Source of the DNA: Bdellovibrio sp. SKB1291214
GTDB lineage: Bacteria > Bdellovibrionota > Bdellovibrionia > Bdellovibrionales > Bdellovibrionaceae
Assembly: GCF_002209355.2 (NCBI RefSeq)
Contig: NZ_CP106855.1
Span: forward strand, 310,001 to 374,000
Length of the DNA stretch: 64,000 nucleotides
Direction of reading: 5' to 3'
The notes under the pieces were generated by a model that saw only the letters and a list, made by a program, of their open reading frames with translations, ran no database searches and had not been told where the DNA came from. Made by a program: the position numbers and the translations under genes. This document shows, piece after piece, positions 1 to 64,000 of this stretch; position 1 is the stretch's first letter, and each line of letters opens with the position of its first letter.

Positions 1-1461
1 AATTCCCAGCCCCAACCCTAATCCCATATGTTGTCGAGTGATTGCTGAGTCTTCCTGCCAAAACCGATTAAACACATCTTGCTGATTTTCTGCTATGATT
101 CCTACGCCGTTGTCTTCGATGGTAAATTCGAAAAGATCATTCACTTTGTTCGCAAATATTTTTATGATTCCCTCTTGCGGGGTGAATTTCACTGCATTAG
201 AAACCAAATTCCAAATCACCTGGCGCATGCGATCACGATCTCCCCACATACGACCCAGGTTCGGAGACACGTGCAATTCTAAATGAATTTTTTTGGCGGC
301 CATGGCAAGACTTAAAGATTCGATACTTGAATCTATCATTTCATCTAGGGCGTAAAAGCTCAAATCAAGCTTCATTTTCCCTGTGATGATTCGCGACATG
401 TCTAAAATCTCACCGATCAATCGAGTCTCGATCTTAAGATTTGTATCAATAATCTCCATCGCACTTTGATATTCTTCGGAGCCAGGCTGTGATTCCCGAA
501 CGATTTCCAAATAGCCGGTTATAATATTCAATGGGGTTCTTAATTCGTGAGAAAGTGTCGCTAGAAATTCGTCTTTTTTCTGATGCGCCTGTTTTAAACT
601 TTCAATTTTTTGTTGCAAAAGCTTTTCTAAATAAACGTGGGTCAAAACAGAGGATAAGATATTCGCAACAGCTTTTATAAATTCAATTTCGTCATACTTA
701 AAAGTGCGATCACGGTGGTCATAGATCATCATCACCAGCGGCGGGATTTCCACATCCTTACTGACGATGACCACGTTCACACCAGAGCGAAGACCGGATC
801 TCAACATCATTTCTTTTTCATGTTGCATCCCTAGAAACTCAAGCTCGCCAAAAAGAAATGGCACACCATCACTGGGTCTTTGCGCCAGTGCCATTTTACC
901 CGCCTCAGGCGGCTCCGTGAAATGTACATAGTCCACAAGCAAGGAATTCATCAAAATCTGACGGCAGCGAAGTTTGACCTTTTCAGCATTCACCTCATTC
1001 AAGGCGAATTGACTTAAATCCGACAGCAACGCCGTCTGATGAAGCTGATGTTTGATTTTAATTTCAGATTCCTTGCGCTCAATCGAACTTAGAATAGTTC
1101 GCGCCATCAGCTCGGATGATAAATGTGCTTTATTTAAGAAATCAGAGGCTCCGTCCTGAGCCGCTTTGATAGTACTTCCTCGGTCATCAAGCGCCGACAA
1201 AACAATGATCGGTGCCTCACCTGCAACCCTGGCGACGCGAGGCAGAGTTTCCATAAAATTGCTATCCGGAAGATGCAAGTCCAACAGAACAGCATCAAAT
1301 TTCTTTTCTGTGAGACGCTGGACGCCCTTCGCAAGATAGAATTCTCGCGTGACAGTGATCGCCATCGAGTCAACACGACGCAAATGTCGAGAGATAATCT
1401 CGGCATGCTCGTCGTTATCTTCGATTAGCAAAATGTCTAACTTCTTAGGGTCGACTTTCAC
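1..1461 (-). CDS. Hybrid response regulator-histidine kinase (REC-GAF-like-HisKA-HATPase), 3' end outside window
   Basis: This is a cytoplasmic signalling protein that carries a receiver domain ahead of a kinase core. Translated from the GTG at 1461, residues 1-125 form a receiver with acidic pocket residues E14/D15, phospho-acceptor D61 and a Lys in FLNKAHL. A GAF-like sensor of about 150 residues follows, then a HisKA H-box LATLSHELRTPLN with H305. An N-box (RQVIWNLVSNAVKFTP) and G-boxes (DNGVGI, GLGLG) mark the ATPase domain. No membrane segment is visible. The GTG sits behind GGGAG and overlaps the 3' end of the upstream receiver gene by 17 bp, so the two are probably translationally coupled. 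The frame stays open to the window edge after 487 codons; only the end of the ATPase domain is missing. The signal sensed is unknown. Confidence 0.93.
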   Translation of the reverse strand, partial: MKVDPKKLDILLIEDNDEHAEIISRHLRRVDSMAITVTREFYLAKGVQRLTEKKFDAVLLDLHLPDSNFMETLPRVARVAGEAPIIVLSALDDRGSTIKAAQDGASDFLNKAHLSSELMARTILSSIERKESEIKIKHQLHQTALLSDLSQFALNEVNAEKVKLRCRQILMNSLLVDYVHFTEPPEAGKMALAQRPSDGVPFLFGELEFLGMQHEKEMMLRSGLRSGVNVVIVSKDVEIPPLVMMIYDHRDRTFKYDEIEFIKAVANILSSVLTHVYLEKLLQQKIESLKQAHQKKDEFLATLSHELRTPLNIITGYLEIVRESQPGSEEYQSAMEIIDTNLKIETRLIGEILDMSRIITGKMKLDLSFYALDEMIDSSIESLSLAMAAKKIHLELHVSPNLGRMWGDRDRMRQVIWNLVSNAVKFTPQEGIIKIFANKVNDLFEFTIEDNGVGIIAENQQDVFNRFWQEDSAITRQHMGLGLGLGI

Positions 1462-1966
1462 TCACACTCCCATTGGGCTTGGCACCATTGATACCATTGC
1501 TTCCGTTTTGTTTTTTTTCTGCAGCTGGAATATTCCAAATTCCCCAATAGCGAACAATCTCGTCGGTCAAATCTTTAAAGCTTCCCAACTCAAGCGGTTT
1601 AACTAAGTAACTATTTGCATAGAGCTCATACGCTCTGGTGCGATCCGATTCAGCGTCTGAAGTTGACAGAATCACTACGGGGATTGAATGCAAAATGGGG
1701 TCTTCTTTAATGTACTGAAGAACCTCGTGACCGTCCTTCTTGGGCAGTTTTAAGTCCAAAAGAATAAGATCCGGCAGTTTGCGCTTTTCTTCTTGTTTCT
1801 TTTGTTCCAAATATTCAATAGCCTCGACACCATCTTTCGATCGCTCCACACTGCTACTGGATGCCGCACGCGCAAGCAGGCGAACCACGATCCCTGCGTG
1901 ATCATCATCGTCTTCAATCAAGTGAATCGCTAACGATCTTGGTTCTGGACGTTCAGTGGATTCCAT
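1445..1966 (-). CDS. Single-domain response regulator (Rcp1-like receiver)
   Basis: A stand-alone CheY-like receiver of 173 residues that passes phosphate from a kinase to a partner; it has no output domain. The acidic pocket is EDDDD at residues 19-22, the phospho-acceptor is D71 in LILLDLKLPKKDG, and the switch residues are S101/T102 with K123 in LVKPL. The insert with QKKQEEKRK before the acceptor strand is typical of the Rcp1-type receivers that partner phytochrome-like kinases. The ATG at 1966 is preferred over the longer frame from 2059 because it follows AAGGAGAA at good spacing and overlaps the upstream kinase gene by only 14 bp. The C-terminal tail is rich in Asn and Gly. Its likely phosphodonor is the PAS kinase encoded just upstream. 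Confidence 0.9.
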   Translation of the reverse strand: MESTERPEPRSLAIHLIEDDDDHAGIVVRLLARAASSSSVERSKDGVEAIEYLEQKKQEEKRKLPDLILLDLKLPKKDGHEVLQYIKEDPILHSIPVVILSTSDAESDRTRAYELYANSYLVKPLELGSFKDLTDEIVRYWGIWNIPAAEKKQNGSNGINGAKPNGSVSESRP

Positions 1967-3116
1967 CGCGATTCTCCTTGAACTGTGGCTGTTTGGGAAA
2001 GCATAGCCAGAATGTTGCACCATGCGGAGGTTCGGATTCGACCCACGCTCTGCCACCATGGAGACCCATGATACGAGAAACGATGGTGAGCCCTACGCCA
2101 GTACCCTCTTTCTGGGTATCGAGTCGTTGAAACAGTGCGAATATTTTTTTGTGATATTGGGGCGGAATACCAGGACCATTATCTTTAACACCGATATTCC
2201 ATTCTTTTTCAGTTTCGTTCTGAACAATCTCTATCGTGTTGGTCTCTCCCACGGCAGCGTATTTAAGACCATTGATTACAAGATTTTCAAAAACCTGAGT
2301 CAGACGTTTTGCGTCCCCCAGTACAACAGGCAGATCCGCAGGAATAATTAAATCAGTCTTTTTATCATCCAGCTGATCTTTGAGATCTTTTTTTATTTCA
2401 TTAATCAGCATGGTCAGATTAATCGAAGCTACCTTCAGCTCCATGCGCGAAGTTCGTGAAAGTTGTAACAAGTCGTAGATCAGTTCATGCATTTTTTTAT
2501 TGGCTTTTTCGACCCGCTCTAATGAATCAATAAGATCATTATAGCGCCCCGCCTGCAGATCTTCGCGCAAGAATGAAATATAAGAGCTGCTTGTCACCAA
2601 CGGTGCCTTTAGATCATGTGAAACCGTATAGACGAATTGTTCCATTTCTAAATTCTTTTGCTGAACTTCATCGTACGCTCGCAACAACATCAAATCCATT
2701 TTTTTACGTTCAGTGATATCCACAACCGACGCGACAACGAAATTTCCTTGCTCAGTTTCTAAGGGATTTAGCCCTATCTCTACCGGTATTTCGCTGCCAT
2801 CTTTGCGAATTCCGCGCAGGTCGCGTCCCGCTCCCATTTGACGTTTAGAAGGATGAGCAAAGAACCCGGTGCGATGACCGACGTGGTTGGAGCGGACTTC
2901 TCGAGGAACAAGAATCTCAAGGCTTTGTCCTAATAACTCACCCTTATCATAGCCAAACAGCTTTTCCATCTCTGCATTGCACATCAAAATTTCGCCGCGT
3001 TGATCGACAACAATCAAGCCATTCGGAACCGAGTCCACAATGATGTTGAACTTGTTGCTATCTGACTTAAAAGCCGCATTTGCTGAACGTACTGAGGGCT
3101 CTTTGTCCGCTTCCAT
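1953..3116 (-). CDS. PAS-domain sensor histidine kinase
   Basis: A soluble sensor kinase of 387 residues. Residues 22-135 form a PAS domain with a PAC tail ending VVDITERKK. A linker helix leads to the HisKA domain with phospho-acceptor H167 in YTVSHDLKAPL, and the HATPase domain has an N-box (FENLVINGLKYA), DNGPGIP and GTGVGLTIV. The order PAS-HisKA-HATPase followed by an Rcp1-like receiver gene is a common two-component pairing. No membrane segment is present, so the ligand or redox signal is sensed in the cytoplasm. The start is well supported by GGGAG six bases before ATG. It leads an overlapping three-gene unit (this gene, the receiver, the hybrid kinase), all on the minus strand. Confidence 0.93.
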   Translation of the reverse strand: MEADKEPSVRSANAAFKSDSNKFNIIVDSVPNGLIVVDQRGEILMCNAEMEKLFGYDKGELLGQSLEILVPREVRSNHVGHRTGFFAHPSKRQMGAGRDLRGIRKDGSEIPVEIGLNPLETEQGNFVVASVVDITERKKMDLMLLRAYDEVQQKNLEMEQFVYTVSHDLKAPLVTSSSYISFLREDLQAGRYNDLIDSLERVEKANKKMHELIYDLLQLSRTSRMELKVASINLTMLINEIKKDLKDQLDDKKTDLIIPADLPVVLGDAKRLTQVFENLVINGLKYAAVGETNTIEIVQNETEKEWNIGVKDNGPGIPPQYHKKIFALFQRLDTQKEGTGVGLTIVSRIMGLHGGRAWVESEPPHGATFWLCFPKQPQFKENRDGIH

Positions 3117-3225
3117 GGATTTCTCCCGTATACTTTAATTTGACAGACGCGAAATGCATTCTCTAGTTACAAGGATCTCGGTTAATAAAATACACAAGTG
3201 CTTATTTGTTTTGACCAGTTTTTAT

Positions 3226-3657
3226 TTACTGCAGAGGCGGTCGCAGTTCGCTGGCTCCCGGTGACGCCTCCATCTTTCTGCGCATATCTTCAACCATAAT
3301 CAATTGCGACACCCTTAAATGCAGAAGTTTCGCATCGAATGGTTTTTCAATAATTTCCACGCTCCCAAGCTTGGCGGCTTCGGTCTGCAATTCCAAGGAC
3401 GGGTTCCCCGTTTGTACAATGGCAACAGTGTTCACATTATTGGCTTTCGCTTGTGCCACAATGGCTATACCAAAGCCTCCATCTATGTTTTGATCTGTGA
3501 CAATGACGTCAGGCTTTAGGGCAGTCAGGATTTTAATGGCCGTATCAAAGTTCGTTGTGAATTCAACCCTTTGAAAAAGATCCTTCAGAGAATCGACGAT
3601 CATTTCCCCCAGGTCGTGATCATCCTCGACCACCAGGAGATTCATTTTCTGCGGCAT
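3226..3657 (-). CDS. Single-domain response regulator
   Basis: A receiver-only protein of about 143 residues. The acidic pocket is E11/D12/D13, the acceptor is D55 in VIVTDQNIDGG, and K105 lies in IIEKPFDAK. The usual Thr/Ser switch position reads VQTGN. The extra C-terminal 30 residues have no recognisable output domain, so it probably acts by protein contact or as a phosphorelay intermediate. The ATG at 3657 has AAAGGA eight bases upstream and is preferred; the frame stays open upstream to 3717, giving a possible 20-residue extension without a better ribosome site. It is divergent from the heme-oxygenase-fold-like gene starting at 3729 and is separated by about 110 bp from the PAS kinase downstream. 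Confidence 0.85.
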   Translation of the reverse strand: MPQKMNLLVVEDDHDLGEMIVDSLKDLFQRVEFTTNFDTAIKILTALKPDVIVTDQNIDGGFGIAIVAQAKANNVNTVAIVQTGNPSLELQTEAAKLGSVEIIEKPFDAKLLHLRVSQLIMVEDMRRKMEASPGASELRPPLQ

Positions 3658-3728
3658 ATGTTGCATCCTTTGAGGAGTAATACCCACTAGATTGATCTGA
3701 ACACTTTCACTTTGCAACCGGAGTACAA

Positions 3729-4466
3729 ATGGATTTTAACAAAATGTTATTTGCCGAAAAAAGTAAGTTGAATGAGCACGTGTTGATGCATTGGATTCGA
3801 GCTTCTAAGACGCCGTTGTCGTTCGCACCTGCCATGAGTTTCTTTGTGCTGGGTTTTAAGGATTTGCTACTGAATTGTGAATATCCTAACGCCACGACAA
3901 CCTTGGAAAAGGCTGTCAACCATCACTGTCGTGAAGACCTAGAACACTGGCAACTGTTTTTAGAAGATTTGGAGACCATGAATGTAGGGCAAAGTGCGTG
4001 GGGAACAAAAACTACAACCGCCCTTCGTCAAATCTGGTCAGATGAAAACTGGAGAGTTCGCCAAGCGACTTATCGATTGATGTCCCTGACATTCCAACAT
4101 AAAAGCCCGGGTGTGCGACTGCTGATGATTGAATGTCTGGAACTGGCCTTTGCTGTGTTTATTGAGGCTGTTCGTGCATCTGACTCTCACTCGCCAGAAG
4201 CTCTAAAATACTTTGGTGATCACCATTTCTTTGAAGAAGCCAGCCACCAACAAGGTAGTTGGATTGATGAAACACATCAACTGAATCTCAATGATCTCAG
4301 TCTGACGGACGAGGAAACAAAGGCCGCAGCAATGATTGTTGTTGAAGTATTCGAAGGCTTTCATTTGATGTTTACATCTTGGTACAGACAACGTGCGATC
4401 TTTACATCTCCGCCGCCGGTCGCGATTCCGAAAGAATCGGCTGCATTACGACCAAGGGAAATTTAA
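3729..4466 (+). CDS. Heme-oxygenase-fold-like protein (TenA/PqqC/iron oxidase superfamily), function unknown
   Basis: A 245-residue, mostly helical soluble protein. Two acidic/His clusters look like metal ligands of the heme-oxygenase-like helical fold: NHHCREDLEHW (H65, H66, D70, H73) and GDHHFFEEASHQ (H165, H166, E169, H173), with E138 between them in a long helix. Non-heme di-iron oxidases of this fold place ligands in the same way, but I cannot assign a substrate. The start follows CCGGAG at good spacing. It is the only plus-strand gene among minus-strand kinases, and its last 65 bp overlap antisense with the end of the kinase gene that finishes at 4402. An alternative is a heme-binding or purely structural member of the fold. 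Confidence 0.6.
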   Translation: MDFNKMLFAEKSKLNEHVLMHWIRASKTPLSFAPAMSFFVLGFKDLLLNCEYPNATTTLEKAVNHHCREDLEHWQLFLEDLETMNVGQSAWGTKTTTALRQIWSDENWRVRQATYRLMSLTFQHKSPGVRLLMIECLELAFAVFIEAVRASDSHSPEALKYFGDHHFFEEASHQQGSWIDETHQLNLNDLSLTDEETKAAAMIVVEVFEGFHLMFTSWYRQRAIFTSPPPVAIPKESAALRPREI

Positions 4467-5823
4467 CGCGCATATTGACGCCCACGGTGCGCGCAAAGGC
4501 GGCATCTTTATATCCGGTCTGAAAATCTATACGTCCATGCATCATATCAACATAGGCCTTCACCAAAGGGAGGCCGAAGCCAGTACCCTTTTCATTATGA
4601 AGTCCTTTGCGTGTGGTGGCACCCGTGAACGAGAATAATTTCGGCGCAATGCTCGCCGGAATACCAATGCCAAAATCAATCACTTCGATCGTCAGACTGC
4701 GTGCATCTTCGCTCAATCGAATTACGATCTCCTCCCCTCGCGGGGAAAATTTAATCGCATTACTTAAAAGATTTCCAATAATCTGACCTTGCAGCAGATG
4801 AGAATCAATCATGACCGCTGAATGGCGATTCTTACGGTTATCGATGAATCGCACCGTTAAGTTTTGCGCAGCCAACTGCTCTGCATAATACTGAACGGCA
4901 TTTTCGGCGGATATCATAGGGTCCGCGACTTTAAGATCCAAATTCTTTTTGCCAGCGTTCACTGCTTGCAACTCGCGAACCTTTTCAATTGTGGATACTA
5001 TATAGCGCAGTGATTTCCCTAAGCGATCTAATACGGGAGTTTGCTCCCCACCTTCCATTTTGCCTAAGGACATCATTGCTGTGGTCACTGGCGTCGCAAG
5101 ATCGTGGATAAGAATCGAAATCAAAGCTTTGTTACGATTGTCGAGATCCACCAACTCCTTCGTTTGTTTGGTGACCTCATCCTGCAGACGACTGCTGTAT
5201 TGGGCCGCCAATTGCCAAAGAAGAAAAGAAGGAAAAAAGATCGAAAATGCAAAGGTCAAAAGAAACGCAAAAGTGAAACCAAAGACCGCCCCCGATTCAC
5301 TGCTGCGCAAGAAGGGGTAATCCAGATAATGAATTGCCAAAAGGACCAACAACAGAGCCAAAATTCTAAAGCCCTTCGAATCCCCCTTAGATTCACGGGA
5401 GACCTTGGCATTTCGCGCCTTCAAAGCGGCGCAGAAAAGTGGCATCGCGATTGCTATCGCCGAAAATATAGAGGCGAATTGGAAAGACCCCGTCAAATTA
5501 AGAGTCACCAACCCCAAAACTATTAAAGTGATTGGAATCGTGTAAACCCAGTAGCGTCTTTCAGGATTTACCAAAAGAGCGGCCGTGATTTCATAGTAAA
5601 CCCAGCTAGCCAAGACATAAAAACTATAGGCTAACAGCATCTTGTAATCGTAATTTACAAACTGACTTTGCAGAAAAAAGTTTATGGATGTGATCACCCA
5701 ACTGAGGGTGATGTACCCAAAAATACGATTCCTATGGATGTACCACAAGGCTGCAGAGGTAAAGACATTTACGAGCATAGTTCCGGCAAAAACCAGAATG
5801 ACGATATGTAAATTTGGGCTCAT
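4402..5823 (-). CDS. Membrane sensor histidine kinase (multi-TM N-terminus)
   Basis: A 473-residue kinase. Residues 1-205 hold about six or seven hydrophobic helices with short loops, like 7TM-type sensory modules. A short coiled segment follows, then a HisKA-like box ISILIHDLATPV with H240. The HATPase domain has NLLSNAIKFSP, DFGIGIP and GTGFGLPLV. The H-box is less canonical than in its neighbours (IHDLATP rather than SHELRTP), which fits the HDxxxP-type families. Its 3' end overlaps the opposite-strand gene by 65 bp. The ATG at 5823 has only a weak GGG ribosome site, but residues from there begin the first membrane helix cleanly. No cognate regulator is fused; the receiver at 3226-3657 is a candidate partner. 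Confidence 0.9.
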   Translation of the reverse strand: MSPNLHIVILVFAGTMLVNVFTSAALWYIHRNRIFGYITLSWVITSINFFLQSQFVNYDYKMLLAYSFYVLASWVYYEITAALLVNPERRYWVYTIPITLIVLGLVTLNLTGSFQFASIFSAIAIAMPLFCAALKARNAKVSRESKGDSKGFRILALLLVLLAIHYLDYPFLRSSESGAVFGFTFAFLLTFAFSIFFPSFLLWQLAAQYSSRLQDEVTKQTKELVDLDNRNKALISILIHDLATPVTTAMMSLGKMEGGEQTPVLDRLGKSLRYIVSTIEKVRELQAVNAGKKNLDLKVADPMISAENAVQYYAEQLAAQNLTVRFIDNRKNRHSAVMIDSHLLQGQIIGNLLSNAIKFSPRGEEIVIRLSEDARSLTIEVIDFGIGIPASIAPKLFSFTGATTRKGLHNEKGTGFGLPLVKAYVDMMHGRIDFQTGYKDAAFARTVGVNMRVKFPLVVMQPILSESRPAAEM

Positions 5824-5887
5824 CCCACAAGTGTACGCCGGGGAATTTGAAGCCCCAACTGAATTCAGGATTTAGAGATTTTCCCTG

Positions 5888-6433
5888 TCAAAGACCACCG
5901 TCAACAAAACCAAATTTGGAAAGATGTCGCAGTTGAGAGACTTTACGAATCCACACCACTTTTCCCTTTAAACCATCACGATTTAAAATTCTTAAAAGCT
6001 CCGGTCGCATCAAACGATGAACATTGCCGATGGTTTTATAAAGCTTTTTAGTCTGATCCCAAGAAACTTCAGAACATCCTGCCGGCAGCTCTTCACGGGG
6101 AAACCATATATTTTTGATCTGCCGTTTTGTTGCCCACCAATAATGCCGCCAAATGGGGAAATCAATCATCACTATTTGATCAGCCAATTGAAAACGACGC
6201 TCAATAATATCTAAGGGACCATATCCATCAATGATCCATGATGTCTGGTTTTGGACTTCTGTTAGGAGGGCAATGGATTCTTTATGAGGACGAATTTTCA
6301 TGCCAGCAACGAATTGGATGGAATCAACGTGGGTCAACGGAAGTTGATACCTCTTTGCCAAATGACGGGAGAGGACTGTTTTACCAGCGCCGGCATTTCC
6401 AATGACTGCAATTCTTTGGGGAGTTTGTGACAT
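5888..6433 (-). CDS. P-loop NTPase, FlaR/adenylate kinase-like
   Basis: A small nucleotide kinase-like protein of 181 residues. The Walker A motif GNAGAGKT lies at residues 12-19, followed by LSRHLA and a substrate-type segment LPLTHVDSIQF. The WIIDGYGPL and ADQIVMIDFPIW segments match the DNA topology modulation protein (FlaR) group of adenylate kinase relatives, whose true substrates are poorly known. No membrane or export signal. It is transcribed toward the sensor kinase at 5823 with a 64-bp gap, and divergently from osmC. The ribosome site is weak. Confidence 0.8.
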   Translation of the reverse strand: MSQTPQRIAVIGNAGAGKTVLSRHLAKRYQLPLTHVDSIQFVAGMKIRPHKESIALLTEVQNQTSWIIDGYGPLDIIERRFQLADQIVMIDFPIWRHYWWATKRQIKNIWFPREELPAGCSEVSWDQTKKLYKTIGNVHRLMRPELLRILNRDGLKGKVVWIRKVSQLRHLSKFGFVDGGL

Positions 6434-6518
6434 TCATTGATCTTTAGCAAACAACGGAGGCAGCGGTCAACGTCTCGCTGATTCCCTTCTATTCTTGGGT
6501 TCACAAAGAGAGGTTTAC

Positions 6519-6965
6519 ATGGAAAGAAAAGCATCCGTGCAATGGAAAGGAAATATTCAACAGGGTCAAGGAGAAGTATCTACGGAAAGTGGTGTTTTGA
6601 ATCGCACACCGTACTCGTTCAGCCGCCGTTTCGGCACAGAAAAAGGGACGAATCCCGAGGAACTTATCGCAGCAGCCCATTCCTCATGCTTTGCAATGGC
6701 CTTATCAGCAGCTCTGACACAAAAAGGGTTCACTGCAGATACTTTGAACGTAAATGCTGCAGTAAGTATTGAGAAAAATGGCAGTGACTGGGTCATCACT
6801 CATTCCAATCTTTCTTTGCGAGCCAAAATTCCTGGAATCGACCAAACACAGTTTAAAACCATCGCTGAAGAAGCTAAAAGCAACTGCCCTGTTTCAAGAC
6901 TGTTAGATACTGAAATCTCTTTAGATGCGGTTCTTGACGAAGGTGAAGCTCGCGCGACACACTAA
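6519..6965 (+). CDS. osmC: OsmC-type peroxiredoxin
   Basis: A thiol peroxidase that reduces organic hydroperoxides, cytoplasmic, 148 residues. The two redox cysteines are in place: C57 in AAAHSSCFAM and C123 in KSNCPVSRLL. The segment EVSTESGVLN followed by GTEKGTNPEELI is close to Escherichia coli OsmC, which separates it from the Ohr branch. The ATG at 6519 lies behind AGAGAGG; an in-frame start at 6495 lacks a ribosome site. It is followed after 5 bp by the PPK2 gene, suggesting one stress-related transcript. Confidence 0.93.
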   Translation: MERKASVQWKGNIQQGQGEVSTESGVLNRTPYSFSRRFGTEKGTNPEELIAAAHSSCFAMALSAALTQKGFTADTLNVNAAVSIEKNGSDWVITHSNLSLRAKIPGIDQTQFKTIAEEAKSNCPVSRLLDTEISLDAVLDEGEARATH

Positions 6966-6970
6966 CGAGG

Positions 6971-7786
6971 ATGATCAAAGAAAAACATTTTTATCCGATA
7001 TCCAAGAATCTCTCCAAAGTTCCGACTGAAAGTGGCTCGAAAGGTTCGCCTAAAAAAGCTCTTAAATCGGACTTTGAAGAGATCATCGAAAAACTGGCCG
7101 ACCTTCAGGAACTGATCTTTGCGGAAGCAAAACACAAAGTTCTGATCATTCTGCAAGGCTTAGACACCTCCGGTAAAGATGGGACCGTCAAACACGTTTT
7201 CGCGGCGGTTAATCCGCAGGGCCTGCGCGTGGTTTCATTTAAGCGCCCGACCGAGTTAGAAATGCGCCACGATTATTTATGGCGTATTCACAAGCAAACA
7301 CCGGAACGTGGAGAGCTTGTGATCTTTAATCGGAGTCATTACGAAGATGTCGTTATTCCGACAGTTCATAAGACTTTATCATCGTCTCAGATACAAAATC
7401 GTATCGATGATATCAATGCCTTCGAAAAAATGCTGTTTGATGAGGGGGTCACTGTCCTTAAATTCTTCTTGCATATCAGTCGTAAGGAGCAGGCCTCCAG
7501 ACTGATGGAAAGAATTCACAATCCTAAAAAGCACTGGAAATTTGAATTAAGCGATTTGACCGAGCGCCGGCACTGGCATTCTTACCAAAAAGCCTATGGG
7601 GAAGTTATAATAAAAACACATCATCCCGACCGTCCATGGTACATTATTCCTGCTGACGACAAGGACATGCGCAACTATATCATTTCATCGATCTTGGTGG
7701 ACCGCTTGCAAAAACTAAAACCCGTCCTACCTAAGTTCGACAAAAAAACCTTTGCGAAAATAAAAAAACAACTGAAAAAAATTTAA
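6971..7786 (+). CDS. ppk2: Polyphosphate kinase 2 family protein
   Basis: Transfers phosphate between polyphosphate and nucleotides. At 271 residues it is the size of one-domain PPK2 enzymes. The Walker A motif GLDTSGKDG lies near residues 63-71, and the family signature NRSHYEDV near 120-127. The lid-region RxxR/ERRHWH segment follows, and the last 20 residues are Lys-rich. The start overlaps the ribosome site closely (GAGG abuts ATG), so translation is probably coupled to osmC upstream. The stop overlaps the convergent Rieske reductase gene by 4 bp. Sequence alone does not show whether it prefers AMP, ADP or GDP. Confidence 0.92.
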   Translation: MIKEKHFYPISKNLSKVPTESGSKGSPKKALKSDFEEIIEKLADLQELIFAEAKHKVLIILQGLDTSGKDGTVKHVFAAVNPQGLRVVSFKRPTELEMRHDYLWRIHKQTPERGELVIFNRSHYEDVVIPTVHKTLSSSQIQNRIDDINAFEKMLFDEGVTVLKFFLHISRKEQASRLMERIHNPKKHWKFELSDLTERRHWHSYQKAYGEVIIKTHHPDRPWYIIPADDKDMRNYIISSILVDRLQKLKPVLPKFDKKTFAKIKKQLKKI

Positions 7787-9387
7787 GGGCTCGGTTCAAA
7801 ATAATTCGGTGGTGGTGGTTCGGGTTTTCTGAGATGGCGTTCATAATCTCTGACGATATCCTCCACCTTTTGGTAGTCGATACGATTAAGGGCTTGTTCT
7901 ACTTTTAAGTTTTCTAAATCACGTCCCACCGACATAAATGCTGCCACCCGATCACCTTCGTAATAGACGACTGCAAAATCATCTTTGCCGGGATCTCCCA
8001 AAAGATCCATGCGATCAAAATGGTCGGAATATCCAATATAACAAATGATCTTATCGAACTGCTGAGTCCAGAAGAAAGGAACATCCTGATATTTAAGCCT
8101 TGCTCCCAGAATATTGCATGCCACAACTTGACCATGTCTCTCGGCGACTTCCCAGTGCTCCACGCGAATAGGACGAAGGCTGCGCGGATCAGGCCAACGG
8201 GCAATATCACCGGCGGCATAAACACCAGGAACCGTAGTCTGCATGTATTCATCGACAATAACTCCATGATCTATTTCACACCCCGCTTGTCGGGCTAGCT
8301 CGAGGTTTGGCTTAATACCGACACCGACCACAACGAAATCACATTCGATCTTTGTATTGTTATCCAGAATGACAGATCTGCTGTTGATTTCTTTCACACT
8401 GTGGCCCAGGTGAAACCGCACCCCATGGGACTCATGGGTCTTTTTAATATAACTTCCCACGTGGATCCCCAGATTTTTTATCAGTGGTAGTTCCTCGGGT
8501 GCAATGACATGAACATCAATACCCCTCTGTTTTAAAGAGGCAGCGACCTCCAACCCGATAAAACCCGCGCCAATCACAGCCACCGTTTTCGATCCATCAC
8601 ATTTATCGATGATGCGGTGACAGTCCTTTAAAGTTCTTAACATAAAGACATGAGGCTGATCGATACCTGGAATAGGAGGAGAAATCGGCTCTCCCCCAGT
8701 GGCTAGGACCAACTTATCGTAAAACAGTGTTTTATCATTCGACAACAGAACCGATCTTTTCGCGGAATCCACTTTCACTACTGCGACGTTCAGATTCAGC
8801 TGAATTTTATTTTTATCAAAGAACGATTCCTTAAGAATTGGTAGCCAATCATCAGGCGCAGTTCCTGATAAATAGTCCTTAGATAAATTCGTGCGGTCGT
8901 AGGGAATGGAATCGTCGTGACTGATCATTTGAATGGTTCCCGCGAAACCCTGACGCCGTAGCATTGCTGCACAAGATGTCCCTGCTGCTCCTCCGCCGAC
9001 AATCACGACGTGCTGGCTTTCTGTGCCTCTCACGATGGGACGTGGAATTGTCTTTTTGCCTGTTACAAAAATCTTGTCGTCTTTTACTTCCGTTCGCCAA
9101 CAGGAAATTGGCACCAATGCGGGAGCTTTTTCTGCCTCGCCCGTTTTTATATTAAAACTAGAGTGATGCCATGGACAGTGAATATGATGACCAGCTAACA
9201 AACCTTGATTAAGGGGACCGCCATAGTGCGTGCAATTCGCACCAACAGCGTAAATTTCGCCTTCAACTTTTGCCAATAAAACGGCTTTATCGCCCACATG
9301 TCCAAGGATGGTTTCACCTTCTTGAATCAGATCTACCGAAACGCCTTTGGTAAAATCAGGGCCGGTAACCTGTGCGCTGATGGCCAT
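7783..9387 (-). CDS. Rieske domain plus FAD/NAD(P)H reductase (AIFM3/ferredoxin reductase-like)
   Basis: A 534-residue fusion. The N-terminal 105 residues form a Rieske [2Fe-2S] domain with ligands C52/H54 (NCTHYGGP) and C71/H74 (CPWHHSSF). An FAD-binding GGGAAG follows at about 131-136, the NAD-binding GAGFIGLEVA near 273, and VYAAGDIARWPDP as the second FAD motif. The arrangement matches AIF-like/ferredoxin reductases with their own Rieske centre, which pass electrons between NAD(P)H and a ferredoxin-type acceptor; the acceptor here is unknown. The start has AGGAG seven bases upstream. No export signal. It is convergent with and overlaps ppk2 by 4 bp. Confidence 0.92.
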   Translation of the reverse strand: MAISAQVTGPDFTKGVSVDLIQEGETILGHVGDKAVLLAKVEGEIYAVGANCTHYGGPLNQGLLAGHHIHCPWHHSSFNIKTGEAEKAPALVPISCWRTEVKDDKIFVTGKKTIPRPIVRGTESQHVVIVGGGAAGTSCAAMLRRQGFAGTIQMISHDDSIPYDRTNLSKDYLSGTAPDDWLPILKESFFDKNKIQLNLNVAVVKVDSAKRSVLLSNDKTLFYDKLVLATGGEPISPPIPGIDQPHVFMLRTLKDCHRIIDKCDGSKTVAVIGAGFIGLEVAASLKQRGIDVHVIAPEELPLIKNLGIHVGSYIKKTHESHGVRFHLGHSVKEINSRSVILDNNTKIECDFVVVGVGIKPNLELARQAGCEIDHGVIVDEYMQTTVPGVYAAGDIARWPDPRSLRPIRVEHWEVAERHGQVVACNILGARLKYQDVPFFWTQQFDKIICYIGYSDHFDRMDLLGDPGKDDFAVVYYEGDRVAAFMSVGRDLENLKVEQALNRIDYQKVEDIVRDYERHLRKPEPPPPNYFEPSP

Positions 9388-9569
9388 GGAGTGACTCCTT
9401 TTTCGTCAGATTTTTAGCAGTTCAAGAATACTTTAATATTGTTACAGCGTGGACTTGAGCAAACCTTCACATCGTTGCGAAAAAGCACCACAGCAGGTGT
9501 ATCATTGTGAGAATCGACCCGACTACTGTCGAGAAACCATAAACCTTCGCCTCGCATTTTCCGAAACAG

Positions 9570-9614
9570 GTAGCATGCCCTCCGACTTAGTCGGAGCGGT
9601 TTGCTACCCGGAGG
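9570..9614 (+). promoter_or_regulatory. Nested hairpin leader next to the SD of the diguanylate cyclase
   Basis: An outer stem GGTAGCA (9570-9576) pairs with TGCTACC (9602-9608). It encloses a perfect hairpin, CTCCGAC (9581-9587) with GTCGGAG (9591-9597). Directly after the outer stem is the SD CGGAGG (9609-9614), which is complementary to CCTCCG at 9580-9585. The 5' arm of the inner hairpin can therefore pair either locally or with the SD. This is the geometry of a translational switch, or alternatively a cruciform binding site. I do not see known c-di-GMP aptamer signatures. Confidence 0.55.
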
Positions 9615-9620
9615 CTTAAG

Positions 9621-10733
9621 TTGAAGCAGTGGATGAAAAAACTGGTTGATCAGTTGGATATGGACTGGGGATCAGAACAACATGCGAAAACCAAAAGTGA
9701 TAACAAACCGAATCTCTCAGAAGACAGAGCGACCCTTCTCTTTATATTAGATGTCTATAATAAGAATCTATTTGAAGTTCAGAATCATTCTGTGCGCAAA
9801 GTGCGCGCAAAACTGGATACGGTTGCAAAAGAACTTATGACCTTAGAAGGCGAAGAGCTGGAAAATGCCCTGTTCCGCTTTCGCCAATTTATTTCAAGCT
9901 ATCGTATTGACGAAACGACTTATGTGCAAAACACCTTCGATGATTTTAAACGCATCATCTGGGATTTTGCCGACAACTTGGGCGAAGAAGTGGCTGCTGA
10001 AGCAAGTTCCGAAGACCAAGTGAATTCAAGTCTTGCAGGCTTGCGCGAAGCCGTGGAATCAAACTCCATCGAAGACCTGCGCGCAAAATCACGGGAATTT
10101 ATCGACTTTTATCTAAAGCATCAGACGAATTCCAACGAGCGCCGCTCTAAACGCATGGAAACAGTTAAAAAGAGCCTTTCCACAGTTAAGAAGCAATTGA
10201 TGGAAGCCAATCGCACTATGCGTTCGGACCATTTAACTGGAGCCCACAACCGCAAGAGTTTTGATGAACAGGTAAAACGTTATATTCAACTGAATCAATT
10301 GGATCACGATCCAGTGACGATGTTGTTATTTGATATCGACTTCTTTAAAAAGATCAACGATGCCTATGGGCACGATATCGGGGACTTCGTATTACAACAG
10401 TGTGTGCGCTTGCTTCAAGAAAGCTTCAGCCGCGAAGTCGATTTCGTGGCCCGCTTAGGAGGAGAAGAGTTCGCCGTGATCCTTCCAGGCTGCGACACGA
10501 AACAAGCAATTAAAATGGTCGATGACTGTATGGCGAAAATCCGTAAAGAAGTTTTCGTTCACGGAAACCTAGAAATTCGCTTTACGACCAGCCTAGGAAT
10601 CGCCCAACTAGAACCGGGCGAAACTCCAGACGGCTGGTACAAACGAGTGGACGAAGCCCTCTACACATCCAAACAAACGGGCCGCAACAAATACACAGTT
10701 GCAAACCCACCCGGAATCAAAAGAGTCGCATAA
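9621..10733 (+). CDS. GGDEF diguanylate cyclase
   Basis: Makes the second messenger c-di-GMP from two GTP. It has 370 residues, starting at a TTG with GGAGG six bases upstream. Residues 35-195 are helical and charged, ending in a predicted coiled coil. The GGDEF domain starts near residue 200 with DHLTGAHNRKSF; FDIDFFKKIND holds the metal Asp, and the active-site loop is GGEEF at 280-284. An RxxD motif (R271-D274) stands five residues before the loop, so product inhibition at an I-site is expected. No membrane segment or receiver is present; the input domain is unrecognised. The structured leader just upstream suggests post-transcriptional control. Confidence 0.92.
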   Translation: MKQWMKKLVDQLDMDWGSEQHAKTKSDNKPNLSEDRATLLFILDVYNKNLFEVQNHSVRKVRAKLDTVAKELMTLEGEELENALFRFRQFISSYRIDETTYVQNTFDDFKRIIWDFADNLGEEVAAEASSEDQVNSSLAGLREAVESNSIEDLRAKSREFIDFYLKHQTNSNERRSKRMETVKKSLSTVKKQLMEANRTMRSDHLTGAHNRKSFDEQVKRYIQLNQLDHDPVTMLLFDIDFFKKINDAYGHDIGDFVLQQCVRLLQESFSREVDFVARLGGEEFAVILPGCDTKQAIKMVDDCMAKIRKEVFVHGNLEIRFTTSLGIAQLEPGETPDGWYKRVDEALYTSKQTGRNKYTVANPPGIKRVA

Positions 10734-10740
10734 CCAAAAT

Positions 10741-10771
10741 AAAAAGGCCGGTCACCCCGGCCTTTTTTTTT
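10741..10771. terminator. Bidirectional rho-independent terminator
   Basis: The stem GGCCGG (10746-10751) pairs with CCGGCC (10757-10762), flanked by AAAAA and a run of nine T. The A and T runs let it serve both the cyclase gene and the convergent gene ending at 10770. Confidence 0.92.
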
Positions 10772-11270
10772 ACGCAAATGAGTTAGGCCACACCGTCTTC
10801 TCGATAAGAACCTTGCAGATATCTTGCAAACCCACCAAGTCCTCCTCATCAAAGCGATTCAAAACGGGAGCATCCACATCAAGCACCCCCAAAAGGCGGC
10901 CGCCAATGACGAGAGGAATCACAACCTCACTGCGAGACCGAGCATCACAAGCGATATGCCCTGGAAACTGATCCACATCAGGAACAAGCTGAGCCTGCAA
11001 AGACCGCGCAGCAGTCCCACAAACACCCTTCCCCATCTTAATCCGAGTACAAGCCGGCAACCCCTGAAACGAAGAAAGCAAAAGCTCCCCGTTATGATGA
11101 AGATAAAACCCCACCCAATTAATCTCAGGCAAATGCTGATTCAAAAGAGCCGAAAAATTCGCCAGATTCACAAACCACTCAGCCTCGGCAATACCCATGG
11201 CTTCAGAAACCAACTCTTTATAAAACTTAGCCTTATCACTATAAGAAATCCGAACAGCAGATACTTCCAT
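10770..11270 (-). CDS. msrC: GAF-domain free methionine-(R)-sulfoxide reductase
   Basis: Reduces free methionine-(R)-sulfoxide in the cytoplasm. The whole protein (166 residues) is one GAF domain, as in YebR/MsrC. The diagnostic cysteines are all present: one in GLPACTRI, one in GKGVCGTAA, and one in GHIACDARSRSEVV. The VPDVDQFPGHIACD block is the family signature. The ATG at 11270 fits the family length of about 165; an upstream ATG at 11300 has no ribosome site. It is convergent with the diguanylate cyclase and shares its terminator. Confidence 0.92.
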   Translation of the reverse strand: MEVSAVRISYSDKAKFYKELVSEAMGIAEAEWFVNLANFSALLNQHLPEINWVGFYLHHNGELLLSSFQGLPACTRIKMGKGVCGTAARSLQAQLVPDVDQFPGHIACDARSRSEVVIPLVIGGRLLGVLDVDAPVLNRFDEEDLVGLQDICKVLIEKTVWPNSFA

Positions 11271-11377
11271 AAGAAAACTTCTACCACACCCTCCCCCCAT
11301 CTAAGCCATAAAACTTTCTAACAAAGCCCATAAGTCAAACCAGCCCCTCAAATTCTAATGACGGCATGACGAAGCAA

Positions 11378-11565
11378 ATTTGAAGGCCCCCTCGAAGCTG
11401 GCTTAGGCACAGCTGACTTGGACTGTGCATGCAGCGACCTCCGTGGGCGCCACGATGGCGCGCACCCGCCGCAGGCGGGCCACGGCCTGAGCCACGGATG
11501 GCGTGTCGCGGAATGCGCAGTCCCAGGCAGATGGGACTAAGACAGATTCGAGGGGGCCTTCAAAT
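11378..11565. repeat. 188-bp GC-rich palindromic element bounded by perfect 19-bp inverted repeats
   Basis: The left end (11378-11396, ATTTGAAGGCCCCCTCGAA) is the exact reverse complement of the right end (11547-11565). Inside, complementarity continues as an imperfect stem: CTTAG with CTAAG, TGGACTGTGCAT with a GCGCAGTCC-containing segment, GCGAC with GTCGC, and CCGTGG with CCACGG. At the tip are hairpins GCGCC/GGCGC and CCCGCC/GGCGGG. The interior is visibly richer in GC than its surroundings. There is no convincing ORF inside. It could be a large structured RNA, a MITE-like element or a cruciform site. The flanking stretches 11271-11377 and 11566-11794 hold no gene I can support. Confidence 0.75.
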
Positions 11566-11794
11566 CCCCGCGACGAAACTGTTCCATCATAAGCATTTAT
11601 AGGGGTCAGAAAGGACGAACTTATCTACCCCTGTTTAAAAGTTACCTATGTCTGTCGTGTTTTAGACACCTGAACCACCGCAAGACCCTGTATATCCACT
11701 TCTAGACACAAGTGACAAATCTCCGAATGAGACCCCATTAGATTTATTTATACCTGGCCCGCCGTGTGCAATGTCCCTCATCACGGGGGCACAA

Positions 11795-12730
11795 ATGAGA
11801 TCACTTAATCTATTTCAAAAAACTTTCTTTGGAATCATCTCAGCAACTCCATTTTTGTGGCCGTCAATTGCATGGCCTCGCACGAACGATCACGATCAGG
11901 ATATCGTGATTGCGATCATCGACACAGGAGTGGACATTAACCACCCTCTTATTAAGAACAACCTTTGGACCAACCCAAGGGAAAAAACAAATGGACAAGA
12001 TAACGATGGCAATGGATATGCCGGGGACCTCCACGGATGGAATTTTGTTTCTGAGAACAGCGACGTGAGTGATAACCACGGACATGGGACTCACATCGCT
12101 GGTATTATTCGCCAAAGAGCACTTTCCCCCAGAGTGAAGTTTATGATTCTTAAATATTACGATCCGGAACAAAGTGGTCGCGTGAATTTGATCAATACCG
12201 TTCGTGCAATACGGTATGCGATTAAAATGAAAGCGGACATAATTAATTATTCTGGCGGTGGCGACACACGCAGTGCTCTGGAAGAGCAAGCTATCCGTGA
12301 AGCCCAAGAGAAAGGAATTCTCTTTGTCGCTGCCGCCGGCAATGACGGTCGTAATACTGACAAACTGGGATATTATCCAGCCGGATATAACCTAAGAAAT
12401 ATTATTTCTGTCGCCGCGATGGATTCGGATCGTCACCTGATCGACAGCAGTAATTATGGATCTAAAAGCGTTGATATCGCGGCCCCGGGCAAGAACGTAT
12501 ACTCTTCCCTGCCCGGCGGCCAATTTGGAATGATGACAGGAACGTCACAGGCGACGGCTTGGGTAACGGGACTTGCGGCCGCCCTTATGTTGCAAAATCC
12601 AAATTTGCGTGATCCTGAACTTATTAAAATGAAATTAGAAACAGAAGGTGTGCGCGATCAATCCTTGGCAGGAAAACTAAAATCTCCAGTTAGGATTACC
12701 GCTTTACAGAATGATATCTCGAGCCTATAA
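11795..12730 (+). CDS. Secreted subtilisin-like serine protease (S8)
   Basis: An exported endopeptidase of 311 residues. A basic N-terminus and hydrophobic stretch up to about residue 27 form a signal peptide. The catalytic triad is visible: D43 in IIDTGVD, H97 in GHGTHIAG, and S251 in GTSQATA; the oxyanion Asn is N183 in AAGND. There is almost no propeptide between the signal and the catalytic domain, so it may fold without a classical intramolecular chaperone. The start at 11795 follows GGGGG; the in-frame ATG at 11771 would add eight residues before the signal. The gene stands alone upstream and is followed after 8 bp by a methyltransferase gene. Confidence 0.9.
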   Translation: MRSLNLFQKTFFGIISATPFLWPSIAWPRTNDHDQDIVIAIIDTGVDINHPLIKNNLWTNPREKTNGQDNDGNGYAGDLHGWNFVSENSDVSDNHGHGTHIAGIIRQRALSPRVKFMILKYYDPEQSGRVNLINTVRAIRYAIKMKADIINYSGGGDTRSALEEQAIREAQEKGILFVAAAGNDGRNTDKLGYYPAGYNLRNIISVAAMDSDRHLIDSSNYGSKSVDIAAPGKNVYSSLPGGQFGMMTGTSQATAWVTGLAAALMLQNPNLRDPELIKMKLETEGVRDQSLAGKLKSPVRITALQNDISSL

Positions 12731-12738
12731 CAGGATTA

Positions 12739-13425
12739 TTGAGCGCAATTGAATTCAACCCGAATGGGCCCTATCCACTGATCGACCAAGACAAGCATTC
12801 CTATCAGGAAGCACAGGAACACTCGGTCATTGTCGATGCGTGGTTGGGATTTGAAACGGCACAGATAGAACAAGACTTGTTGAAATCACAAGACTACAAC
12901 GTTCAAGCCGATGCAAATATTCCGGTTAATTTTTGGCGCGGTCTTCCAGTTCAGGCTTTGCAGACACCTTATACTGAAATTCGATCTATACTAGAAATTT
13001 TGAAACCAAAAGCGCACCAACACATTGTGGATCTTGGATGTGGTTATGGTCGCATGGCTTTTGTGGTGGGCAGACATTATCCCGAAGTAAGATTCACTGG
13101 GTACGAACTGGTGGCCGAGCGCGTGAACGAGGGCAATCGAATCCTGGGCAATTTTGATTACCCTCTTTGTGCTATTATAACTCAAGATCTGACGGATCCC
13201 CAGTTTGTACCTGTCTCTGCCGATTACTATTTTATTTTTGATTTCGGTAGCGCGCCTGCTGTCGATAAAACTTTAGAAGACTTAAAAAACATCGCTAAAA
13301 CTCGCACAATTCAAGTGGTGGCTCGGGGACGTTACATCCGCCACCGTATTTTTCAATCCCATCCTTGGCTAGCTGAAATAAACGAGCCTCAAGTCTTTGA
13401 TCACTTCACTATCTTTAGGTCGTAA
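12739..13425 (+). CDS. Class I SAM-dependent methyltransferase
   Basis: A cytoplasmic methyltransferase-fold protein of 228 residues, translated from TTG with AGGA upstream. The SAM-binding motif I is VDLGCGYGRMAF, and the acidic end of strand 2 is the Glu in FTGYELV. The N-terminal 85 residues are specific to this protein and unlike known substrate domains. The closing region (DHFTIFRS) completes the seven-stranded core. Its substrate is not evident. It starts 8 bp after the subtilase gene and is probably co-transcribed with it. Confidence 0.8.
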   Translation: MSAIEFNPNGPYPLIDQDKHSYQEAQEHSVIVDAWLGFETAQIEQDLLKSQDYNVQADANIPVNFWRGLPVQALQTPYTEIRSILEILKPKAHQHIVDLGCGYGRMAFVVGRHYPEVRFTGYELVAERVNEGNRILGNFDYPLCAIITQDLTDPQFVPVSADYYFIFDFGSAPAVDKTLEDLKNIAKTRTIQVVARGRYIRHRIFQSHPWLAEINEPQVFDHFTIFRS

Positions 13426-13507
13426 CCGCTTCTTTCGTTAGCCTGCCATCCAGCAAAACATTACCTCTGGTCTTGTCGCCTCTGAATTCAGGGCAGAGTA
13501 TAAAGGC

Positions 13508-13834
13508 ATGGAACCAAATATCCAAAGATCAGAAAAACTAAATCGCTGGTATGAAGAAAAACTTCACCTTCATCGCAATGAAGAGGGTCTTTTTGTGGAA
13601 GAACTTTTCGAAATGCAAAGTGAAGACAAGCCCCGGATGTTAAGCTTTCAAGTTCAAAAACTCGCACCCCTTATGAATAATCTGGCCGAGTCTGGAGTTA
13701 AAATAGTTGATCACATCGACGAAACTCCACGTGGTAAATATGCTTGGTTCTTTGATCCTGAGGGAAACAAAGTAGAAATTTGGGAACCCTGGGATGACTC
13801 CCAAAGCTTGGTGAATATTCCTGAACCTGACTGA
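13508..13834 (+). CDS. VOC/glyoxalase-fold protein
   Basis: A one-module (108-residue) vicinal oxygen chelate protein. It ends with the recognisable strand signature YAWFFDPEGNKVEIWEPWDD, in which the last Glu is the usual metal ligand. The module begins at a helix that corresponds to the middle of the fold, so only one beta-alpha-beta-beta-beta unit plus part of another is present; pairing as a homodimer would be needed for a complete site. Likely a small detoxification or resistance-type protein; the substrate is unknown. Confidence 0.75.
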   Translation: MEPNIQRSEKLNRWYEEKLHLHRNEEGLFVEELFEMQSEDKPRMLSFQVQKLAPLMNNLAESGVKIVDHIDETPRGKYAWFFDPEGNKVEIWEPWDDSQSLVNIPEPD

Positions 13835-13978
13835 TCAATCTTTGGACACGCCAGAAAATTATTTCCTAACATCTGTTATTTCCTTCGTGAAGGGGCCCTG
13901 ATTTAGAGCTCACACGCCCCGAGCATGGCCACAAGTTTGCAAAACTATTGGACGAAATTAAATTCGAAGGAATCAATA

Positions 13979-14809
13979 ATGACATTTGTGATGCGAACTC
14001 TGTTTTTCTCAGCAGCCCTTCTGTGCTCTTTCTTGCTAAATGATGTGAAAGCTGAAACTAAAATTCTTTCCCACATCCAAACACCGGTGAAGGATCAACA
14101 AAAGCGTGACACATGCGCTTATTTTGCAATCAGTGCCCTGGTGGAAAGTACGTTTAAAAATCTGACGGGTGAGGACTACGATATTTCAGAAGAGTTTGAA
14201 ATCTTCCGTCATAAGATCGCCAATGCTTGGCGTCCTGAGGTGGAATTCGGCAATACTTACGATATTCTTCAAAGTATCAAGAACGATCTCTATGTGTACG
14301 AAGAAGCGTACCTTCCTTATCAAAAAGAAAGCCCTGATTTTACAAAACCACTCAATGCTCAACAAACGGCCTTCTATGATCTGCGCCAACAAAACGTTCC
14401 TAAGGTGCAAATCAGAAGTTTAGGTTTTAAACAGTTAACACAAATGTTTGTAAAACGTCCTTGGTCAGAACATGTGATGACTGAGATCAAAGCCAATCGT
14501 CCCGTGGTCGTAACTTTGAACGTCGCGATTCCCCATATCAACGATCAAAAAGGCACGTTCACCATGACGCCTGAAATCGCTGCGGAATGCGCATCCGCTA
14601 AAATCCCATGTGGCGGTCACGCAATTTTATTGATGGGTTATGACTCTGAACGTAAGCTATTTATGTTTAAAAACTCTTGGGGCCCAAAATGGGGCAACCA
14701 AGGTTACGGTTACGTGACATTTGACCATGTTGACAATTACTCCGACCAGTTCATGACGGCGTATTTTGACAAACTAACATTGCCATCCGTGAAACGAGTC
14801 AGCCAGTAA
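13979..14809 (+). CDS. Exported papain-like cysteine protease (C1)
   Basis: A 276-residue protein with a signal peptide ending near residue 25 (NDVKA|E). The papain triad is visible: Q40 and C46 in PVKDQQKRDTCAYFA, H214 in CGGHAILLMGYD, and N232 in KNSWGPKWGNQGYGYV. There is no inhibitory propeptide, since the catalytic Gln region follows the signal almost at once. The ATG at 13979 has AAGGA upstream; an ATG at 13925 would bury the signal. Such proteases are plausible digestive or processing enzymes in the periplasm or outside the cell. Confidence 0.92.
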   Translation: MTFVMRTLFFSAALLCSFLLNDVKAETKILSHIQTPVKDQQKRDTCAYFAISALVESTFKNLTGEDYDISEEFEIFRHKIANAWRPEVEFGNTYDILQSIKNDLYVYEEAYLPYQKESPDFTKPLNAQQTAFYDLRQQNVPKVQIRSLGFKQLTQMFVKRPWSEHVMTEIKANRPVVVTLNVAIPHINDQKGTFTMTPEIAAECASAKIPCGGHAILLMGYDSERKLFMFKNSWGPKWGNQGYGYVTFDHVDNYSDQFMTAYFDKLTLPSVKRVSQ

Positions 14810-14823
14810 TTCAAAATTAAGAG

Positions 14824-15489
14824 ATGGACACTATGAAGCAATCACCACAACCAGAATTCGACGAAAAAAAGTGGTTCCATCTCTTTAAAAACAAAGCCCG
14901 CGTTTTATATCCCAACTCGGACCCAGCACATGACTTTCTTCACATCCAGCGCGTGGTCAACACTGCTAAAACTCTGTGTGATTCTGAAAAAGGCCGCTGG
15001 GAAGTCGTTATGCCGGCCGCCTTTTTTCATGATTTTATCAATGTCCCTAAAGGCGATCCCCGCAGACCTTATGCCTCAGCACTTTCCGGTGAAGCCACCA
15101 TCGAATACTTGAAATCGATCCACTATCCAGAGGAATTCTTTGAAGATATTCGTCACGCCATCGAGGCCCACAGCTATAGTGCGAACATCAAGCCGACTAC
15201 TTTAGAGGCCAAGATTGTGCAGGACGCGGATCGCTTGGATTCCCTGGGAGCCATAGGCATCGCCCGTTGTTTCGCCACCACGACCTTGATGAGTCGCCCT
15301 TTCTATGCCGAGGAAGATCCATGGGCTGAGCAAAGAGATCTAGACGACAAGAATTTTGGGATCGATCATTTCTATATGAAGCTTTTTAAACTGGTTGATC
15401 TGATGAACACCGAGACGGCTAAAAAAGAAGCCCAGCATCGGGTTACCTTTATCAAAGAATATCTCGCACAAATTAAACGGGAAATTTAG
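14824..15489 (+). CDS. HD-domain phosphohydrolase (YpgQ/YedJ-like)
   Basis: A soluble metal-dependent phosphohydrolase of about 221 residues. The metal ligands are visible: H in AHDFLHIQRV, the HD pair in FFHDFIN, H in AIEAHSYS, and D in VQDADRLDSLGAIG. This spacing matches the YpgQ/YedJ branch of HD hydrolases, some of which act on nucleotides. Two in-frame ATGs (14824 and 14833) are possible; AAGAG is better placed for 14833. It lies 14 bp after the papain-like gene on the same strand. The true substrate is unknown. Confidence 0.85.
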   Translation: MDTMKQSPQPEFDEKKWFHLFKNKARVLYPNSDPAHDFLHIQRVVNTAKTLCDSEKGRWEVVMPAAFFHDFINVPKGDPRRPYASALSGEATIEYLKSIHYPEEFFEDIRHAIEAHSYSANIKPTTLEAKIVQDADRLDSLGAIGIARCFATTTLMSRPFYAEEDPWAEQRDLDDKNFGIDHFYMKLFKLVDLMNTETAKKEAQHRVTFIKEYLAQIKREI

Positions 15490-15495
15490 GAAATA

Positions 15496-16179
15496 CTATA
15501 ACGAATCAATTTGAATTTTCTGAGGCAGCCCTAGCGCCGTGGCACCCGGGGCTTTGGTGAAGTCAATCAAGTACGCTCGCAGGGCAATGGCGTCTTTCGC
15601 CTGCCATTGAATTTTAGAGCCATACAATGTATCACCCACAATGGGAAAGCCATGACGACTGAGATCAAAGCGCAACTGATGCGAGCGTCCCGTCACGGGT
15701 TGCAAGTCCCATTGTAGATAACCGTCCATGTTTGCACCCAAATACTGAGCTGTCGTCAAAGAGTCCTTCCCCTCGGGACTTTCGAAAGCGCGGCGTTTGC
15801 CACGCAGAATTCGGGACTTCCACTCAAACTTTTGACCTTCGCTAAAGGGAAATTTCTGCCGAGAGTTTTTAACATTTTCAGGGATATGGGAAAAATCTTG
15901 AGGAGTCGTTAGGGCGCGATAAGTTTTACTAACGGTTTTATGTTCAAACCAAGAATTAGACTTTCTGTGTGCGTCGGCGGACTTAGCATAAATAACTAAA
16001 CCTGAAACTTCGAAATCCAGACGATGCACCGGATATATCTGAATTCCCAATTGCTTTTGCAAGGCAATACCTAAGCAATTGCGTTCATCCTCAGCACCCA
16101 TGCGGCTCGGAGTAGAGAGTACTCCCGCAGGCTTATCGCAAATCACAAAATGGGTGTTCTCGAAAACGATTTGAATCAT
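15496..16179 (-). CDS. RluA-family RNA pseudouridine synthase
   Basis: Converts uridine to pseudouridine in an RNA, probably rRNA or tRNA. It has 227 residues with the catalytic motif HRLDFEVSG (D55), the following VIYAKS, and the late motif TGRSHQLRFDLSRHGFPIVGD. There is no S4 domain, so it resembles the short RluA/TruC type. The motif has E-V where most relatives have T-S (HRLDxxTSG). Its ATG overlaps the stop of rlmE by 4 bp (ATGA), so the two RNA-modification genes are coupled. Confidence 0.9.
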   Translation of the reverse strand: MIQIVFENTHFVICDKPAGVLSTPSRMGAEDERNCLGIALQKQLGIQIYPVHRLDFEVSGLVIYAKSADAHRKSNSWFEHKTVSKTYRALTTPQDFSHIPENVKNSRQKFPFSEGQKFEWKSRILRGKRRAFESPEGKDSLTTAQYLGANMDGYLQWDLQPVTGRSHQLRFDLSRHGFPIVGDTLYGSKIQWQAKDAIALRAYLIDFTKAPGATALGLPQKIQIDSL

Positions 16180-16769
16180 TTTTTATTAAGGCCGATTAGA
16201 AAGATCTCTTTAGAAATTTTGCGTGTTGAATCAGGTTTCATCACTTCGCATTTCGCGAACGATTTCTTGATTTCGTCGCGAAGCTTAGCAAAGTCATCGC
16301 TGTGAAACAGCTTACAAACAAAGTGACCGTCTTTACGCAAAAACTTACGGGCCACATCCAAAGCCAGCTCGCACAATTCCATAGAACGAGCTTGGTCAGT
16401 CATACGAATGCCTGTTGTCTTAGGGGCCATGTCTGACATCACGATATCAAACGGAGGATGAAAACCATGCTCTGTGAAAATTTCTTCCAGATTCAAATCA
16501 CGAAGATCGGCCTGAATAAAAACCGCATTTGGAAGTTTGACCGTCACCGGGCTTAGATCTACACCTAACACGCGCCCCTTTGCACCGACGACTTTCGAAG
16601 CATATTGAGACCAAGAGCCCGGTGAAGCACCTAAATCTAAAACGGTCTGACCGCTGCCTTTAAAGATTTTATATTTCTTGTCGATCTCTTCAAGCTTGAA
16701 AACAGAACGAGCGGCAAAGCCCTCTTCTTTCGCTTTTTTAAAGTATCTATCGCGTGGATTGTAAGTCAT
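16176..16769 (-). CDS. rlmE: 23S rRNA 2'-O-ribose methyltransferase RlmE (FtsJ/RrmJ)
   Basis: Methylates U2552 of 23S rRNA in the 50S subunit (known function of the family). It has 197 residues. The SAM motif is LDLGASPGSWSQYA at 45-58, and motif IV is IVMSDMAPKTTG. The K-D-K-E catalytic tetrad can be traced to K25, the Asp of SDMAP, the Lys of VCKLF, and the Glu of SKEIFLI. The size and motif order match RlmE closely. It is the first gene of a two-gene unit with the pseudouridine synthase. Confidence 0.95.
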   Translation of the reverse strand: MTYNPRDRYFKKAKEEGFAARSVFKLEEIDKKYKIFKGSGQTVLDLGASPGSWSQYASKVVGAKGRVLGVDLSPVTVKLPNAVFIQADLRDLNLEEIFTEHGFHPPFDIVMSDMAPKTTGIRMTDQARSMELCELALDVARKFLRKDGHFVCKLFHSDDFAKLRDEIKKSFAKCEVMKPDSTRKISKEIFLIGLNKK

Positions 16770-16875
16770 ATCGAAGGTTTATGCCCTGTCACTGGGGCCA
16801 AGTCCATTATTAAATTTCACATTCCCTTTTGCCCTTGAATGCATTAGAAAAGATACACCCTCGGGAGGCCCAAAG

Positions 16876-17073
16876 ATGGACATCGTTCTATCCATGAGTA
16901 TTTTCTTTGTTATCGTGACTATGATTTTCATCGCAGTCGGCATTTTCTTACCCGAATGGATGGGGATCACCGGCAAAAGAGCCAAAAAGATCATCGAGGA
17001 ACAAAAAGACACATCAGCCCACTCGGATCAGCCTTCAGCTTCCGAAGAAGCCAAAACTGATTCCGACAAATAG
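16876..17073 (+). CDS. Small single-pass membrane protein
   Basis: A 65-residue protein with one hydrophobic helix (residues 5-25, ending VGIFLPEW) and a charged cytoplasmic-type tail rich in Lys, Glu and Ser. The ribosome site GGGAGG is strong and seven bases from ATG, which supports a real gene. No family recognised. It lies between rlmE (divergent) and the MFS gene (convergent). Confidence 0.7.
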   Translation: MDIVLSMSIFFVIVTMIFIAVGIFLPEWMGITGKRAKKIIEEQKDTSAHSDQPSASEEAKTDSDK

Positions 17074-17096
17074 CTGATCTGATACATAGCGAATTG

Positions 17097-18368
17097 CTAA
17101 TTTTGAATCTGTGGCTCTTTCACCTTCAATAAGAGCCCACCACCGACAACGAACAACACCAAGAGACCCACCATCCCTAAGCGCGAATTACCAGTCAGAG
17201 TCACTGTGAAGGCGACGATCAGGGGCCCAAGAATCGAAGCAAAACGCCCCACTAAGTTAAATAAACCAAAGTACTCGCCACTTTGGTGTTTCGGCGCCAT
17301 TTTAGCAAACAGCGAACGGCTTAAAGACTGAACTCCGCCCTGAACCATTCCTATTACCACCGCTAACATATAGAAATGCCAAGCCTGGCTCATCCACATC
17401 GCTGCAACCACGGTGATTGAGTAAATCAAAATACACATCAAGATCGGCGCCTTTGCGCCAAAACGTTTGGTCACAGTTCCGAAATAGTAGGCGCATGGAA
17501 ATCCGATAAACTGCGTGATTAGAAGTGCTGCAATCAGATCCTTAGAACCCAGTCCGATCGACATGCCGTAATCCACCGCCATCGTCATCACCGTATAGAC
17601 TCCGTCGATATAAAGCCAGTAAGCCATCATAAAGATCAGCAGATTACGTTCCTTGAAAATCAATTCCTTAAAGGTCGCCATCAACGTCAAAATACTGCGA
17701 TTGGATAGCTTCCAAATATTGTCTTTGGAAGCTTCGACAGGAGGTTCAGGTACGTTTCGCGCAAGAGGAATAGAAAAGACAAACCACCAAACCGCCACGG
17801 TCATAAATGAAATTTGTACCGCTTGCGTTCCATCTTTTAATCCGAACCAGTGAGGGAATAAATGCATTAACACATTAACCAGGAATAATACTCCGCCGCC
17901 CAAATATCCTAGAGCATATCCCAGCGAAGACACGTAATCCATCTCTTTAGGTTCAGCTACGAATGGCAAAAGTGATTCATAGAATACGCAACTTGCATTA
18001 AATGCCATCATCGCAATTCCGTAAGCCAGAATGGCACTCCACCAATCACCAGCGGGGATAAATGTCATCCATCCGCAGGCGATCACGCCGATTATCATAA
18101 AAGAAAGGCAGAATAATTTTTTGAATCCCTTAAGATCGGAAATCACTCCCAGCGTGGGACTTAACATTGCGATCACAAGACTTGAAATGGAAATCGCTGT
18201 TCCCAAACGTGCCGTGGTCACCGTCGCGTCAACACCTTGACTCCAATACAGTTTGAAAAAGACGGGGAAAAATCCCGCCATCACGGTCGTGGAGTAAGTG
18301 CTGTTTGCCCAGTCGTACAAAGCCCAACTAACGATCTTCTTTTTGCGATTTTCCATACCGCAAAGCAA
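17097..18368 (-). CDS. MFS transporter, UMF1/Atg22-like family
   Basis: An inner-membrane permease of 423 residues with about 12 membrane helices. The N-terminus WALYDWANSTYSTTVMAGFFP is the signature of the UMF1 (unknown major facilitator 1)/Atg22-like group, whose eukaryotic members export amino acids from vacuoles; bacterial substrates are not established. The TTG at 18368 has AGGGG ten bases upstream; an ATG four codons later lacks a ribosome site but is possible. Downstream the gene ends 24 bp from the small membrane protein, convergently. Confidence 0.88.
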   Translation of the reverse strand: MLCGMENRKKKIVSWALYDWANSTYSTTVMAGFFPVFFKLYWSQGVDATVTTARLGTAISISSLVIAMLSPTLGVISDLKGFKKLFCLSFMIIGVIACGWMTFIPAGDWWSAILAYGIAMMAFNASCVFYESLLPFVAEPKEMDYVSSLGYALGYLGGGVLFLVNVLMHLFPHWFGLKDGTQAVQISFMTVAVWWFVFSIPLARNVPEPPVEASKDNIWKLSNRSILTLMATFKELIFKERNLLIFMMAYWLYIDGVYTVMTMAVDYGMSIGLGSKDLIAALLITQFIGFPCAYYFGTVTKRFGAKAPILMCILIYSITVVAAMWMSQAWHFYMLAVVIGMVQGGVQSLSRSLFAKMAPKHQSGEYFGLFNLVGRFASILGPLIVAFTVTLTGNSRLGMVGLLVLFVVGGGLLLKVKEPQIQN

Positions 18369-18426
18369 ATCACAAATTCCCCTGGAATGGGAGAATTAGT
18401 TTTCGGCTTTTCCAGAGTCTATTTTT

Positions 18427-18657
18427 TTATTCTTTTTCTTTTGTGACTTCTTGTTCTTTTCGACCATTGAATTCACCGTAGAGATTGACTGCTCCGATCG
18501 CCGTGAGCACAACGCCGACGACGATATATATGACGACAGCCCTACGATTTTGATTAAAGACGTAACTGAATGCTCCTGTTATCACCACCAGAGGACCCAG
18601 TACTACCATGGACGACACAATCTGACGGAGTGCGAACACTCCAAGCTCAGAATTCAT
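18427..18657 (-). CDS. Small two-helix membrane protein
   Basis: A 76-residue protein with two hydrophobic helices (about 17-35 and 40-60) and a charged C-terminal tail rich in Glu and Lys. GGGGG stands very close to the ATG. No family recognised. It is upstream of the MFS gene on the same strand with a 58-bp gap, so the two may share a transcript. Confidence 0.65.
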   Translation of the reverse strand: MNSELGVFALRQIVSSMVVLGPLVVITGAFSYVFNQNRRAVVIYIVVGVVLTAIGAVNLYGEFNGRKEQEVTKEKE

Positions 18658-18774
18658 AACCCCCGCCTACGTTCAAGATTGGTTATTCGATTTCTGTAAT
18701 CTTCAATTTTCTGTAGAACTTATCGGTAGGACTTTTGTCAGCTTAAGTGAAAAAATAAGTAAGTTAAATCGCTT

Positions 18775-19575
18775 TTACGTCTCATACAGGGAAAGCAACA
18801 CTGCCGGTTTTGAGACAATAGTAAGATGGTTTAAACCTGCCTCTAAAACAACGGGAGAGGCGATCCCTTCAAATATTTCCTGATGGCGGTGACCCAACAC
18901 CACCTCATCCCTGTCCCCCGTCACTACAGCAACGGGAACATTTTCTTCACGTAAACGAAAAAGTAAATCTTCAGGAACGACAGCAGCTTTGATGAATTCG
19001 GAACTGTAATGCGTCTTTTCTTCGCCACTCTTAAAAATTTCGGGATAGTTAACGCTGATACCTTCACCATCGCGATCCATAAAGATCCAGCCCCCCAAAT
19101 CGTCCGTCAGGGCATTAAAGGATTTGGGCAAGTAAGGTGCAATGGCCACGAACTTAGAAAATTGTTTTGCAATGTCCGAAGCCGCGATTCTTAAAGCAAA
19201 CCCGCCGCCCAAAGAATGGCCTGATAAGATCATTTTTTTAACTGAGGTTTTCATCTTTATGTGAATGATGAGTTCTTCCAAATCAATTTCTAACTGATTG
19301 GCAGCGATCAGATCCGACGCTGCAAGACTTGCTCCGTGACCCCGAAAATCCGGAGTGACGACTTGAGCAATACCCGCCTTAGCAATGGCACTGGCTAAGG
19401 CACACAGGTAACGACTGTCGCCACCAACACCGTGATACAAGATAACTAGATTTTCCGATTGGGTAGAATAAAAGCGATAGGAAAGGACATCCTTTTGACG
19501 AGTGCGAAACACTTCCTGCGGAGCCAAACGGTCCACAGGAATTTTGAAATCGCGCAGGTCAAAAGCAAGCTTCAT
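18775..19575 (-). CDS. Alpha/beta hydrolase
   Basis: A 266-residue serine hydrolase. The nucleophile elbow is GHSLGG (S121), the oxyanion strand is LVILYHGVGGDS, the acid is probably the Asp of VTGDRDEVV, and the catalytic His lies in LNHLTI near the end. It is monoacylglycerol-lipase-like in layout. No signal peptide. Its ATG overlaps the stop of the ABC-F gene by one base (TAATG), indicating tight coupling. Substrate unknown. Confidence 0.88.
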   Translation of the reverse strand: MKLAFDLRDFKIPVDRLAPQEVFRTRQKDVLSYRFYSTQSENLVILYHGVGGDSRYLCALASAIAKAGIAQVVTPDFRGHGASLAASDLIAANQLEIDLEELIIHIKMKTSVKKMILSGHSLGGGFALRIAASDIAKQFSKFVAIAPYLPKSFNALTDDLGGWIFMDRDGEGISVNYPEIFKSGEEKTHYSSEFIKAAVVPEDLLFRLREENVPVAVVTGDRDEVVLGHRHQEIFEGIASPVVLEAGLNHLTIVSKPAVLLSLYET

Positions 19576-21206
19576 TAGCGAGCGCCCGCTTCCTGTTTCT
19601 TTTTATGAAGATAGTAGTCGTAATCGCCCTCGTAGATACGAAGCTGATTTTTATCCACCTCAAAGACGCGAGTCGTGATTTCACGCAAGAAGTGACGGTC
19701 ATGCGATACGATCATCACTGTTCCTGGGAAATTTTTGATAGCATCCAACAAGATTTCACGGGACACGATATCCAAGTGATTCGTCGGCTCATCCAGAACC
19801 AGCAAGTTCACCGGTTGTGCTAAGATGGTCGCCAAAACCACGCGGGATTTCTCGCCCCCTGAAAGGATAGAAATCTTTTTCTCTGCTTCCTCGCCCGAGA
19901 ACTTAAACGCCCCCAAAAGAGAGCGAACAGTTCCCATGCCCGCGTTTGGCATACGAGAGTGAACTTCATCAACGATTGTCATCTTAGGATCAAGGACATC
20001 CAAGGAGTTCTGAGAGAAGTATCCCAGATTGATGGATGCACCGAGCGCGCATGTTCCGTCAGTAGGCGCAACTTCACCCGCGATAATTTTCAAGAGCGTG
20101 GATTTACCAGCTCCATTCACTCCGACCACGGCGACACGGTCCATGCGCTTCACCAGGGCGTTAGCGCCGGAGAAGACGTTTTTCTCTTTACCGTCATCAC
20201 GCTTCCAAACTTTTGAAAGTCCCTCAAACTTGACAACCTCATCCCCGCCACGTGGAGGCGTCGGCCATACGAATTTGATTTCATTTTCTTCAACCGGAAT
20301 TTCAATGCGATCAATTTTTTCTAGCTTCTTAACACGCGACTGAACTTGTGCAGCGTGGGAAGCACGAGCCGCAAAGCGAGCAATAAACTCTTCTTCTTTG
20401 GCAAGCATTTCTTCCTGACGTTTGGCTGCCGCGATCAATTGTTCCATGCGGATGTCGCGCTCTTTTTCATAGAAGTCGTAGTTACCACCGTAAACAGTGA
20501 TGGTCTTATTTGCGATTTCAACGATTTTAGAAACGATGCGATTCATGAAGTCACGGTCATGCGACGTCATAAGAACCGCGCCTTTGAAGTTCACCAACCA
20601 CTCTTCAAGCCAGATAATAGATTCTACGTCCAAGTGATTCGTCGGCTCGTCCATCAGCAAAACTTGCGGATTCATCACCAGGATTTTCGCCAAGGCGATG
20701 CGCATCTTCCAACCACCCGAGAAACTCTCTGTGGGACGGTGATAATCATCAGGACCGATACCAAGACCTGTTAAGATCTCTGCCGCACGGGATTCAAGAT
20801 CGTAACCACCGAGGCGTTCAAACTCACCTTGCATTTCACCGTAGACCTCAAGAATTTTCATCATCTCATCCGGATCCAAATCTGGGTCGGAAAGCTTGGC
20901 TTCGTATTCTTGCATCTTTACTTGCATATTGCCGATATTGCCGATTGCGGATTTAACTTCCTCGATCGCTGAGCGGCCACGCATGTCTTCGATATTTTGC
21001 GAGAAGTAACCGATAACTGTTTTATCAGATTTAGAAACAGTGCCTTCATAACCTTCTTCACCCGTGATGATACGGAAGATGGTTGTTTTACCTGTTCCAT
21101 TCAAACCCACAAGACCGATTTTTTCACCGTCGTTGATTTGGAAGTTACCGTTACGATAGAGAACTTTGTTCCCCTGCTGCTTTGTGATGTTTGATAAGTG
21201 AATCAT
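19575..21206 (-). CDS. ABC-F family ATPase
   Basis: A cytoplasmic tandem-ABC protein of 543 residues without membrane segments; the family acts on ribosomes. The first ABC unit has GLNGTGKTT at 34-42, the signature FSGGWKMRIALA, and LLMDEPTNHLD. The second has GVNGAGKST, LSGGEKSRVVLA and LVLDEPTNHLD. Between them is a charged P-site-tRNA-interaction-type linker around residues 240-290 (KRQEEMLAKEEEFIARF). The final residues form a short tail, without the long coiled C-terminus of Uup. I cannot place it firmly among the EttA, Uup, YbiT or YheS branches. Confidence 0.92.
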   Translation of the reverse strand: MIHLSNITKQQGNKVLYRNGNFQINDGEKIGLVGLNGTGKTTIFRIITGEEGYEGTVSKSDKTVIGYFSQNIEDMRGRSAIEEVKSAIGNIGNMQVKMQEYEAKLSDPDLDPDEMMKILEVYGEMQGEFERLGGYDLESRAAEILTGLGIGPDDYHRPTESFSGGWKMRIALAKILVMNPQVLLMDEPTNHLDVESIIWLEEWLVNFKGAVLMTSHDRDFMNRIVSKIVEIANKTITVYGGNYDFYEKERDIRMEQLIAAAKRQEEMLAKEEEFIARFAARASHAAQVQSRVKKLEKIDRIEIPVEENEIKFVWPTPPRGGDEVVKFEGLSKVWKRDDGKEKNVFSGANALVKRMDRVAVVGVNGAGKSTLLKIIAGEVAPTDGTCALGASINLGYFSQNSLDVLDPKMTIVDEVHSRMPNAGMGTVRSLLGAFKFSGEEAEKKISILSGGEKSRVVLATILAQPVNLLVLDEPTNHLDIVSREILLDAIKNFPGTVMIVSHDRHFLREITTRVFEVDKNQLRIYEGDYDYYLHKKKQEAGAR

Positions 21207-21330
21207 GGTCCCTTATATAGCCCGAATTTCATCGAGATGCGCCAAAATTTTTAATTATTTACACCGAAGCAGCTTTAAGCCAGCTCCTCTGCCAGGATTT
21301 TAGGCAGCCTTAAAAGTATATCTGACTTTT

Positions 21331-21416
21331 TGAGTTTCCTCTAACCGCATCCCCAGCACAGCCCCGGAAGGTCAAGCCGGAAGCAGGTCTTAAGGTGGAG
21401 TGCCAGATTGGAATCA
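21331..21416 (+). ncRNA. Putative structured RNA (rod-like, 4.5S/SRP-RNA resemblance) upstream of deaD
   Basis: The gap between the ABC-F gene and deaD holds a rod that can be drawn by eye. TGA(GT)TTCC pairs with GGAATCA, TCT with AGA, GCA with TGC, and TCC with GGA, separated by small internal loops (5' AACC opposite 3' C). The apical part contains GGTCAAGCC and GGAAGCAGG, which recall the conserved GGTCAGG...GGAAG...AGCAG core of bacterial SRP RNA. The tetraloop stem, however, seems shortened, so an SRP assignment is uncertain. It may instead be a 5' leader of deaD. The rest of 21207-21658 shows only a small CTGCC/GGCAG hairpin (21290-21308). Confidence 0.4.
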
Positions 21417-21658
21417 GTTATCACGAGGGCTCCTTAGTTCATCGAATTGCACGAGAAGGCGTATAATCGCCGAGAGCGATGTAAGTGTCTGAAATACTCT
21501 CAGTTTCTGCAAATAGTTCATTATTCTTACAACGCTGGAATATATCCTGAGCTTTTAACCCTAAGATCGTGTATCTTGCACCATTCCTAGAGCATATACC
21601 AATACCCCAAACGACTTTGGCCCTTTGGTTAAGTGCTCCACTAACTGAAAGGCTACTC

Positions 21659-23575
21659 GTGACTCCTCCTTTAACTACTGTCGATACATTTGAAAGCTTT
21701 GGTCTTAGCGCTCCGTTGATGGAAGCGATGAAAGACATGGGCTTCTCAACTCCGACGCCCATCCAAAAACAAGCTATTCCTTTGCTATTAGGCGGTGCGA
21801 ACGATTTTATCGGTCTCGCTTCTACAGGTACTGGTAAAACTGCTGCGTTCGGTATTCCTCTTATTGAAAACCTTGATGCTACAATCAAAGACACTCAAGC
21901 ACTTGTTCTTTCTCCAACTCGTGAGTTGGCGTTGCAAGTTGCTGAGCAATTGGCTTTGCTTGGTAAGAAAAAAGGCATCCGCGTCGTAACAATTTACGGT
22001 GGTGCTTCTTACCGCACACAAATCGACGGTATCAAACGTGGCGCCCACATCGTGGTTGCGACTCCGGGCCGTTTGGTTGATTTCCTTGAGCAAAAAATGA
22101 TCAAGCTTTCTAAAGTTCAAACTGTGATCCTAGACGAAGCAGACGAAATGCTTTCTATGGGTTTCAAAGACGCTTTGGATTTTATCTTATCAGCAACTCA
22201 CCCCGACGACGCGGCCTCTAACGAGCGCGCAGCTTGCAGAACTTGGTTGTTCTCTGCGACGATGTCGACTGAAGTTCGCCGTATCACTGAAAAATATTTG
22301 GAAAATCCAGAGACAGTGGCTGTGAACAAAGTGGGTTCTACCGCTGATACTATTGAGCAAATTTACTACACAGTTAAGAACATGCACAAAACAGAGGTGA
22401 TCTCTCGCTTGTTGCAAACGGCTCCAGAATTCTACGGTATCATCTTCTGCCAAACTAAAATGGAAGTTGCTGAGCTTGCAGATATTTTAACTCAACGTGG
22501 TTTCCCAGCAGACTCGTTGCACGGTGATAAATCACAACAGGAGCGTGAAGCTACTTTGAAGAAATTCAAAGCTCGCGCTGTTAAAGTGATCGTGGCGACA
22601 GACGTTGCCGCTCGTGGTTTGGATATCAAAGACCTTACTCACGTGATCAATCACTCTTTGCCATGGGATGCTGAATCTTATGTTCACCGTATCGGTCGTA
22701 CAGGTCGTAACGGCTCTAAAGGTGTTGCCATCACTTTGGTGAACTCTGATCAATTGACTCTTCTTCGCCGTGTGATGAACACGACGAAAGCGACGTTCAC
22801 TAAAGGCGTTGTCCCTTCGGCTGACGAAGTTGCGGGTCTTAAAATCAAAAACGTGTTGGATAAAGTTGGCTCTATGGATGCGACAAATCCATCCTTGCTA
22901 TTGGCTGCTGATTTGATCCAAGATCTTGTTCAAGCTGATGATATCAACTTTAAAGATCTTTCGACTGAGGACTTGTTAGCTCGCTTTATCGTGGCTTACT
23001 TCCCAGACGTATTTGTTAAAAAAGATGTGATCCTTGATTACATGGGTGATCGCATCCCTCGTGAATTGTTGCCTCGTGATCCGAACAACAACCGCTTCAC
23101 TGCGGGCCGTGATGGTGGTGGAGATCGTGGTGGTTACCGCGATCGTCCTCGCACAGGTGGCGGCTACCGTGGTGATCGTGGTGGTTTCCGCAGCAACCGT
23201 CGTGATGACGGCGACCGTCCTCGTTACAACGATGGTGGTTACCAAAACGACGCTCCAAGCAGAGGTGCAAGTGCTCCTCGCCGTTCTGGTGGCGCAAGCG
23301 CTAGCTTCCGCGGCAACAATGATGCTGGTGGTGGCGAACGCGCAGAACGCAGCACAAGTGCACGCACTGAGCGTTATGACCGCGAAGAAGGCCGTGGCAA
23401 CCGCGCACCTGCGGGTGACAATGGCGGTGGCGAACGTTCTTTCCGCAAACGTTCTTTCAACAGCGACGAAAACCGTGGTGCTCGCGCTGAACGCACTGAG
23501 CGCGCGGACCATCCAGGGATCAAAAGATCTCGCCCAAGTGGCGGCTCTTCCGCTCCCCGTCGTTTCCGTGATTAA
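21659..23575 (+). CDS. deaD: DEAD-box RNA helicase with RGG-rich tail (DeaD/CsdA-like)
   Basis: An ATP-dependent RNA helicase of about 638 residues for ribosome assembly and RNA turnover. It has the Q-motif with PTPIQKQAIP, Walker A STGTGKT near residue 55, DEAD near 159 (VILDEADEML), SAT, and HRIGRTGRNG near 340. From about residue 482 the tail is a Gly-Arg-Asp-rich low-complexity region with repeated RGG, RGGYR and RGDRGG units, which fits RNA binding and condensate formation. The GTG at 21659 has GAAAGG upstream and starts right before the family N-terminus; the frame is open to 21569 but those residues look unrelated. The leader of over 400 bp is long for this window. Confidence 0.93.
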   Translation: MTPPLTTVDTFESFGLSAPLMEAMKDMGFSTPTPIQKQAIPLLLGGANDFIGLASTGTGKTAAFGIPLIENLDATIKDTQALVLSPTRELALQVAEQLALLGKKKGIRVVTIYGGASYRTQIDGIKRGAHIVVATPGRLVDFLEQKMIKLSKVQTVILDEADEMLSMGFKDALDFILSATHPDDAASNERAACRTWLFSATMSTEVRRITEKYLENPETVAVNKVGSTADTIEQIYYTVKNMHKTEVISRLLQTAPEFYGIIFCQTKMEVAELADILTQRGFPADSLHGDKSQQEREATLKKFKARAVKVIVATDVAARGLDIKDLTHVINHSLPWDAESYVHRIGRTGRNGSKGVAITLVNSDQLTLLRRVMNTTKATFTKGVVPSADEVAGLKIKNVLDKVGSMDATNPSLLLAADLIQDLVQADDINFKDLSTEDLLARFIVAYFPDVFVKKDVILDYMGDRIPRELLPRDPNNNRFTAGRDGGGDRGGYRDRPRTGGGYRGDRGGFRSNRRDDGDRPRYNDGGYQNDAPSRGASAPRRSGGASASFRGNNDAGGGERAERSTSARTERYDREEGRGNRAPAGDNGGGERSFRKRSFNSDENRGARAERTERADHPGIKRSRPSGGSSAPRRFRD

Positions 23576-23612
23576 TTAGTATTTAGCAAGTCAACTATGT
23601 GGGCGACTTCGA

Positions 23613-23646
23613 GGGCCGGTGAGAGATCACCGGCCCTTTGTTTTTT
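23613..23646 (+). terminator. Rho-independent terminator after deaD
   Basis: A ten-base stem GGGCCGGTGA (23613-23622) pairs with TCACCGGCCC (23627-23636) around a GAGA loop, followed by TTTGTTTTTT. Confidence 0.95.
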
Positions 23647-23742
23647 CCGGTGCCCATTTGAGTCTCCTATCTAACTTATAGACACCCAATCACGATTTAA
23701 AATCGCTTTAAACCCGGGGCAAAACTTGCAACTAGCGGCCCG

Positions 23743-24831
23743 ATGCCCAAAAAGCTTCTGTTTAACCTTATTTTACCGACTCTCATCACATTGCCTCTGG
23801 CAATGACGGGCTGCTCATTTCGCAAAGAGCCAGTTAAAGCACAGAGCAAAACAACTCAGCACGAGGTTCAAAACGAATCTTTAGAGTTACAGTTTAATTC
23901 TAAATCCAACGATGACCTTATCGCTCAACTCGACAAAATGAGCGATCAAGAACTATATAAGAATGCAGCACTAGATTTAACTATCAGAACCAAAAACAGT
24001 GAGGTTTTGGTATATTTACTTCGCGACCGACAAATATCTCCGTTTGCATATAGCGAAGCATCTCAGCTGGAATTGGAGCGCAATCCCTCAATTAACTCTG
24101 TTTTAGTATCTTATCAAACCCCCCTACTTCTATACATTATCTCTGAGCTAAAGAACGACAACACCCTGGAAAAATGGGAATCATATCTAAGCAAGAACCA
24201 CTTCAACAGTGGCTCTTGTTTAAATCTGTTTCAAACCATTAACTCTCTTTATTATTATCCCAATGTCTATTCAAACCCCTGGGACATTTCAATAAATGAA
24301 CAGAGCCTTTTAAACTCATTACAGAGTCTATCAAACTCATCTGTATGCAAGAACTTAAAAAGCCAAATGCCAACTTCGTTTCTTAATATGTGGATGCAAA
24401 ATGAGTTACGTCTACAATACTACCGAAAATTTAACTCAGACAGAGTTGTTGTGTTCCTAAAGTCATTGGGCTCTTTCCAAAATTTTTCGATTGATGTCGT
24501 CGCAAAAGGCGGCGTATACAGAATCGATCCTCGCAACTTAGTTCTTGCTGCATTACCGTTTGGGAAAGAAATTAAAAAGAAAGAATACTGGATCGCTTTA
24601 CTTGCTCCCATGGTAAGCACGTCGCCATATTTCTATCATATTTACTATGTTGAAAAAGATGCTGACTCCGATTGCGGAGCTATAGATCCTCTTTGTGAAG
24701 TTCAAAATACCTATGCGACTGGAGAAACTCAAGGCCTACTAGAGCAAGTTAAAATTGATAAGGTGACAGGCGACATCGAAGAAGACTCGGACAATTATGG
24801 TGTTCCAGGCAATAAGGATAAGAAAAAATGA
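23743..24831 (+). CDS. Lipoprotein with ankyrin-like segment, paralogue 1 of 3
   Basis: An exported lipoprotein of 362 residues; the lipobox is LAMTGC with the Cys near residue 24. A segment around residues 75-95 (ALDLTIRTKNSEVLVYLL) reads like an ankyrin repeat helix pair. A later block (LNMWMQNELRLQYYRKF) aligns by eye with LYKLEARRTYQDRF in the next gene and IYQLQSRNTYQEAL in the third, so the three are tandem relatives. No catalytic motif is visible. It begins an overlapping run of genes (4-bp ATGA junctions) and is followed at some distance by a lysozyme-like gene. Base use is more AT-rich than in the housekeeping neighbours. Function unknown. Confidence 0.75.
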   Translation: MPKKLLFNLILPTLITLPLAMTGCSFRKEPVKAQSKTTQHEVQNESLELQFNSKSNDDLIAQLDKMSDQELYKNAALDLTIRTKNSEVLVYLLRDRQISPFAYSEASQLELERNPSINSVLVSYQTPLLLYIISELKNDNTLEKWESYLSKNHFNSGSCLNLFQTINSLYYYPNVYSNPWDISINEQSLLNSLQSLSNSSVCKNLKSQMPTSFLNMWMQNELRLQYYRKFNSDRVVVFLKSLGSFQNFSIDVVAKGGVYRIDPRNLVLAALPFGKEIKKKEYWIALLAPMVSTSPYFYHIYYVEKDADSDCGAIDPLCEVQNTYATGETQGLLEQVKIDKVTGDIEEDSDNYGVPGNKDKKK

Positions 24832-26105
24832 AATCACATTTACTCGTACTACTTGGAACACTGGCAATGGTTGGATGTTCGGTTTCTAAGCCAGTCGCCC
24901 CTCAAAATATCGATGCTGGTGTCGAACAGCAACTAGCTCTACCAAAAAAAGAAGTACAAGAAAAAATATTCGCTTTATTATACAGTTCGAATCTCCAAGA
25001 GATCGATACTCAACTTACTTCTTTGGATGTTCAGAACTTTTCTTTTCTGGATTCCAGCGGAGACTCTCCCGCAGATCTTCTTTTTAAAATTGATGATGTA
25101 GACAAAACAAATATATTCCTGAAACATGGTTTAAGCATTTACCAAAGTGCGACAGCTGTATTGACATTAAATACAGATAGCATACAGCTGGCCGAACAAT
25201 TTCTCCAAAGAGACCGCAACGACGTCGAAAAGCGCGGTGTCGAATTCCGAAAAGAAAAATCAAACAGAACTTTTAATCAAAAAAACTTTGATAGAATTAA
25301 TGATTTTATTGATGCGGACAACGCAACCGAAGCGATATTATTTTCAAAATCTTTGAAGATGACTTGCCATCAACTCTATATAGGCACCGTACTATCGAAT
25401 ATTTCTAAAGATAATAGGTCAAATACTAAGTCCGTTACATCGTTCCTTGATAAAATAGGGTGCAACAATTCGATCTCTACCGAAGAAGCTTCTCAACTTT
25501 ACAAATTGGAAGCTCGACGAACATACCAGGATAGATTTAAAGATATATCACTATTTCTTCATGTAACTAAGCTGCCATCGTTACATGACAAAATGCTTTC
25601 GTTGGGCAAACATGGAATCAAAGTTAGTCCTTGGTACCTAATTAAACTAGGCAGCGATTGCAAATTCAATAAAGAGAACGTGAGCCCCGTGACCGACGTT
25701 ATTCCTACAGATAAATCTGGAGAGTACTTTTACTCCGGAATTTATTGCGATGGGTGGAACAAGTTTCACGATGGGAATAAAAACGGAAAATTTGGTATGG
25801 AGTTCATTAAGTTCCACAACGCCTTAGATCCGCGATTAGAATCTTGTAGAGAAAAGGAACTTACGAAAGAATGTGTTGAGGAAGTTGGTGTTGCACAAAG
25901 CAACTATGACCTTATGCTTTATGATTCCGAGGGAAAAGTTCTGCTAGCTCTAAAAGGAATGGACGAGATCACTTCGCTGAAAGTCCATATAGAAGGGCTC
26001 ATCTATGGCTTCTCTGATCGTGATGATGTTTGGAGGGACATTCTCGAAAAAATCTTCGAAAAAGGCATTAGTTCTAGAGCTTCGAATGAGGATGACGTAA
26101 AATGA
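24828..26105 (+). CDS. Lipoprotein with ankyrin-like segment, paralogue 2 of 3
   Basis: A 425-residue exported lipoprotein; the lipobox is LAMVGC with the Cys near residue 17. Residues about 75-100 (DSSGDSPADLLFKIDD, then TNIFLKHG) closely follow an ankyrin repeat pattern of D-x-x-G-x-S/T-P-x-x-x-A. The EASQLYKLEARRTYQDRF block is the shared motif with its neighbours. It has several Cys residues in the second half. Its ATG overlaps the stop of the previous gene by 4 bp. No enzyme motif recognised; likely an envelope-anchored binding protein. Confidence 0.75.
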   Translation: MKSHLLVLLGTLAMVGCSVSKPVAPQNIDAGVEQQLALPKKEVQEKIFALLYSSNLQEIDTQLTSLDVQNFSFLDSSGDSPADLLFKIDDVDKTNIFLKHGLSIYQSATAVLTLNTDSIQLAEQFLQRDRNDVEKRGVEFRKEKSNRTFNQKNFDRINDFIDADNATEAILFSKSLKMTCHQLYIGTVLSNISKDNRSNTKSVTSFLDKIGCNNSISTEEASQLYKLEARRTYQDRFKDISLFLHVTKLPSLHDKMLSLGKHGIKVSPWYLIKLGSDCKFNKENVSPVTDVIPTDKSGEYFYSGIYCDGWNKFHDGNKNGKFGMEFIKFHNALDPRLESCREKELTKECVEEVGVAQSNYDLMLYDSEGKVLLALKGMDEITSLKVHIEGLIYGFSDRDDVWRDILEKIFEKGISSRASNEDDVK

Positions 26106-26668
26106 AAAAAATTACGTTAATAATAACAGTTATTTTATTCTCTGTATGCGGTAATGCCACAACTAATGAGGAGTTAATATCCCGTTTTAAAAATACCTTA
26201 GTAAAGATTAAAAATGAGGAAACTCCTTCATTGCGACCTGTGATCTACTTAGAGTTCATGACTTGGTTCGAGCGAACGTACATCAATAATTACGAAGAAG
26301 TGCATGAAGCGCATACATTGCCGAAAAAAGAGGCCGATGAAGAGATCGCTAAAATTAAAGTTCCCAAAGCCGACACCCTTATGAATGCAGATCAACTGGC
26401 AGTTGAACTAGGCTCTCGGGACTTAATCTATGATCTTTTGTCAGAGTTTGAATATAGCAAAGATTTTCCAATTAATTTTGAGAACTGTAGAGAGGCAGCA
26501 GAACTCACTTTAAACAGGAAAACGGCAGCTAGTATATATCAACTTCAGTCAAGAAACACATACCAAGAGGCCCTTATGGCTTGGGATATGTTGCGCGCAC
26601 TTTGTTGGGACGTATGGCCCCTCGATAGGCAGAAGCATAAGACCAATGCACCCTCCAGGGAACAGTAA
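26102..26668 (+). CDS. Secreted protein with ankyrin-like segment, paralogue 3 of 3
   Basis: A 188-residue protein with an N-terminal signal peptide (hydrophobic to about residue 17, then GNATTNEE). It lacks a clear lipobox, unlike the two genes before it. DQLAVELGSRDLIYDLLSEF reads like one ankyrin helix pair, and IYQLQSRNTYQEALMAW is the shared family block. It is less than half the length of paralogue 2 and stops soon after the shared block, so it may be a shortened copy. It overlaps the previous gene by 4 bp. Function unknown. Confidence 0.7.
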   Translation: MKKITLIITVILFSVCGNATTNEELISRFKNTLVKIKNEETPSLRPVIYLEFMTWFERTYINNYEEVHEAHTLPKKEADEEIAKIKVPKADTLMNADQLAVELGSRDLIYDLLSEFEYSKDFPINFENCREAAELTLNRKTAASIYQLQSRNTYQEALMAWDMLRALCWDVWPLDRQKHKTNAPSREQ

Positions 26669-26681
26669 CGCAAAGTTCGTC

Positions 26682-26702
26682 GGTGTCTCAAACTTAGACA
26701 CC
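26682..26702. repeat. Perfect inverted repeat GGTGTCT-N7-AGACACC
   Basis: A 7-bp perfect palindrome with a 7-base spacer lies in the 100-bp gap before the lysozyme-like gene. Related half-sites (AGACACC) occur at 11664-11670 and 23680-23686, with GTCT-type partners upstream. No T-run follows, so it is not a rho-independent terminator. Confidence 0.6.
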
Positions 26703-26768
26703 ACCAACTCCGCTAGGATCCAGAATGACTCCAAAAATGCTGGCACCCAATCTGCAACCTAGGCAGAC

Positions 26769-27527
26769 ATGAAATGCATAAATGCGAGATCATTTATTTT
26801 AGCCGCCGTTCTAATAACTTCCGCCCACCTGGCTATGGCGAACGCCGATACGGGCTCGTCATTTAAAACAAGTGCTTTTGAAGACGAGGCTTACGAAAGA
26901 GCCAGAATACTAAAGGCCGAAGATACGGCTGCTGTTGACGTTTTCAGAGCAATGAAAGTAGTTGGCGCAGAAAAGGTTTGTAAATCAGTCGTCGATGAAG
27001 ATTCTGAAGGTCGATATTATAAAGCCGTCGAAATTGCATTCAAAGAAAACACATTTAAGACTCTTTTAAGCGGAACGCCTGACCTCATTAGCGTTTGCCC
27101 TAAATACCCCGTGTTATCACAGAAGGAGAAAGAAGAAGTTTGGACGACGATTCTTGGAATTATGGCATTCTATGAAAGCACATGTAGAGAGCTTAAACCC
27201 AGAGACAGTGGTCCCAACGGCAAACTAGCGGGGCCTTTTCAGCTTCACTATGGTAAAGAACGCAATTACGGCTACCTATGTAAGAAATTCGATGCAGTCG
27301 CAGGTGAGGAACGCCTGGTCCCCTGCGTTCTGTCGATGCTAGAAGGCTACTTAAAGAGAAGTAACAAATTATTTCCCAATAGAAAAGAAGGTGCTACTTA
27401 CTGGGAAGTCCTTCAATTGAATGCCGCAAAACGTTTTCGCGTTAAATCAGACAACGGAGCGGTCGCCGTGGGGAATGGTGCTGACTTCGTAAAGCTGGCG
27501 ATTAAGAACTACAAGTACTGCAAATAG
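26769..27527 (+). CDS. Secreted lysozyme-like protein (putative peptidoglycan hydrolase)
   Basis: A 252-residue exported protein with a signal peptide ending near residue 25 (LAMANA|D). The C-terminal half resembles the lysozyme/lytic transglycosylase fold. In GIMAFYESTCREL the Glu of YEST stands where the catalytic Glu of ESG motifs is found, and KLAGPFQLHYG resembles the GLMQL substrate strand that follows. Four or more Cys residues suggest disulfides. The N-terminal 100 residues are not recognised. It follows the three ankyrin-like exported proteins on the same strand after 100 bp and closes with its own terminator. Fold assignment is by motif only. Confidence 0.6.
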   Translation: MKCINARSFILAAVLITSAHLAMANADTGSSFKTSAFEDEAYERARILKAEDTAAVDVFRAMKVVGAEKVCKSVVDEDSEGRYYKAVEIAFKENTFKTLLSGTPDLISVCPKYPVLSQKEKEEVWTTILGIMAFYESTCRELKPRDSGPNGKLAGPFQLHYGKERNYGYLCKKFDAVAGEERLVPCVLSMLEGYLKRSNKLFPNRKEGATYWEVLQLNAAKRFRVKSDNGAVAVGNGADFVKLAIKNYKYCK

Positions 27528-27537
27528 TACGGAAATT

Positions 27538-27567
27538 AAAAAGGCTGTCCTGGAGACAGCCTTTTTG
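27538..27567 (+). terminator. Rho-independent terminator after the lysozyme-like gene
   Basis: The stem GGCTGTC (27543-27549) pairs with GACAGCC (27555-27561), preceded by five A and followed by TTTTTG. It can also serve the convergent cytochrome b gene ending at 27592. Confidence 0.92.
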
Positions 27568-27591
27568 TTTTGGAAACAGAACTGTGGCCAG

Positions 27592-28233
27592 TTACTCCCC
27601 GCCGCTGATCATGTCGGATGTGAGGCCCTTGTCGCCGCGGTTTTCGGCGATGAAAACGCCGGCGATGTGACCGGCTACGAAGATCACAAAGAACCACATC
27701 AGGAATTCATGAACCTCTTTAAGAAGCGATGTGATGTCTTTGGAAAGACCCATTTCTTTCTTAAAATATAAAGCAATACCTGAAAGCACCATGTACAGAG
27801 TGATCAAATAAAACAACGCATAACCAGATTTCACCAATGTGTAGTGAACCGCCGTGATGCGTGTTTCTCGAGGTGCTTTGGAAATACCCATTGCACTTTG
27901 CACGGCGTGGGTGGCTGGGCACTTCTTCACCACAAAAATGCCAATCAGAATGCGGGCCACCAGAAGTGCTCCTAAGGCAAAACCGATCCAATAGTGCCAC
28001 TGCCACATAACGTCGCGAAGACCTTTGGCGATATTTTGCGCCACTTCCGGAGTGATGGAACCGGCGCCCTCTTCGACCTTTGATTGAATGTAGGCCGCAT
28101 TTGTGCGCCAACTTAGAAAAGTTTTGCGCAACAAGACAGTCCCAAGCAGTGCAAGAATGGCTAAGGCGTTCAACCAGTGCCACCAACGCATGGTGGCTGG
28201 CTGATGTTTTTTAAAGCTGTAGTTTGTCGTCAT
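27592..28233 (-). CDS. Cytochrome b561-like membrane protein
   Basis: An inner-membrane di-heme electron carrier of 213 residues with four hydrophobic helices. Candidate heme His residues are seen in RWWHWLNAL (helix 1), WQWHYWIGF (helix 2), TAVHYTLVK (before helix 3), and EVHEFLMWF with FVAGHIAGV (helix 4). The layout matches cytochrome b/b6 domain proteins of the Ni/Fe-hydrogenase b-type group, but no hydrogenase or dehydrogenase partner is nearby. Redox partner unknown. Confidence 0.85.
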   Translation of the reverse strand: MTTNYSFKKHQPATMRWWHWLNALAILALLGTVLLRKTFLSWRTNAAYIQSKVEEGAGSITPEVAQNIAKGLRDVMWQWHYWIGFALGALLVARILIGIFVVKKCPATHAVQSAMGISKAPRETRITAVHYTLVKSGYALFYLITLYMVLSGIALYFKKEMGLSKDITSLLKEVHEFLMWFFVIFVAGHIAGVFIAENRGDKGLTSDMISGGE

Positions 28234-28245
28234 AGGCCGACTGTA

Positions 28246-28614
28246 TCAGGCGACCCTTGGAAAAGACAAGAGAGCAGTTTTTAAATCATCTGCTACTTCA
28301 AGTCCTCGAATCACTCCCATTCGGACTAGCTTTTCCTTCAGGGGATCTTTGAGCGAGCAAAGCCTTAAGTCCGCGGGCTTGGCGCGAATATCCCTTTGAA
28401 GTTGGGCAAAACTTGCCAATGCTTCATTAGAAATGCGGTCGATGTTTTGAAAATAAAACACGACTTGGCTCACCTCTCCTTTAGAAAGAATTTCTTCCCG
28501 GCAGGCCTCTAAGGCAGGCACTACTACGGGGCTCATTTCTTCTCCGGCGAAGGACACCACTAACATTTTGTGTTTATGACTTATACTGTAATTAAACGAC
28601 TTCTGATCTTCCAA
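28246..28614 (-). CDS. STAS-domain protein (anti-sigma factor antagonist-like)
   Basis: A 122-residue protein read from TTG with GAGGAG seven bases upstream. The STAS fold is suggested by MLVVSFAGEE, VVFYFQNIDRISNEALASF and LRLCSLKDPLKEKLVRMG. The Ser of RISNE lies where antagonists such as SpoIIAA carry their phosphorylated Ser. No anti-sigma kinase gene is nearby. It ends 13 bp before the cytochrome b gene on the same strand, so co-transcription is likely. Confidence 0.75.
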   Translation of the reverse strand: MEDQKSFNYSISHKHKMLVVSFAGEEMSPVVVPALEACREEILSKGEVSQVVFYFQNIDRISNEALASFAQLQRDIRAKPADLRLCSLKDPLKEKLVRMGVIRGLEVADDLKTALLSFPRVA

Positions 28615-28716
28615 CGTACTGCTCCTCGAAATCGATTGCCTTTCATTCGCTAGTTTAGCAGCTCCTAATTACTTGAAAAGCATTACACCAATGTGTTCTC
28701 AAAGGAGGACGTAAAC

Positions 28717-28748
28717 GTGAATGACTGATGATGTTTAGGAGCGTTTAA
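28717..28748 (+). other. Possible overlapping mini-ORFs with a strong ribosome site, upstream of the TolC-like gene
   Basis: AAAGGAGG at 28701-28708 is one of the best ribosome sites in the window, yet it leads only to GTG-AAT-GAC-TGA (28717-28728), whose stop overlaps an ATG reading six codons to 28748. This could be a leader-peptide arrangement for the TolC-like gene that starts at 28822, or chance. Confidence 0.3.
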
Positions 28749-28821
28749 TTCTTATTTTCAGAGAAGATTTGACTTCTAATTAGGTACCAAATAATTTTTC
28801 CGCATTCGAAGGGGAACTAAA

Positions 28822-30186
28822 ATGTTTCAGTTCAAAATGAGAAATTTGGCAGCTCTAGCTATCGCAACAATCATGTCTGCAACGGCAGTCGCTGCACCGG
28901 CACCAAAATCCATCACTATCAACCCAAAAACTTTAAGAACTCGCCTGCTTGAAAACAACATCGAGCTAGCTGTTCAATTAAACAACGTCTACAAAGCTAA
29001 AGACCAAGTAGACCGTGCTCGCAGAAACTTGCTTCCAGGTATCAACTTGGGTGCGGCAATTGATAACAGCATGAGTTTCTCTTTGGCCTCTGTGACGATG
29101 CTTTTGCCATTTTTGCTTCCTAGCAAATGGCTGGATCTGCGCGAGAACCAACATCTATTAAATGCTCAAGGTGAATCTTACTATATCGCTCAGTTGAATA
29201 CTTATTCTTCTGCATACTCCTTGTACTCCACTATTCAAGGAGACATGGAGCTTCGTCAGATTCTTCAGTTCCAATACGAGAACTACAAGAAAATCGAAGA
29301 CATGATCAAAATGGCCGTTGATGCCGGGATGAGAGAAAAATCTGAACTTCTTCAAGTTCAAGCCCAAACTCAGTTGTCTAAAATCCAAGTTTCCCAAATG
29401 GATGTTTTGATCCTGACTGAAAAAGCGGCGATCCGCGACATGTTGGCGTTGCCTCTTTCAACAGATATTAAAATTGAGGCCTTCCACATTGGTTCTTCTC
29501 AAGCAGAATCTCAACCGCTTCAAACGACTGTGGATCAATCATTGGCGCGCTCTCCGGAACTTCGTCAGTTGTCTTCTATGTTGAAAGCGGCAGAAGCCGC
29601 AAAATGGAGTGCCTTCTGGTCCTTCTTAACAGGCGCGACCTGGGGTGCCTCTCGTGGTCCTACGGGTGCATTTGCTGACGCTGAGGGTGCAGGCTCTGCG
29701 TCTTTCAACTTTGGTAACTTCCTTATTCTAAAAATCGGAAACCGCGAACTTGATGCCATTCGCCTTCAAAAGAAACAAATCGATCAAGACCAGGCAAAAA
29801 TGGTTGAGACGACTGTTGGCACTTTGCGCGAAAGCCAAATGCAATTGAACCTTGCAAGACAAGCTGAAAGCAATTTGGAAGCTCTTTACGAAGACGAGTT
29901 GAGCAAATTCCAAATGGGCCTGACGGACCTGTTGCACGTACTGAATGCTGGTAACAACTTGACGGCTGCTTATACGAACCGCGTAAAAGCCCAGGCAAAT
30001 CTTGATAACATGCGTGTTGGTTTGCACCGCATGATGATTTCAGATCACTTCGGTTTGATCCAAAAATGTCAGGTTTATAAAAAAGGGACAGGCGGTTTGA
30101 CAGGGAAATTGGGCCGAATCTTTAATCCTAAAAAAGACAACATGTCCTTGGACCAAGCTTGCGGTCCGCAAGTCAGCGAAAATTAG
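28822..30186 (+). CDS. TolC-like outer membrane efflux protein
   Basis: A 454-residue outer-membrane factor. The signal peptide ends at VAA|APA. The remainder shows two long helical repeats typical of TolC proteins, with NIELAVQLNNVYKAKDQVDRARRNLLPGI as a reduced form of the usual first-repeat motif (split here: NIELAVQLNN, VDRARRNLLPG) and a late segment FQMGLTDLLHVLNAGNNL corresponding to the second repeat. No periplasmic adaptor or pump gene is next to it, so it may work with a distant export system. The ribosome site GAAGGGGA is strong. Confidence 0.85.
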   Translation: MFQFKMRNLAALAIATIMSATAVAAPAPKSITINPKTLRTRLLENNIELAVQLNNVYKAKDQVDRARRNLLPGINLGAAIDNSMSFSLASVTMLLPFLLPSKWLDLRENQHLLNAQGESYYIAQLNTYSSAYSLYSTIQGDMELRQILQFQYENYKKIEDMIKMAVDAGMREKSELLQVQAQTQLSKIQVSQMDVLILTEKAAIRDMLALPLSTDIKIEAFHIGSSQAESQPLQTTVDQSLARSPELRQLSSMLKAAEAAKWSAFWSFLTGATWGASRGPTGAFADAEGAGSASFNFGNFLILKIGNRELDAIRLQKKQIDQDQAKMVETTVGTLRESQMQLNLARQAESNLEALYEDELSKFQMGLTDLLHVLNAGNNLTAAYTNRVKAQANLDNMRVGLHRMMISDHFGLIQKCQVYKKGTGGLTGKLGRIFNPKKDNMSLDQACGPQVSEN

Positions 30187-30226
30187 TAGCTAGTTCGGAG
30201 ATCTTAGCATAGGATCTCCGGCATAT

Positions 30227-30748
30227 ATGGGAACTGCTGCAAAAGACGTCATCATCATTACGACTGGTGGCACGATTGAAAAAACTTATAACGAGTTTGA
30301 TGGCTCATTAGAGAATCGTGGCACCAGCATCAAAAACCGCATCCTTTCTAAGTTGCGTTTACCTTACACTAACATTTCAGTTTATCCGCTGCTTAGTAAA
30401 GACTCTCTTTACATGACAGATGAAGATCGTGCGTTGATCTGCGCGACCGTCAAAGATCAAATGCAACGTGGCTGCCCGATTGTGGTTCTTCATGGCACAG
30501 ATACGATGCACGTAACGGCCGAGTACTGCTTTAAAGAATTGGGCACACCTAAAGTCCCAGTCGTATTCACAGGCGCTATGATACCCATGGGTTTCGATGA
30601 TAGTGACGCCACACAAAACGTGACGGAAGCTATGCTGGCTGCCAAACTTCTTTCTGTCGGATTCTATATTTCATTTCATAACCAAGTTTTCAATGTTCCA
30701 AATGTTCGTAAGAACCGCGAAAAAGGCACTTTCGAATCCATTTCCTAA
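30227..30748 (+). CDS. Asparaginase N-terminal-domain protein (single domain)
   Basis: A 173-residue protein holding only the N-terminal half of an L-asparaginase. The first catalytic Thr motif TTGGTIEKTY and the second motif LHGTDTM are both present, as is VVFTGAM. The C-terminal domain of about 130 residues, which completes the intersubunit active site in full enzymes, is absent. Short single-domain relatives exist in many genomes, so this may be complete. Asparaginase activity should not be assumed. It is followed after 9 bp by a DUF1214 fragment. Confidence 0.75.
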   Translation: MGTAAKDVIIITTGGTIEKTYNEFDGSLENRGTSIKNRILSKLRLPYTNISVYPLLSKDSLYMTDEDRALICATVKDQMQRGCPIVVLHGTDTMHVTAEYCFKELGTPKVPVVFTGAMIPMGFDDSDATQNVTEAMLAAKLLSVGFYISFHNQVFNVPNVRKNREKGTFESIS

Positions 30749-30757
30749 ATATGTAAA

Positions 30758-31168
30758 TTGTCACATGTTTACTTTACTGCGATGAAGGACGCTCGTGGAG
30801 AGTTGCTGAATGGAAGTACCACCTACACCGTAACTTTTCCCAAGAATCGGCTTCCTTCGGAGCTAACTAAGTATTTCTGGAGCATTGTTGCGGTAGATAC
30901 CAAAGACTTTAAAGTCATTCCCAACCCAGCAAACAAGTTTATTATTAATAATCAAACCGGCGTGAAACCGAACTCTGATGGCTCAGTCACGTTGTATTTT
31001 TCCAGTAAGCTGCCTGAAGGAGTCCCTCAGGAAAATTGGATGCCTACGCCCGCGGGTGCAAACTATAACTTAACTTTTAGGTTTTATGGTCCAACAAAAG
31101 AGCTTCAAGATGGGAGATACTATCCGCCAGCTCTGGTTAAGCAACCCTCGCTGGCGAAAGCGGATTAG
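30758..31168 (+). pseudogene. DUF1214 C-terminal domain fragment
   Basis: A 136-residue frame starting at TTG. From its third residue it matches the C-terminal DUF1214 domain: VYFTAMKDARGELLNG, YFWSIVAVDTKDFKVIPNP, GSVTLYFSSKLPEG, NWMPTPAGANYNLTFRFYGP and the closing DGRYYPPA. The DUF1254 domain that normally precedes it is missing, and the frame opens immediately before the conserved domain without a good ribosome site. I read it as the surviving 3' end of a once longer gene. A small stand-alone domain protein is the alternative. Confidence 0.6.
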
Positions 31169-31175
31169 AACAGGA

Positions 31176-32012
31176 CTACTTGTTAAGGTAAATCCCGTCG
31201 TCTTGGACTGTGATCAAACGTTTTTTATAAAGATCACCTAAGGCCATTTTATATTTCTTTTTGCTGACGCCGAACATGTCATAAATTAGTTCGGCGGCAG
31301 TTTTATCATTGATCGGCAAAAAGCCACCCTCTTCGCGGAGCTTTTGCAAAATCAGTGGGCCGATGTCTTCAGAACTTTGATGCCCCGTCTTTTGCAAAGC
31401 TAGATCAATTTTCCCGTCGTCGCGAACTTTTTTTATATAACCTTTTAGCTTTTGACCGTGAACGATACGATCAAAGATTTCGTTCGCATAAATCATACCC
31501 CAGTGTTTGCCATTGATAATGGCTTTAAAGCCCAAGTCCGTCTGCGCTGCGATGAACAGGTCCACTTGCTGACCTTCTTTATAATCTGCTGGATCTTTCG
31601 AGATGTGACGATCCAAACGCATCGACGAAGCGATTCGATCTGACTTATCCAAATACAAAAACACCACGACAGACTGGCCCATGCGCAGATCACGAGTCAT
31701 TTCTGCGAAAGGTAGGAATAAGTCCTTCCCCAAGCCCCAATCCAAGAAAGCTCCGACATTCTCAACCGACTTCACCATCAAATGAGCAAATTCACCGACC
31801 ATAGCCTTCGGGGTTTCTGTCGTCGCGATCAGGCGATCTTCAGAATCGAAGTGAACAAACACCGCGATTTCATCATCGACCTTCATGTCGTCTTTCACAT
31901 AGCGACGAGGCAAAAGAATCTCGCCATCATCACCGCCGTCCAAAAACAAACCGAATTCGGCTTGTTTCACGACTTTTACTTTATTAATTCGACCAATTTC
32001 TACTTGAGCCAC
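31176..32012 (-). CDS. cvfB: S1-domain RNA-binding protein, CvfB-like
   Basis: A 278-residue protein with three S1-type modules and a C-terminal winged-helix-like part, as in CvfB/YitL. Module 1 begins IGRINKVKVVKQAEFGLFLDGG, split here as IGRINKVKV and AEFGLFLDGG, with EILLPRRYV; module 2 has ENVGAFLDWGLGKDLFLPF; a third follows near residue 150. In Firmicutes the family influences virulence gene expression and binds RNA; here the role is unknown. It begins 9 bp after the lipoate ligase gene and likely forms an operon with it. Confidence 0.88.
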   Translation of the reverse strand: MAQVEIGRINKVKVVKQAEFGLFLDGGDDGEILLPRRYVKDDMKVDDEIAVFVHFDSEDRLIATTETPKAMVGEFAHLMVKSVENVGAFLDWGLGKDLFLPFAEMTRDLRMGQSVVVFLYLDKSDRIASSMRLDRHISKDPADYKEGQQVDLFIAAQTDLGFKAIINGKHWGMIYANEIFDRIVHGQKLKGYIKKVRDDGKIDLALQKTGHQSSEDIGPLILQKLREEGGFLPINDKTAAELIYDMFGVSKKKYKMALGDLYKKRLITVQDDGIYLNK

Positions 32013-32021
32013 TTTAATTCC

Positions 32022-33041
32022 TTAAATTTCAATATTCTTAATTAGCCACGATTCCAATTCATTAATCTGTGGCTCTAGTTCTGGGAACTTTGGAGTGACA
32101 TCGGCGAAGACCTGCTTAACACTGTCCCCATTATAGTGTTTGCCGATGAATGCCTGCTGTACGCTTTCGATCAAAGCTGGGTACAGGCAATCCGTATAGA
32201 TTTTCAAATCACTGATAACACCGTCGTTGACCACAAAATGAAAATCAAAGAACCCTAGGGTCATGTACTCGTCCATCTTGTGCGTGAACTCCAGAGTGGA
32301 ACCATACAGCCATTCCCAGGATGACAAAATATCGTATTGCTCTTTCAGTTCTGGAATCTTTGGCAGACTCTCTAGACTTAACATCACGATTTCAGCTTTT
32401 GCTCCATAGAACTTTTCAAAAGAACGAATCATAGCTTCCGACACTTTAGCGTGATTAATGTCTTTAGAAATCTCATTTAAATTCGTCACTCTGGCCCGGA
32501 CTGATTCCTTACCCTTTGCCTGAAGTTTTTTTGGATTCGGTGTTAGGTAATTTCCCAAGCGAGTCAGGTCCGCGTGCAAAAGTAAAGTTCCGTGGTGAAA
32601 TGCACGGTCTTTCTTTTCGCGATATGCACTGCCGCTGAATTTGCGGGGACCATCGTGGAATGGAACCATCAAATCATTACGGCCTGAAGCTTCACCTTCA
32701 ATTCCAAACTCTTTAAGCGCATCAAAAATAATCTGCACATTGTTTTCGCGACGATAACCATCGCGTGGAGATAAAAAGGTGAAGTTAGTATTTCCCAGGT
32801 CGTGAAAAACCGCGCCCCCACCCGTCGTACGACGCGCTAAATGGACATTGTCGTTTTTCATTTGAGCAAGATTGCATTCAGACCAAGGGTTTTGATTTCG
32901 ACCGATAACAACCGTCTCTTCATTTCTCCACAAGAAAAGAATTTGGCTGGAAGGATCCAAGTTATGGAAAATCCACTCTTCTGTTGCAAGATTTAAGTGC
33001 GGTTGAAAGCTGTCGGAAAGGAATACCTTCAGAGTTGTCAT
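32022..33041 (-). CDS. lplA: Lipoate-protein ligase A
   Basis: Attaches lipoate to E2 and H-protein lysines using ATP. It has 339 residues, close to E. coli LplA. The lipoyl-AMP-binding motif RRTTGGGAVFHD is at about 69-80, with NTNFTF following, KFSGSAYR as the catalytic Lys region, and HHGTLLLHADLTRLGNYL. The C-terminal accessory domain is present (from about 250). The presence of a scavenging ligase fits an organism that takes lipoate from its surroundings or prey. The 33042-33270 gap upstream holds no gene; a loose CAGCCA/TGGCTG pairing there could be part of the dbpA leader. Confidence 0.93.
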   Translation of the reverse strand: MTTLKVFLSDSFQPHLNLATEEWIFHNLDPSSQILFLWRNEETVVIGRNQNPWSECNLAQMKNDNVHLARRTTGGGAVFHDLGNTNFTFLSPRDGYRRENNVQIIFDALKEFGIEGEASGRNDLMVPFHDGPRKFSGSAYREKKDRAFHHGTLLLHADLTRLGNYLTPNPKKLQAKGKESVRARVTNLNEISKDINHAKVSEAMIRSFEKFYGAKAEIVMLSLESLPKIPELKEQYDILSSWEWLYGSTLEFTHKMDEYMTLGFFDFHFVVNDGVISDLKIYTDCLYPALIESVQQAFIGKHYNGDSVKQVFADVTPKFPELEPQINELESWLIKNIEI

Positions 33042-33270
33042 AGTGCAGGCACTTTAGCAGATATAAGGGATTTTTACTAGCGCGAGCACAAACGCACCCG
33101 AGGCAAGCAATGACTGCAAGATCTGCCACGAGCTAGGCGACGGAATCCCAGCCAGGGGGCCATCAATTAGTCAAAGATTACGAGCCCTTGGCTGCAACCC
33201 TTGGGAAGCCTTCAAAACTAGAAATTTGAGTATTGATCTGCTATATTAACTCCCATCCGGGAGCTTTAAA

Positions 33271-34668
33271 TTGAGTACATCAAATCCATTCACTGCATTG
33301 AACCTAAAACCTGAGCTTTTGACCGTTGTCCAAGAGCTGGGTTTCAGCACCATGACACCTATTCAAGAAAAAAGTATTCCCGTGCTTCTGAATGGCAAGG
33401 ACGTCATCGGTCAATCTAAGACTGGCAGTGGAAAAACGGCGGCCTTCTTGCTGCCCATTCTCAATCAACTAGAAATTAATCAAAAAACTTTGCAAGCCCT
33501 CATCATTTGCCCCACTCGGGAATTAGCGATTCAAGTTTTAACGGAAGTTCGAAAGCTCGGGCGCGGTCTTGCAGGGCTGCAAACCATCGCCTTAACTGGT
33601 GGAGGTCAGACAGGTCGCGAGCAACAGCTAGAGCTTGAAAAAGGTGTTCAAATTGCAGTGGGAACACCGGGCCGTATCTTAGATCTTGCAACGAAGGACC
33701 GTTTGTTTCTGGACGATGTCAAGACCGTGGTTTTGGATGAAGCCGATAAGATGTTTGATATGGGCTTTATCGTAGAAATCAAAAACTTGATGAAGGAACT
33801 GCCCGTCAACCGCCAGACGGTTTTATTTTCTGCCACATTCACAGACGCCGTTTTGGATCTTAGCAAACGGTACCAAAAAAATCCGCAAAAGGTTTCCATC
33901 GAAGAGGGCGCTGAAGCCCTGCAAATCGAAGAGATCACTTATGACTCTGAGGAAAAAGACAAAGCCAATAACTTAATGCGGGTTTTACAACAGCACCAAG
34001 CAGAATCTTGCATCGTATTCTGTAACACAAAAAATGCGGTCAATGATGTGATGAGCAAGTTTGCCGACCTGAAAGCCAGTGCAACCTGCCTGCATGGAGA
34101 TCTTGAACAAAAAGATCGAGAGCGTGTGATGGCATTGTTTAAAAATGGCAGTGCTAAAATTTTAGTGGCAACAGATGTAGCGGCTCGGGGTTTGGATATC
34201 GAAAATCTTGAACTTGTAGTAAATTATGATTTTCCTTTGCAGCCAGAGACTTATGTGCACCGAGTGGGCCGTACCGGACGTGCTGGGAAATCTGGGGTGG
34301 CCGTGACTTTACTGTCGGCCCGCGACACCTTGAAGCTGATCGAGATTGAAAATATCACAGGCCGTAAATTTCAAAAGCCAACGTTAGGATTTAAAAACCA
34401 ATTTGGTTTAAACTGGGAATGGAAACAAGCTCCTATGCAGACTTTGATGATCTCTGGGGGACGTAAAAATAAGATTCGTCCGGGAGACATTCTGGGGGCC
34501 TTAACCGGCGCATCGGGGGGCCTTAAAGCTGCCGATATTGGTAAAATAGAGATGTACGACACTTACACGTATGTGGCGATTAAAACAGAGCATGCGAACC
34601 ACGCTTTGAACAGCCTTCGTAATGGCAAGATCAAAGCGCAAAAATTCCAAGTTAAAATCGTAAAATAG
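33271..34668 (+). CDS. dbpA: ATP-dependent RNA helicase DbpA
   Basis: A DEAD-box helicase of 465 residues that acts in 50S subunit maturation. The TTG start has GGGAG eight bases upstream. Helicase motifs: Q-motif region MTPIQEKSIPVLL, SKTGSGKTAAF, VVLDEADKMFD, SATF, and HRVGRTGRAGKSG. The last 75 residues (from LMISGGRKNKIRPGDILGAL, 20 residues) match the DbpA RNA-binding domain that recognises 23S rRNA helix 92, which separates it from the deaD-type gene at 21.7 kb. Confidence 0.95.
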   Translation: MSTSNPFTALNLKPELLTVVQELGFSTMTPIQEKSIPVLLNGKDVIGQSKTGSGKTAAFLLPILNQLEINQKTLQALIICPTRELAIQVLTEVRKLGRGLAGLQTIALTGGGQTGREQQLELEKGVQIAVGTPGRILDLATKDRLFLDDVKTVVLDEADKMFDMGFIVEIKNLMKELPVNRQTVLFSATFTDAVLDLSKRYQKNPQKVSIEEGAEALQIEEITYDSEEKDKANNLMRVLQQHQAESCIVFCNTKNAVNDVMSKFADLKASATCLHGDLEQKDRERVMALFKNGSAKILVATDVAARGLDIENLELVVNYDFPLQPETYVHRVGRTGRAGKSGVAVTLLSARDTLKLIEIENITGRKFQKPTLGFKNQFGLNWEWKQAPMQTLMISGGRKNKIRPGDILGALTGASGGLKAADIGKIEMYDTYTYVAIKTEHANHALNSLRNGKIKAQKFQVKIVK

Positions 34669-34678
34669 AACCTCGATG

Positions 34679-34722
34679 TTCGCACGCCGCCTTTTAAAAA
34701 TGCTAGAGGCGACGTGCGCAAT
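34679..34722. other. Imperfect hairpin between convergent dbpA and SNF2 genes
   Basis: TTCGCACG (34679-34686) pairs with CGTGCG and AA downstream, and inner GCC (34689-34691) with GGC (34708-34710), around a 16-base AT-rich loop. A T-rich stretch follows loosely. It may stop transcription from both sides but lacks a proper T-run. Confidence 0.35.
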
Positions 34723-34727
34723 ACCTT

Positions 34728-37700
34728 TTATTTAAGACCTAACAAGATATCAAAGTCTTCTTTGGACAAGGCGCCACTTGCGTTGCCACCAATATCCGCA
34801 GTTGATTCGGCATTTCCAAATAGGTTTTGGAATTTAACGCCTTTGCGGTTCTTTAAAACTTCAATTTTTTCTTCTAAGGATTCATGCATGATATAGCGGA
34901 ACACTTGTACCGCTTTGCTTTGTCCCAAACGATGGGCACGGTCCGTCGCTTGATTTTCTACCGAGGGATTCCACCATGGCTCTAAGTGGAACACATAGCT
35001 TGCCTTGGTCAAATTCAGGCCCACGCCACCCGTTTTTAACGTCATCACCAGCACTGCCCCACCATTCGTGGCGTTGAACTCGGCCAAGATCTTTTGACGT
35101 TGAGCCGTTGGAATTCCACCATGCAAAACAAAGACAGGAACACCCGCCTCATGCAACAGGGCAGCGGTACGTTCTAATGTCTGCAAGAACTGGGTAAACA
35201 CTAAGGCACTTTCACCAGATTCCACGATCTCGCTGATGGACTCTAAAAGAGTTTCCAGCTTTGGTGGAACCTTTTCATATCGAACGTTAGGCAAACCCGC
35301 TGGATCAGAACAAGCCTGACGCAAGCGAAGCAAGGCCGTTAACATTTGCAACTGAACGCTCGCCTCACCATTCGTGGTCATCGCCTCTTGAACTTTTTGG
35401 TTATAAGACAATGCGATATCACGATAGATCTCCATCTGCTTGTCTTCGAACGCAATGCTCATCTTGGTCTCTTGTTTTTCAGGCAATTGATCCAAGATCT
35501 CTTTTTTGGTTCGACGTAACAACAGGGGTTTGATCTTAAGTTTTAGATCATCCATCTCTTCTCGGGTCACCATTTCCGTATTTACAAACTGACGACGGAA
35601 ATCCTCGATCTTACCCAAACTGCCTGGAACTAAGATATCCACCAATGAATAGAATTCACCATAATGATTTTCCATCGGCGTACCCGTCAGACAGATTTTA
35701 AACTGGGCATTCAAAGAACGTGCAGCACTCGTTCGCTTTGTGGTGATATTTTTCAGATTCTGTGCTTCATCGAAAATCAAAGTTTTCCAATGAACTTGGG
35801 ATAAGAAATCCTCATGCTCCATCAAAAGACCGTATGTCGTGATTAAGACGCAGTCTTGCTTGGTATAAAGTTTTTTACCCAGGCGATCGCGGTCTTTATT
35901 GGTGAAGACTTCCAACGGAATGTCGGGCGTGAATTTTTGGACTTCACTTTGCCAATTAAAGATCAAAGAGGATGGAACAACGATGAGAACTTGTCCCAGT
36001 TCTTCTTTTACACGCAGGTCCTCAAGGAACGTCAACGTCTGCAAGGTCTTACCAAGACCCATATCGTCCGCCAATAAGGCGCCCAGGCGAAGATTGTAAA
36101 GATCCTGCAACCACTGCACACCGTACTCTTGGTAAGGCTTTAATTCAGCTTTTACGGTTTTAGGAATGGTGACAGGACGTGGACCTTGTCCCAGGCTATC
36201 ATAAAAGTCACAGATCTTTTTCCACTCGTGATCTCCGCGGATACCTACGCCAGATGCACGCAATGCCAAAAGCTCCAAGATCTGATGGCGAGGCAGTTTG
36301 TAAACTCTCTCTCCAATTCCGCCCTTAACTTTCGCGTCGGATTTGTGCCCTTGCAGCTTTTTCCAGAAGTTTTCCAAACGGCGCAGGCTTGGCATTTGTT
36401 TTTTTGGAACGAGATACAGTTTGCCATCGTATTCGACAACACCACCGCCACCGAACCCCGACATGGCATTAGCGTCGATCTCTTGTCCTTTAAGGAAGAA
36501 CCTAGGATTTAATTCGAACCAATTAAAATATTTTTCAGCCGCATCGCTGGTTAACAAGAAATCGACCTGGAAGTCGTCCTCGTTCAATTCCTGCAGCGCT
36601 TGTCCTTTATAATAAATTTTAAAGCCATGAGGTAATAAAGCCTGCAAGGACTCAATAGTGTCATGAGTGTGTGAAGACTCTTTACGTACATTGGGAAAAT
36701 GGAATAGGCCCGTGCGCAATGTTGGATCTTTTTCAGGATCACCGTTCCACACCTTAGACAAAAAAGAGGTGCGCGACTTTCGGAATGCATCACCGTTTGT
36801 CGTCGCAACAAGACGCTTTAACATCTCATAGATCAAACGGAATTCTCGTTCAACAGCGCCCTCAAGGATCACTTCACCGGATTCAGAATAGAAAGATTCA
36901 CTGGTCTTTAAGGCCTGAACAGTCTTAGAAACATAGTCATCGAAATAGACCAGGACATTGCGCGAGCAAAGCTCCTGCAAAGTCATATCCCGAGCCAGTA
37001 CCACACCCGTTCCGCTGACCAGGATGGATTGAATATTATCTTGAAGAAGTTTAAAGATTTCGTCTTCCTCAACTATTCGACCATCAGTCAATTCTCCAGC
37101 GAAATACCAATTCAAAGTTTCCAAAGTCAGGTACTGCAACACACCCAAGTGGCGCAGAAGTTTTAAGTCCCAGTCCCGTTTACCACGAGCCCGAGTCGCG
37201 ACTTCTTTGGCGTCTGTTCCCAAGAAATAAGGCAGGCCTTCTGAAAGTACATGCAAGTACAAGGAGGCACGAGCTGTCCAACCCGAACGTGCCAAGTCCT
37301 TTTGACCCATAACACGGGCTTCATGTTGTAAATGAAAGCTGCCTGTCTCCGTTAAGTAAATACCCATCACACTTTGTGAAGCTTCTAAAACTTTCGTTTC
37401 GCCTGTAATGTGAACAGGAATTGAACGCGAACGCAGATGTTTCACCATGCGTTTGGCTTCAAGTTCTCCTTCAATTTCAATACGCGGGTACTCTGTCGCT
37501 GACAAAGAAAATGCCAAGGCATCACTAGAAACATCCGTCAGAACTTGAACGAACTGGCTCCATTCGCGATACCACGGATGTACAGCCAGGACTCCCTCCT
37601 CCGCTTCAAAAGCAAAGGACTCATAAAATGCGAAAGGTTTTTTGCGTTCCGGACTGGTTAACGCAAACTGAGAAATCAAATCAGCTTTTTCAGTAAAATC

Positions 37701-38786
37701 CACGCGCCATTCGAACTCGCGAGTCATATCGAAATCAATCAACCGAATTGGCAAAGTTTTTAGCGAGTTCTTACCCTGGATGTATGCTTCCAGTTGGCCT
37801 TGGTTTACTTTTGTTGCGATATTAGACAAAACCACTTGCATGATTTCTTCGACTTCGCGCAAGCCCTGGCTGATGAATAAATTATCGCGTTGTAAAGTCA
37901 AAGGCCACCGATTGAACGCCGATTCCGGCTTTCTTGGCTGAGGCAAAAGATCTTTAGGGACGCTTTTATAAAGGGGATGGCGCAAAATATCTTTGGCACT
38001 CACCTGCACGCCATTACTGAAGTTATAACGAACCATTCCCGCGATACGGTTTTGTTCATTCACTTCATTGAAATAGTTCTCAGAATAAGCTGTGAGTTTC
38101 CGGCGAAAAACATCTGGCAAGTTCCAAAGTGAGGGAGCGAGGCTTTCTTGTTCTTTAGAAACTTCCAACAAGCGATATGGCTGAGGTGTTTCCGAAAGCA
38201 GTGAAGTTAACGTTTCACCTCGCAGGACCGGAGCTTCTTCTATATACAAAGTCACTGATTGCAAAAATCCCGCAGTGTCACCCTCTACGCCCAGGTTTTG
38301 ACGATTGCGGTTTCGAGGCCCGCGCAGCTCTTCAGATAATTTTTCAATGCGCGGGTCCGCAGGTGTGTCCTCTTCCAAGGTCAGCGCCTGCCAAAGAACA
38401 ACGTAGGAGGCGAATTGGTGCGCGCATGTGATCTTAGTGTCACCGCGAGTCCCGCAATTATCACAGCGGAAATCAAGAACTCCTGAAGTTTCGTCTTGAA
38501 GAATCTTAACTGAACACTTTACGTCTTCCTTACGATCATCCAGAAAAACTTTCAACTGCATCGCACCACTTACGGTGGATTGCATTTCATAACCTTCAAA
38601 GGCTCCGTCGGCGATCAGTTCCAAACCTTCGGCGAACTCACGCTGCTCCCCAACAGGAACGCGTTCGCTAGGATGACGAAGTTGAGCAACATTTTGAAGA
38701 CTCAGTGGAGCAAGAAACACGCATTGTCCTTTGTCAATTAGGCCCATCGAATGGGCATCGAACATTATGGGTGATTTTTCGCACAA
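34728..38786 (-). CDS. SNF2-family helicase with N-terminal SWIM-like zinc finger
   Basis: A 1,352-residue DNA translocase-type ATPase of the Rad54/HepA group. Residues near 108-130 carry C-x2-C with a later CAHQ, as in SWIM zinc fingers. The middle 700 residues are not recognised. The motor has Walker A DDMGLGKTLQT near 906, DEAQ near 1004, LTGTPMEN, and motif VI ATDRAHRLGQ near 1282. Such proteins remodel protein-nucleic acid complexes, but the target is unknown. The start is uncertain: TTG at 38786 or ATG at 38765, neither with a clear ribosome site. Confidence 0.88.
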   Translation of the reverse strand: MCEKSPIMFDAHSMGLIDKGQCVFLAPLSLQNVAQLRHPSERVPVGEQREFAEGLELIADGAFEGYEMQSTVSGAMQLKVFLDDRKEDVKCSVKILQDETSGVLDFRCDNCGTRGDTKITCAHQFASYVVLWQALTLEEDTPADPRIEKLSEELRGPRNRNRQNLGVEGDTAGFLQSVTLYIEEAPVLRGETLTSLLSETPQPYRLLEVSKEQESLAPSLWNLPDVFRRKLTAYSENYFNEVNEQNRIAGMVRYNFSNGVQVSAKDILRHPLYKSVPKDLLPQPRKPESAFNRWPLTLQRDNLFISQGLREVEEIMQVVLSNIATKVNQGQLEAYIQGKNSLKTLPIRLIDFDMTREFEWRVDFTEKADLISQFALTSPERKKPFAFYESFAFEAEEGVLAVHPWYREWSQFVQVLTDVSSDALAFSLSATEYPRIEIEGELEAKRMVKHLRSRSIPVHITGETKVLEASQSVMGIYLTETGSFHLQHEARVMGQKDLARSGWTARASLYLHVLSEGLPYFLGTDAKEVATRARGKRDWDLKLLRHLGVLQYLTLETLNWYFAGELTDGRIVEEDEIFKLLQDNIQSILVSGTGVVLARDMTLQELCSRNVLVYFDDYVSKTVQALKTSESFYSESGEVILEGAVEREFRLIYEMLKRLVATTNGDAFRKSRTSFLSKVWNGDPEKDPTLRTGLFHFPNVRKESSHTHDTIESLQALLPHGFKIYYKGQALQELNEDDFQVDFLLTSDAAEKYFNWFELNPRFFLKGQEIDANAMSGFGGGGVVEYDGKLYLVPKKQMPSLRRLENFWKKLQGHKSDAKVKGGIGERVYKLPRHQILELLALRASGVGIRGDHEWKKICDFYDSLGQGPRPVTIPKTVKAELKPYQEYGVQWLQDLYNLRLGALLADDMGLGKTLQTLTFLEDLRVKEELGQVLIVVPSSLIFNWQSEVQKFTPDIPLEVFTNKDRDRLGKKLYTKQDCVLITTYGLLMEHEDFLSQVHWKTLIFDEAQNLKNITTKRTSAARSLNAQFKICLTGTPMENHYGEFYSLVDILVPGSLGKIEDFRRQFVNTEMVTREEMDDLKLKIKPLLLRRTKKEILDQLPEKQETKMSIAFEDKQMEIYRDIALSYNQKVQEAMTTNGEASVQLQMLTALLRLRQACSDPAGLPNVRYEKVPPKLETLLESISEIVESGESALVFTQFLQTLERTAALLHEAGVPVFVLHGGIPTAQRQKILAEFNATNGGAVLVMTLKTGGVGLNLTKASYVFHLEPWWNPSVENQATDRAHRLGQSKAVQVFRYIMHESLEEKIEVLKNRKGVKFQNLFGNAESTADIGGNASGALSKEDFDILLGLK

Positions 38787-38808
38787 TGTCCATAGCAGAA
38801 TGGCTCTG

Positions 38809-38828
38809 TTCTACGTGCCTGCGTAGAA
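38809..38828. promoter_or_regulatory. Palindrome upstream of the alkylsulfatase pseudogene
   Basis: TTCTACG (38809-38815) and CGTAGAA (38822-38828) form a perfect inverted repeat with a 6-base spacer, 21 bases before the ATG and 22 bases from the divergent SNF2 start. It could be an operator or a transcript hairpin. The gene behind it has a strong AGGAGG site. Confidence 0.45.
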
Positions 38829-38849
38829 TTAAATTTCTAGGAGGAAATC

Positions 38850-40787
38850 ATGACAAAATTTTTGAGCGCTTCTGCTCTCAGCGCCACTGTATTGGCTTTG
38901 ACCATGCCTTTTGCCTCGGCGGCAGAATTATCTGAAGGCAAAGCAACGGAAACCACCAGAAAAGTGAATCAACGTTATATCCAAATGCTCGACTTCAATA
39001 ATCGGGAAGATTTTGAGTTTGCAAACAAAGGTTTCATCGCGACGCTAGATAATCCCATCGTTAAAAGCTCTAACGGCAAAATAGTCTATGATCTGAGTGC
39101 TGCTGATTTTACTAAAGATAAAAATCCACCAGACACGGCGAATCCAAGCCTTTGGAGACAATCGCAATTAACTGGCATTCACGGACTTTTTAAAGTCACT
39201 GATAAAATCTATCAGATCCGCGGCTTTGATATCTCGAACATGACCTTAATCGATTGATCCACTCATCAGTACGGAAGTGGCGGCGGCAGGCCTTAAGCTC
39301 GCTAATGAAAAATTAGGAAAACGTCCCGTCAAAGCCTTGATTTACACACACAGCCACGGTGATCACTTCGGAGGAGCCGCCGGTGTCATCACAGAGGCAG
39401 AAGCGAAAAAATCCAAATCCTCGCCCCCGAAGGGTTTATGGAAGAGGCCGTGAGTGAAAATCTTTTCGCCGGAAATGCGATGAGCCGCCGCGCTCAATAT
39501 ATGTATGGCTACGGCTTAAAAAATGGACCCACTGGAAACCTTGGCACGGGTTTAGGCCCCATCGGCTCTAATGGAACTATTGGATTGATCCCTCCCAATA
39601 AGCTGATTAGAAAAACGGGAGAAAAAATGACCATTGATGGTGTGGAAATGGTTTTTCAAATGGCACCCGGCACGGAAGCGCCGTCTGAAATGATGTTCTA
39701 TTTCCCTCAATTAAAAGCCCTCTGTTTATCAGAAGATGCCACTTCAACCATGCACAATCTTTATACATTACGGGGCGCAAAAGTTCGCAGTCCCCTTGTT
39801 TGGGCCACCGCTTTAAGTACAACCCTTGATATGTTTGGAGATAGAGCTGACGTGTCTTTTGCTTCCCATCACTGGCCACGTTGGGGAAATGCGAAAGTGA
39901 AAGAGCACATCACTAAGCAACGTGATATGTATAAATTCATCAAGATCAAACCCTCCGTTTGGCAAACAAAGGTTACAATGCTGAAGAGATTGCTGAAAAA
40001 ATCCAGCTACCAGATTCATTGGCCAAAGAATTTTATAATCGCGGCTACTATGGAACTTTAAGCCACAATATCAGAGCAACAACTCTATCTCGGATTTTAT
40101 GACGGAAATCCAGCGACTCTTCATAAACATCCGCGCACCGTGACTGCGCAGAGATATGTTGATGCCATGGGCGGAGCAAACAAGGTTATAAAACTTGGGC
40201 AAGAAGCATTTGACCGAGGCGATTATCGTTGGACGGCAGAACTGGTAAATCATGTGGTTTACGCTGATCCAAATAATACCAAAGCAAAATCACTCCAAGC
40301 GGCAGCCCTAGAACAGATGGGATTCCAAAGTGAGAGCGGTCCTTGGCGCGATGTCTATTTGAGCGGTGCTGCAGAACTTCGCGGTCAGACTAAAAAATCA
40401 GGAGTTCCCCTGGTTGATCCCGTTACTTTACCACTGGCGTTGTTGATTGAATACACGGGTCTGCGATTAGATCCTGCAAAAGCGAATGGGATAACGAAGC
40501 GTATTGGGCTCAACACAACAGACACGAAAGAAAAATATACTTTGGTTTTAAACAACTCCGTTCTTAGCCTTCAAAAGCCCACTCAGGGAGAAAAGCTAGA
40601 TGCCACTTATTCCCTCAAATCCCGCGAAATTGGCGAGATTTTGGGAACTGGAAAAAATGCAGGAAGTTTTAAAGGCTTGGGAGAAATCGCGGGAATGCTT
40701 GATCATTTTGATCCAGCATTTAGTTTAGTCACTCCGGTTGAAGAAACGAAGGACCGTGATGACCGCATGGCGAGTGCCGAAGACTAA
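38850..40787 (+). pseudogene. SdsA/YjcS-type alkylsulfatase, disrupted by several frameshifts
   Basis: The pieces together rebuild a secreted MBL-fold alkylsulfatase of about 645 residues, near the family length. Piece 1 (38850-39257) has a signal peptide and the N-terminal part up to GFDISNMTLI. After a small deletion another frame continues with DPLISTEVAAAG and the metal motif THSHGDHFGG. A shift near 39410 leads into GFMEEAVSEN and FASHHWPRWGN (39438-39935). A further shift gives YNAEEIAEKIQLPDSLA and FYNRGYYGTL. Another near 40075 gives LGFYDGNPATLH and the intact dimerisation and C-terminal sterol-carrier-like domains to 40787. At least four separate lesions exclude sequencing-noise at a single site. 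The ribosome site, signal peptide and terminator remain, so decay looks recent. Confidence 0.92.
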
Positions 40788-40795
40788 TCAACCAG

Positions 40796-40826
40796 AAAAG
40801 GACGGGAGATACCCGTCCTTTTTTTA
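40796..40826. terminator. Bidirectional rho-independent terminator
   Basis: The stem GGACGGG (40800-40806) pairs with CCCGTCC (40812-40818) around AGATA, with A-rich 5' and T-rich 3' flanks. It sits between the sulfatase pseudogene and the convergent TonB receptor gene. Confidence 0.93.
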
Positions 40827-42941
40827 TTATATCTCCGCTTGAAGACTTAAAAGAAATGTTCTGTCAGCGCCCGGATACAGATAGACATGACCGTACTGAG
40901 TTGGAGATTCTCTCCAATATTTTTTATCTAAGACATTCTCGACTAAAAGCTCTGTCTTAAGTGGAATCGAATTCCATTTCGTTTTATAACCAGCACCCGC
41001 ATCCCAACAAACCCAACCTGGAATGATCATCGAATTGTCTGCCAGCACGGCCCGCTCCCCCTCATAGCTTGCGCGAGCCTTCAGAGAAAGTGCACTCGCC
41101 CATGGAGTTAAATATTCTGCACCGATACGCAAAGTGCTGTTTGGAATATTTATGGCTCTTTTGCCATTGAGACCTGGAGTTTGCATACTGCCTTCGCGGC
41201 GTGTTTCAAGAAGCATCCCCGCTATATTCCAGTTCCAACGTTGAATGGTGTGACTCAGTTCTGCCTCTACACCACGATGGATATCGCTACCATCCACGCT
41301 GTAGAGCGGTGCTTGATCCGTCACCACGGGACGACGAATCTCAAACAGTGCTAAACTCCAAGCGGTTCCCCGTCCACCACGGAAACCCACTTCATATTGA
41401 TCTGATTTGACGTCCGATAAAAACTGGCCGGGATTGCTGTATGTATTCCGATTCGGAGTGACAAATGATTCCGCGCCTTCAGCATAGCTGACATAAGCCA
41501 TCCAACTTTCAAACTGATAAGACAAGGCCGCCCACGGGAGCACGAAACTTTGATAATATTCTGTTGCACGACTCCCATCTGTGCGCACACTGCTGCGGCC
41601 GATGCCATTCCAACTAAGACCAAACCACGCTGTTGCTTGGTACCACTTTATCGCATCGGAGGTAAATATCTGCAGATTGTCGGCATCACGATCTGTGCTC
41701 TCATCATTTAAGGTGGTATTGCTTGGAACAGTGGCCGTGCCGTCGATCTTACCCTCTCCCACATAGTTATAAGCTTGCTTTTGATAGCGTTCGCGGCTTT
41801 TCCAGCCCATAACACCCACGTTCCAACTATGATTCACGAATCCAGTTTGAAACTGCCCATCCAAAGAAGCTCGTGCCGCCACAGTATCACGCTTTTCGTT
41901 TTCACTGCGATAATCATAAAAATCAAATGTGCCATCTGAACAATAACGATCGTAATTCCCATCCTTGGTACACCCAAATGGATAAGCCAAATGATCATTA
42001 TTCTCCAAGGACTGCAGGCCCAGTGTGAAGGAGCTGTTGAGTTTTTCACTGAGGGGCTGGCTGTAACGCAAAGTCGTCGTTGCCGCCGTAAAATTCACCG
42101 GCTGCGACCAAGTTTGATTGTTCAAATTCAGATTTGGATTTTGCACTTCAGGTAACTTCGATCCTAACAAACTCATTCCCGGTTGACTGGGTTGAGAGCG
42201 TTTTGAAAGCTCAATTTCCCACTGCAAAAGCCCCTGAGTTTCGAGACGCACATCGAAAGCTGCTGCGATCATCGAGCGATGTCCGAAAGCATCTTGCAGA
42301 TGAGGTGAAAGATATTCGTAACCTGCATTCACGCGATAACTGACATGATCATTTTCATTAAAAGTTCCTCCAGCATCAGCTGTGACCCTAGCTCCCCCAG
42401 AGTCATTGATGTCCATGCGGGTGTTTAATAACGATTTTCCTGTGGGTCTTTTCACCAGATAATGAACCACGCCCCCTGGAGCACTCACCCCGGATTGAAT
42501 TCCTGATAGGCCCTTTAAGACCTGAATACTGTCTTTATTTTCAAGGGGTATCGAAGTTTCTGCATTGATCGGAAGGCCTTCCCGGCGAAAACTATTTCGA
42601 TTATCTAAAGTATAACCACGAATGGAAATCATATCCCAGTAGCCCGTGGCATTGTAACTATCCGTCAGAGAAGAGTCGAGTGTCGTTAAATCTGCCAGAC
42701 GTAAAATCTGATTTTTCTCCAAGGTCTTATGGTCGTAAGAACTGGATGAAACGGGAACGTCCTCCAGCGCAAAACTTTCGAATCCCAGGACCGATGCATT
42801 CGAGTCGGATTCTGCCTGAACCTGAATTGCCTCTAAAGATGTTGTTGAATCTGGTGTTTGTGCACCAGCGATCGAGCCCGTAAGGACTAAAAATAAGACG
42901 ACTCCAGCAATGCCAGAGTGCGAACAGTGGACTGTTTTCAT
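40827..42941 (-). CDS. TonB-dependent outer membrane receptor under TPP riboswitch control (likely thiamin or precursor uptake)
   Basis: A 704-residue outer-membrane active transporter. The signal peptide ends near IAGAQ. A plug domain covers about residues 50-185, with the segments ISIRGYTLDN, DSIQVLKGLSGI and GGVVHYLVKRPT; a 22-strand-type barrel follows and the last residues end LQAEI. By sequence it resembles the ferric-siderophore branch (FhuA/FpvA-like). Its leader, however, is a TPP riboswitch whose 3' end contains the ribosome site (AAGGAA, five bases before ATG). That points to thiamin, a phosphate ester or a pyrimidine/thiazole precursor as the cargo. No TonB-box is obvious by eye. 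No inner-membrane thiamin transporter gene is adjacent. Confidence 0.9.
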   Translation of the reverse strand: MKTVHCSHSGIAGVVLFLVLTGSIAGAQTPDSTTSLEAIQVQAESDSNASVLGFESFALEDVPVSSSSYDHKTLEKNQILRLADLTTLDSSLTDSYNATGYWDMISIRGYTLDNRNSFRREGLPINAETSIPLENKDSIQVLKGLSGIQSGVSAPGGVVHYLVKRPTGKSLLNTRMDINDSGGARVTADAGGTFNENDHVSYRVNAGYEYLSPHLQDAFGHRSMIAAAFDVRLETQGLLQWEIELSKRSQPSQPGMSLLGSKLPEVQNPNLNLNNQTWSQPVNFTAATTTLRYSQPLSEKLNSSFTLGLQSLENNDHLAYPFGCTKDGNYDRYCSDGTFDFYDYRSENEKRDTVAARASLDGQFQTGFVNHSWNVGVMGWKSRERYQKQAYNYVGEGKIDGTATVPSNTTLNDESTDRDADNLQIFTSDAIKWYQATAWFGLSWNGIGRSSVRTDGSRATEYYQSFVLPWAALSYQFESWMAYVSYAEGAESFVTPNRNTYSNPGQFLSDVKSDQYEVGFRGGRGTAWSLALFEIRRPVVTDQAPLYSVDGSDIHRGVEAELSHTIQRWNWNIAGMLLETRREGSMQTPGLNGKRAINIPNSTLRIGAEYLTPWASALSLKARASYEGERAVLADNSMIIPGWVCWDAGAGYKTKWNSIPLKTELLVENVLDKKYWRESPTQYGHVYLYPGADRTFLLSLQAEI

Positions 42942-42945
42942 TGCG

Positions 42946-43020
42946 TTTCCTTCGCGAGCATTATCTCGTCAGGTTCAAAGGGTATATCTCAGCCGCCACC
43001 CCAGTGACAGCACCCCTAGC
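42946..43020 (-). promoter_or_regulatory. TPP (thi-box) riboswitch
   Basis: Read on the minus strand, the conserved aptamer pieces occur in order and at normal spacing: GGGGTGC, a P3-type hairpin (CTGTCAC with GTGGCGG), CTGAGA (42987-42992), ACCCTTTGAACCTGA (42969-42983), TAATGC (42958-42963), and GCGAAGGAAAC. CTGAGA contacts the pyrimidine and the ACCCTTTGAACCTGA arm is nearly invariant in this class. The last piece includes the SD AAGGAA (42947-42952) of the TonB receptor gene, so ligand binding should block translation start directly. Confidence 0.96.
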
Positions 43021-43030
43021 TATGCTGAGC

Positions 43031-43059
43031 TTTATGTCGGAAACCTAAAGCTCGGTCAA
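43031..43059 (-). promoter_or_regulatory. Sigma-70-type promoter for the riboswitch-TonB receptor transcript
   Basis: On the minus strand, TTGACC (43059-43054) and CATAAA (43036-43031) are separated by exactly 17 bases. Transcription would begin just before the aptamer. The promoter lies directly behind the stop of the PLP-enzyme gene, giving the receptor its own transcript. Confidence 0.7.
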
Positions 43060-43069
43060 CAGTTATGTA

Positions 43070-44350
43070 TTAGATGCGTTTCAAAGCGTCTTCAAGATCT
43101 CCGATAATGTCTTTTACATTTTCAAGGCCGATACTTAGACGAATCGCGCGCGGATCGATATTACTTTCAACACGCTTGTCCTCTGGAATCGCTGAATGAG
43201 TCATAAACCCCGGAACTTCAATCAATGTTTTTGTAAGCCCCAAAGAAACCGCCAAAGTGATTGAGTAAGAATTCTGTGCAATATCATCGACAAATTTCTG
43301 ACAGCGTTTCATATCGCCTTTGAGTTGAAAGGAAATCATGGTCCCCGGTGCAAACTTGTTTTCTGGAGAAACTAAGTACTTGCGAGCCAATTTATGCTGC
43401 GGATGAGACTTCAATCCTGGATAAGTGACACTTGCGACTTTGGGATGTTTTTCTAAGAACTGAGCGACTTTCAAAGCAGTTGTCTGCTGTTGTTCGAAAC
43501 GAATGGCCTGAGTGGAAATACCGTAAACCAAAATATGCCAAGCCGAATACGGATGAATGATGGCACCAAAGTCTTTACGAGCGACGCGCAATTGTCCCTC
43601 AAAAGCTTTCGGTGCGATAACAGCGCCCCCCATTTCAGTTCCAAAGCCTGAAATATTTTTCGTCAAACTTTGAATCACGAAATCAATTCCCCACTCTAAG
43701 GGACGCAAAGACCAAGGTGTTGCGAAAGTATTATCGACAACTGTATAGATGCGATTGTCTGATTTACGTTTCTTGTTGGCCGTTTTTACCATCTCGGTGA
43801 TCTTTTCCAGATCGGCAATCTCAAGAATAGGATTTGAAACTGATTCGAAATAGACAACGCGGGTTTTTGGATCTTTAAGTTCTTTTTCTAAAGTCTTAAA
43901 GTCATTCACATCGATCAAGGAATTTTCCACTCCCAAACGCGGCAACCAATTCGTGATCAAACTGTAAGTGCAACCGTAAAGAGTTTTATGGGCGACAATT
44001 TTTTGACCGCTCTTAACCAAAGACATGATTGTCGAAGAAATCGCTCCCATCCCGCTGCCAAAGGTGACGGCGCTTTCGCCTTTTTCTAGAATCGCTAATT
44101 GATCTTCAAGCATTTTTGTCGTTGGCTCTTCCAAACGATCATAGATCCAGATCGGTTTGTCTTTCTGATGGGGGCCGGCAAAGCTGCTAAAACCCTCTGC
44201 TCCGCGAGTCAGCGACCCCAGACGGAAGGTTGTCGAAGCCGTCATCGGAGGAATCAAGTGATGTGAAAACTCCCAAGATTCGGAAAGCATTTCACCGTGA
44301 ATGGCTTGCGTACGTGGCGATAATTTTCTGCGAGCGGACTTTTTAGTCAC
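43070..44350 (-). CDS. PLP-dependent trans-sulfuration enzyme (Cys/Met metabolism family)
   Basis: A cytoplasmic fold-type I PLP enzyme of about 427 residues. The cofactor Lys lies in IQSLTKNISGFGTEMGGA, the phosphate-binding SGMGAIS follows AVTFG, and the Asp of VVDNTFATPW stacks on the pyridine. The family includes cystathionine gamma-synthase, cystathionine lyases and methionine gamma-lyase; the KN after the catalytic region and GF rather than SGH loops do not allow me to choose between them. The GTG at 44350 with GAGGGGG upstream is preferred over TTG at 44371. Confidence 0.9.
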   Translation of the reverse strand: MTKKSARRKLSPRTQAIHGEMLSESWEFSHHLIPPMTASTTFRLGSLTRGAEGFSSFAGPHQKDKPIWIYDRLEEPTTKMLEDQLAILEKGESAVTFGSGMGAISSTIMSLVKSGQKIVAHKTLYGCTYSLITNWLPRLGVENSLIDVNDFKTLEKELKDPKTRVVYFESVSNPILEIADLEKITEMVKTANKKRKSDNRIYTVVDNTFATPWSLRPLEWGIDFVIQSLTKNISGFGTEMGGAVIAPKAFEGQLRVARKDFGAIIHPYSAWHILVYGISTQAIRFEQQQTTALKVAQFLEKHPKVASVTYPGLKSHPQHKLARKYLVSPENKFAPGTMISFQLKGDMKRCQKFVDDIAQNSYSITLAVSLGLTKTLIEVPGFMTHSAIPEDKRVESNIDPRAIRLSIGLENVKDIIGDLEDALKRI

Positions 44351-44479
44351 GATTCCCCCTCTATAACTCAAGTATTGAAACTAGAGCATAGGTTCTAGGG
44401 AACTGGAACAGATGACTTCAGGCGGTAACGCTCGGAGCCATCTTCAAATCTTATTAGACAGGTTAGAAGGATTCATTCG

Positions 44480-45337
44480 TTAACTAGCCCGGTCCGCAAG
44501 CAGATTCAGGCAGCGATTCAGAATAGTGGCGCGAATATTTTCGCGGTGTTTTACAAACTCCGGAAGCTGGGTGTTCTGCACGATTTTATAAAGCTGAACC
44601 ACGCGCAGAAGTTCAATCAAACGTGGCTTTTCCGGTCCTCGCGATAGCGGATACTTTGGCATTTCCAGGTTTTCTTCGGCGGCTTCCATCACCGCCATCG
44701 TCCAGGTGATCTCTGTTTGGGTGAGGTAAATAGAGGGAATTGTCAGGGGACGATCTTGACGCTGTTGTTCTTCGACGATCAGCTGCGCATTCAAATAACG
44801 AAGCTCCCCTACTATGCGAGTCATTTCGGCGTCATGAGTTTTACCGTAAAGTTTAAAAACCGTTTTTCCCCAAGCATCACAAAAATCATCAAACTGAATA
44901 TTGGATGATTTTTCAAACAATGGAGGGTTCGTAATATAATTTAAAGTTTTAGTGATGACATCCTCAGCGATCACGGCACTTGTATACTTACCACCCACGC
45001 GCAAAAGATGGTGAGTCCAACTGGCAAGTGAAAGCAAAGAACGATTGTCTATGGAAGCATTTCTAAAATTCAGATGAAAATCTTCAAACATCACCGAAGG
45101 CAAGGGCGCATTCAGCATTTGATCTAAAGCACTTTTACTCCGCTGGTGTTTTGGGAGCTCATAATAACCATTTAATTTACGTTGGAATTTTTCAAAAGTC
45201 TCGTCCCAAAGACCTTCACTCTGACAAGCTTTATAAAGCTGAAAAGCTTTTGCTTGAGAAGGCTCGGCCTCATCAAGCAATGAATTAATTCTCTCAACTA
45301 ACGTTCGCGGAAACGAGTGCCAAAGTTCATGAATCAT
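44480..45337 (-). CDS. Conserved-looking protein of unknown function
   Basis: A 285-residue soluble, mostly helical protein without signal peptide, membrane segment or Cys-rich motif. I recognise no family. The charged N-terminal third has several K/Q/E-rich helices, while the middle (FRNASIDNRSLLSLASWTHHLLRVGG) contains a His pair; residues are given here in two parts, FRNASIDNRS and LASWTHHLLRVGG. The real-gene case rests on length, codon pattern and lack of a better frame. It stands between the PLP enzyme and the malic enzyme on the same strand. Confidence 0.65.
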   Translation of the reverse strand: MIHELWHSFPRTLVERINSLLDEAEPSQAKAFQLYKACQSEGLWDETFEKFQRKLNGYYELPKHQRSKSALDQMLNAPLPSVMFEDFHLNFRNASIDNRSLLSLASWTHHLLRVGGKYTSAVIAEDVITKTLNYITNPPLFEKSSNIQFDDFCDAWGKTVFKLYGKTHDAEMTRIVGELRYLNAQLIVEEQQRQDRPLTIPSIYLTQTEITWTMAVMEAAEENLEMPKYPLSRGPEKPRLIELLRVVQLYKIVQNTQLPEFVKHRENIRATILNRCLNLLADRAS

Positions 45338-45422
45338 ATAGATCCACTATACTCGTAATTACACCGAATTTCCGGTTTCTCTTTTTTGACGAACTTCTAG
45401 ACAGAGCGCGAGCCCCAAGGAT

Positions 45423-47123
45423 TTAAGTCGCTGCTCGATGTCGATAAGTTCGGTACTCAGGTTTCCAAAAGTTGTTGTGGATTGCAGTGAGCAAATCCTC
45501 TTCGGAAGTGACGATGGCTACGCCTTCCGCTTGGGCCACTTTGCCAACTCTAAAAGCAATCTCGACAGAGACTGACGAAATGTCCTTAAGTTCTGGAAGG
45601 AGCACTCCGTCGCCTGATACGGCCATCGGTGAACAATCTGCCAAGGCTTCGCTGGCTGCCATCATCATGGCGTCAGTGACTCTACGGGCCCCGGAGGCAA
45701 TTACGCCAAGTCCCACACCTGGGAAGATGTACGAGTTGTTACACTGAGCGATCGGATAGATTTTCTCATTAAATGCCACCGGTGCAAAAGGGCTGCCCGT
45801 AGCAACCAGCGCCGCACCTTCAGTCCAACGGATAATGTCTTCGGGAAGGGCTTCCACTCGGGACGTCGGATTTGAAAGAGGCATTACGATGGGACGTGCA
45901 CAATGACTGTGCATCAAACGAATGATCTCTTCTGTGAAAAGTCCCGGCTGCGCCGAAGCACCAATCAAAACCGTCGGCTTTGCATGGCGGACTGTTTCAA
46001 GCAAGGAGATCTCGCCCTCTGGCAAACCCCAGGATTGGATACGATCTGTCGGTTGAGTCAAAGGAGATTGAAAGTCCAAAAGATTGGGCATTTTGTCAGT
46101 TAGTAAACCGTACCGATCAATCATGAACACGCGACTTCGAGCTTCCGAGTCTGACAAGCCTTCTTGCTTCATACGAGCCACGATTTGTTCGGCGATTCCA
46201 CAACCTGCTGAACCGGCTCCTAAAAAGACAACCGTCTGGTCACGCAATTGACCACCGGCCGCGCGGCTGGCAGCGATAAGACTTCCCACAACAACGGCTG
46301 CTGTGCCTTGAATATCATCATTAAAGCAGCAAATTTCATCGCGATAACGTTTCAACAAAGGTGAAGCATTTTTTTGCGCAAAATCTTCGAACTGCAAAAG
46401 CACGTCAGGCCAACGACGTTTGACGGCCTCGATAAAAGCATCCACAAACTGATAATATTCATCGCCAGAAATACGCGGATGCTTCCATCCCATATATAAA
46501 GGATCGTTGATCAATGTTTGATTGTTGGTTCCAACATCCAAAACCACCGGCAATGTGTAAGCAGGGCTCACTCCCCCACAAGCCGTATAAAGGGAAAGTT
46601 TACCGATTGGAATTCCCATCCCTCCGATGCCCTGGTCACCCAAGCCAAGTATACGCTCGCCGTCAGTGACCACGATCACTTTTACTTTTTGCTTTGTTAC
46701 GTTACGAAGCATTTCATCAATACGATCACGATGAGGGTAGGAAATAAAGAGACCACGGTGGGCACGATAAATTTCAGAAAAATGCTCGCACGCTTCGCCG
46801 ACAACGGGAGTGTAAATAACCGGAAGCATTTCAGTAATGTGTCGGACTACCAAATGGTAAAACAGCGTTTCGTTCGTATCCTGAAGATGGCGAAGAAAAA
46901 CATGGCGATCTAAGTTATTTTTGATGTTGCTAAATTGACTGTAAGCACGAGCAGCTTGCTCTTCGATCGTTTCGACGTGTTCTGGTAAAAGTCCATGAAG
47001 ATTCAGATTCGATCGCTCTTCATCGGTGAAAGCACTCCCCTTATTCAACAAAGAGATATCTAAAAGAAACGTTCCTGAATAAGGAATATAAACCGGGCGC
47101 TTATTGGAATTATCTGTGTCCAT
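45423..47123 (-). CDS. maeA: NAD-dependent malic enzyme
   Basis: Oxidative decarboxylation of malate to pyruvate with NAD reduction. It has 566 residues, the length of E. coli MaeA, to which it is strikingly close along its full length. [18 protein letters not shown] starts the protein; [35 protein letters not shown] (metal/NAD region), [12 protein letters not shown] and [13 protein letters not shown] (dinucleotide fold) are all intact. This is a gluconeogenic or anaplerotic link useful when growing on amino acids and dicarboxylates. Confidence 0.96.
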
Positions 47124-47245
47124 GGACGCATCTTAGTACGATCAATATCGGTTGTACATCTGTTATAAAACCGATGATGTCTCGTATAACAAATGACTAA
47201 TAAATTCTTGTATAATTACCCAAAAATCTGCGCTAACTTAATGTG

Positions 47246-48028
47246 ATGATCTTTTCGCGTTCAATTGTACTAGTTCTGGCATTGCTTACCTCACTTGTTT
47301 CCAAGGCGGAAACCATCACGCTTAATGGAGAAGACGACTGGGCGCCGTATTCTTCAGCATCTAAAGACTATAAAGAAGTTGTGGGCCTCGCTCCCGACAT
47401 CGTACGTGCGGCTTTTAAGTCACAAGGTATAGATGTTATTATTCGCCCGATGCCATTTACTCGTTGTATGAACGAGGTGGACAAAGGCACATCCCTCGGC
47501 TGCTTTGACACTCTGATCAATAAAGACACAAAAGATAAGTATATCTTCCACCCTACGGCTTTGTTTCAGGCCGATATGTTGATCTATGGTCGCATTGATG
47601 AAAAGACCGGTTTAAAGCTTGAAGACCTTGAAGGCAAAACAGTCGGAACAACTTTGGGCTATACCTACCCGTCCGTTTTTCTAAATAATAAAAAAATTCT
47701 AACGGAAAATGGTCCCACAGAAACGTCACAGCTTCAAAAAGTAGCTGCCGGCCGTGTTCGTTACGCGATTTTGTGGGGACTGACGGCAGAGAGTATTTTT
47801 AATAAGCATCCTGAGCTTAAAAAGAAGGTCAAATTGGTTGGCCGTATTTCACGCGATAATCTGTACGTGAACTTCTCCAAAACGCACAAAGATGGCGCGA
47901 AATACGCAGCCATCTTTGAAAAGGGACTTCAAACTATCATTTCAAACGGGACGTACCTTAAAATCGAGGACGAATTCCGTAAGAAACATCCCGATGCAGA
48001 GCACCCTCGCAAGGGCGCTCGCCTTTAA
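47246..48028 (+). CDS. Periplasmic solute-binding protein, family 3
   Basis: An exported binding protein of 260 residues with a signal peptide ending at VSKA|E. The type 3 fold is shown by TITLNGEDDWAPYSS, GLAPDIVRAAFKSQGI, and CMNEVDKGTSLGCFDTL. No ABC permease or ATPase gene is nearby, so it may serve as an orphan receptor or be paired in trans. Its ligand is likely an amino acid-like compound. GTG at 47243 and ATG at 47246 are both possible starts. It ends one base from the convergent coiled-coil gene. Confidence 0.85.
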   Translation: MIFSRSIVLVLALLTSLVSKAETITLNGEDDWAPYSSASKDYKEVVGLAPDIVRAAFKSQGIDVIIRPMPFTRCMNEVDKGTSLGCFDTLINKDTKDKYIFHPTALFQADMLIYGRIDEKTGLKLEDLEGKTVGTTLGYTYPSVFLNNKKILTENGPTETSQLQKVAAGRVRYAILWGLTAESIFNKHPELKKKVKLVGRISRDNLYVNFSKTHKDGAKYAAIFEKGLQTIISNGTYLKIEDEFRKKHPDAEHPRKGARL

Positions 48029-48838
48029 CTAGTTCAAGTTACCCAAACGAGCCAAAGCTTTTTGTTGTTTCGATTTAGCATCGCTCAACTTTTGGCGTTT
48101 TTGATTCAATTTATCTTGAAGCTGTTTTCTCTTCTCGATGTTCATTTGTGCTTTTCTATTGTGTTGCTCAGCTTTTGACAAAGCGGCTGCGGTTTGTTGC
48201 TCTAACTTTTTAGATTCACGCTCATAGTTCATGCGAGCTTTTAGGAAATCCGCATCTGTCTTTTTAAGCATGGCAGCTGCTTGACGCTCTTCATTTTTCG
48301 CGCGAGCCAGTTTTGCTTGCTCTGTTTTAAGAGCTGCATTCGTACGAGCCATTTCACCTTGAGTAGCTTTCATCGCCGCCGTCATTTGCAACTTTTTATC
48401 ATTTGCTTCGTCACGGTCCGCACGGGCTTTGCTCAATTTATCATTTACACGAGCCAACTTATTGCGAGCATCGTTTTCTTGGGAGTCCATTTTTTCAATC
48501 TGTTTGCGCATAGTGATCGTCTCGCCAATTAAACGCGTCGTTTGCTTAGAGTTTCTTTCAGCCTCCGCTTGCAAACGCTTAATTTCACGACGTGTGCGTT
48601 GAGTTGTTTCTTTGTGGTCACGTGTACGACCATCAAAATCTGATTTTGCAGCGCTTAACTCAGACTGCGTTTGCTCTAAACCACCTTGTGCTTCATCCAA
48701 GTTTGCGAAAGCGCTTTCCACGTCCGATTGCGCGTCGATAGCATTATCTTTTTCCATGGAAGATGCGTGAGCACTTGTTGCACCCATAATCATCATCAAA
48801 ACAGAGGCTGCGAATAGTTTTGTATAACGTTTAGACAT
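48029..48838 (-). CDS. Exported coiled-coil protein
   Basis: A 269-residue protein. A signal peptide ends near SAHA|S. From about residue 30 to the end it is one continuous heptad-rich helix with many Lys, Glu, Gln, Arg and Ala residues and no Pro, so a long periplasmic rod is expected. The ATG at 48838 follows AAGGA at eight bases; the frame is open ten codons further. A small Cys-containing ORF lies just upstream and may share its message. The role is probably structural, but nothing in the sequence names it. Confidence 0.8.
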   Translation of the reverse strand: MSKRYTKLFAASVLMMIMGATSAHASSMEKDNAIDAQSDVESAFANLDEAQGGLEQTQSELSAAKSDFDGRTRDHKETTQRTRREIKRLQAEAERNSKQTTRLIGETITMRKQIEKMDSQENDARNKLARVNDKLSKARADRDEANDKKLQMTAAMKATQGEMARTNAALKTEQAKLARAKNEERQAAAMLKKTDADFLKARMNYERESKKLEQQTAAALSKAEQHNRKAQMNIEKRKQLQDKLNQKRQKLSDAKSKQQKALARLGNLN

Positions 48839-48851
48839 AAATGGTTCCTTA

Positions 48852-49043
48852 TTAAGGTTGATAGGCACATCTATCCATTTTCTGTGCCGAGGGGTCCTCG
48901 TCGTCTAATTTGCAGCTGATCGTTTGGGCGCCCTCTAAACCGGGAAATCCTTTCCAAAAAGAACGACAATTTAGGCACCCACTTATTGCCACCTGCTGGG
49001 GACGCCTGATGTCCCTATGATTATCGGCATTTAAGCCCTCCAT
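48852..49043 (-). CDS. Possible small Cys-containing protein
   Basis: A 63-residue frame ending 13 bp before the coiled-coil gene. It contains four Cys (GCLNCRSF, then two singles, ISCKL and DRCAYQP), resembling a small zinc-binding or disulfide protein. Codon pattern in the second half looks coding. The start is doubtful: no good ribosome site stands before the ATG at 49043, whereas a GGAGGG overlaps it and faces another ATG in a different frame. Confidence 0.35.
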   Translation of the reverse strand: MEGLNADNHRDIRRPQQVAISGCLNCRSFWKGFPGLEGAQTISCKLDDEDPSAQKMDRCAYQP

Positions 49044-49117
49044 TACGCCGTTGTTAGTACACCAAAGAAATAGATCATCCTAACCTCAGCCTCACATCAA
49101 TATATAAAGGAGTACCT

Positions 49118-49465
49118 ATGAAGCATGCCCTCGCAGGATTACTAACCATCCTCATCACACCTTCCGCATTCGCCACAATGTATACGTGCAGTTTTACGGA
49201 GCCCTTTCAGCAAGTGACATACGATACCCAAACCCACGAATTGGGACTGACCCGTCCTAGTGAAGAATATGTGACGTGGCCATCAACCCACACGACCAGC
49301 GGAAACTTCCTGACGGCTAAATCCATCAACGGCGAAGTAAAACTTCGCATTCAGCTAAATAAAAATGGCTCTGATGGAATGTCTGATCATATTTATCAGT
49401 ACGAAGGAATTTGGAACGGACAGGTTGGCGGTTGCGATTCCAATCAAACTCCACGCCCTGAATAA
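49118..49465 (+). CDS. Small secreted protein
   Basis: A 115-residue protein with a signal peptide ending at AFA|T. The mature part has two Cys (YTCSF near its start and GGCDS near its end) that could close a disulfide across a beta-rich domain. The ribosome site AAAGGAG is strong. No family recognised. Similar small two-Cys secreted proteins recur in this window (50514-50909, 63090-63587, and the partial gene at the right edge). Confidence 0.75.
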   Translation: MKHALAGLLTILITPSAFATMYTCSFTEPFQQVTYDTQTHELGLTRPSEEYVTWPSTHTTSGNFLTAKSINGEVKLRIQLNKNGSDGMSDHIYQYEGIWNGQVGGCDSNQTPRPE

Positions 49466-49575
49466 TAATATCACTTAAGTTTTCAAGGTAGGCGCGGGTT
49501 TTGTGGCCTACCTTGGTCTGTCTTGCAGTGCTCTGCACCTGTTGCTTTCGCTAAATTTCGTTTATTCTTATCTGC

Positions 49576-50364
49576 ATGAAAATGAAATCCGCATTAATCA
49601 TGGGCGTCCTATTTTTTAAATCATTGCTGGTGGAAGCGAACGATTGGAGAACTGCAGATCGCAGCTCCATTGGTATTGCTCCCACGCCTCAAGAGGACCC
49701 GCGGGCGATTGTGCAAATTTATTCTGCGCGAACCTATGGTTTTAAGGGCAACTTGGCTGTTCACTCGTGGATCGCCTATAAGGAAAAACACGGCGCCGAA
49801 TGGAATGTCTATGAAGTGATTGGCTATTATGCGGATCGGGGCTTTCCGGTTATTCGCCAAACTCACCGCCAACCTGATCAACGCTGGTTTGGCAACGAGC
49901 CTTCTTTACACATGGATGTTCGCGGTGAAGCGGCGGAAAAAATGATACCTGATTTGATTAAGGCCATCGAAAGTTATCCTTATCCCCACTCCTACAGAAT
50001 TTATCCAGGCCCGAACAGCAATACTTTCGTATCTTATGTGATGAGAAACACACCTGGAATCTATACGGACTTACCACCTCATGCGATCGGTAAAGATTGG
50101 ATTGGCAAAGGCCAACCAGTGGGCATCACTGAATCAGGTACTGGCGTTCAATTTTCGCTGTTTGGATTATTAGGGGCAAGTATTGGGCTGGCAGAAGGCA
50201 TCGAGCTTAATTTATTGGGTATGAGTTTCGGAATTGATTTCGCCCGACCGGCGCTAAAGCTGCCATTTGTCGGGCGCTTAGGAATGTCTGATAAACCTGT
50301 ATTTAATACGACGGAGCCGTCAGCACCCTTGTCGTCACACTCGCCGCCGGCGTCGAATAATTAA
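49576..50364 (+). CDS. DUF3750-domain exported protein
   Basis: A 262-residue protein with an N-terminal signal sequence (ending near VEA|N). The DUF3750 domain is recognisable from VQIYSARTYGFKGNLAVHSW, YEVIGYYADRG, and PYPHSYRIYPGPNSNTFVSY, with a likely His/Cys-free hydrolase-like core and an invariant-looking HSW and NTF. The last 20 residues are Pro/Ser-rich. The molecular function of DUF3750 is not established. Confidence 0.85.
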   Translation: MKMKSALIMGVLFFKSLLVEANDWRTADRSSIGIAPTPQEDPRAIVQIYSARTYGFKGNLAVHSWIAYKEKHGAEWNVYEVIGYYADRGFPVIRQTHRQPDQRWFGNEPSLHMDVRGEAAEKMIPDLIKAIESYPYPHSYRIYPGPNSNTFVSYVMRNTPGIYTDLPPHAIGKDWIGKGQPVGITESGTGVQFSLFGLLGASIGLAEGIELNLLGMSFGIDFARPALKLPFVGRLGMSDKPVFNTTEPSAPLSSHSPPASNN

Positions 50365-50513
50365 AGGCACTGCCACTTCATGTTGGCTCGCCCCTCGCAC
50401 CGTAGGAGGTGTCAATTTTTGTGACACCTTTTCCAGTTTTTCATTGAACTGACTTCTTTACCTCCTTTAGGAAAATCTGCAGTATAAAAAAAGCCTCTAC
50501 TTTTGAGGTGATT

Positions 50514-50909
50514 ATGAAAACGATATCTCTGCTAACTGCTGCAATCATCATGACGACCGTTACATCGCAGGCAAGAACTTTATCCTGCACAGGTATCGAT
50601 AAAAACGGCAGCAAAGTCAGCGTTCAAGTCTCTTTGAACAATGGAGTGTCTTTTGATTATAAAACCGAAAAGACAAAAGCAAAAAGTTCGGAAGATTACG
50701 CAGATGTGTGGACTTCAGATGTTGGCTCTTACAATTTGGCCGAAGACTCAAACGAAAAATCCATCACGGGTTCTTTAGGTTCACGTGGTGAGAAATGGGC
50801 AAAGTTAACTTTGGGTGATTTAGGTAAAGCCAATTCCACTCTGGAATATGACGAAAATGATTCCGGGTACGAGTACAGCAACTCTGTTAGTAAGATGATT
50901 TGCCGTTAA
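50514..50909 (+). CDS. Small secreted protein
   Basis: A 131-residue protein with a signal peptide ending at SQA|R. The mature part begins LSCTG and ends KMICR, so the two Cys could bond. It is rich in Ser, Lys, Asp and Gly, and probably beta. The ATG at 50514 with GAGG upstream is preferred over the in-frame GTG at 50508. No family recognised. Confidence 0.75.
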   Translation: MKTISLLTAAIIMTTVTSQARTLSCTGIDKNGSKVSVQVSLNNGVSFDYKTEKTKAKSSEDYADVWTSDVGSYNLAEDSNEKSITGSLGSRGEKWAKLTLGDLGKANSTLEYDENDSGYEYSNSVSKMICR

Positions 50910-50942
50910 TTTTCCAATTAAAGTATCTGCTCTAAAACACTC

Positions 50943-50971
50943 AAGCCCGGCTCTGCGCCTGGCTTTTTTTT
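50943..50971 (+). terminator. Probable rho-independent terminator
   Basis: AAGCC and GGCTT enclose an imperfect GC-rich hairpin, followed by eight T. The rest of the gap 50972-51319 shows no gene or clear structure. Confidence 0.75.
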
Positions 50972-51319
50972 ATTTCGTGTGTCGCACCAAAGACACACAT
51001 ATCAAGATTTCGTAAACAAGTTCGTCGGATTTAAATAATTTCTCTGGACCTTGTTCTGGAATATCTCGGCCTTGAATTCTCATGTCGAAGCGCAATTGAT
51101 AAAGTATAGAGACGCTAAAGTTATGGGTGCTTGTACTATTTCAGAAAATCCGCTTTCTAACTACGCGAAATTTCTCGTGTGAAAATCCGATAGGATGCTT
51201 GCCGAACAAGGGTTCGTCTCAAGATGAGAATACGGAGCATTTTTACCGGTTTAGCTATCGAGAAAATTACAAAAAAAGAAGAGAATATAACAAGAACAGA
51301 GCCGCACGGGGGAGATGGA

Positions 51320-51454
51320 ATGGCAAAAGTAAGAGTAAAAGGTTTTCTAGCTCTCTCTGCTTTGTATCTTTTCGTTTGCTTGTTCTATTCAAACTGTACT
51401 GTTCGCGAAGAATCACATACACCAACTCAACTCGGCGGCACCGTCGGAAGATAA
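51320..51454 (+). CDS. Short membrane/secreted peptide (44 residues)
   Basis: Basic N-terminus, a hydrophobic segment (LALSALYLFVCLFYSN) and a short polar tail. The GGGGGAG ribosome site is strong and a terminator follows immediately, which together support an expressed gene. The Cys after YSN might be a lipidation site, but the preceding residues are not a standard lipobox. The frame is open upstream to 51224, without a better start. Confidence 0.55.
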   Translation: MAKVRVKGFLALSALYLFVCLFYSNCTVREESHTPTQLGGTVGR

Positions 51455-51482
51455 AAAAAGAGCAGCTAGGCTGCTCTTTTTT
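51454..51482. terminator. Bidirectional rho-independent terminator
   Basis: GAGCAGC (51460-51466) pairs with GCTGCTC (51470-51476) around TAG, with A7 before and T6 after. It serves the short peptide gene and the convergent NTF2-like gene. Confidence 0.94.
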
Positions 51483-51498
51483 AGTTCGTGAATTCCAT

Positions 51499-51882
51499 TT
51501 ACATCGTATAGAAAAATTCTTCTTTCACGATCTTACCGTCTTTCACCGTATAGACTCCAACTTCTTGCATCTGCCAATTTTTCGAAGTTCTTTTATCGGT
51601 GGCATCATATTTAAAATGAATTGCGAAACGATCCCCTAATGGATAAGGTCCATCCACTTGGGCCGAATGCACTTCCATGGTTTCTTCCCACTGTTTATTT
51701 TTTTTCAGCGCGTTGTCGATGCCGCTTGCGTAGGCTGGCATATCGGGTGTTTCAGCAGCTTCCTGACTTTCAATATTTTCTGCATACAGAGTTTTGACCG
51801 CTTCAACGACTTTATTCTGCTTGCAAAAATCGACCAATTTTTTACCGACGGCAAGAGTGTCTTGCTGAGTTTGATTATTCAT
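51499..51882 (-). CDS. NTF2/SnoaL-like domain protein
   Basis: A 127-residue cytoplasmic protein of the cone-shaped NTF2-like fold: an N-terminal helix pair (VDFCKQNKVVEAVKTLYAENIE, split as VDFCKQNK and EAVKTLYAENIE) and strands FAIHFKYDAT and EVGVYTVKDGKIVKEEFFY. Such proteins bind small ligands or act as small isomerase/hydrolase enzymes; no catalytic set is clear. The SD AGGAGG stands before the ATG. It lies 77 bp downstream of the O-methyltransferase on the same strand. Confidence 0.8.
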   Translation of the reverse strand: MNNQTQQDTLAVGKKLVDFCKQNKVVEAVKTLYAENIESQEAAETPDMPAYASGIDNALKKNKQWEETMEVHSAQVDGPYPLGDRFAIHFKYDATDKRTSKNWQMQEVGVYTVKDGKIVKEEFFYTM

Positions 51883-51958
51883 AAGACCTCCTTTTGTGGT
51901 TGCAACCTTAGTCTACGCTCACAAAAGGAGTTTAAAAGTACTGATTCAGTCCAGAATA

Positions 51959-52624
51959 TTACAAACGGATAGAGATTTCGTGAGCTGGATATCTTTCGCC
52001 TCTGCGGGTGTGAATCGGCGCAGATACATATCCGTTACTCGCCGAACGCAGATAACTCAGAAAGCTCTCTAGGCCCTCATGATTGGTATTGTCGCTAGCT
52101 ATGATACCGCCGGACCGTACTTTAGATTCCATCAATTTCAAAACGTCCATATACATGCCTTTAGGCCCATCTAAAAAAAGCATATCGATGTTATTCGGTG
52201 AATTCTCTTTAAGAGTTTGCAGAGCATCCCCCACACGGAACTCCACAAATCCAACCAAGCCAGCTTCCGTCAGATTGGTTTTCGCTCTTGCTACCTTCTC
52301 AGGGTGAAATTCTGTAGTGATCACTTTTCCACCACCATTGTCTTTGACAGCAGCTGCTAAATAGATTGTAGAAACACCGAAGGACGTTCCAAACTCAACG
52401 ATCGTTTTAGAATTGTTCGTGCGTGCAATGGAATACAAGAGATTACCGAATTCCATACCAATCGCCATGTAAACGCCACGCATGGCGCGATAGAATTCTT
52501 CCTGAGTTGCCGTTTCAGGCAAAGCCATGGCCTCTTGACGATTTGTGGCATCGTTTTCGGCTGAGTCCTTATACAATTTTGCTAAAATATTTTGGACTTG
52601 TTCAGTTGCAAGAGATGATTTCAT
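51959..52624 (-). CDS. O-methyltransferase (class I, SAM-dependent)
   Basis: A 221-residue enzyme resembling the catechol/caffeoyl-CoA-type O-methyltransferases. The SAM motif is IVEFGTSFGVSTIYLA, strand 2 ends with TTEFHPEK, and the metal-site motif is DMLFLDGPKGMYMDVL with ASDNTNHEG nearby. An N-terminal helical segment caps the site. Its substrate is unknown. It starts 9 bp after the PepSY membrane gene, suggesting one transcript. Confidence 0.88.
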   Translation of the reverse strand: MKSSLATEQVQNILAKLYKDSAENDATNRQEAMALPETATQEEFYRAMRGVYMAIGMEFGNLLYSIARTNNSKTIVEFGTSFGVSTIYLAAAVKDNGGGKVITTEFHPEKVARAKTNLTEAGLVGFVEFRVGDALQTLKENSPNNIDMLFLDGPKGMYMDVLKLMESKVRSGGIIASDNTNHEGLESFLSYLRSASNGYVSAPIHTRRGERYPAHEISIRL

Positions 52625-52633
52625 GATTGATCC

Positions 52634-53653
52634 TTACCTTACCCTTTTCATCGCGGGTTTGCTTTTCTTGAGCCAAATATAAATTCCTGAAAAATAGAAT
52701 GCCAAAGGCAATAGGCCCGCCAGGAACATAACGAGCTGACCGATCTCGCCCCAGAATTTTCCTGAGTGAAGGTTAAAATTATAGTTTCTAAAGGAAACTT
52801 TTTGTTCCGTGGGAGGCGACAAAACATAGTCATCAATGTTCATTTGGCGATCTGCCACTTTCACCGTTCCCTTGCGCACATCAATCATCGCTGTCATGGG
52901 GCGCTGAAGTAAATCGGCTGATCTCAGGGATTCATCGATTTTATTAAAATCGAACAACGGTTTTGCTTCCTTTTGCTCGATCGCCTGACGGGGCTTACCT
53001 GCGCCGAACCAATCCGGACGCGCAATCACCAGTCCTGTAAATGTCGACATCAACAAAAGCCCGGCAGTGTATATTCCCGTGAGCCTATGAAGTTCATAGT
53101 TCTTAATAAAAAAACTTTTCAGAGGACGCATCGTAAAGGCTCTTTTAAATTGTCCATTCTTGGGCCACCACAAATAAATCCCCGATATCAAGATCAGCAT
53201 CATGAATATCGCGCCAACAGCGGCAATCGTTTTTCCGGTTCCGCCCATGAATAGATCGTGATGAAAGCGAAATATAAATCCCACGAATGATGTCGCAAAA
53301 TTATAGCTGCCTTTAAATTCGTTCGTTGTTAAATCTACGAAGGCTTTCACCCGACGGCGCTCTTTCCCGCTAGGTATATCAAAGGTCAACACAGCATTGC
53401 CATAAGCAGATTCCGGGATCACAACAGACCTAGGCAACTTGTCTGTTTGAAGGGCCTCTTGCGCTGACTTGATCAATGCTCCCAGGGACTGAGGGTGCGC
53501 AGAAGAGTGCGCAGAAATATATAGATTTGGATTGATCATCTCGTCCACCGCATCGCCATAGACAAGAACGCTGCCGGTGATTCCCAGCAAAGCGAAATAC
53601 AAACCAACTACAATTCCAAACCAGCGATGGCACCAAACGAAAGCTTTCTTCAT
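52634..53653 (-). CDS. PepSY-associated membrane protein (PiuB-like)
   Basis: An inner-membrane protein of 339 residues with four hydrophobic helices, the first beginning WCHRWFGIVVGLYFALLG. The helix His residues (HRW, FRFHHDLF, NYELHRLTG, NLHSGKFWG) match the conserved pattern of this family. PepSY-like periplasmic segments follow helix 1 (LGALIKSAQEAL). Relatives are often iron-regulated and act in ferric-siderophore reduction. No siderophore locus is adjacent here; the nearest TonB receptor is thiamin-riboswitch controlled and 10 kb away. Confidence 0.88.
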   Translation of the reverse strand: MKKAFVWCHRWFGIVVGLYFALLGITGSVLVYGDAVDEMINPNLYISAHSSAHPQSLGALIKSAQEALQTDKLPRSVVIPESAYGNAVLTFDIPSGKERRRVKAFVDLTTNEFKGSYNFATSFVGFIFRFHHDLFMGGTGKTIAAVGAIFMMLILISGIYLWWPKNGQFKRAFTMRPLKSFFIKNYELHRLTGIYTAGLLLMSTFTGLVIARPDWFGAGKPRQAIEQKEAKPLFDFNKIDESLRSADLLQRPMTAMIDVRKGTVKVADRQMNIDDYVLSPPTEQKVSFRNYNFNLHSGKFWGEIGQLVMFLAGLLPLAFYFSGIYIWLKKSKPAMKRVR

Positions 53654-53703
53654 CGAGGGTGGATTTAGAAAAGTTCTTGTCCTATGGCAATGAGAAGAGC
53701 TTT

Positions 53704-53728
53704 CAACACGGTTAATGAAACCGTGTTG
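53704..53728. repeat. Perfect 10-bp inverted repeat in the gap upstream of the PepSY gene
   Basis: CAACACGGTT (53704-53713) and AACCGTGTTG (53719-53728) are separated by AATGA. It lies 50 bp before the PepSY gene and 50 bp past the end of the giant lipoprotein gene. No T-run follows on either strand, so an operator or a factor-dependent stop hairpin is more likely than a classical terminator. Confidence 0.65.
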
Positions 53729-53778
53729 ATCATCGCTCTATGAAAGTGAACGTTAGTTATTTAGGGAGGCTACAAACT

Positions 53779-56700
53779 CTATGGATTTACGACTTCCGCG
53801 ACACCCTTCAATCCATTTTGCTTATAAATGAACAAGAGTGTGTTGCGATAGCTATCATAATGAAGAGCACTCTCGCATGTAAAAGTCGTATTCGGTAATG
53901 CAATCACGGACTCTGCACCGCTATTATTCAGATCATATTTATAAAGTATTCCTGATGCGCACGTATAAACGTAATTGCTGGAAAGATCCGTCGATCGCTT
54001 CACGGCAAATCTCGAGAAAGCCCTCGGAGCTGTAAACAAAGTCCCCATTGTGCCGGTTCCATCATAAGCAAACTTTGCAATACGAGTGGCGTTAGGTTCC
54101 GCTAGTAACCAAGAATTCGTCCCTGGATCGTATTGTGCCTGCATACCAACATCGTTCACACCCGCTGCCAATGAACAGCCACCATTCAAGGCTGAACCAT
54201 CAGCACAAATCGTAGCTGGGATTTGAGTCGAACCACCATTTGTGTCGTAAAGTTTTTTCGTAAATACTTTCGAAGTTAAATCGACCCAGAAATAGCGCGA
54301 ATCAGTCATACGGTTGATCGAGCCGTTATATGAGTACGCCCCTAATATCATCGTATTACCGTAAATTCCAACGGGCTGTGGACCATAGCTACCCACAGAA
54401 CTCCAGCTTTCCCATAAACCTGATGAACGTACGATTCGCCCTGTAGAGCCCTGGGCTCTTGGCATATAGACGTCCCCATTCGAATTCACAAGAATACGGG
54501 TTGGGGAGATATCGAAAGAGTTATGAATAGGGCTTGTCGCGGCCACGTTGCCTGCTGACGGTGCTTTAGAGTATTGGAGACCCGCAAGCGTTGTCACTGA
54601 GCTGCCAGGAACAAATTCACGAACACGCACATCACCAAAGTCATAGACAGTTATGTAGCTCGTACCCAGTGAGTTCCAAGATTTAACATCCGTCAAATTA
54701 GCAAAGCGGGTCACCAGAGGCATTTTGCCGTCATCCGAACCCAGCTTGTCTCCCGCAATGGTTCTGACGTAACCATCGTTATCAATAGTTCTGACGGCCT
54801 TCGATTTCACATCAATATAAAACGGCTGACCTTGGCTGTTAAATGTTAAAGCCATCGTGTTAATCGCGCAGCTGGTATGGAATGTACCATCAGAACAAGT
54901 TCCGTACTGGTCACTACCCCAAACTCTTGCCCAAGTCATGGAAGCCGAATCAAACTTCCAGATACCTTGAGCCGGAGTTCCTTGATCGTAGGCAGAATAT
55001 ACATTTCCGACTCTGTCATTATAGAAACTGACATATTCACGATAACCGTCTGTCGTTACGATATGATCTGGAATTGGCGACATCGCGATGCCTGTGGACG
55101 GATCGACTTGAGCATAGGCCCGAGTTTCCGTCGTCGATGCATTCAAAGTACATGATGAGCTTGAACCTTGAGAACTTACTTCCCAAATCATTTTATCCAC
55201 GTTGCCTGATGCATCGAACGTCACGAAATAATCGATGAACCCGCACAAAGTATTATCCTGAGTGGGCGAAGAGCTGTTTCCTGTACCACTTAAAGTGATT
55301 AAGCTCACCGCGCCTGTTGCTGCATTGTATTTACGAACTTTGTGGCCATTTTCCCCGACAAAGAAAATATCACCGTTTGAAGACACCGATAAGTGGCGAA
55401 TATTTATTGAAGCCTTATAATTCGTCGCCGTCGCAACATAGGAACCGGTATCGTTACCGCCGCCGACGACACGACTGATAGTCATCGGACTCACTCTGGT
55501 ATTGATTCGGCGAATAGTTTGGCTGTCTGCCACTAAAATATCATTGTTTGCGTCCTTATAGATTCCTGATACAGCTTTAAATTTGGCGTTGGTCAACTCG
55601 CCACCGTCGCCTGACATAGAACCCGCATAAGTCGCCAGAATTTCGTAAACACCATTTGTCGGATTCACCCATGCAAGCCCGCGTGTATCTAAAACAAAAA
55701 TTCGACCATCATCAAGAACTTGCAATGCGTTCGCACCACCGCTTGGTTGGATGATAGCAGACTTAGCACTTGAATTCAGTCCCAAATCTGTATTCCCCGC
55801 AAGGAAATTAATTTGCCCTGAGTTCAACGGATTACTTGAGATCGTCGAGAAGAATCCCAAAGAATCCACAGTTTTCATTTTCAAGCGGAAGTAAGTGCCC
55901 ACTGGAGCCGACAGTACCGCACATCCAGTGAATCCAGAAGTAACTGTACAGCCACCATTGGCACCGTTGGCAAGACCCGTGGCCAACGTTCCAGCCGTTG
56001 TCGCATCATCCGTTGTGTAAGTGATAGAGATAGGATTAGCAGCCAAGCCCGTAGAGCTTGAAACATTCCATTTCAAATAAATCGCGCTTCCCGACGTCAC
56101 CACAAGATCTGAACCACTTGGAGGACTTGTCGGAGTATTGGTAGAAGTCAATTGGATCGAACCCACCGATGGAGGATTTGGTGAGTTATAGTAAACACTG
56201 CCCTTATCCACGCTGGCAGTTGATGAATTCGTTGAAATGTTACCCACAGCATCCATCAACCAAATATAAATTGTGTAAGCCCCAGAAACGAAGCCGACGT
56301 TATAATAAATAGAAGATGTCGAAAGATTTTTCGCCGCGGTAAGACCGTAAGAAGCGACTGGAATCCAGCAGCTGCTTGAACTGGTTGGAGCTGTGCCTGA
56401 AGTTGACATGCAGATTTTTGAAATATTGCTAAGGGAATCCGATCCATTAAAACCAATCAAGACGTTATTATTCGTGGTATTTGCCGATCCACCATTCACG
56501 GTGAAGCTTGAAAGTGTCGGAGCACTGCTATCAATTGCAAAACTACCCGAGGTCACCGTCTTAACATTTCCTGCGGCATCCGTTAAAGTCACACGAACTT
56601 TCGCTGCATTCGTATTGGTCCCAGGAACTGATATTCCTGTAAGCGAGTAAGTTACGTTCGTATTGGCACCAGCCGTAGCTGTTTTTGAGCCCGCGCTTGT

Positions 56701-59700
56701 CCAAGTTGCTCCATCATAAAATTCAATAGCAAAAGAAGAACTGCTTGCTACATTGGCTTCAGTTACAACCCAACTTGCGGTGATTGTGCCGCCACCTTTA
56801 ACCACGCCCGGAGTCGTCACTGTAATCGAAGGTGCCGTTGCATCTTTGATCACAGAGCGACCAGAGGATGAACCTGTGTTCCCAGCACTGTCCGTTTGAC
56901 TTGCTGTTAAGGTGTAAGGACCATCAGCCAAAGATGACATATTCGCGGTAATGACCCACGCATTTCCTGAACACAAAGTTGGCGCCGCTGTAACACCAGA
57001 AAGGTTCACTGCCACACCATTTTCAGAACATGCGCCACCGATAGTCACAGCCGATAAATTTGCGGATGGGATTACATAGTTATTAGCTGAAGGCGTTGTG
57101 ATAGTCACCGTTGGAGCCACGGTATCCACAACCCAAGTATATGTCACTGGCGTCCCGTCATTGCCTGCCGTGTCCGATGCATAAATAGAAACGGTGTGAC
57201 TGCCTTCGGATAAGGAGCTGTAAGATCCCCCCGACACACACGTCGAATAAGATCCACCATCCAGCTTACACTTAAATCCGGAGACACTTCCCCCACCCGT
57301 ATCCAGACCTGTGAAACCAAACACCGCCGTCGCCGAGTTTGCATTCGCAGAAGGTTTAGCAGTGATCGTCACTGTTGGTGGAGCGGTATCAATGGTCCAT
57401 GAATAAGAAACTGCAGCGGAATAGTTTACAGCAGCATCAAGAGCCGAAACCTCAAAGCTATGAGCTCCCGCAGCCAAAGAGCTGTATGAGACTCCAGAGG
57501 TACAAGACGTAACGGCTCCACCGTCAATTTTACATTCGTAACCAGCAACAGAACCAGAAGAGTCCGCGCCACTAAATGTAAAGGCTGCCGTCGTCTGATT
57601 CGTTAAGCTATTGGGTTTGGTTAAAAGAGTCAAAGTTGGAGCCGTCAAATCCACGTCCCAGGAGTATGTCTGCACAGCAGAGGTATTCCCTGCCGTATCC
57701 ATGACCTTCACGTTGAATGTATGAGATCCTTCAGCAAGACTCGTATAATTCTTAGGGCTTGCACATTCCGTATAACCCGCGCTGTCTAACTCACAATAGT
57801 ATTTCTCAATCGTCGCGCCACCGGTGTCACCGCCCGTAAACTTAAACTGCGCTGTCGCTGTGTTTGTATCAGCGTCTGGTTTATCGGTGATGGTCAAAGT
57901 CGGGTTTGTTGTATCTATCAACCAAGTGTAAGAAGTCGCATCACTGACGTTCGATAAGTTATCGATCGAGCGCACCTCAAAAGTATGCGACCCTTGCGTC
58001 AAGCCCGTATAGGACTTCGGTGATGAACATGTCGCCCATCCCGCTGAATCCAAGTTACATTGATAGCTCGAAATAGAGCCGCCGGATGGAGGTGTGGCAT
58101 AAAATGAAAAGTTCGCCGTCGTTTGATTTGTAATATTATCCGGTGAGGCTGTGATCGACGCCATCGGCGACACGGTATTAATCGTCCACGTGTAAGTTGT
58201 CGCAGTACCAATATTACCTGCAGAGTCCGTGGCACGCACTTTAAACGTATGACTGCCATCCGCCAACGACGAATACGATTTGCCTGTCGTACAAGCAGAA
58301 TAGCCACCACCATCAAGTTCACATTCGTAGCCAGAAATGCTCGCGCCACCTGTATCCGTACCAACAAACGCGAACGTCCCTGTCATTGAATTTGTCATTG
58401 CAGCGGGTTTTGAGGTGATCGTGACTGTTGGCGGAGTCGTATCAATCGTCCATGAATGAGTTTGAACAGAAGATACATTTCCAGCACCATCGTAAACGCG
58501 GGATTTAAACGTGTGACTGCCCGCAGCCAAAACGTAATTCATCACTGCCGTACAAGTCGCATAAGCAGCTCCATCAAGGCTGCACTGATAAGTCGCCAGA
58601 CCAGAGCCACCGGTGTCAACTCCGGCCATTGTTAAAGTCGCTGATAACGAATTCGTTACAGCAGCGGGACCTGTTAGTGTCAAAGTTGGGGCCGTTAAAT
58701 CGATATGCCAAGTTTTAGAATCAATGTTTGATGTGTTACCGGCCGTATCAATAGCACGAACACTCACGGTATGATCACCCTCGGTCAAACCCGCAAAGGA
58801 CGCAGGACTTGAACAAGCACCCCACGCGCTGGAATCAAGCTTACATTCAAAATGGTCTATTGTACCAGAGCCGTCATTGCCCGTGAACGCGATAACTTGA
58901 GAGCTTGATTTACTTTGTGCCAATGGCTGCGTTGAGATTGTGACTGTCGGAGCCGCGGTATCCAGACCCAATGTCAAAGTAACTGGCGTCGTAGAAATCA
59001 AACCCGAAGCATCTTTAGCCCACAAGTAAAGAGTCTTGCTGCCCTCTCCCGATGAAGCCAAGGTATAATTCAAACTCTGACTGCCCACCTGTGAGCAAAC
59101 AATCGGAAAGTTTTCAGAAGCACTTGGGATGGAGGAAGTCTCTGTCATCAAAAGGCTGCTGAAAGAATCACAGTTAGCTAAAGCTGCACCCGTGGTAATC
59201 CCGATGACTAAAGCACGTGTACTTACCGGCTGGCCGGCTGCAATCGAAGGAGATGTCACCGAAAAATTCGGTGGCTGTGGCAAAACATTATTAGAAATTT
59301 GTATCGGACCGGAGAAAGACTTATTCGGTTTTGTCAGATCCACATGCCCGGAACCATTATCCCGACCGATCGTCAAAGTGATCGCATGGTTTCCTTGCGA
59401 GTTCCCGCCAGGAACATGGCTTACGGACTTAGCTGTTCCTAATGTCGTAGCATTTAACTTCCACTCATAAATCATCGGATAAGACGATAACCAGTGGGCA
59501 GCGTCTGCTTCCAACTGCAACGCCACTTTCTCTTGTGCCGATGCCGGTAAACTGTAAGACAGAACTTCGGGCGAAGCATCCAGTAACGCCGAGGGAGCTA
59601 CACCGAAAATTTGCGTGAACTTATCGCTAGCTTCAGTATTTGCTAGCAAAACGTTGTACGCTTTCTCCATGGAATCGGGGCTACCCAAGATCAACATCAG

Positions 59701-60237
59701 GTTATCAACTTCAGCACCATTATCTTGCAGCGCCATTGACAGTTTGTCTTTAAAGTCGGTGTTAACGATATAGCCTAAAAGAGACGAAGACATCGTCACG
59801 TTTTGTTCGGCATAACCTGTGACCGGTCTAAAATAGACTCCAGCAGCACACCCCTTCACTTCAATCAACATAGGACTGGCTTTCAAAGCTTCCGTTTCAA
59901 AACCAGCGTTTTTTAAGTCAATCGAGTAAGCTCCTGTATCGTCCGCTCCCACTGAAGCTGCCGGAGGACTGATACGTTGGCCTGAGGAATCAAGTTTATA
60001 GAGGTTCACAACCGGAGTGACACAAGCCATAGCATCTTGTGCTGAGGCTTGATTGGAATTAGTTGCATAATTGGCGATGCGACCGGAAAGGCTTCCCGTA
60101 TTCACTGTGAGAATATCAGCAATCGTTGCGTCCATCGAGCAGGAGACGTTCCCTAAAGCGAACGCTACGACCAACATCAGTTTAGATCGTAAAAGCTGCA
60201 GTATGGATGCTTTCCCGTTACGTACATGCGTTCCCAT
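53779..60237 (-). CDS. Giant Ig-like repeat and NHL-type beta-propeller lipoprotein
   Basis: A secreted protein of about 2,150 residues. The ATG at 60237 has AGGAA upstream; the lipobox region ends LGNVSCS with Cys 33. Residues 35-420 include a carboxypeptidase-regulatory-like start and an Ig-like module. Residues about 425-1040 hold seven tandem Ig-like repeats of about 88 residues, each opening DxTxPTxTI, carrying a C-x-LD...C pair (such as YECELDGGGYSAC) and closing GSHTFxVRAxDxAGN...YTW. Three more divergent Ig-like domains reach about 1340. From about 1480 to the end, repeated FVLDTRG/ILVADSQTIRRI-type units suggest an NHL-type propeller. The layout fits a long surface stalk with a binding head at its tip. 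No sortase or autotransporter signals are present. Confidence 0.88.
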   Translation of the reverse strand: MGTHVRNGKASILQLLRSKLMLVVAFALGNVSCSMDATIADILTVNTGSLSGRIANYATNSNQASAQDAMACVTPVVNLYKLDSSGQRISPPAASVGADDTGAYSIDLKNAGFETEALKASPMLIEVKGCAAGVYFRPVTGYAEQNVTMSSSLLGYIVNTDFKDKLSMALQDNGAEVDNLMLILGSPDSMEKAYNVLLANTEASDKFTQIFGVAPSALLDASPEVLSYSLPASAQEKVALQLEADAAHWLSSYPMIYEWKLNATTLGTAKSVSHVPGGNSQGNHAITLTIGRDNGSGHVDLTKPNKSFSGPIQISNNVLPQPPNFSVTSPSIAAGQPVSTRALVIGITTGAALANCDSFSSLLMTETSSIPSASENFPIVCSQVGSQSLNYTLASSGEGSKTLYLWAKDASGLISTTPVTLTLGLDTAAPTVTISTQPLAQSKSSSQVIAFTGNDGSGTIDHFECKLDSSAWGACSSPASFAGLTEGDHTVSVRAIDTAGNTSNIDSKTWHIDLTAPTLTLTGPAAVTNSLSATLTMAGVDTGGSGLATYQCSLDGAAYATCTAVMNYVLAAGSHTFKSRVYDGAGNVSSVQTHSWTIDTTPPTVTITSKPAAMTNSMTGTFAFVGTDTGGASISGYECELDGGGYSACTTGKSYSSLADGSHTFKVRATDSAGNIGTATTYTWTINTVSPMASITASPDNITNQTTANFSFYATPPSGGSISSYQCNLDSAGWATCSSPKSYTGLTQGSHTFEVRSIDNLSNVSDATSYTWLIDTTNPTLTITDKPDADTNTATAQFKFTGGDTGGATIEKYYCELDSAGYTECASPKNYTSLAEGSHTFNVKVMDTAGNTSAVQTYSWDVDLTAPTLTLLTKPNSLTNQTTAAFTFSGADSSGSVAGYECKIDGGAVTSCTSGVSYSSLAAGAHSFEVSALDAAVNYSAAVSYSWTIDTAPPTVTITAKPSANANSATAVFGFTGLDTGGGSVSGFKCKLDGGSYSTCVSGGSYSSLSEGSHTVSIYASDTAGNDGTPVTYTWVVDTVAPTVTITTPSANNYVIPSANLSAVTIGGACSENGVAVNLSGVTAAPTLCSGNAWVITANMSSLADGPYTLTASQTDSAGNTGSSSGRSVIKDATAPSITVTTPGVVKGGGTITASWVVTEANVASSSSFAIEFYDGATWTSAGSKTATAGANTNVTYSLTGISVPGTNTNAAKVRVTLTDAAGNVKTVTSGSFAIDSSAPTLSSFTVNGGSANTTNNNVLIGFNGSDSLSNISKICMSTSGTAPTSSSSCWIPVASYGLTAAKNLSTSSIYYNVGFVSGAYTIYIWLMDAVGNISTNSSTASVDKGSVYYNSPNPPSVGSIQLTSTNTPTSPPSGSDLVVTSGSAIYLKWNVSSSTGLAANPISITYTTDDATTAGTLATGLANGANGGCTVTSGFTGCAVLSAPVGTYFRLKMKTVDSLGFFSTISSNPLNSGQINFLAGNTDLGLNSSAKSAIIQPSGGANALQVLDDGRIFVLDTRGLAWVNPTNGVYEILATYAGSMSGDGGELTNAKFKAVSGIYKDANNDILVADSQTIRRINTRVSPMTISRVVGGGNDTGSYVATATNYKASINIRHLSVSSNGDIFFVGENGHKVRKYNAATGAVSLITLSGTGNSSSPTQDNTLCGFIDYFVTFDASGNVDKMIWEVSSQGSSSSCTLNASTTETRAYAQVDPSTGIAMSPIPDHIVTTDGYREYVSFYNDRVGNVYSAYDQGTPAQGIWKFDSASMTWARVWGSDQYGTCSDGTFHTSCAINTMALTFNSQGQPFYIDVKSKAVRTIDNDGYVRTIAGDKLGSDDGKMPLVTRFANLTDVKSWNSLGTSYITVYDFGDVRVREFVPGSSVTTLAGLQYSKAPSAGNVAATSPIHNSFDISPTRILVNSNGDVYMPRAQGSTGRIVRSSGLWESWSSVGSYGPQPVGIYGNTMILGAYSYNGSINRMTDSRYFWVDLTSKVFTKKLYDTNGGSTQIPATICADGSALNGGCSLAAGVNDVGMQAQYDPGTNSWLLAEPNATRIAKFAYDGTGTMGTLFTAPRAFSRFAVKRSTDLSSNYVYTCASGILYKYDLNNSGAESVIALPNTTFTCESALHYDSYRNTLLFIYKQNGLKGVAEVVNP

Positions 60238-60449
60238 GTGTTTCCTATCGGTCACACCTTGTGCCCACAAGATAAGAAACGCGAACTTAATGAATCCAAA
60301 AATACGAATGATACCTCGGAAGCCCAGATCCGTCCCGAAGCGATATTACGAGTGTGAAATGAACCTGCCTTTTGTATTGAAAACGTCTTTTATACTAAAA
60401 TTGATTTAATAACCATTATAGCGGGCCCTATGGACTTTAGTGGAGTAAG

Positions 60450-61277
60450 ATGAACGCTCTAATCAATGAATGGCGTGTTAATTCACAACGAATGCGTTCA
60501 TACTGGAAACAGCCAAAGGGGTTCCACAGAATGAAGTTCCCAGGAAAAGTTTTGATCGCAAATATCTTCAAAGGACTTTTCTATTCATTCATCGTTATTG
60601 CGATTTCGTTGATCACTTTGGAACTTCCCCTTTTTAACAAGTTAAAGATTTCTATATTCGGTAAATCCACTGTGCAAAAGCGAGTGCAAGATATTGAACC
60701 CAAAGTCACAGAAAAACTCAAACCCCTTTTCGTTAAGAAAAATTTGGTTTATCCACCGGATGACGTGACTTTGCTTTTCGTAAAATCGCAGAAGACTCTG
60801 TCTCTTTTCGCCAGCGACTCTGAAGGAAAACCGCAATTCATTAAAACTTATCCCGTATTTGGCGCCAGTGGAAAGTCCGGCCCCAAGTTGACTGCTGGCG
60901 ATGACCAGGTGCCTGAGGGTCTGTATCGCATAGCAAGCTTAAACCCGAACAGTCAGTTTCACTTGGCTTTGCGTTTAAATTATCCGTCTGATTTCGATAA
61001 AAAGATGGCAAAGGAAGAGGGCCGCAAGAATCTGGGTAGTGATATCATGATTCATGGAAGTGTTTTGTCCGCCGGATGCATCGCGATCGGCGACGATGCG
61101 GTTGAAGAAATTTTTTATCTGGCAGCTCAAAGCAACTATCGCAATTGGAAAGTGATTCTTTCCCCTGTCGATTTCAGAAAAGTCGTTTCCGCACCGGAAC
61201 CCAAAGTGATCAAACCCTGGATTCCGAAACTGTATGAAGAACTTGCGCAAACTACGAAAGAACTGCCCCTTAAGTAA
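60450..61277 (+). CDS. L,D-transpeptidase-fold protein, YafK-like, membrane-anchored
   Basis: A 275-residue protein with one N-terminal membrane helix (about 32-60) and a periplasmic YkuD-fold domain. The catalytic motif is IMIHGSVLSAGCIAIGDD with H202 and C210. The residues after the nucleophile (CIAIGDD rather than CIRL) resemble YafK-type members, which include the enzyme that releases Lpp from peptidoglycan; classical members make 3-3 cross-links. The earlier YRIASLNPNSQFHLALRLNYP block matches the YafK core. In Bdellovibrio this fold is used to modify the prey wall, so a predation role is plausible but unproven. GGAG is four bases from ATG. Confidence 0.87.
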   Translation: MNALINEWRVNSQRMRSYWKQPKGFHRMKFPGKVLIANIFKGLFYSFIVIAISLITLELPLFNKLKISIFGKSTVQKRVQDIEPKVTEKLKPLFVKKNLVYPPDDVTLLFVKSQKTLSLFASDSEGKPQFIKTYPVFGASGKSGPKLTAGDDQVPEGLYRIASLNPNSQFHLALRLNYPSDFDKKMAKEEGRKNLGSDIMIHGSVLSAGCIAIGDDAVEEIFYLAAQSNYRNWKVILSPVDFRKVVSAPEPKVIKPWIPKLYEELAQTTKELPLK

Positions 61278-62402
61278 TCACTTCTGTACGGTCGTCGACT
61301 CGTCCCACCAACGTGTACTCAGATAGTGATCATTGATTGTCACCACTTCGCCTATTTTTGGCGTTACCAAAGTCATTCCATTTTGTTCCGCCGCAAGAGT
61401 CAGCTTTTCCAACGGTTCGCGCCAAGAGTGCAAAGCTAAGGTGAACATTCCCCAGTGAATTGGAAAGTATCGTTTCGCATTCAAATCTTTAAATGCAGCG
61501 ACGGACTCTTCAGGAAGCATGTGAACTTCCCGCCATTTTTCATTGTATTGCCCACTTTCTACAAAAGCGATATCAAAGGGTCCCAACTTCTCTCCAATTT
61601 CCTTGAAGTGGATATCATAACCAGAGTCGCCACTAAAGAACACATTGTGTCTGTGACTTTTAATCACCCAAGAAGCCCACAAAGATTTATTCTGATTCCA
61701 AAATCCCCGACCCGAAAAATGTTGGGCAGGAGTTGCAATGAAAGTGATGTCCTCTAGTTTTGCAGTCTGCCACCAATCAAGTTCCTGAATTCTGTCAGAA
61801 GAAATTCCCCACCCCTTAAGGTGAGCTCCCACTCCGAGGGGGACCAAAAATTTTGTCGATTTATTTTTAAAAAACTTTATTGAATCCGTATCTAGATGGT
61901 CATAGTGATCATGACTGATCACCACCACATCAATGGGAGGAAGCTCATTGAGTTCGACAACGGGGTCTTGAAAACGCTTCATCAAAAATCCTAAGGGACC
62001 TGTTGATTTAGATAATACCGGATCAATTAAGATCATTTTACCATCAAAATTCAAAAGGACTGTCGAATGCCCAAACCACGCAACCTTCATCTCTGGGCTG
62101 GGTTTAACAAACTCCACAAAATCAGGCTTTGTTTCGGGCAGTTTCTTTTTGGGAGTTCTCTCCTCGCCATTTCCGAAAATAAATTCTTTAAAAGTCGCAA
62201 AATTCATGGAACGCTCACGCATTTCCTTTAGAATATCAGGCCGACGGTTTACAAATGTTTCTGCTTTTGCATCGAAGTGTGCCGACGTCTTAAAAGACTC
62301 GTTATTTTCCTTTGAGGGCAAGGTTCCAAATGACGAACATCCCGAAATCATAAATACTCCCATTCCCACTAAACCAACTACCATTAAAACCAGTTTAAGC
62401 AT
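61278..62402 (-). CDS. MBL-fold hydrolase lipoprotein (UlaG/NAPE-PLD-like)
   Basis: A 374-residue envelope lipoprotein. The lipobox is MISGC with Cys 22. The metallo-beta-lactamase core includes WFGHSTVLLNFDG, the metal motif VISHDHYDHLD (H164, H166, D168, H169), FSGDSGYD, and the closing FPIHWGMFTLALHSW. This arrangement is that of NAPE-PLD/RomA-like phosphodiesterases. The substrate is unknown. The ATG at 62402 has GGGAG upstream; the frame is open to 62435. It is divergent from a tetR gene with a shared control region, so it is likely that regulator's target. Confidence 0.9.
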   Translation of the reverse strand: MLKLVLMVVGLVGMGVFMISGCSSFGTLPSKENNESFKTSAHFDAKAETFVNRRPDILKEMRERSMNFATFKEFIFGNGEERTPKKKLPETKPDFVEFVKPSPEMKVAWFGHSTVLLNFDGKMILIDPVLSKSTGPLGFLMKRFQDPVVELNELPPIDVVVISHDHYDHLDTDSIKFFKNKSTKFLVPLGVGAHLKGWGISSDRIQELDWWQTAKLEDITFIATPAQHFSGRGFWNQNKSLWASWVIKSHRHNVFFSGDSGYDIHFKEIGEKLGPFDIAFVESGQYNEKWREVHMLPEESVAAFKDLNAKRYFPIHWGMFTLALHSWREPLEKLTLAAEQNGMTLVTPKIGEVVTINDHYLSTRWWDESTTVQK

Positions 62403-62459
62403 GGTGATAACTCCCATAGTCCCTATTATATGCACTTTTTGAGTTTTGTCTGGAAAAAA

Positions 62460-62489
62460 TTGAAAAGAAACCGACCAGATGGTATGTTT
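62460..62489. promoter_or_regulatory. tetR promoter with embedded dyad operator
   Basis: TTGAAA (62460-62465) and TATGTT (62483-62488) are 17 bases apart on the plus strand, in front of the tetR gene. They overlap a 22-bp dyad at 62468-62489 of the form AAAC-N2-ACCA-N2-TGGT-N2-GTTT. A TetR dimer bound there would cover the promoter and could also block the divergent MBL gene. Confidence 0.65.
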
Positions 62490-62518
62490 AGAACAGAAAC
62501 GTATTAATTAAGGATTTT

Positions 62519-63085
62519 ATGAAGTCTGCTTACCAACGTAAAAAACAACCCGCATTGGTCAAAGAAGAAATTCTAAAAGCCACCCTGGCTCTGGCTCAAA
62601 AAAAGGGCCTTGCCGCGATCACTGTTCAGGCTGTCGCGAAACTTGCGGGCATCACGAAAGGTGGACTGCTGCACCATTACCCTTCAAAGCAGGCCTTAAT
62701 AAAAGGCGTGTTTGACACGCTGATGACGGAAATGGACCAGGAGATTGACGCCCTTATTGAAAAAGACCCATCTCCTTTTGGACGCTTTACAAGAGCCTAT
62801 GTAGAACTGTGCTTTGATGAAGAATGCTTGGAAGAGACATCAGCTTGGCCAGCCCTTTGTGTGTCTATTTTGGTGGAACCACGGCTTAAGAAAATGTGGC
62901 GCAGCTGGATGGAAAAACGTTTAAAGCAGCACAAATCAACGGATTCAGCACTTGAACTGGAAATTGTGCGAAGGGCCGCCGACGGCGTTTGGTTTAATCA
63001 CATCAGCGACACCCCGTCGACAAAACAATACAACAAGAAGCTCAAAACAGCTTTGTTACGCAAGACTTATAAACCAGGGGCATAA
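62519..63085 (+). CDS. TetR-family transcriptional regulator
   Basis: A 188-residue repressor. The N-terminal helix-turn-helix covers about residues 15-60: EEILKATLALAQKKGLAAIT is followed by VQAVAKLAGITKGGLLHHYPSKQALI (split here as VQAVAKLAGITKGG and LLHHYPSKQALI), a textbook TetR recognition unit. The C-terminal ligand domain carries Cys residues (ELCFDEECLEE, ALCVSIL) of possible redox relevance, although the ligand is unknown. It is divergent from the MBL lipoprotein and has a clear dyad in its promoter, suggesting autoregulation and control of the neighbour. Confidence 0.93.
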   Translation: MKSAYQRKKQPALVKEEILKATLALAQKKGLAAITVQAVAKLAGITKGGLLHHYPSKQALIKGVFDTLMTEMDQEIDALIEKDPSPFGRFTRAYVELCFDEECLEETSAWPALCVSILVEPRLKKMWRSWMEKRLKQHKSTDSALELEIVRRAADGVWFNHISDTPSTKQYNKKLKTALLRKTYKPGA

Positions 63086-63089
63086 ACCA

Positions 63090-63587
63090 TCATTTCGTCC
63101 CCTCCCAAGCCGAGACATGTTTGATATCTTTCATGATCACGGTTGCCGCGCGGCCGAACTGACGACATGCTGCTGAGGAATCCACAATACGATACGTGAT
63201 TTTAAGATTCCAGATGTCTTGGCGCTCCCAGTACACGCGGTCATATTTACAGATTGTTCCATTCAAATAAACTGACGCGTTTTCCGCAAACTCCAGACCT
63301 TTGGAATTGGTCGTGAATAGGCGACAAGATTTGAGCTCGCACAACTTCGTATGATCTTTATCAGTATAAAAAACCTTTGGTTCGATCTCATCAGAAACAA
63401 CGCTGGTGACTTGATCCAATTGGAAGGAGCCAGCGGCGATAGCCTTACAATCATTTTGGTTCAACACCAACACGTGGTATTTGCCTGCAGCGGGTTTGAA
63501 CGTAGAGTATGCTCCGGTAAATCCGACACATGCCTGAGATATACCTGCAACTAATGTCAAAAATACGACCACCAAAATCTTTTTCAT
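63090..63587 (-). CDS. Small secreted Cys-containing protein
   Basis: A 165-residue protein with a signal peptide ending at SQA|C. The mature part contains Cys in QACVG, NDCKA, LCELKSC, GTICKY and AACRQF, enough for two or three disulfides. No family recognised. It is divergent from the partial gene to the right (also a small Cys-containing secreted protein), and its 3' end is 4 bp from tetR. Confidence 0.75.
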   Translation of the reverse strand: MKKILVVVFLTLVAGISQACVGFTGAYSTFKPAAGKYHVLVLNQNDCKAIAAGSFQLDQVTSVVSDEIEPKVFYTDKDHTKLCELKSCRLFTTNSKGLEFAENASVYLNGTICKYDRVYWERQDIWNLKITYRIVDSSAACRQFGRAATVIMKDIKHVSAWEGTK

Positions 63588-63662
63588 TCAGCCCTCTTAC
63601 TTGTGATCTTTAGTGTAGCCACGGTGTTTTACCTGTGTCAGGCTTAAACAAAGGATTATCTG

Positions 63663-64000
63663 ATGCGAACAATCATTTTCTTCGTCATTTTATTATTTAT
63701 CACCACAACGACTCACGCAGAAACTTGTGCGCGGCTAACTGGTGTATTTCAAATGGCTGAAGGAGCTGTAGTAAAGTTTGAAAGTGATGGTTGCGACAGA
63801 CTGATTCGTTGGTCTGGCTACACCAGCAAAAAGGGTGAAATAGTCATTTCACCAGAAAAAATGGTGTACCACTTAGATGGGACACCATTATGCACGGGCC
63901 GGCGCTGCCAAAGTGCTGTCATTTATGACGGTGGTATCTTATTCAGTTTAAACTATGAGGGTTATGTAAAAACTCCGGATCACGGTCTTTGTATTCACCG
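63663..64000 (+). CDS. Small secreted Cys-containing protein, 3' end outside window
   Basis: An open frame from ATG with AAAGGA seven bases upstream, running through the window edge after 112 codons. A signal peptide ends at THA|E, with mature Cys residues in ETCARL, DGCDRL, PLCTGRRCQ and GLCIH. It has the look of a small disulfide-bonded domain. No family recognised. Its divergent neighbour has a similar character, but I see no clear sequence identity between them. Confidence 0.75.
   Translation, partial: MRTIIFFVILLFITTTTHAETCARLTGVFQMAEGAVVKFESDGCDRLIRWSGYTSKKGEIVISPEKMVYHLDGTPLCTGRRCQSAVIYDGGILFSLNYEGYVKTPDHGLCIH

Follow-up and report, generated by a model that had tools for sequence, protein, structure and literature searches.

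Elements of the receptor locus

On the minus strand of the window, by which we mean the whole 64,000-nt stretch of Bdellovibrio DNA analysed here, a gene for a TonB-dependent receptor lies behind a thiamin pyrophosphate (TPP) riboswitch and a predicted promoter, and is followed by a probable terminator (Table 1). For the riboswitch, our Rfam scan of the window returned a match to the full length of model RF00059 (model positions 1-105), scoring 57.2 bits (gathering score 54.3 bits; E value 1.4e-8). With the threshold relaxed to E<=0.5, the window still has no further Rfam match, and the whole genome (G000; one contig, 3.68 Mb) holds no second TPP match over the cut-off; a candidate second match of only 21.6 bits was set aside as chance. 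Here, the aptamer blocks CTAGGGGTG, CTGAGA, CCCTTTGAACCTGA, and GCGaAGGaA are all present and nearly invariant across 19 members of the genus, and the sequence has the P2-P5 architecture and conserved core of a TPP riboswitch; the window's copy lacks one P4 pair. The first-pass annotation had recognised thi-box blocks on this strand and had pointed to the Rfam TPP model as a check, and both the blocks and the match over the cut-off bear it out.

Table 1. Features of the receptor locus, in window positions.
Feature	Position	Strand	Basis
Predicted sigma-70-type promoter: TTGACC (43059-43054), 17 bp, CATAAA (43036-43031)	43031..43059	-	Sequence
TPP riboswitch (RF00059)	42929..43027	-	57.2 bits; kept in 19 genus genomes
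P1 5' strand, CAUAGC	43019..43024	-	Pairs with 42944-42939, one A-A mismatch; minimum-free-energy fold
Ribosome-binding site, AAGGAA	42947..42952	-	AGG paired in P4 with CCU 42973-42971; sequence, fold, consensus structure
P1 3' strand, GCAAUG, including start codon AUG (42941-42939)	42939..42944	-	Fold
TonB-dependent receptor of 704 aa, which probably carries thiamin or thiamin phosphates across the outer membrane	40827..42941	-	TIGR01783, Plug, orthologues, barrel fold
Hairpin AAAGGACGGGtatctCCCGTCCTTTT and U-run behind the receptor, probable terminator	40796..40821	-	Seen in sequence

The promoter, which had likewise been read earlier as TTGACC-17-CATAAA, is conserved. Of the 19 genus loci, 18 have TTGAC at this place (5.8% of the 62-mers from these loci contain TTGAC), and an ATAA-type -10 element at a spacing of 17-19 bp is found in 15 of the 19 genomes. 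An inverted repeat around the promoter (GAGCTTTA...TAAAGCTC) was considered as an operator and then dropped, as it is missing from most relatives.

By sequence, the receptor would be called a siderophore transporter, as the first-pass annotation anticipated, and indeed it matches TIGR01783 (‘TonB-dependent siderophore receptor’) with 229.2 bits (cut-off 223.5), together with the Pfam Plug domain PF07715 (43.2 bits). Its structure model has a mean pLDDT of 61.7 with a poorly modelled plug, and was therefore used for the barrel fold only; this fold resembles those of FemA, BauA, and FhuA, the nearest solved structures. No siderophore genes were found among the adjacent genes examined. Adjoining the receptor is an alkyl-sulfatase-like gene (window 38841-40787, plus strand), which in three other genomes (G011, G012, and G022) is a single ORF of 675-717 aa, likewise beside the receptor. 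In the window, stops and frame changes split this gene into ORFs of 135, 207, and 215 aa, which suggests a pseudogene or else an error of sequencing.

The window leader folds into the TPP architecture, with P1 being weak and shifted and P4 short of one pair (G-A). In this predicted fold, the aptamer overlaps both the Shine-Dalgarno (SD) sequence and the start codon, as the AAGGAA motif, 5 nt upstream of the ATG, falls inside the 3' block, just where the first-pass annotation had placed the SD of the receptor gene. With the SD held in P4 and the AUG in P1, the fold suggests that TPP binding should hide both and shut off translation. The switch is given as a prediction because P1 is weak, P4 lacks a pair, and the folding energy of the leader is ordinary (z 0.45). 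Identical CAUAGC and GCAAUG strands of P1 are found in one other genome of the genus (G010).

Nine genus genomes have this short form of the leader, in which the ATG stands close behind the 3' block, and in the remaining ten the leader is longer and has a separate Shine-Dalgarno sequence. In three of the latter (G011, G016, and G020), a stretch immediately upstream of the ribosome-binding site has 7-9 nt of complementarity to the 3' strand of the aptamer (CAGGGAA or similar), at shuffle frequencies of 0.007, 0.001, and 0 of 2000, respectively. Pairing between this stretch and the ribosome-binding site itself is also seen, over 9 bp in G011 (shuffle 0.002) and 6 bp in G016 (shuffle 0.09), which gives the leaders of these two genomes the predicted layout of a mutually exclusive translational switch. 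By the same simple complementarity test, the remaining long leaders have no significant aptamer-leader complementarity.

Conservation of the riboswitch-receptor pair

Including the window's own, TPP riboswitches were found in 19 Bdellovibrio genomes (18 of the 23 others searched), with scores ranging from 56.0 to 69.4 bits, of which the 57.2 bits in the window lies at the low end. While the P3 hairpin is variable, the genus consensus structure revealed that its pairing survives two-sided changes at seven positions. The next gene on the same strand after the riboswitch is an orthologous receptor in all 19 of these genomes, and the orthologues from the other 18 are 37-64% identical to the receptor in the window. 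Overall, the receptor is present in 20 of the 24 genus genomes and in none of the 36 genomes from other genera of the order. One Bdellovibrio metagenome-assembled genome (locus L145) carries the receptor without a riboswitch, directly behind an HflX-like gene; this receptor and that of G003, a genome with no riboswitch match, are probably one and the same sequence.

Elsewhere in the order, TPP riboswitches stand before other genes. In G048, which belongs to another family, the riboswitch precedes a different TonB-dependent receptor of 678 aa (L041:5590-7623, minus strand) that has no blastp match to the receptor in the window, and the arrangement may have arisen by an independent recruitment of this kind of receptor. 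Two further genomes of other families have the riboswitch upstream of a symporter-like membrane protein of 484 aa (L031 in G045) and of a probably secreted protein of 139 aa (L050 in G043).

Outside the genus, the closest receptors that we found come from the Burkholderiales, with 39-45% identity, and at all 39 of the loci examined there the receptor gene either has a TPP riboswitch before it or directly follows thiE. To be specific, a TPP riboswitch just upstream of the receptor scores over the cut-off at 27 loci and below it at five, one more locus has a riboswitch core visible by eye with an enlarged hairpin, and at the other six the receptor is directly behind thiE. ThiE was confirmed by Pfam at one locus, and tblastn placed ThiE just upstream of the receptor at 28 Variovorax loci, including the six just mentioned. 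Three Burkholderiales riboswitches (L148, L207, and L222) have the core present but apparent enlarged stems or insertions, on account of which they fall below the Rfam cut-off or are missed by the model. In a quick receptor tree, the Bdellovibrio and Burkholderiales sequences are on separate sides (SH-aLRT 100), and thus there is no sign of recent transfer; a recent exchange of the receptor was rejected for this reason, and an older transfer in either direction is possible.

Thiamin genes and the cargo of the receptor

The thiamin synthesis genes searched for are largely missing from the genome. ThiC is absent from all genus genomes searched, thiamin pyrophosphokinase (TPK) and PnuC/PnuT are absent from the window's genome, and ThiK has no match over the cut-off. 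ThiE and ThiG gave only partial matches, both on one 333-aa ORF, where ThiG exceeds the Pfam cut-off by 1.7 bits; as these weak matches coincide, the ORF was not counted as a thiamin gene, and the ThiG match is probably spurious. The first-pass annotation had proposed looking for a loss of thiC and thiG, and we find the former missing and the latter represented by just this doubtful match. A metabolic model of strain HD100 also has an incomplete thiamin pathway (PMC7529429).

What the genome does have is ThiL (241 bits), TPP-dependent enzymes, and a three-gene ABC transporter of the ThiB/P/Q type (genome position 1143798-1146924), which is unlinked to the receptor. The binding protein of this transporter scores 196.6 bits with TIGR01254 (cut-off 93.4), its best match among solved structures is the thiamin-binding protein 2qry, and a permease and an ATPase are encoded alongside; the permease score is weak, and the assignment was settled by the binding-protein model. 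By eye, the operon resembles one in G040, from another family of the order, that is itself under a TPP riboswitch. Across the genus, receptor and ThiL occur together in 19 genomes, the receptor alone in one, ThiL alone in one (88% complete), and neither in three, an association with a Fisher p of 0.008 when the relatedness of the genomes is ignored. Three genomes (G004, G008, and G017) are without receptor, riboswitch, and ThiL over the cut-off, and a ThiP-like permease is still seen in them; in G015, the receptor and riboswitch are present with no ThiL over the cut-off. Since synthesis genes are missing and ThiL, the ThiB-type importer, and the TPP enzymes are kept, import of thiamin or a thiamin phosphate is probably obligatory, which fits the earlier suggestion of an organism that takes this vitamin from outside.

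Taken with the pairing in 19 of 19 genus genomes, the Burkholderiales context, and the ThiB-type operon under a TPP riboswitch in another family, this gene content supports the thiamin-type cargo that the first-pass annotation had put forward. Alternatively, siderophores (or haem, or a metal) could be the true cargo of the receptor, with the riboswitch as an accidental neighbour or with iron uptake linked to thiamin status. Its TIGR01783 score and the siderophores carried by its structural relatives FemA, BauA, and FhuA speak for this. However, TIGR01783 describes a broad subfamily, predicted thiamin receptors have previously been grouped with siderophore receptors (PMC3400609; PMC2771747), and an accidental neighbour sits poorly with a pairing that is kept throughout those 19 genomes and with a TPP riboswitch or thiE at every Burkholderiales locus, so that we regard a siderophore receptor as highly improbable. 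Some transporters under TPP riboswitches carry thiamin precursors (thiV and thiXYZ: PMC10881298; PMC545781), and the cargo here could likewise be a precursor (HMP or thiazole) in place of thiamin or thiamin phosphates. The genome, though, is without ThiC and has no credible ThiE for joining precursors, and it possesses ThiL and the ThiB-type importer, which makes such a cargo extremely doubtful.

A different objection concerns the aptamer, which in the window strain might be a relic that no longer switches, leaving the receptor always made. Its score towards the low end of the genus range, the P4 mismatch, the shifted P1, and the L145 receptor that does without a riboswitch are all in keeping with this. 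Against it stand the invariance of the aptamer core and a P1 that, in a form shared with G010, continues to pair through the start codon; loss of switching is therefore very unlikely in our judgement.

We consider it very likely, then, that the riboswitch senses TPP and represses a receptor for thiamin or thiamin phosphate, with the ABC transporter and ThiL completing the route. Under this proposal, the aptamer, with which the receptor mRNA begins at its 5' end, would sense intracellular TPP. When TPP is plentiful, the aptamer would close, the SD (P4) and start codon (P1) would be hidden, and no receptor would be made. When TPP is scarce, the receptor would be made and would import thiamin, or thiamin phosphates released from prey, across the outer membrane. 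Passage through the inner membrane would fall to the unlinked ThiB/ThiP/ThiQ-type ABC transporter, and TPP would be completed by ThiL from the monophosphate. ThiL acts on thiamin monophosphate (TMP), and no kinase for free thiamin (TPK or ThiK) scored over the cut-off, hence a phosphate ester is a plausible cargo. With ThiL present, and with both ThiE and a recognisable thiamin pyrophosphokinase missing, the receptor may even take up TPP or TMP directly from digested prey, a reading we hold tentatively and to which we give slightly less than even chances.

Relation to known systems and significance

TonB-dependent receptors under TPP riboswitches have been described elsewhere. In Bacteroides thetaiotaomicron, genetic evidence shows that the TPP-riboswitch-linked TonB-dependent thiamin transporter OMthi (BT2390) matters for thiamin acquisition: when it is deleted, a mutant unable to make thiamin needs more of the vitamin (PMC5613172). 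OMthi and the Bdellovibrio receptor are alike in arrangement, in that a gene for a TonB-dependent receptor stands behind a TPP riboswitch. In contrast, Bacteroides also makes thiamin and has PnuT and a pyrophosphokinase inside, whereas Bdellovibrio has neither of the two, and the likely partners of its receptor are the ThiB-type ABC transporter and ThiL. Rodionov et al. (2002; cited in PMC2211319) predicted outer-membrane receptors behind TPP riboswitches (omr), and metagenomes have since yielded riboswitches in this position once more (PMC2211319; PMC10881298). The omr and omr1 genes are of the same type as the Bdellovibrio receptor and share its riboswitch class, and the cargo of most omr is likewise only predicted. 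Thiamin has also been listed among the predicted substrates of TonB transporters (PMC3400609; PMC2771747). A Variovorax genome has a TonB-dependent receptor within a TPP-riboswitch thiamin operon (PMC10409787); the likeness here is again one of arrangement, though Variovorax makes thiamin and has its receptor after thi genes, while in Bdellovibrio the receptor is alone behind the switch. Our literature search found no paper describing a TPP-riboswitch-controlled TonB receptor in Bdellovibrio. The Bdellovibrio case is a new and well-supported addition to such receptors, which have already been published for other bacteria.

Annotation would label the receptor a siderophore transporter; the proposal assigns it a cargo that is specific and can be tested, and for the Burkholderiales relatives the same cargo can be tested in easily grown bacteria. 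Moreover, the leader offers a natural, compact, and apparently translational switch for Bdellovibrio. For the predator itself, the proposal explains how a bacterium apparently unable to make vitamin B1 could get it. Were the receptor to take up TPP or TMP directly from digested prey, it would give a periplasmic predator the outer-membrane part of a route for gathering finished cofactor, under feedback from the predator's own TPP level.
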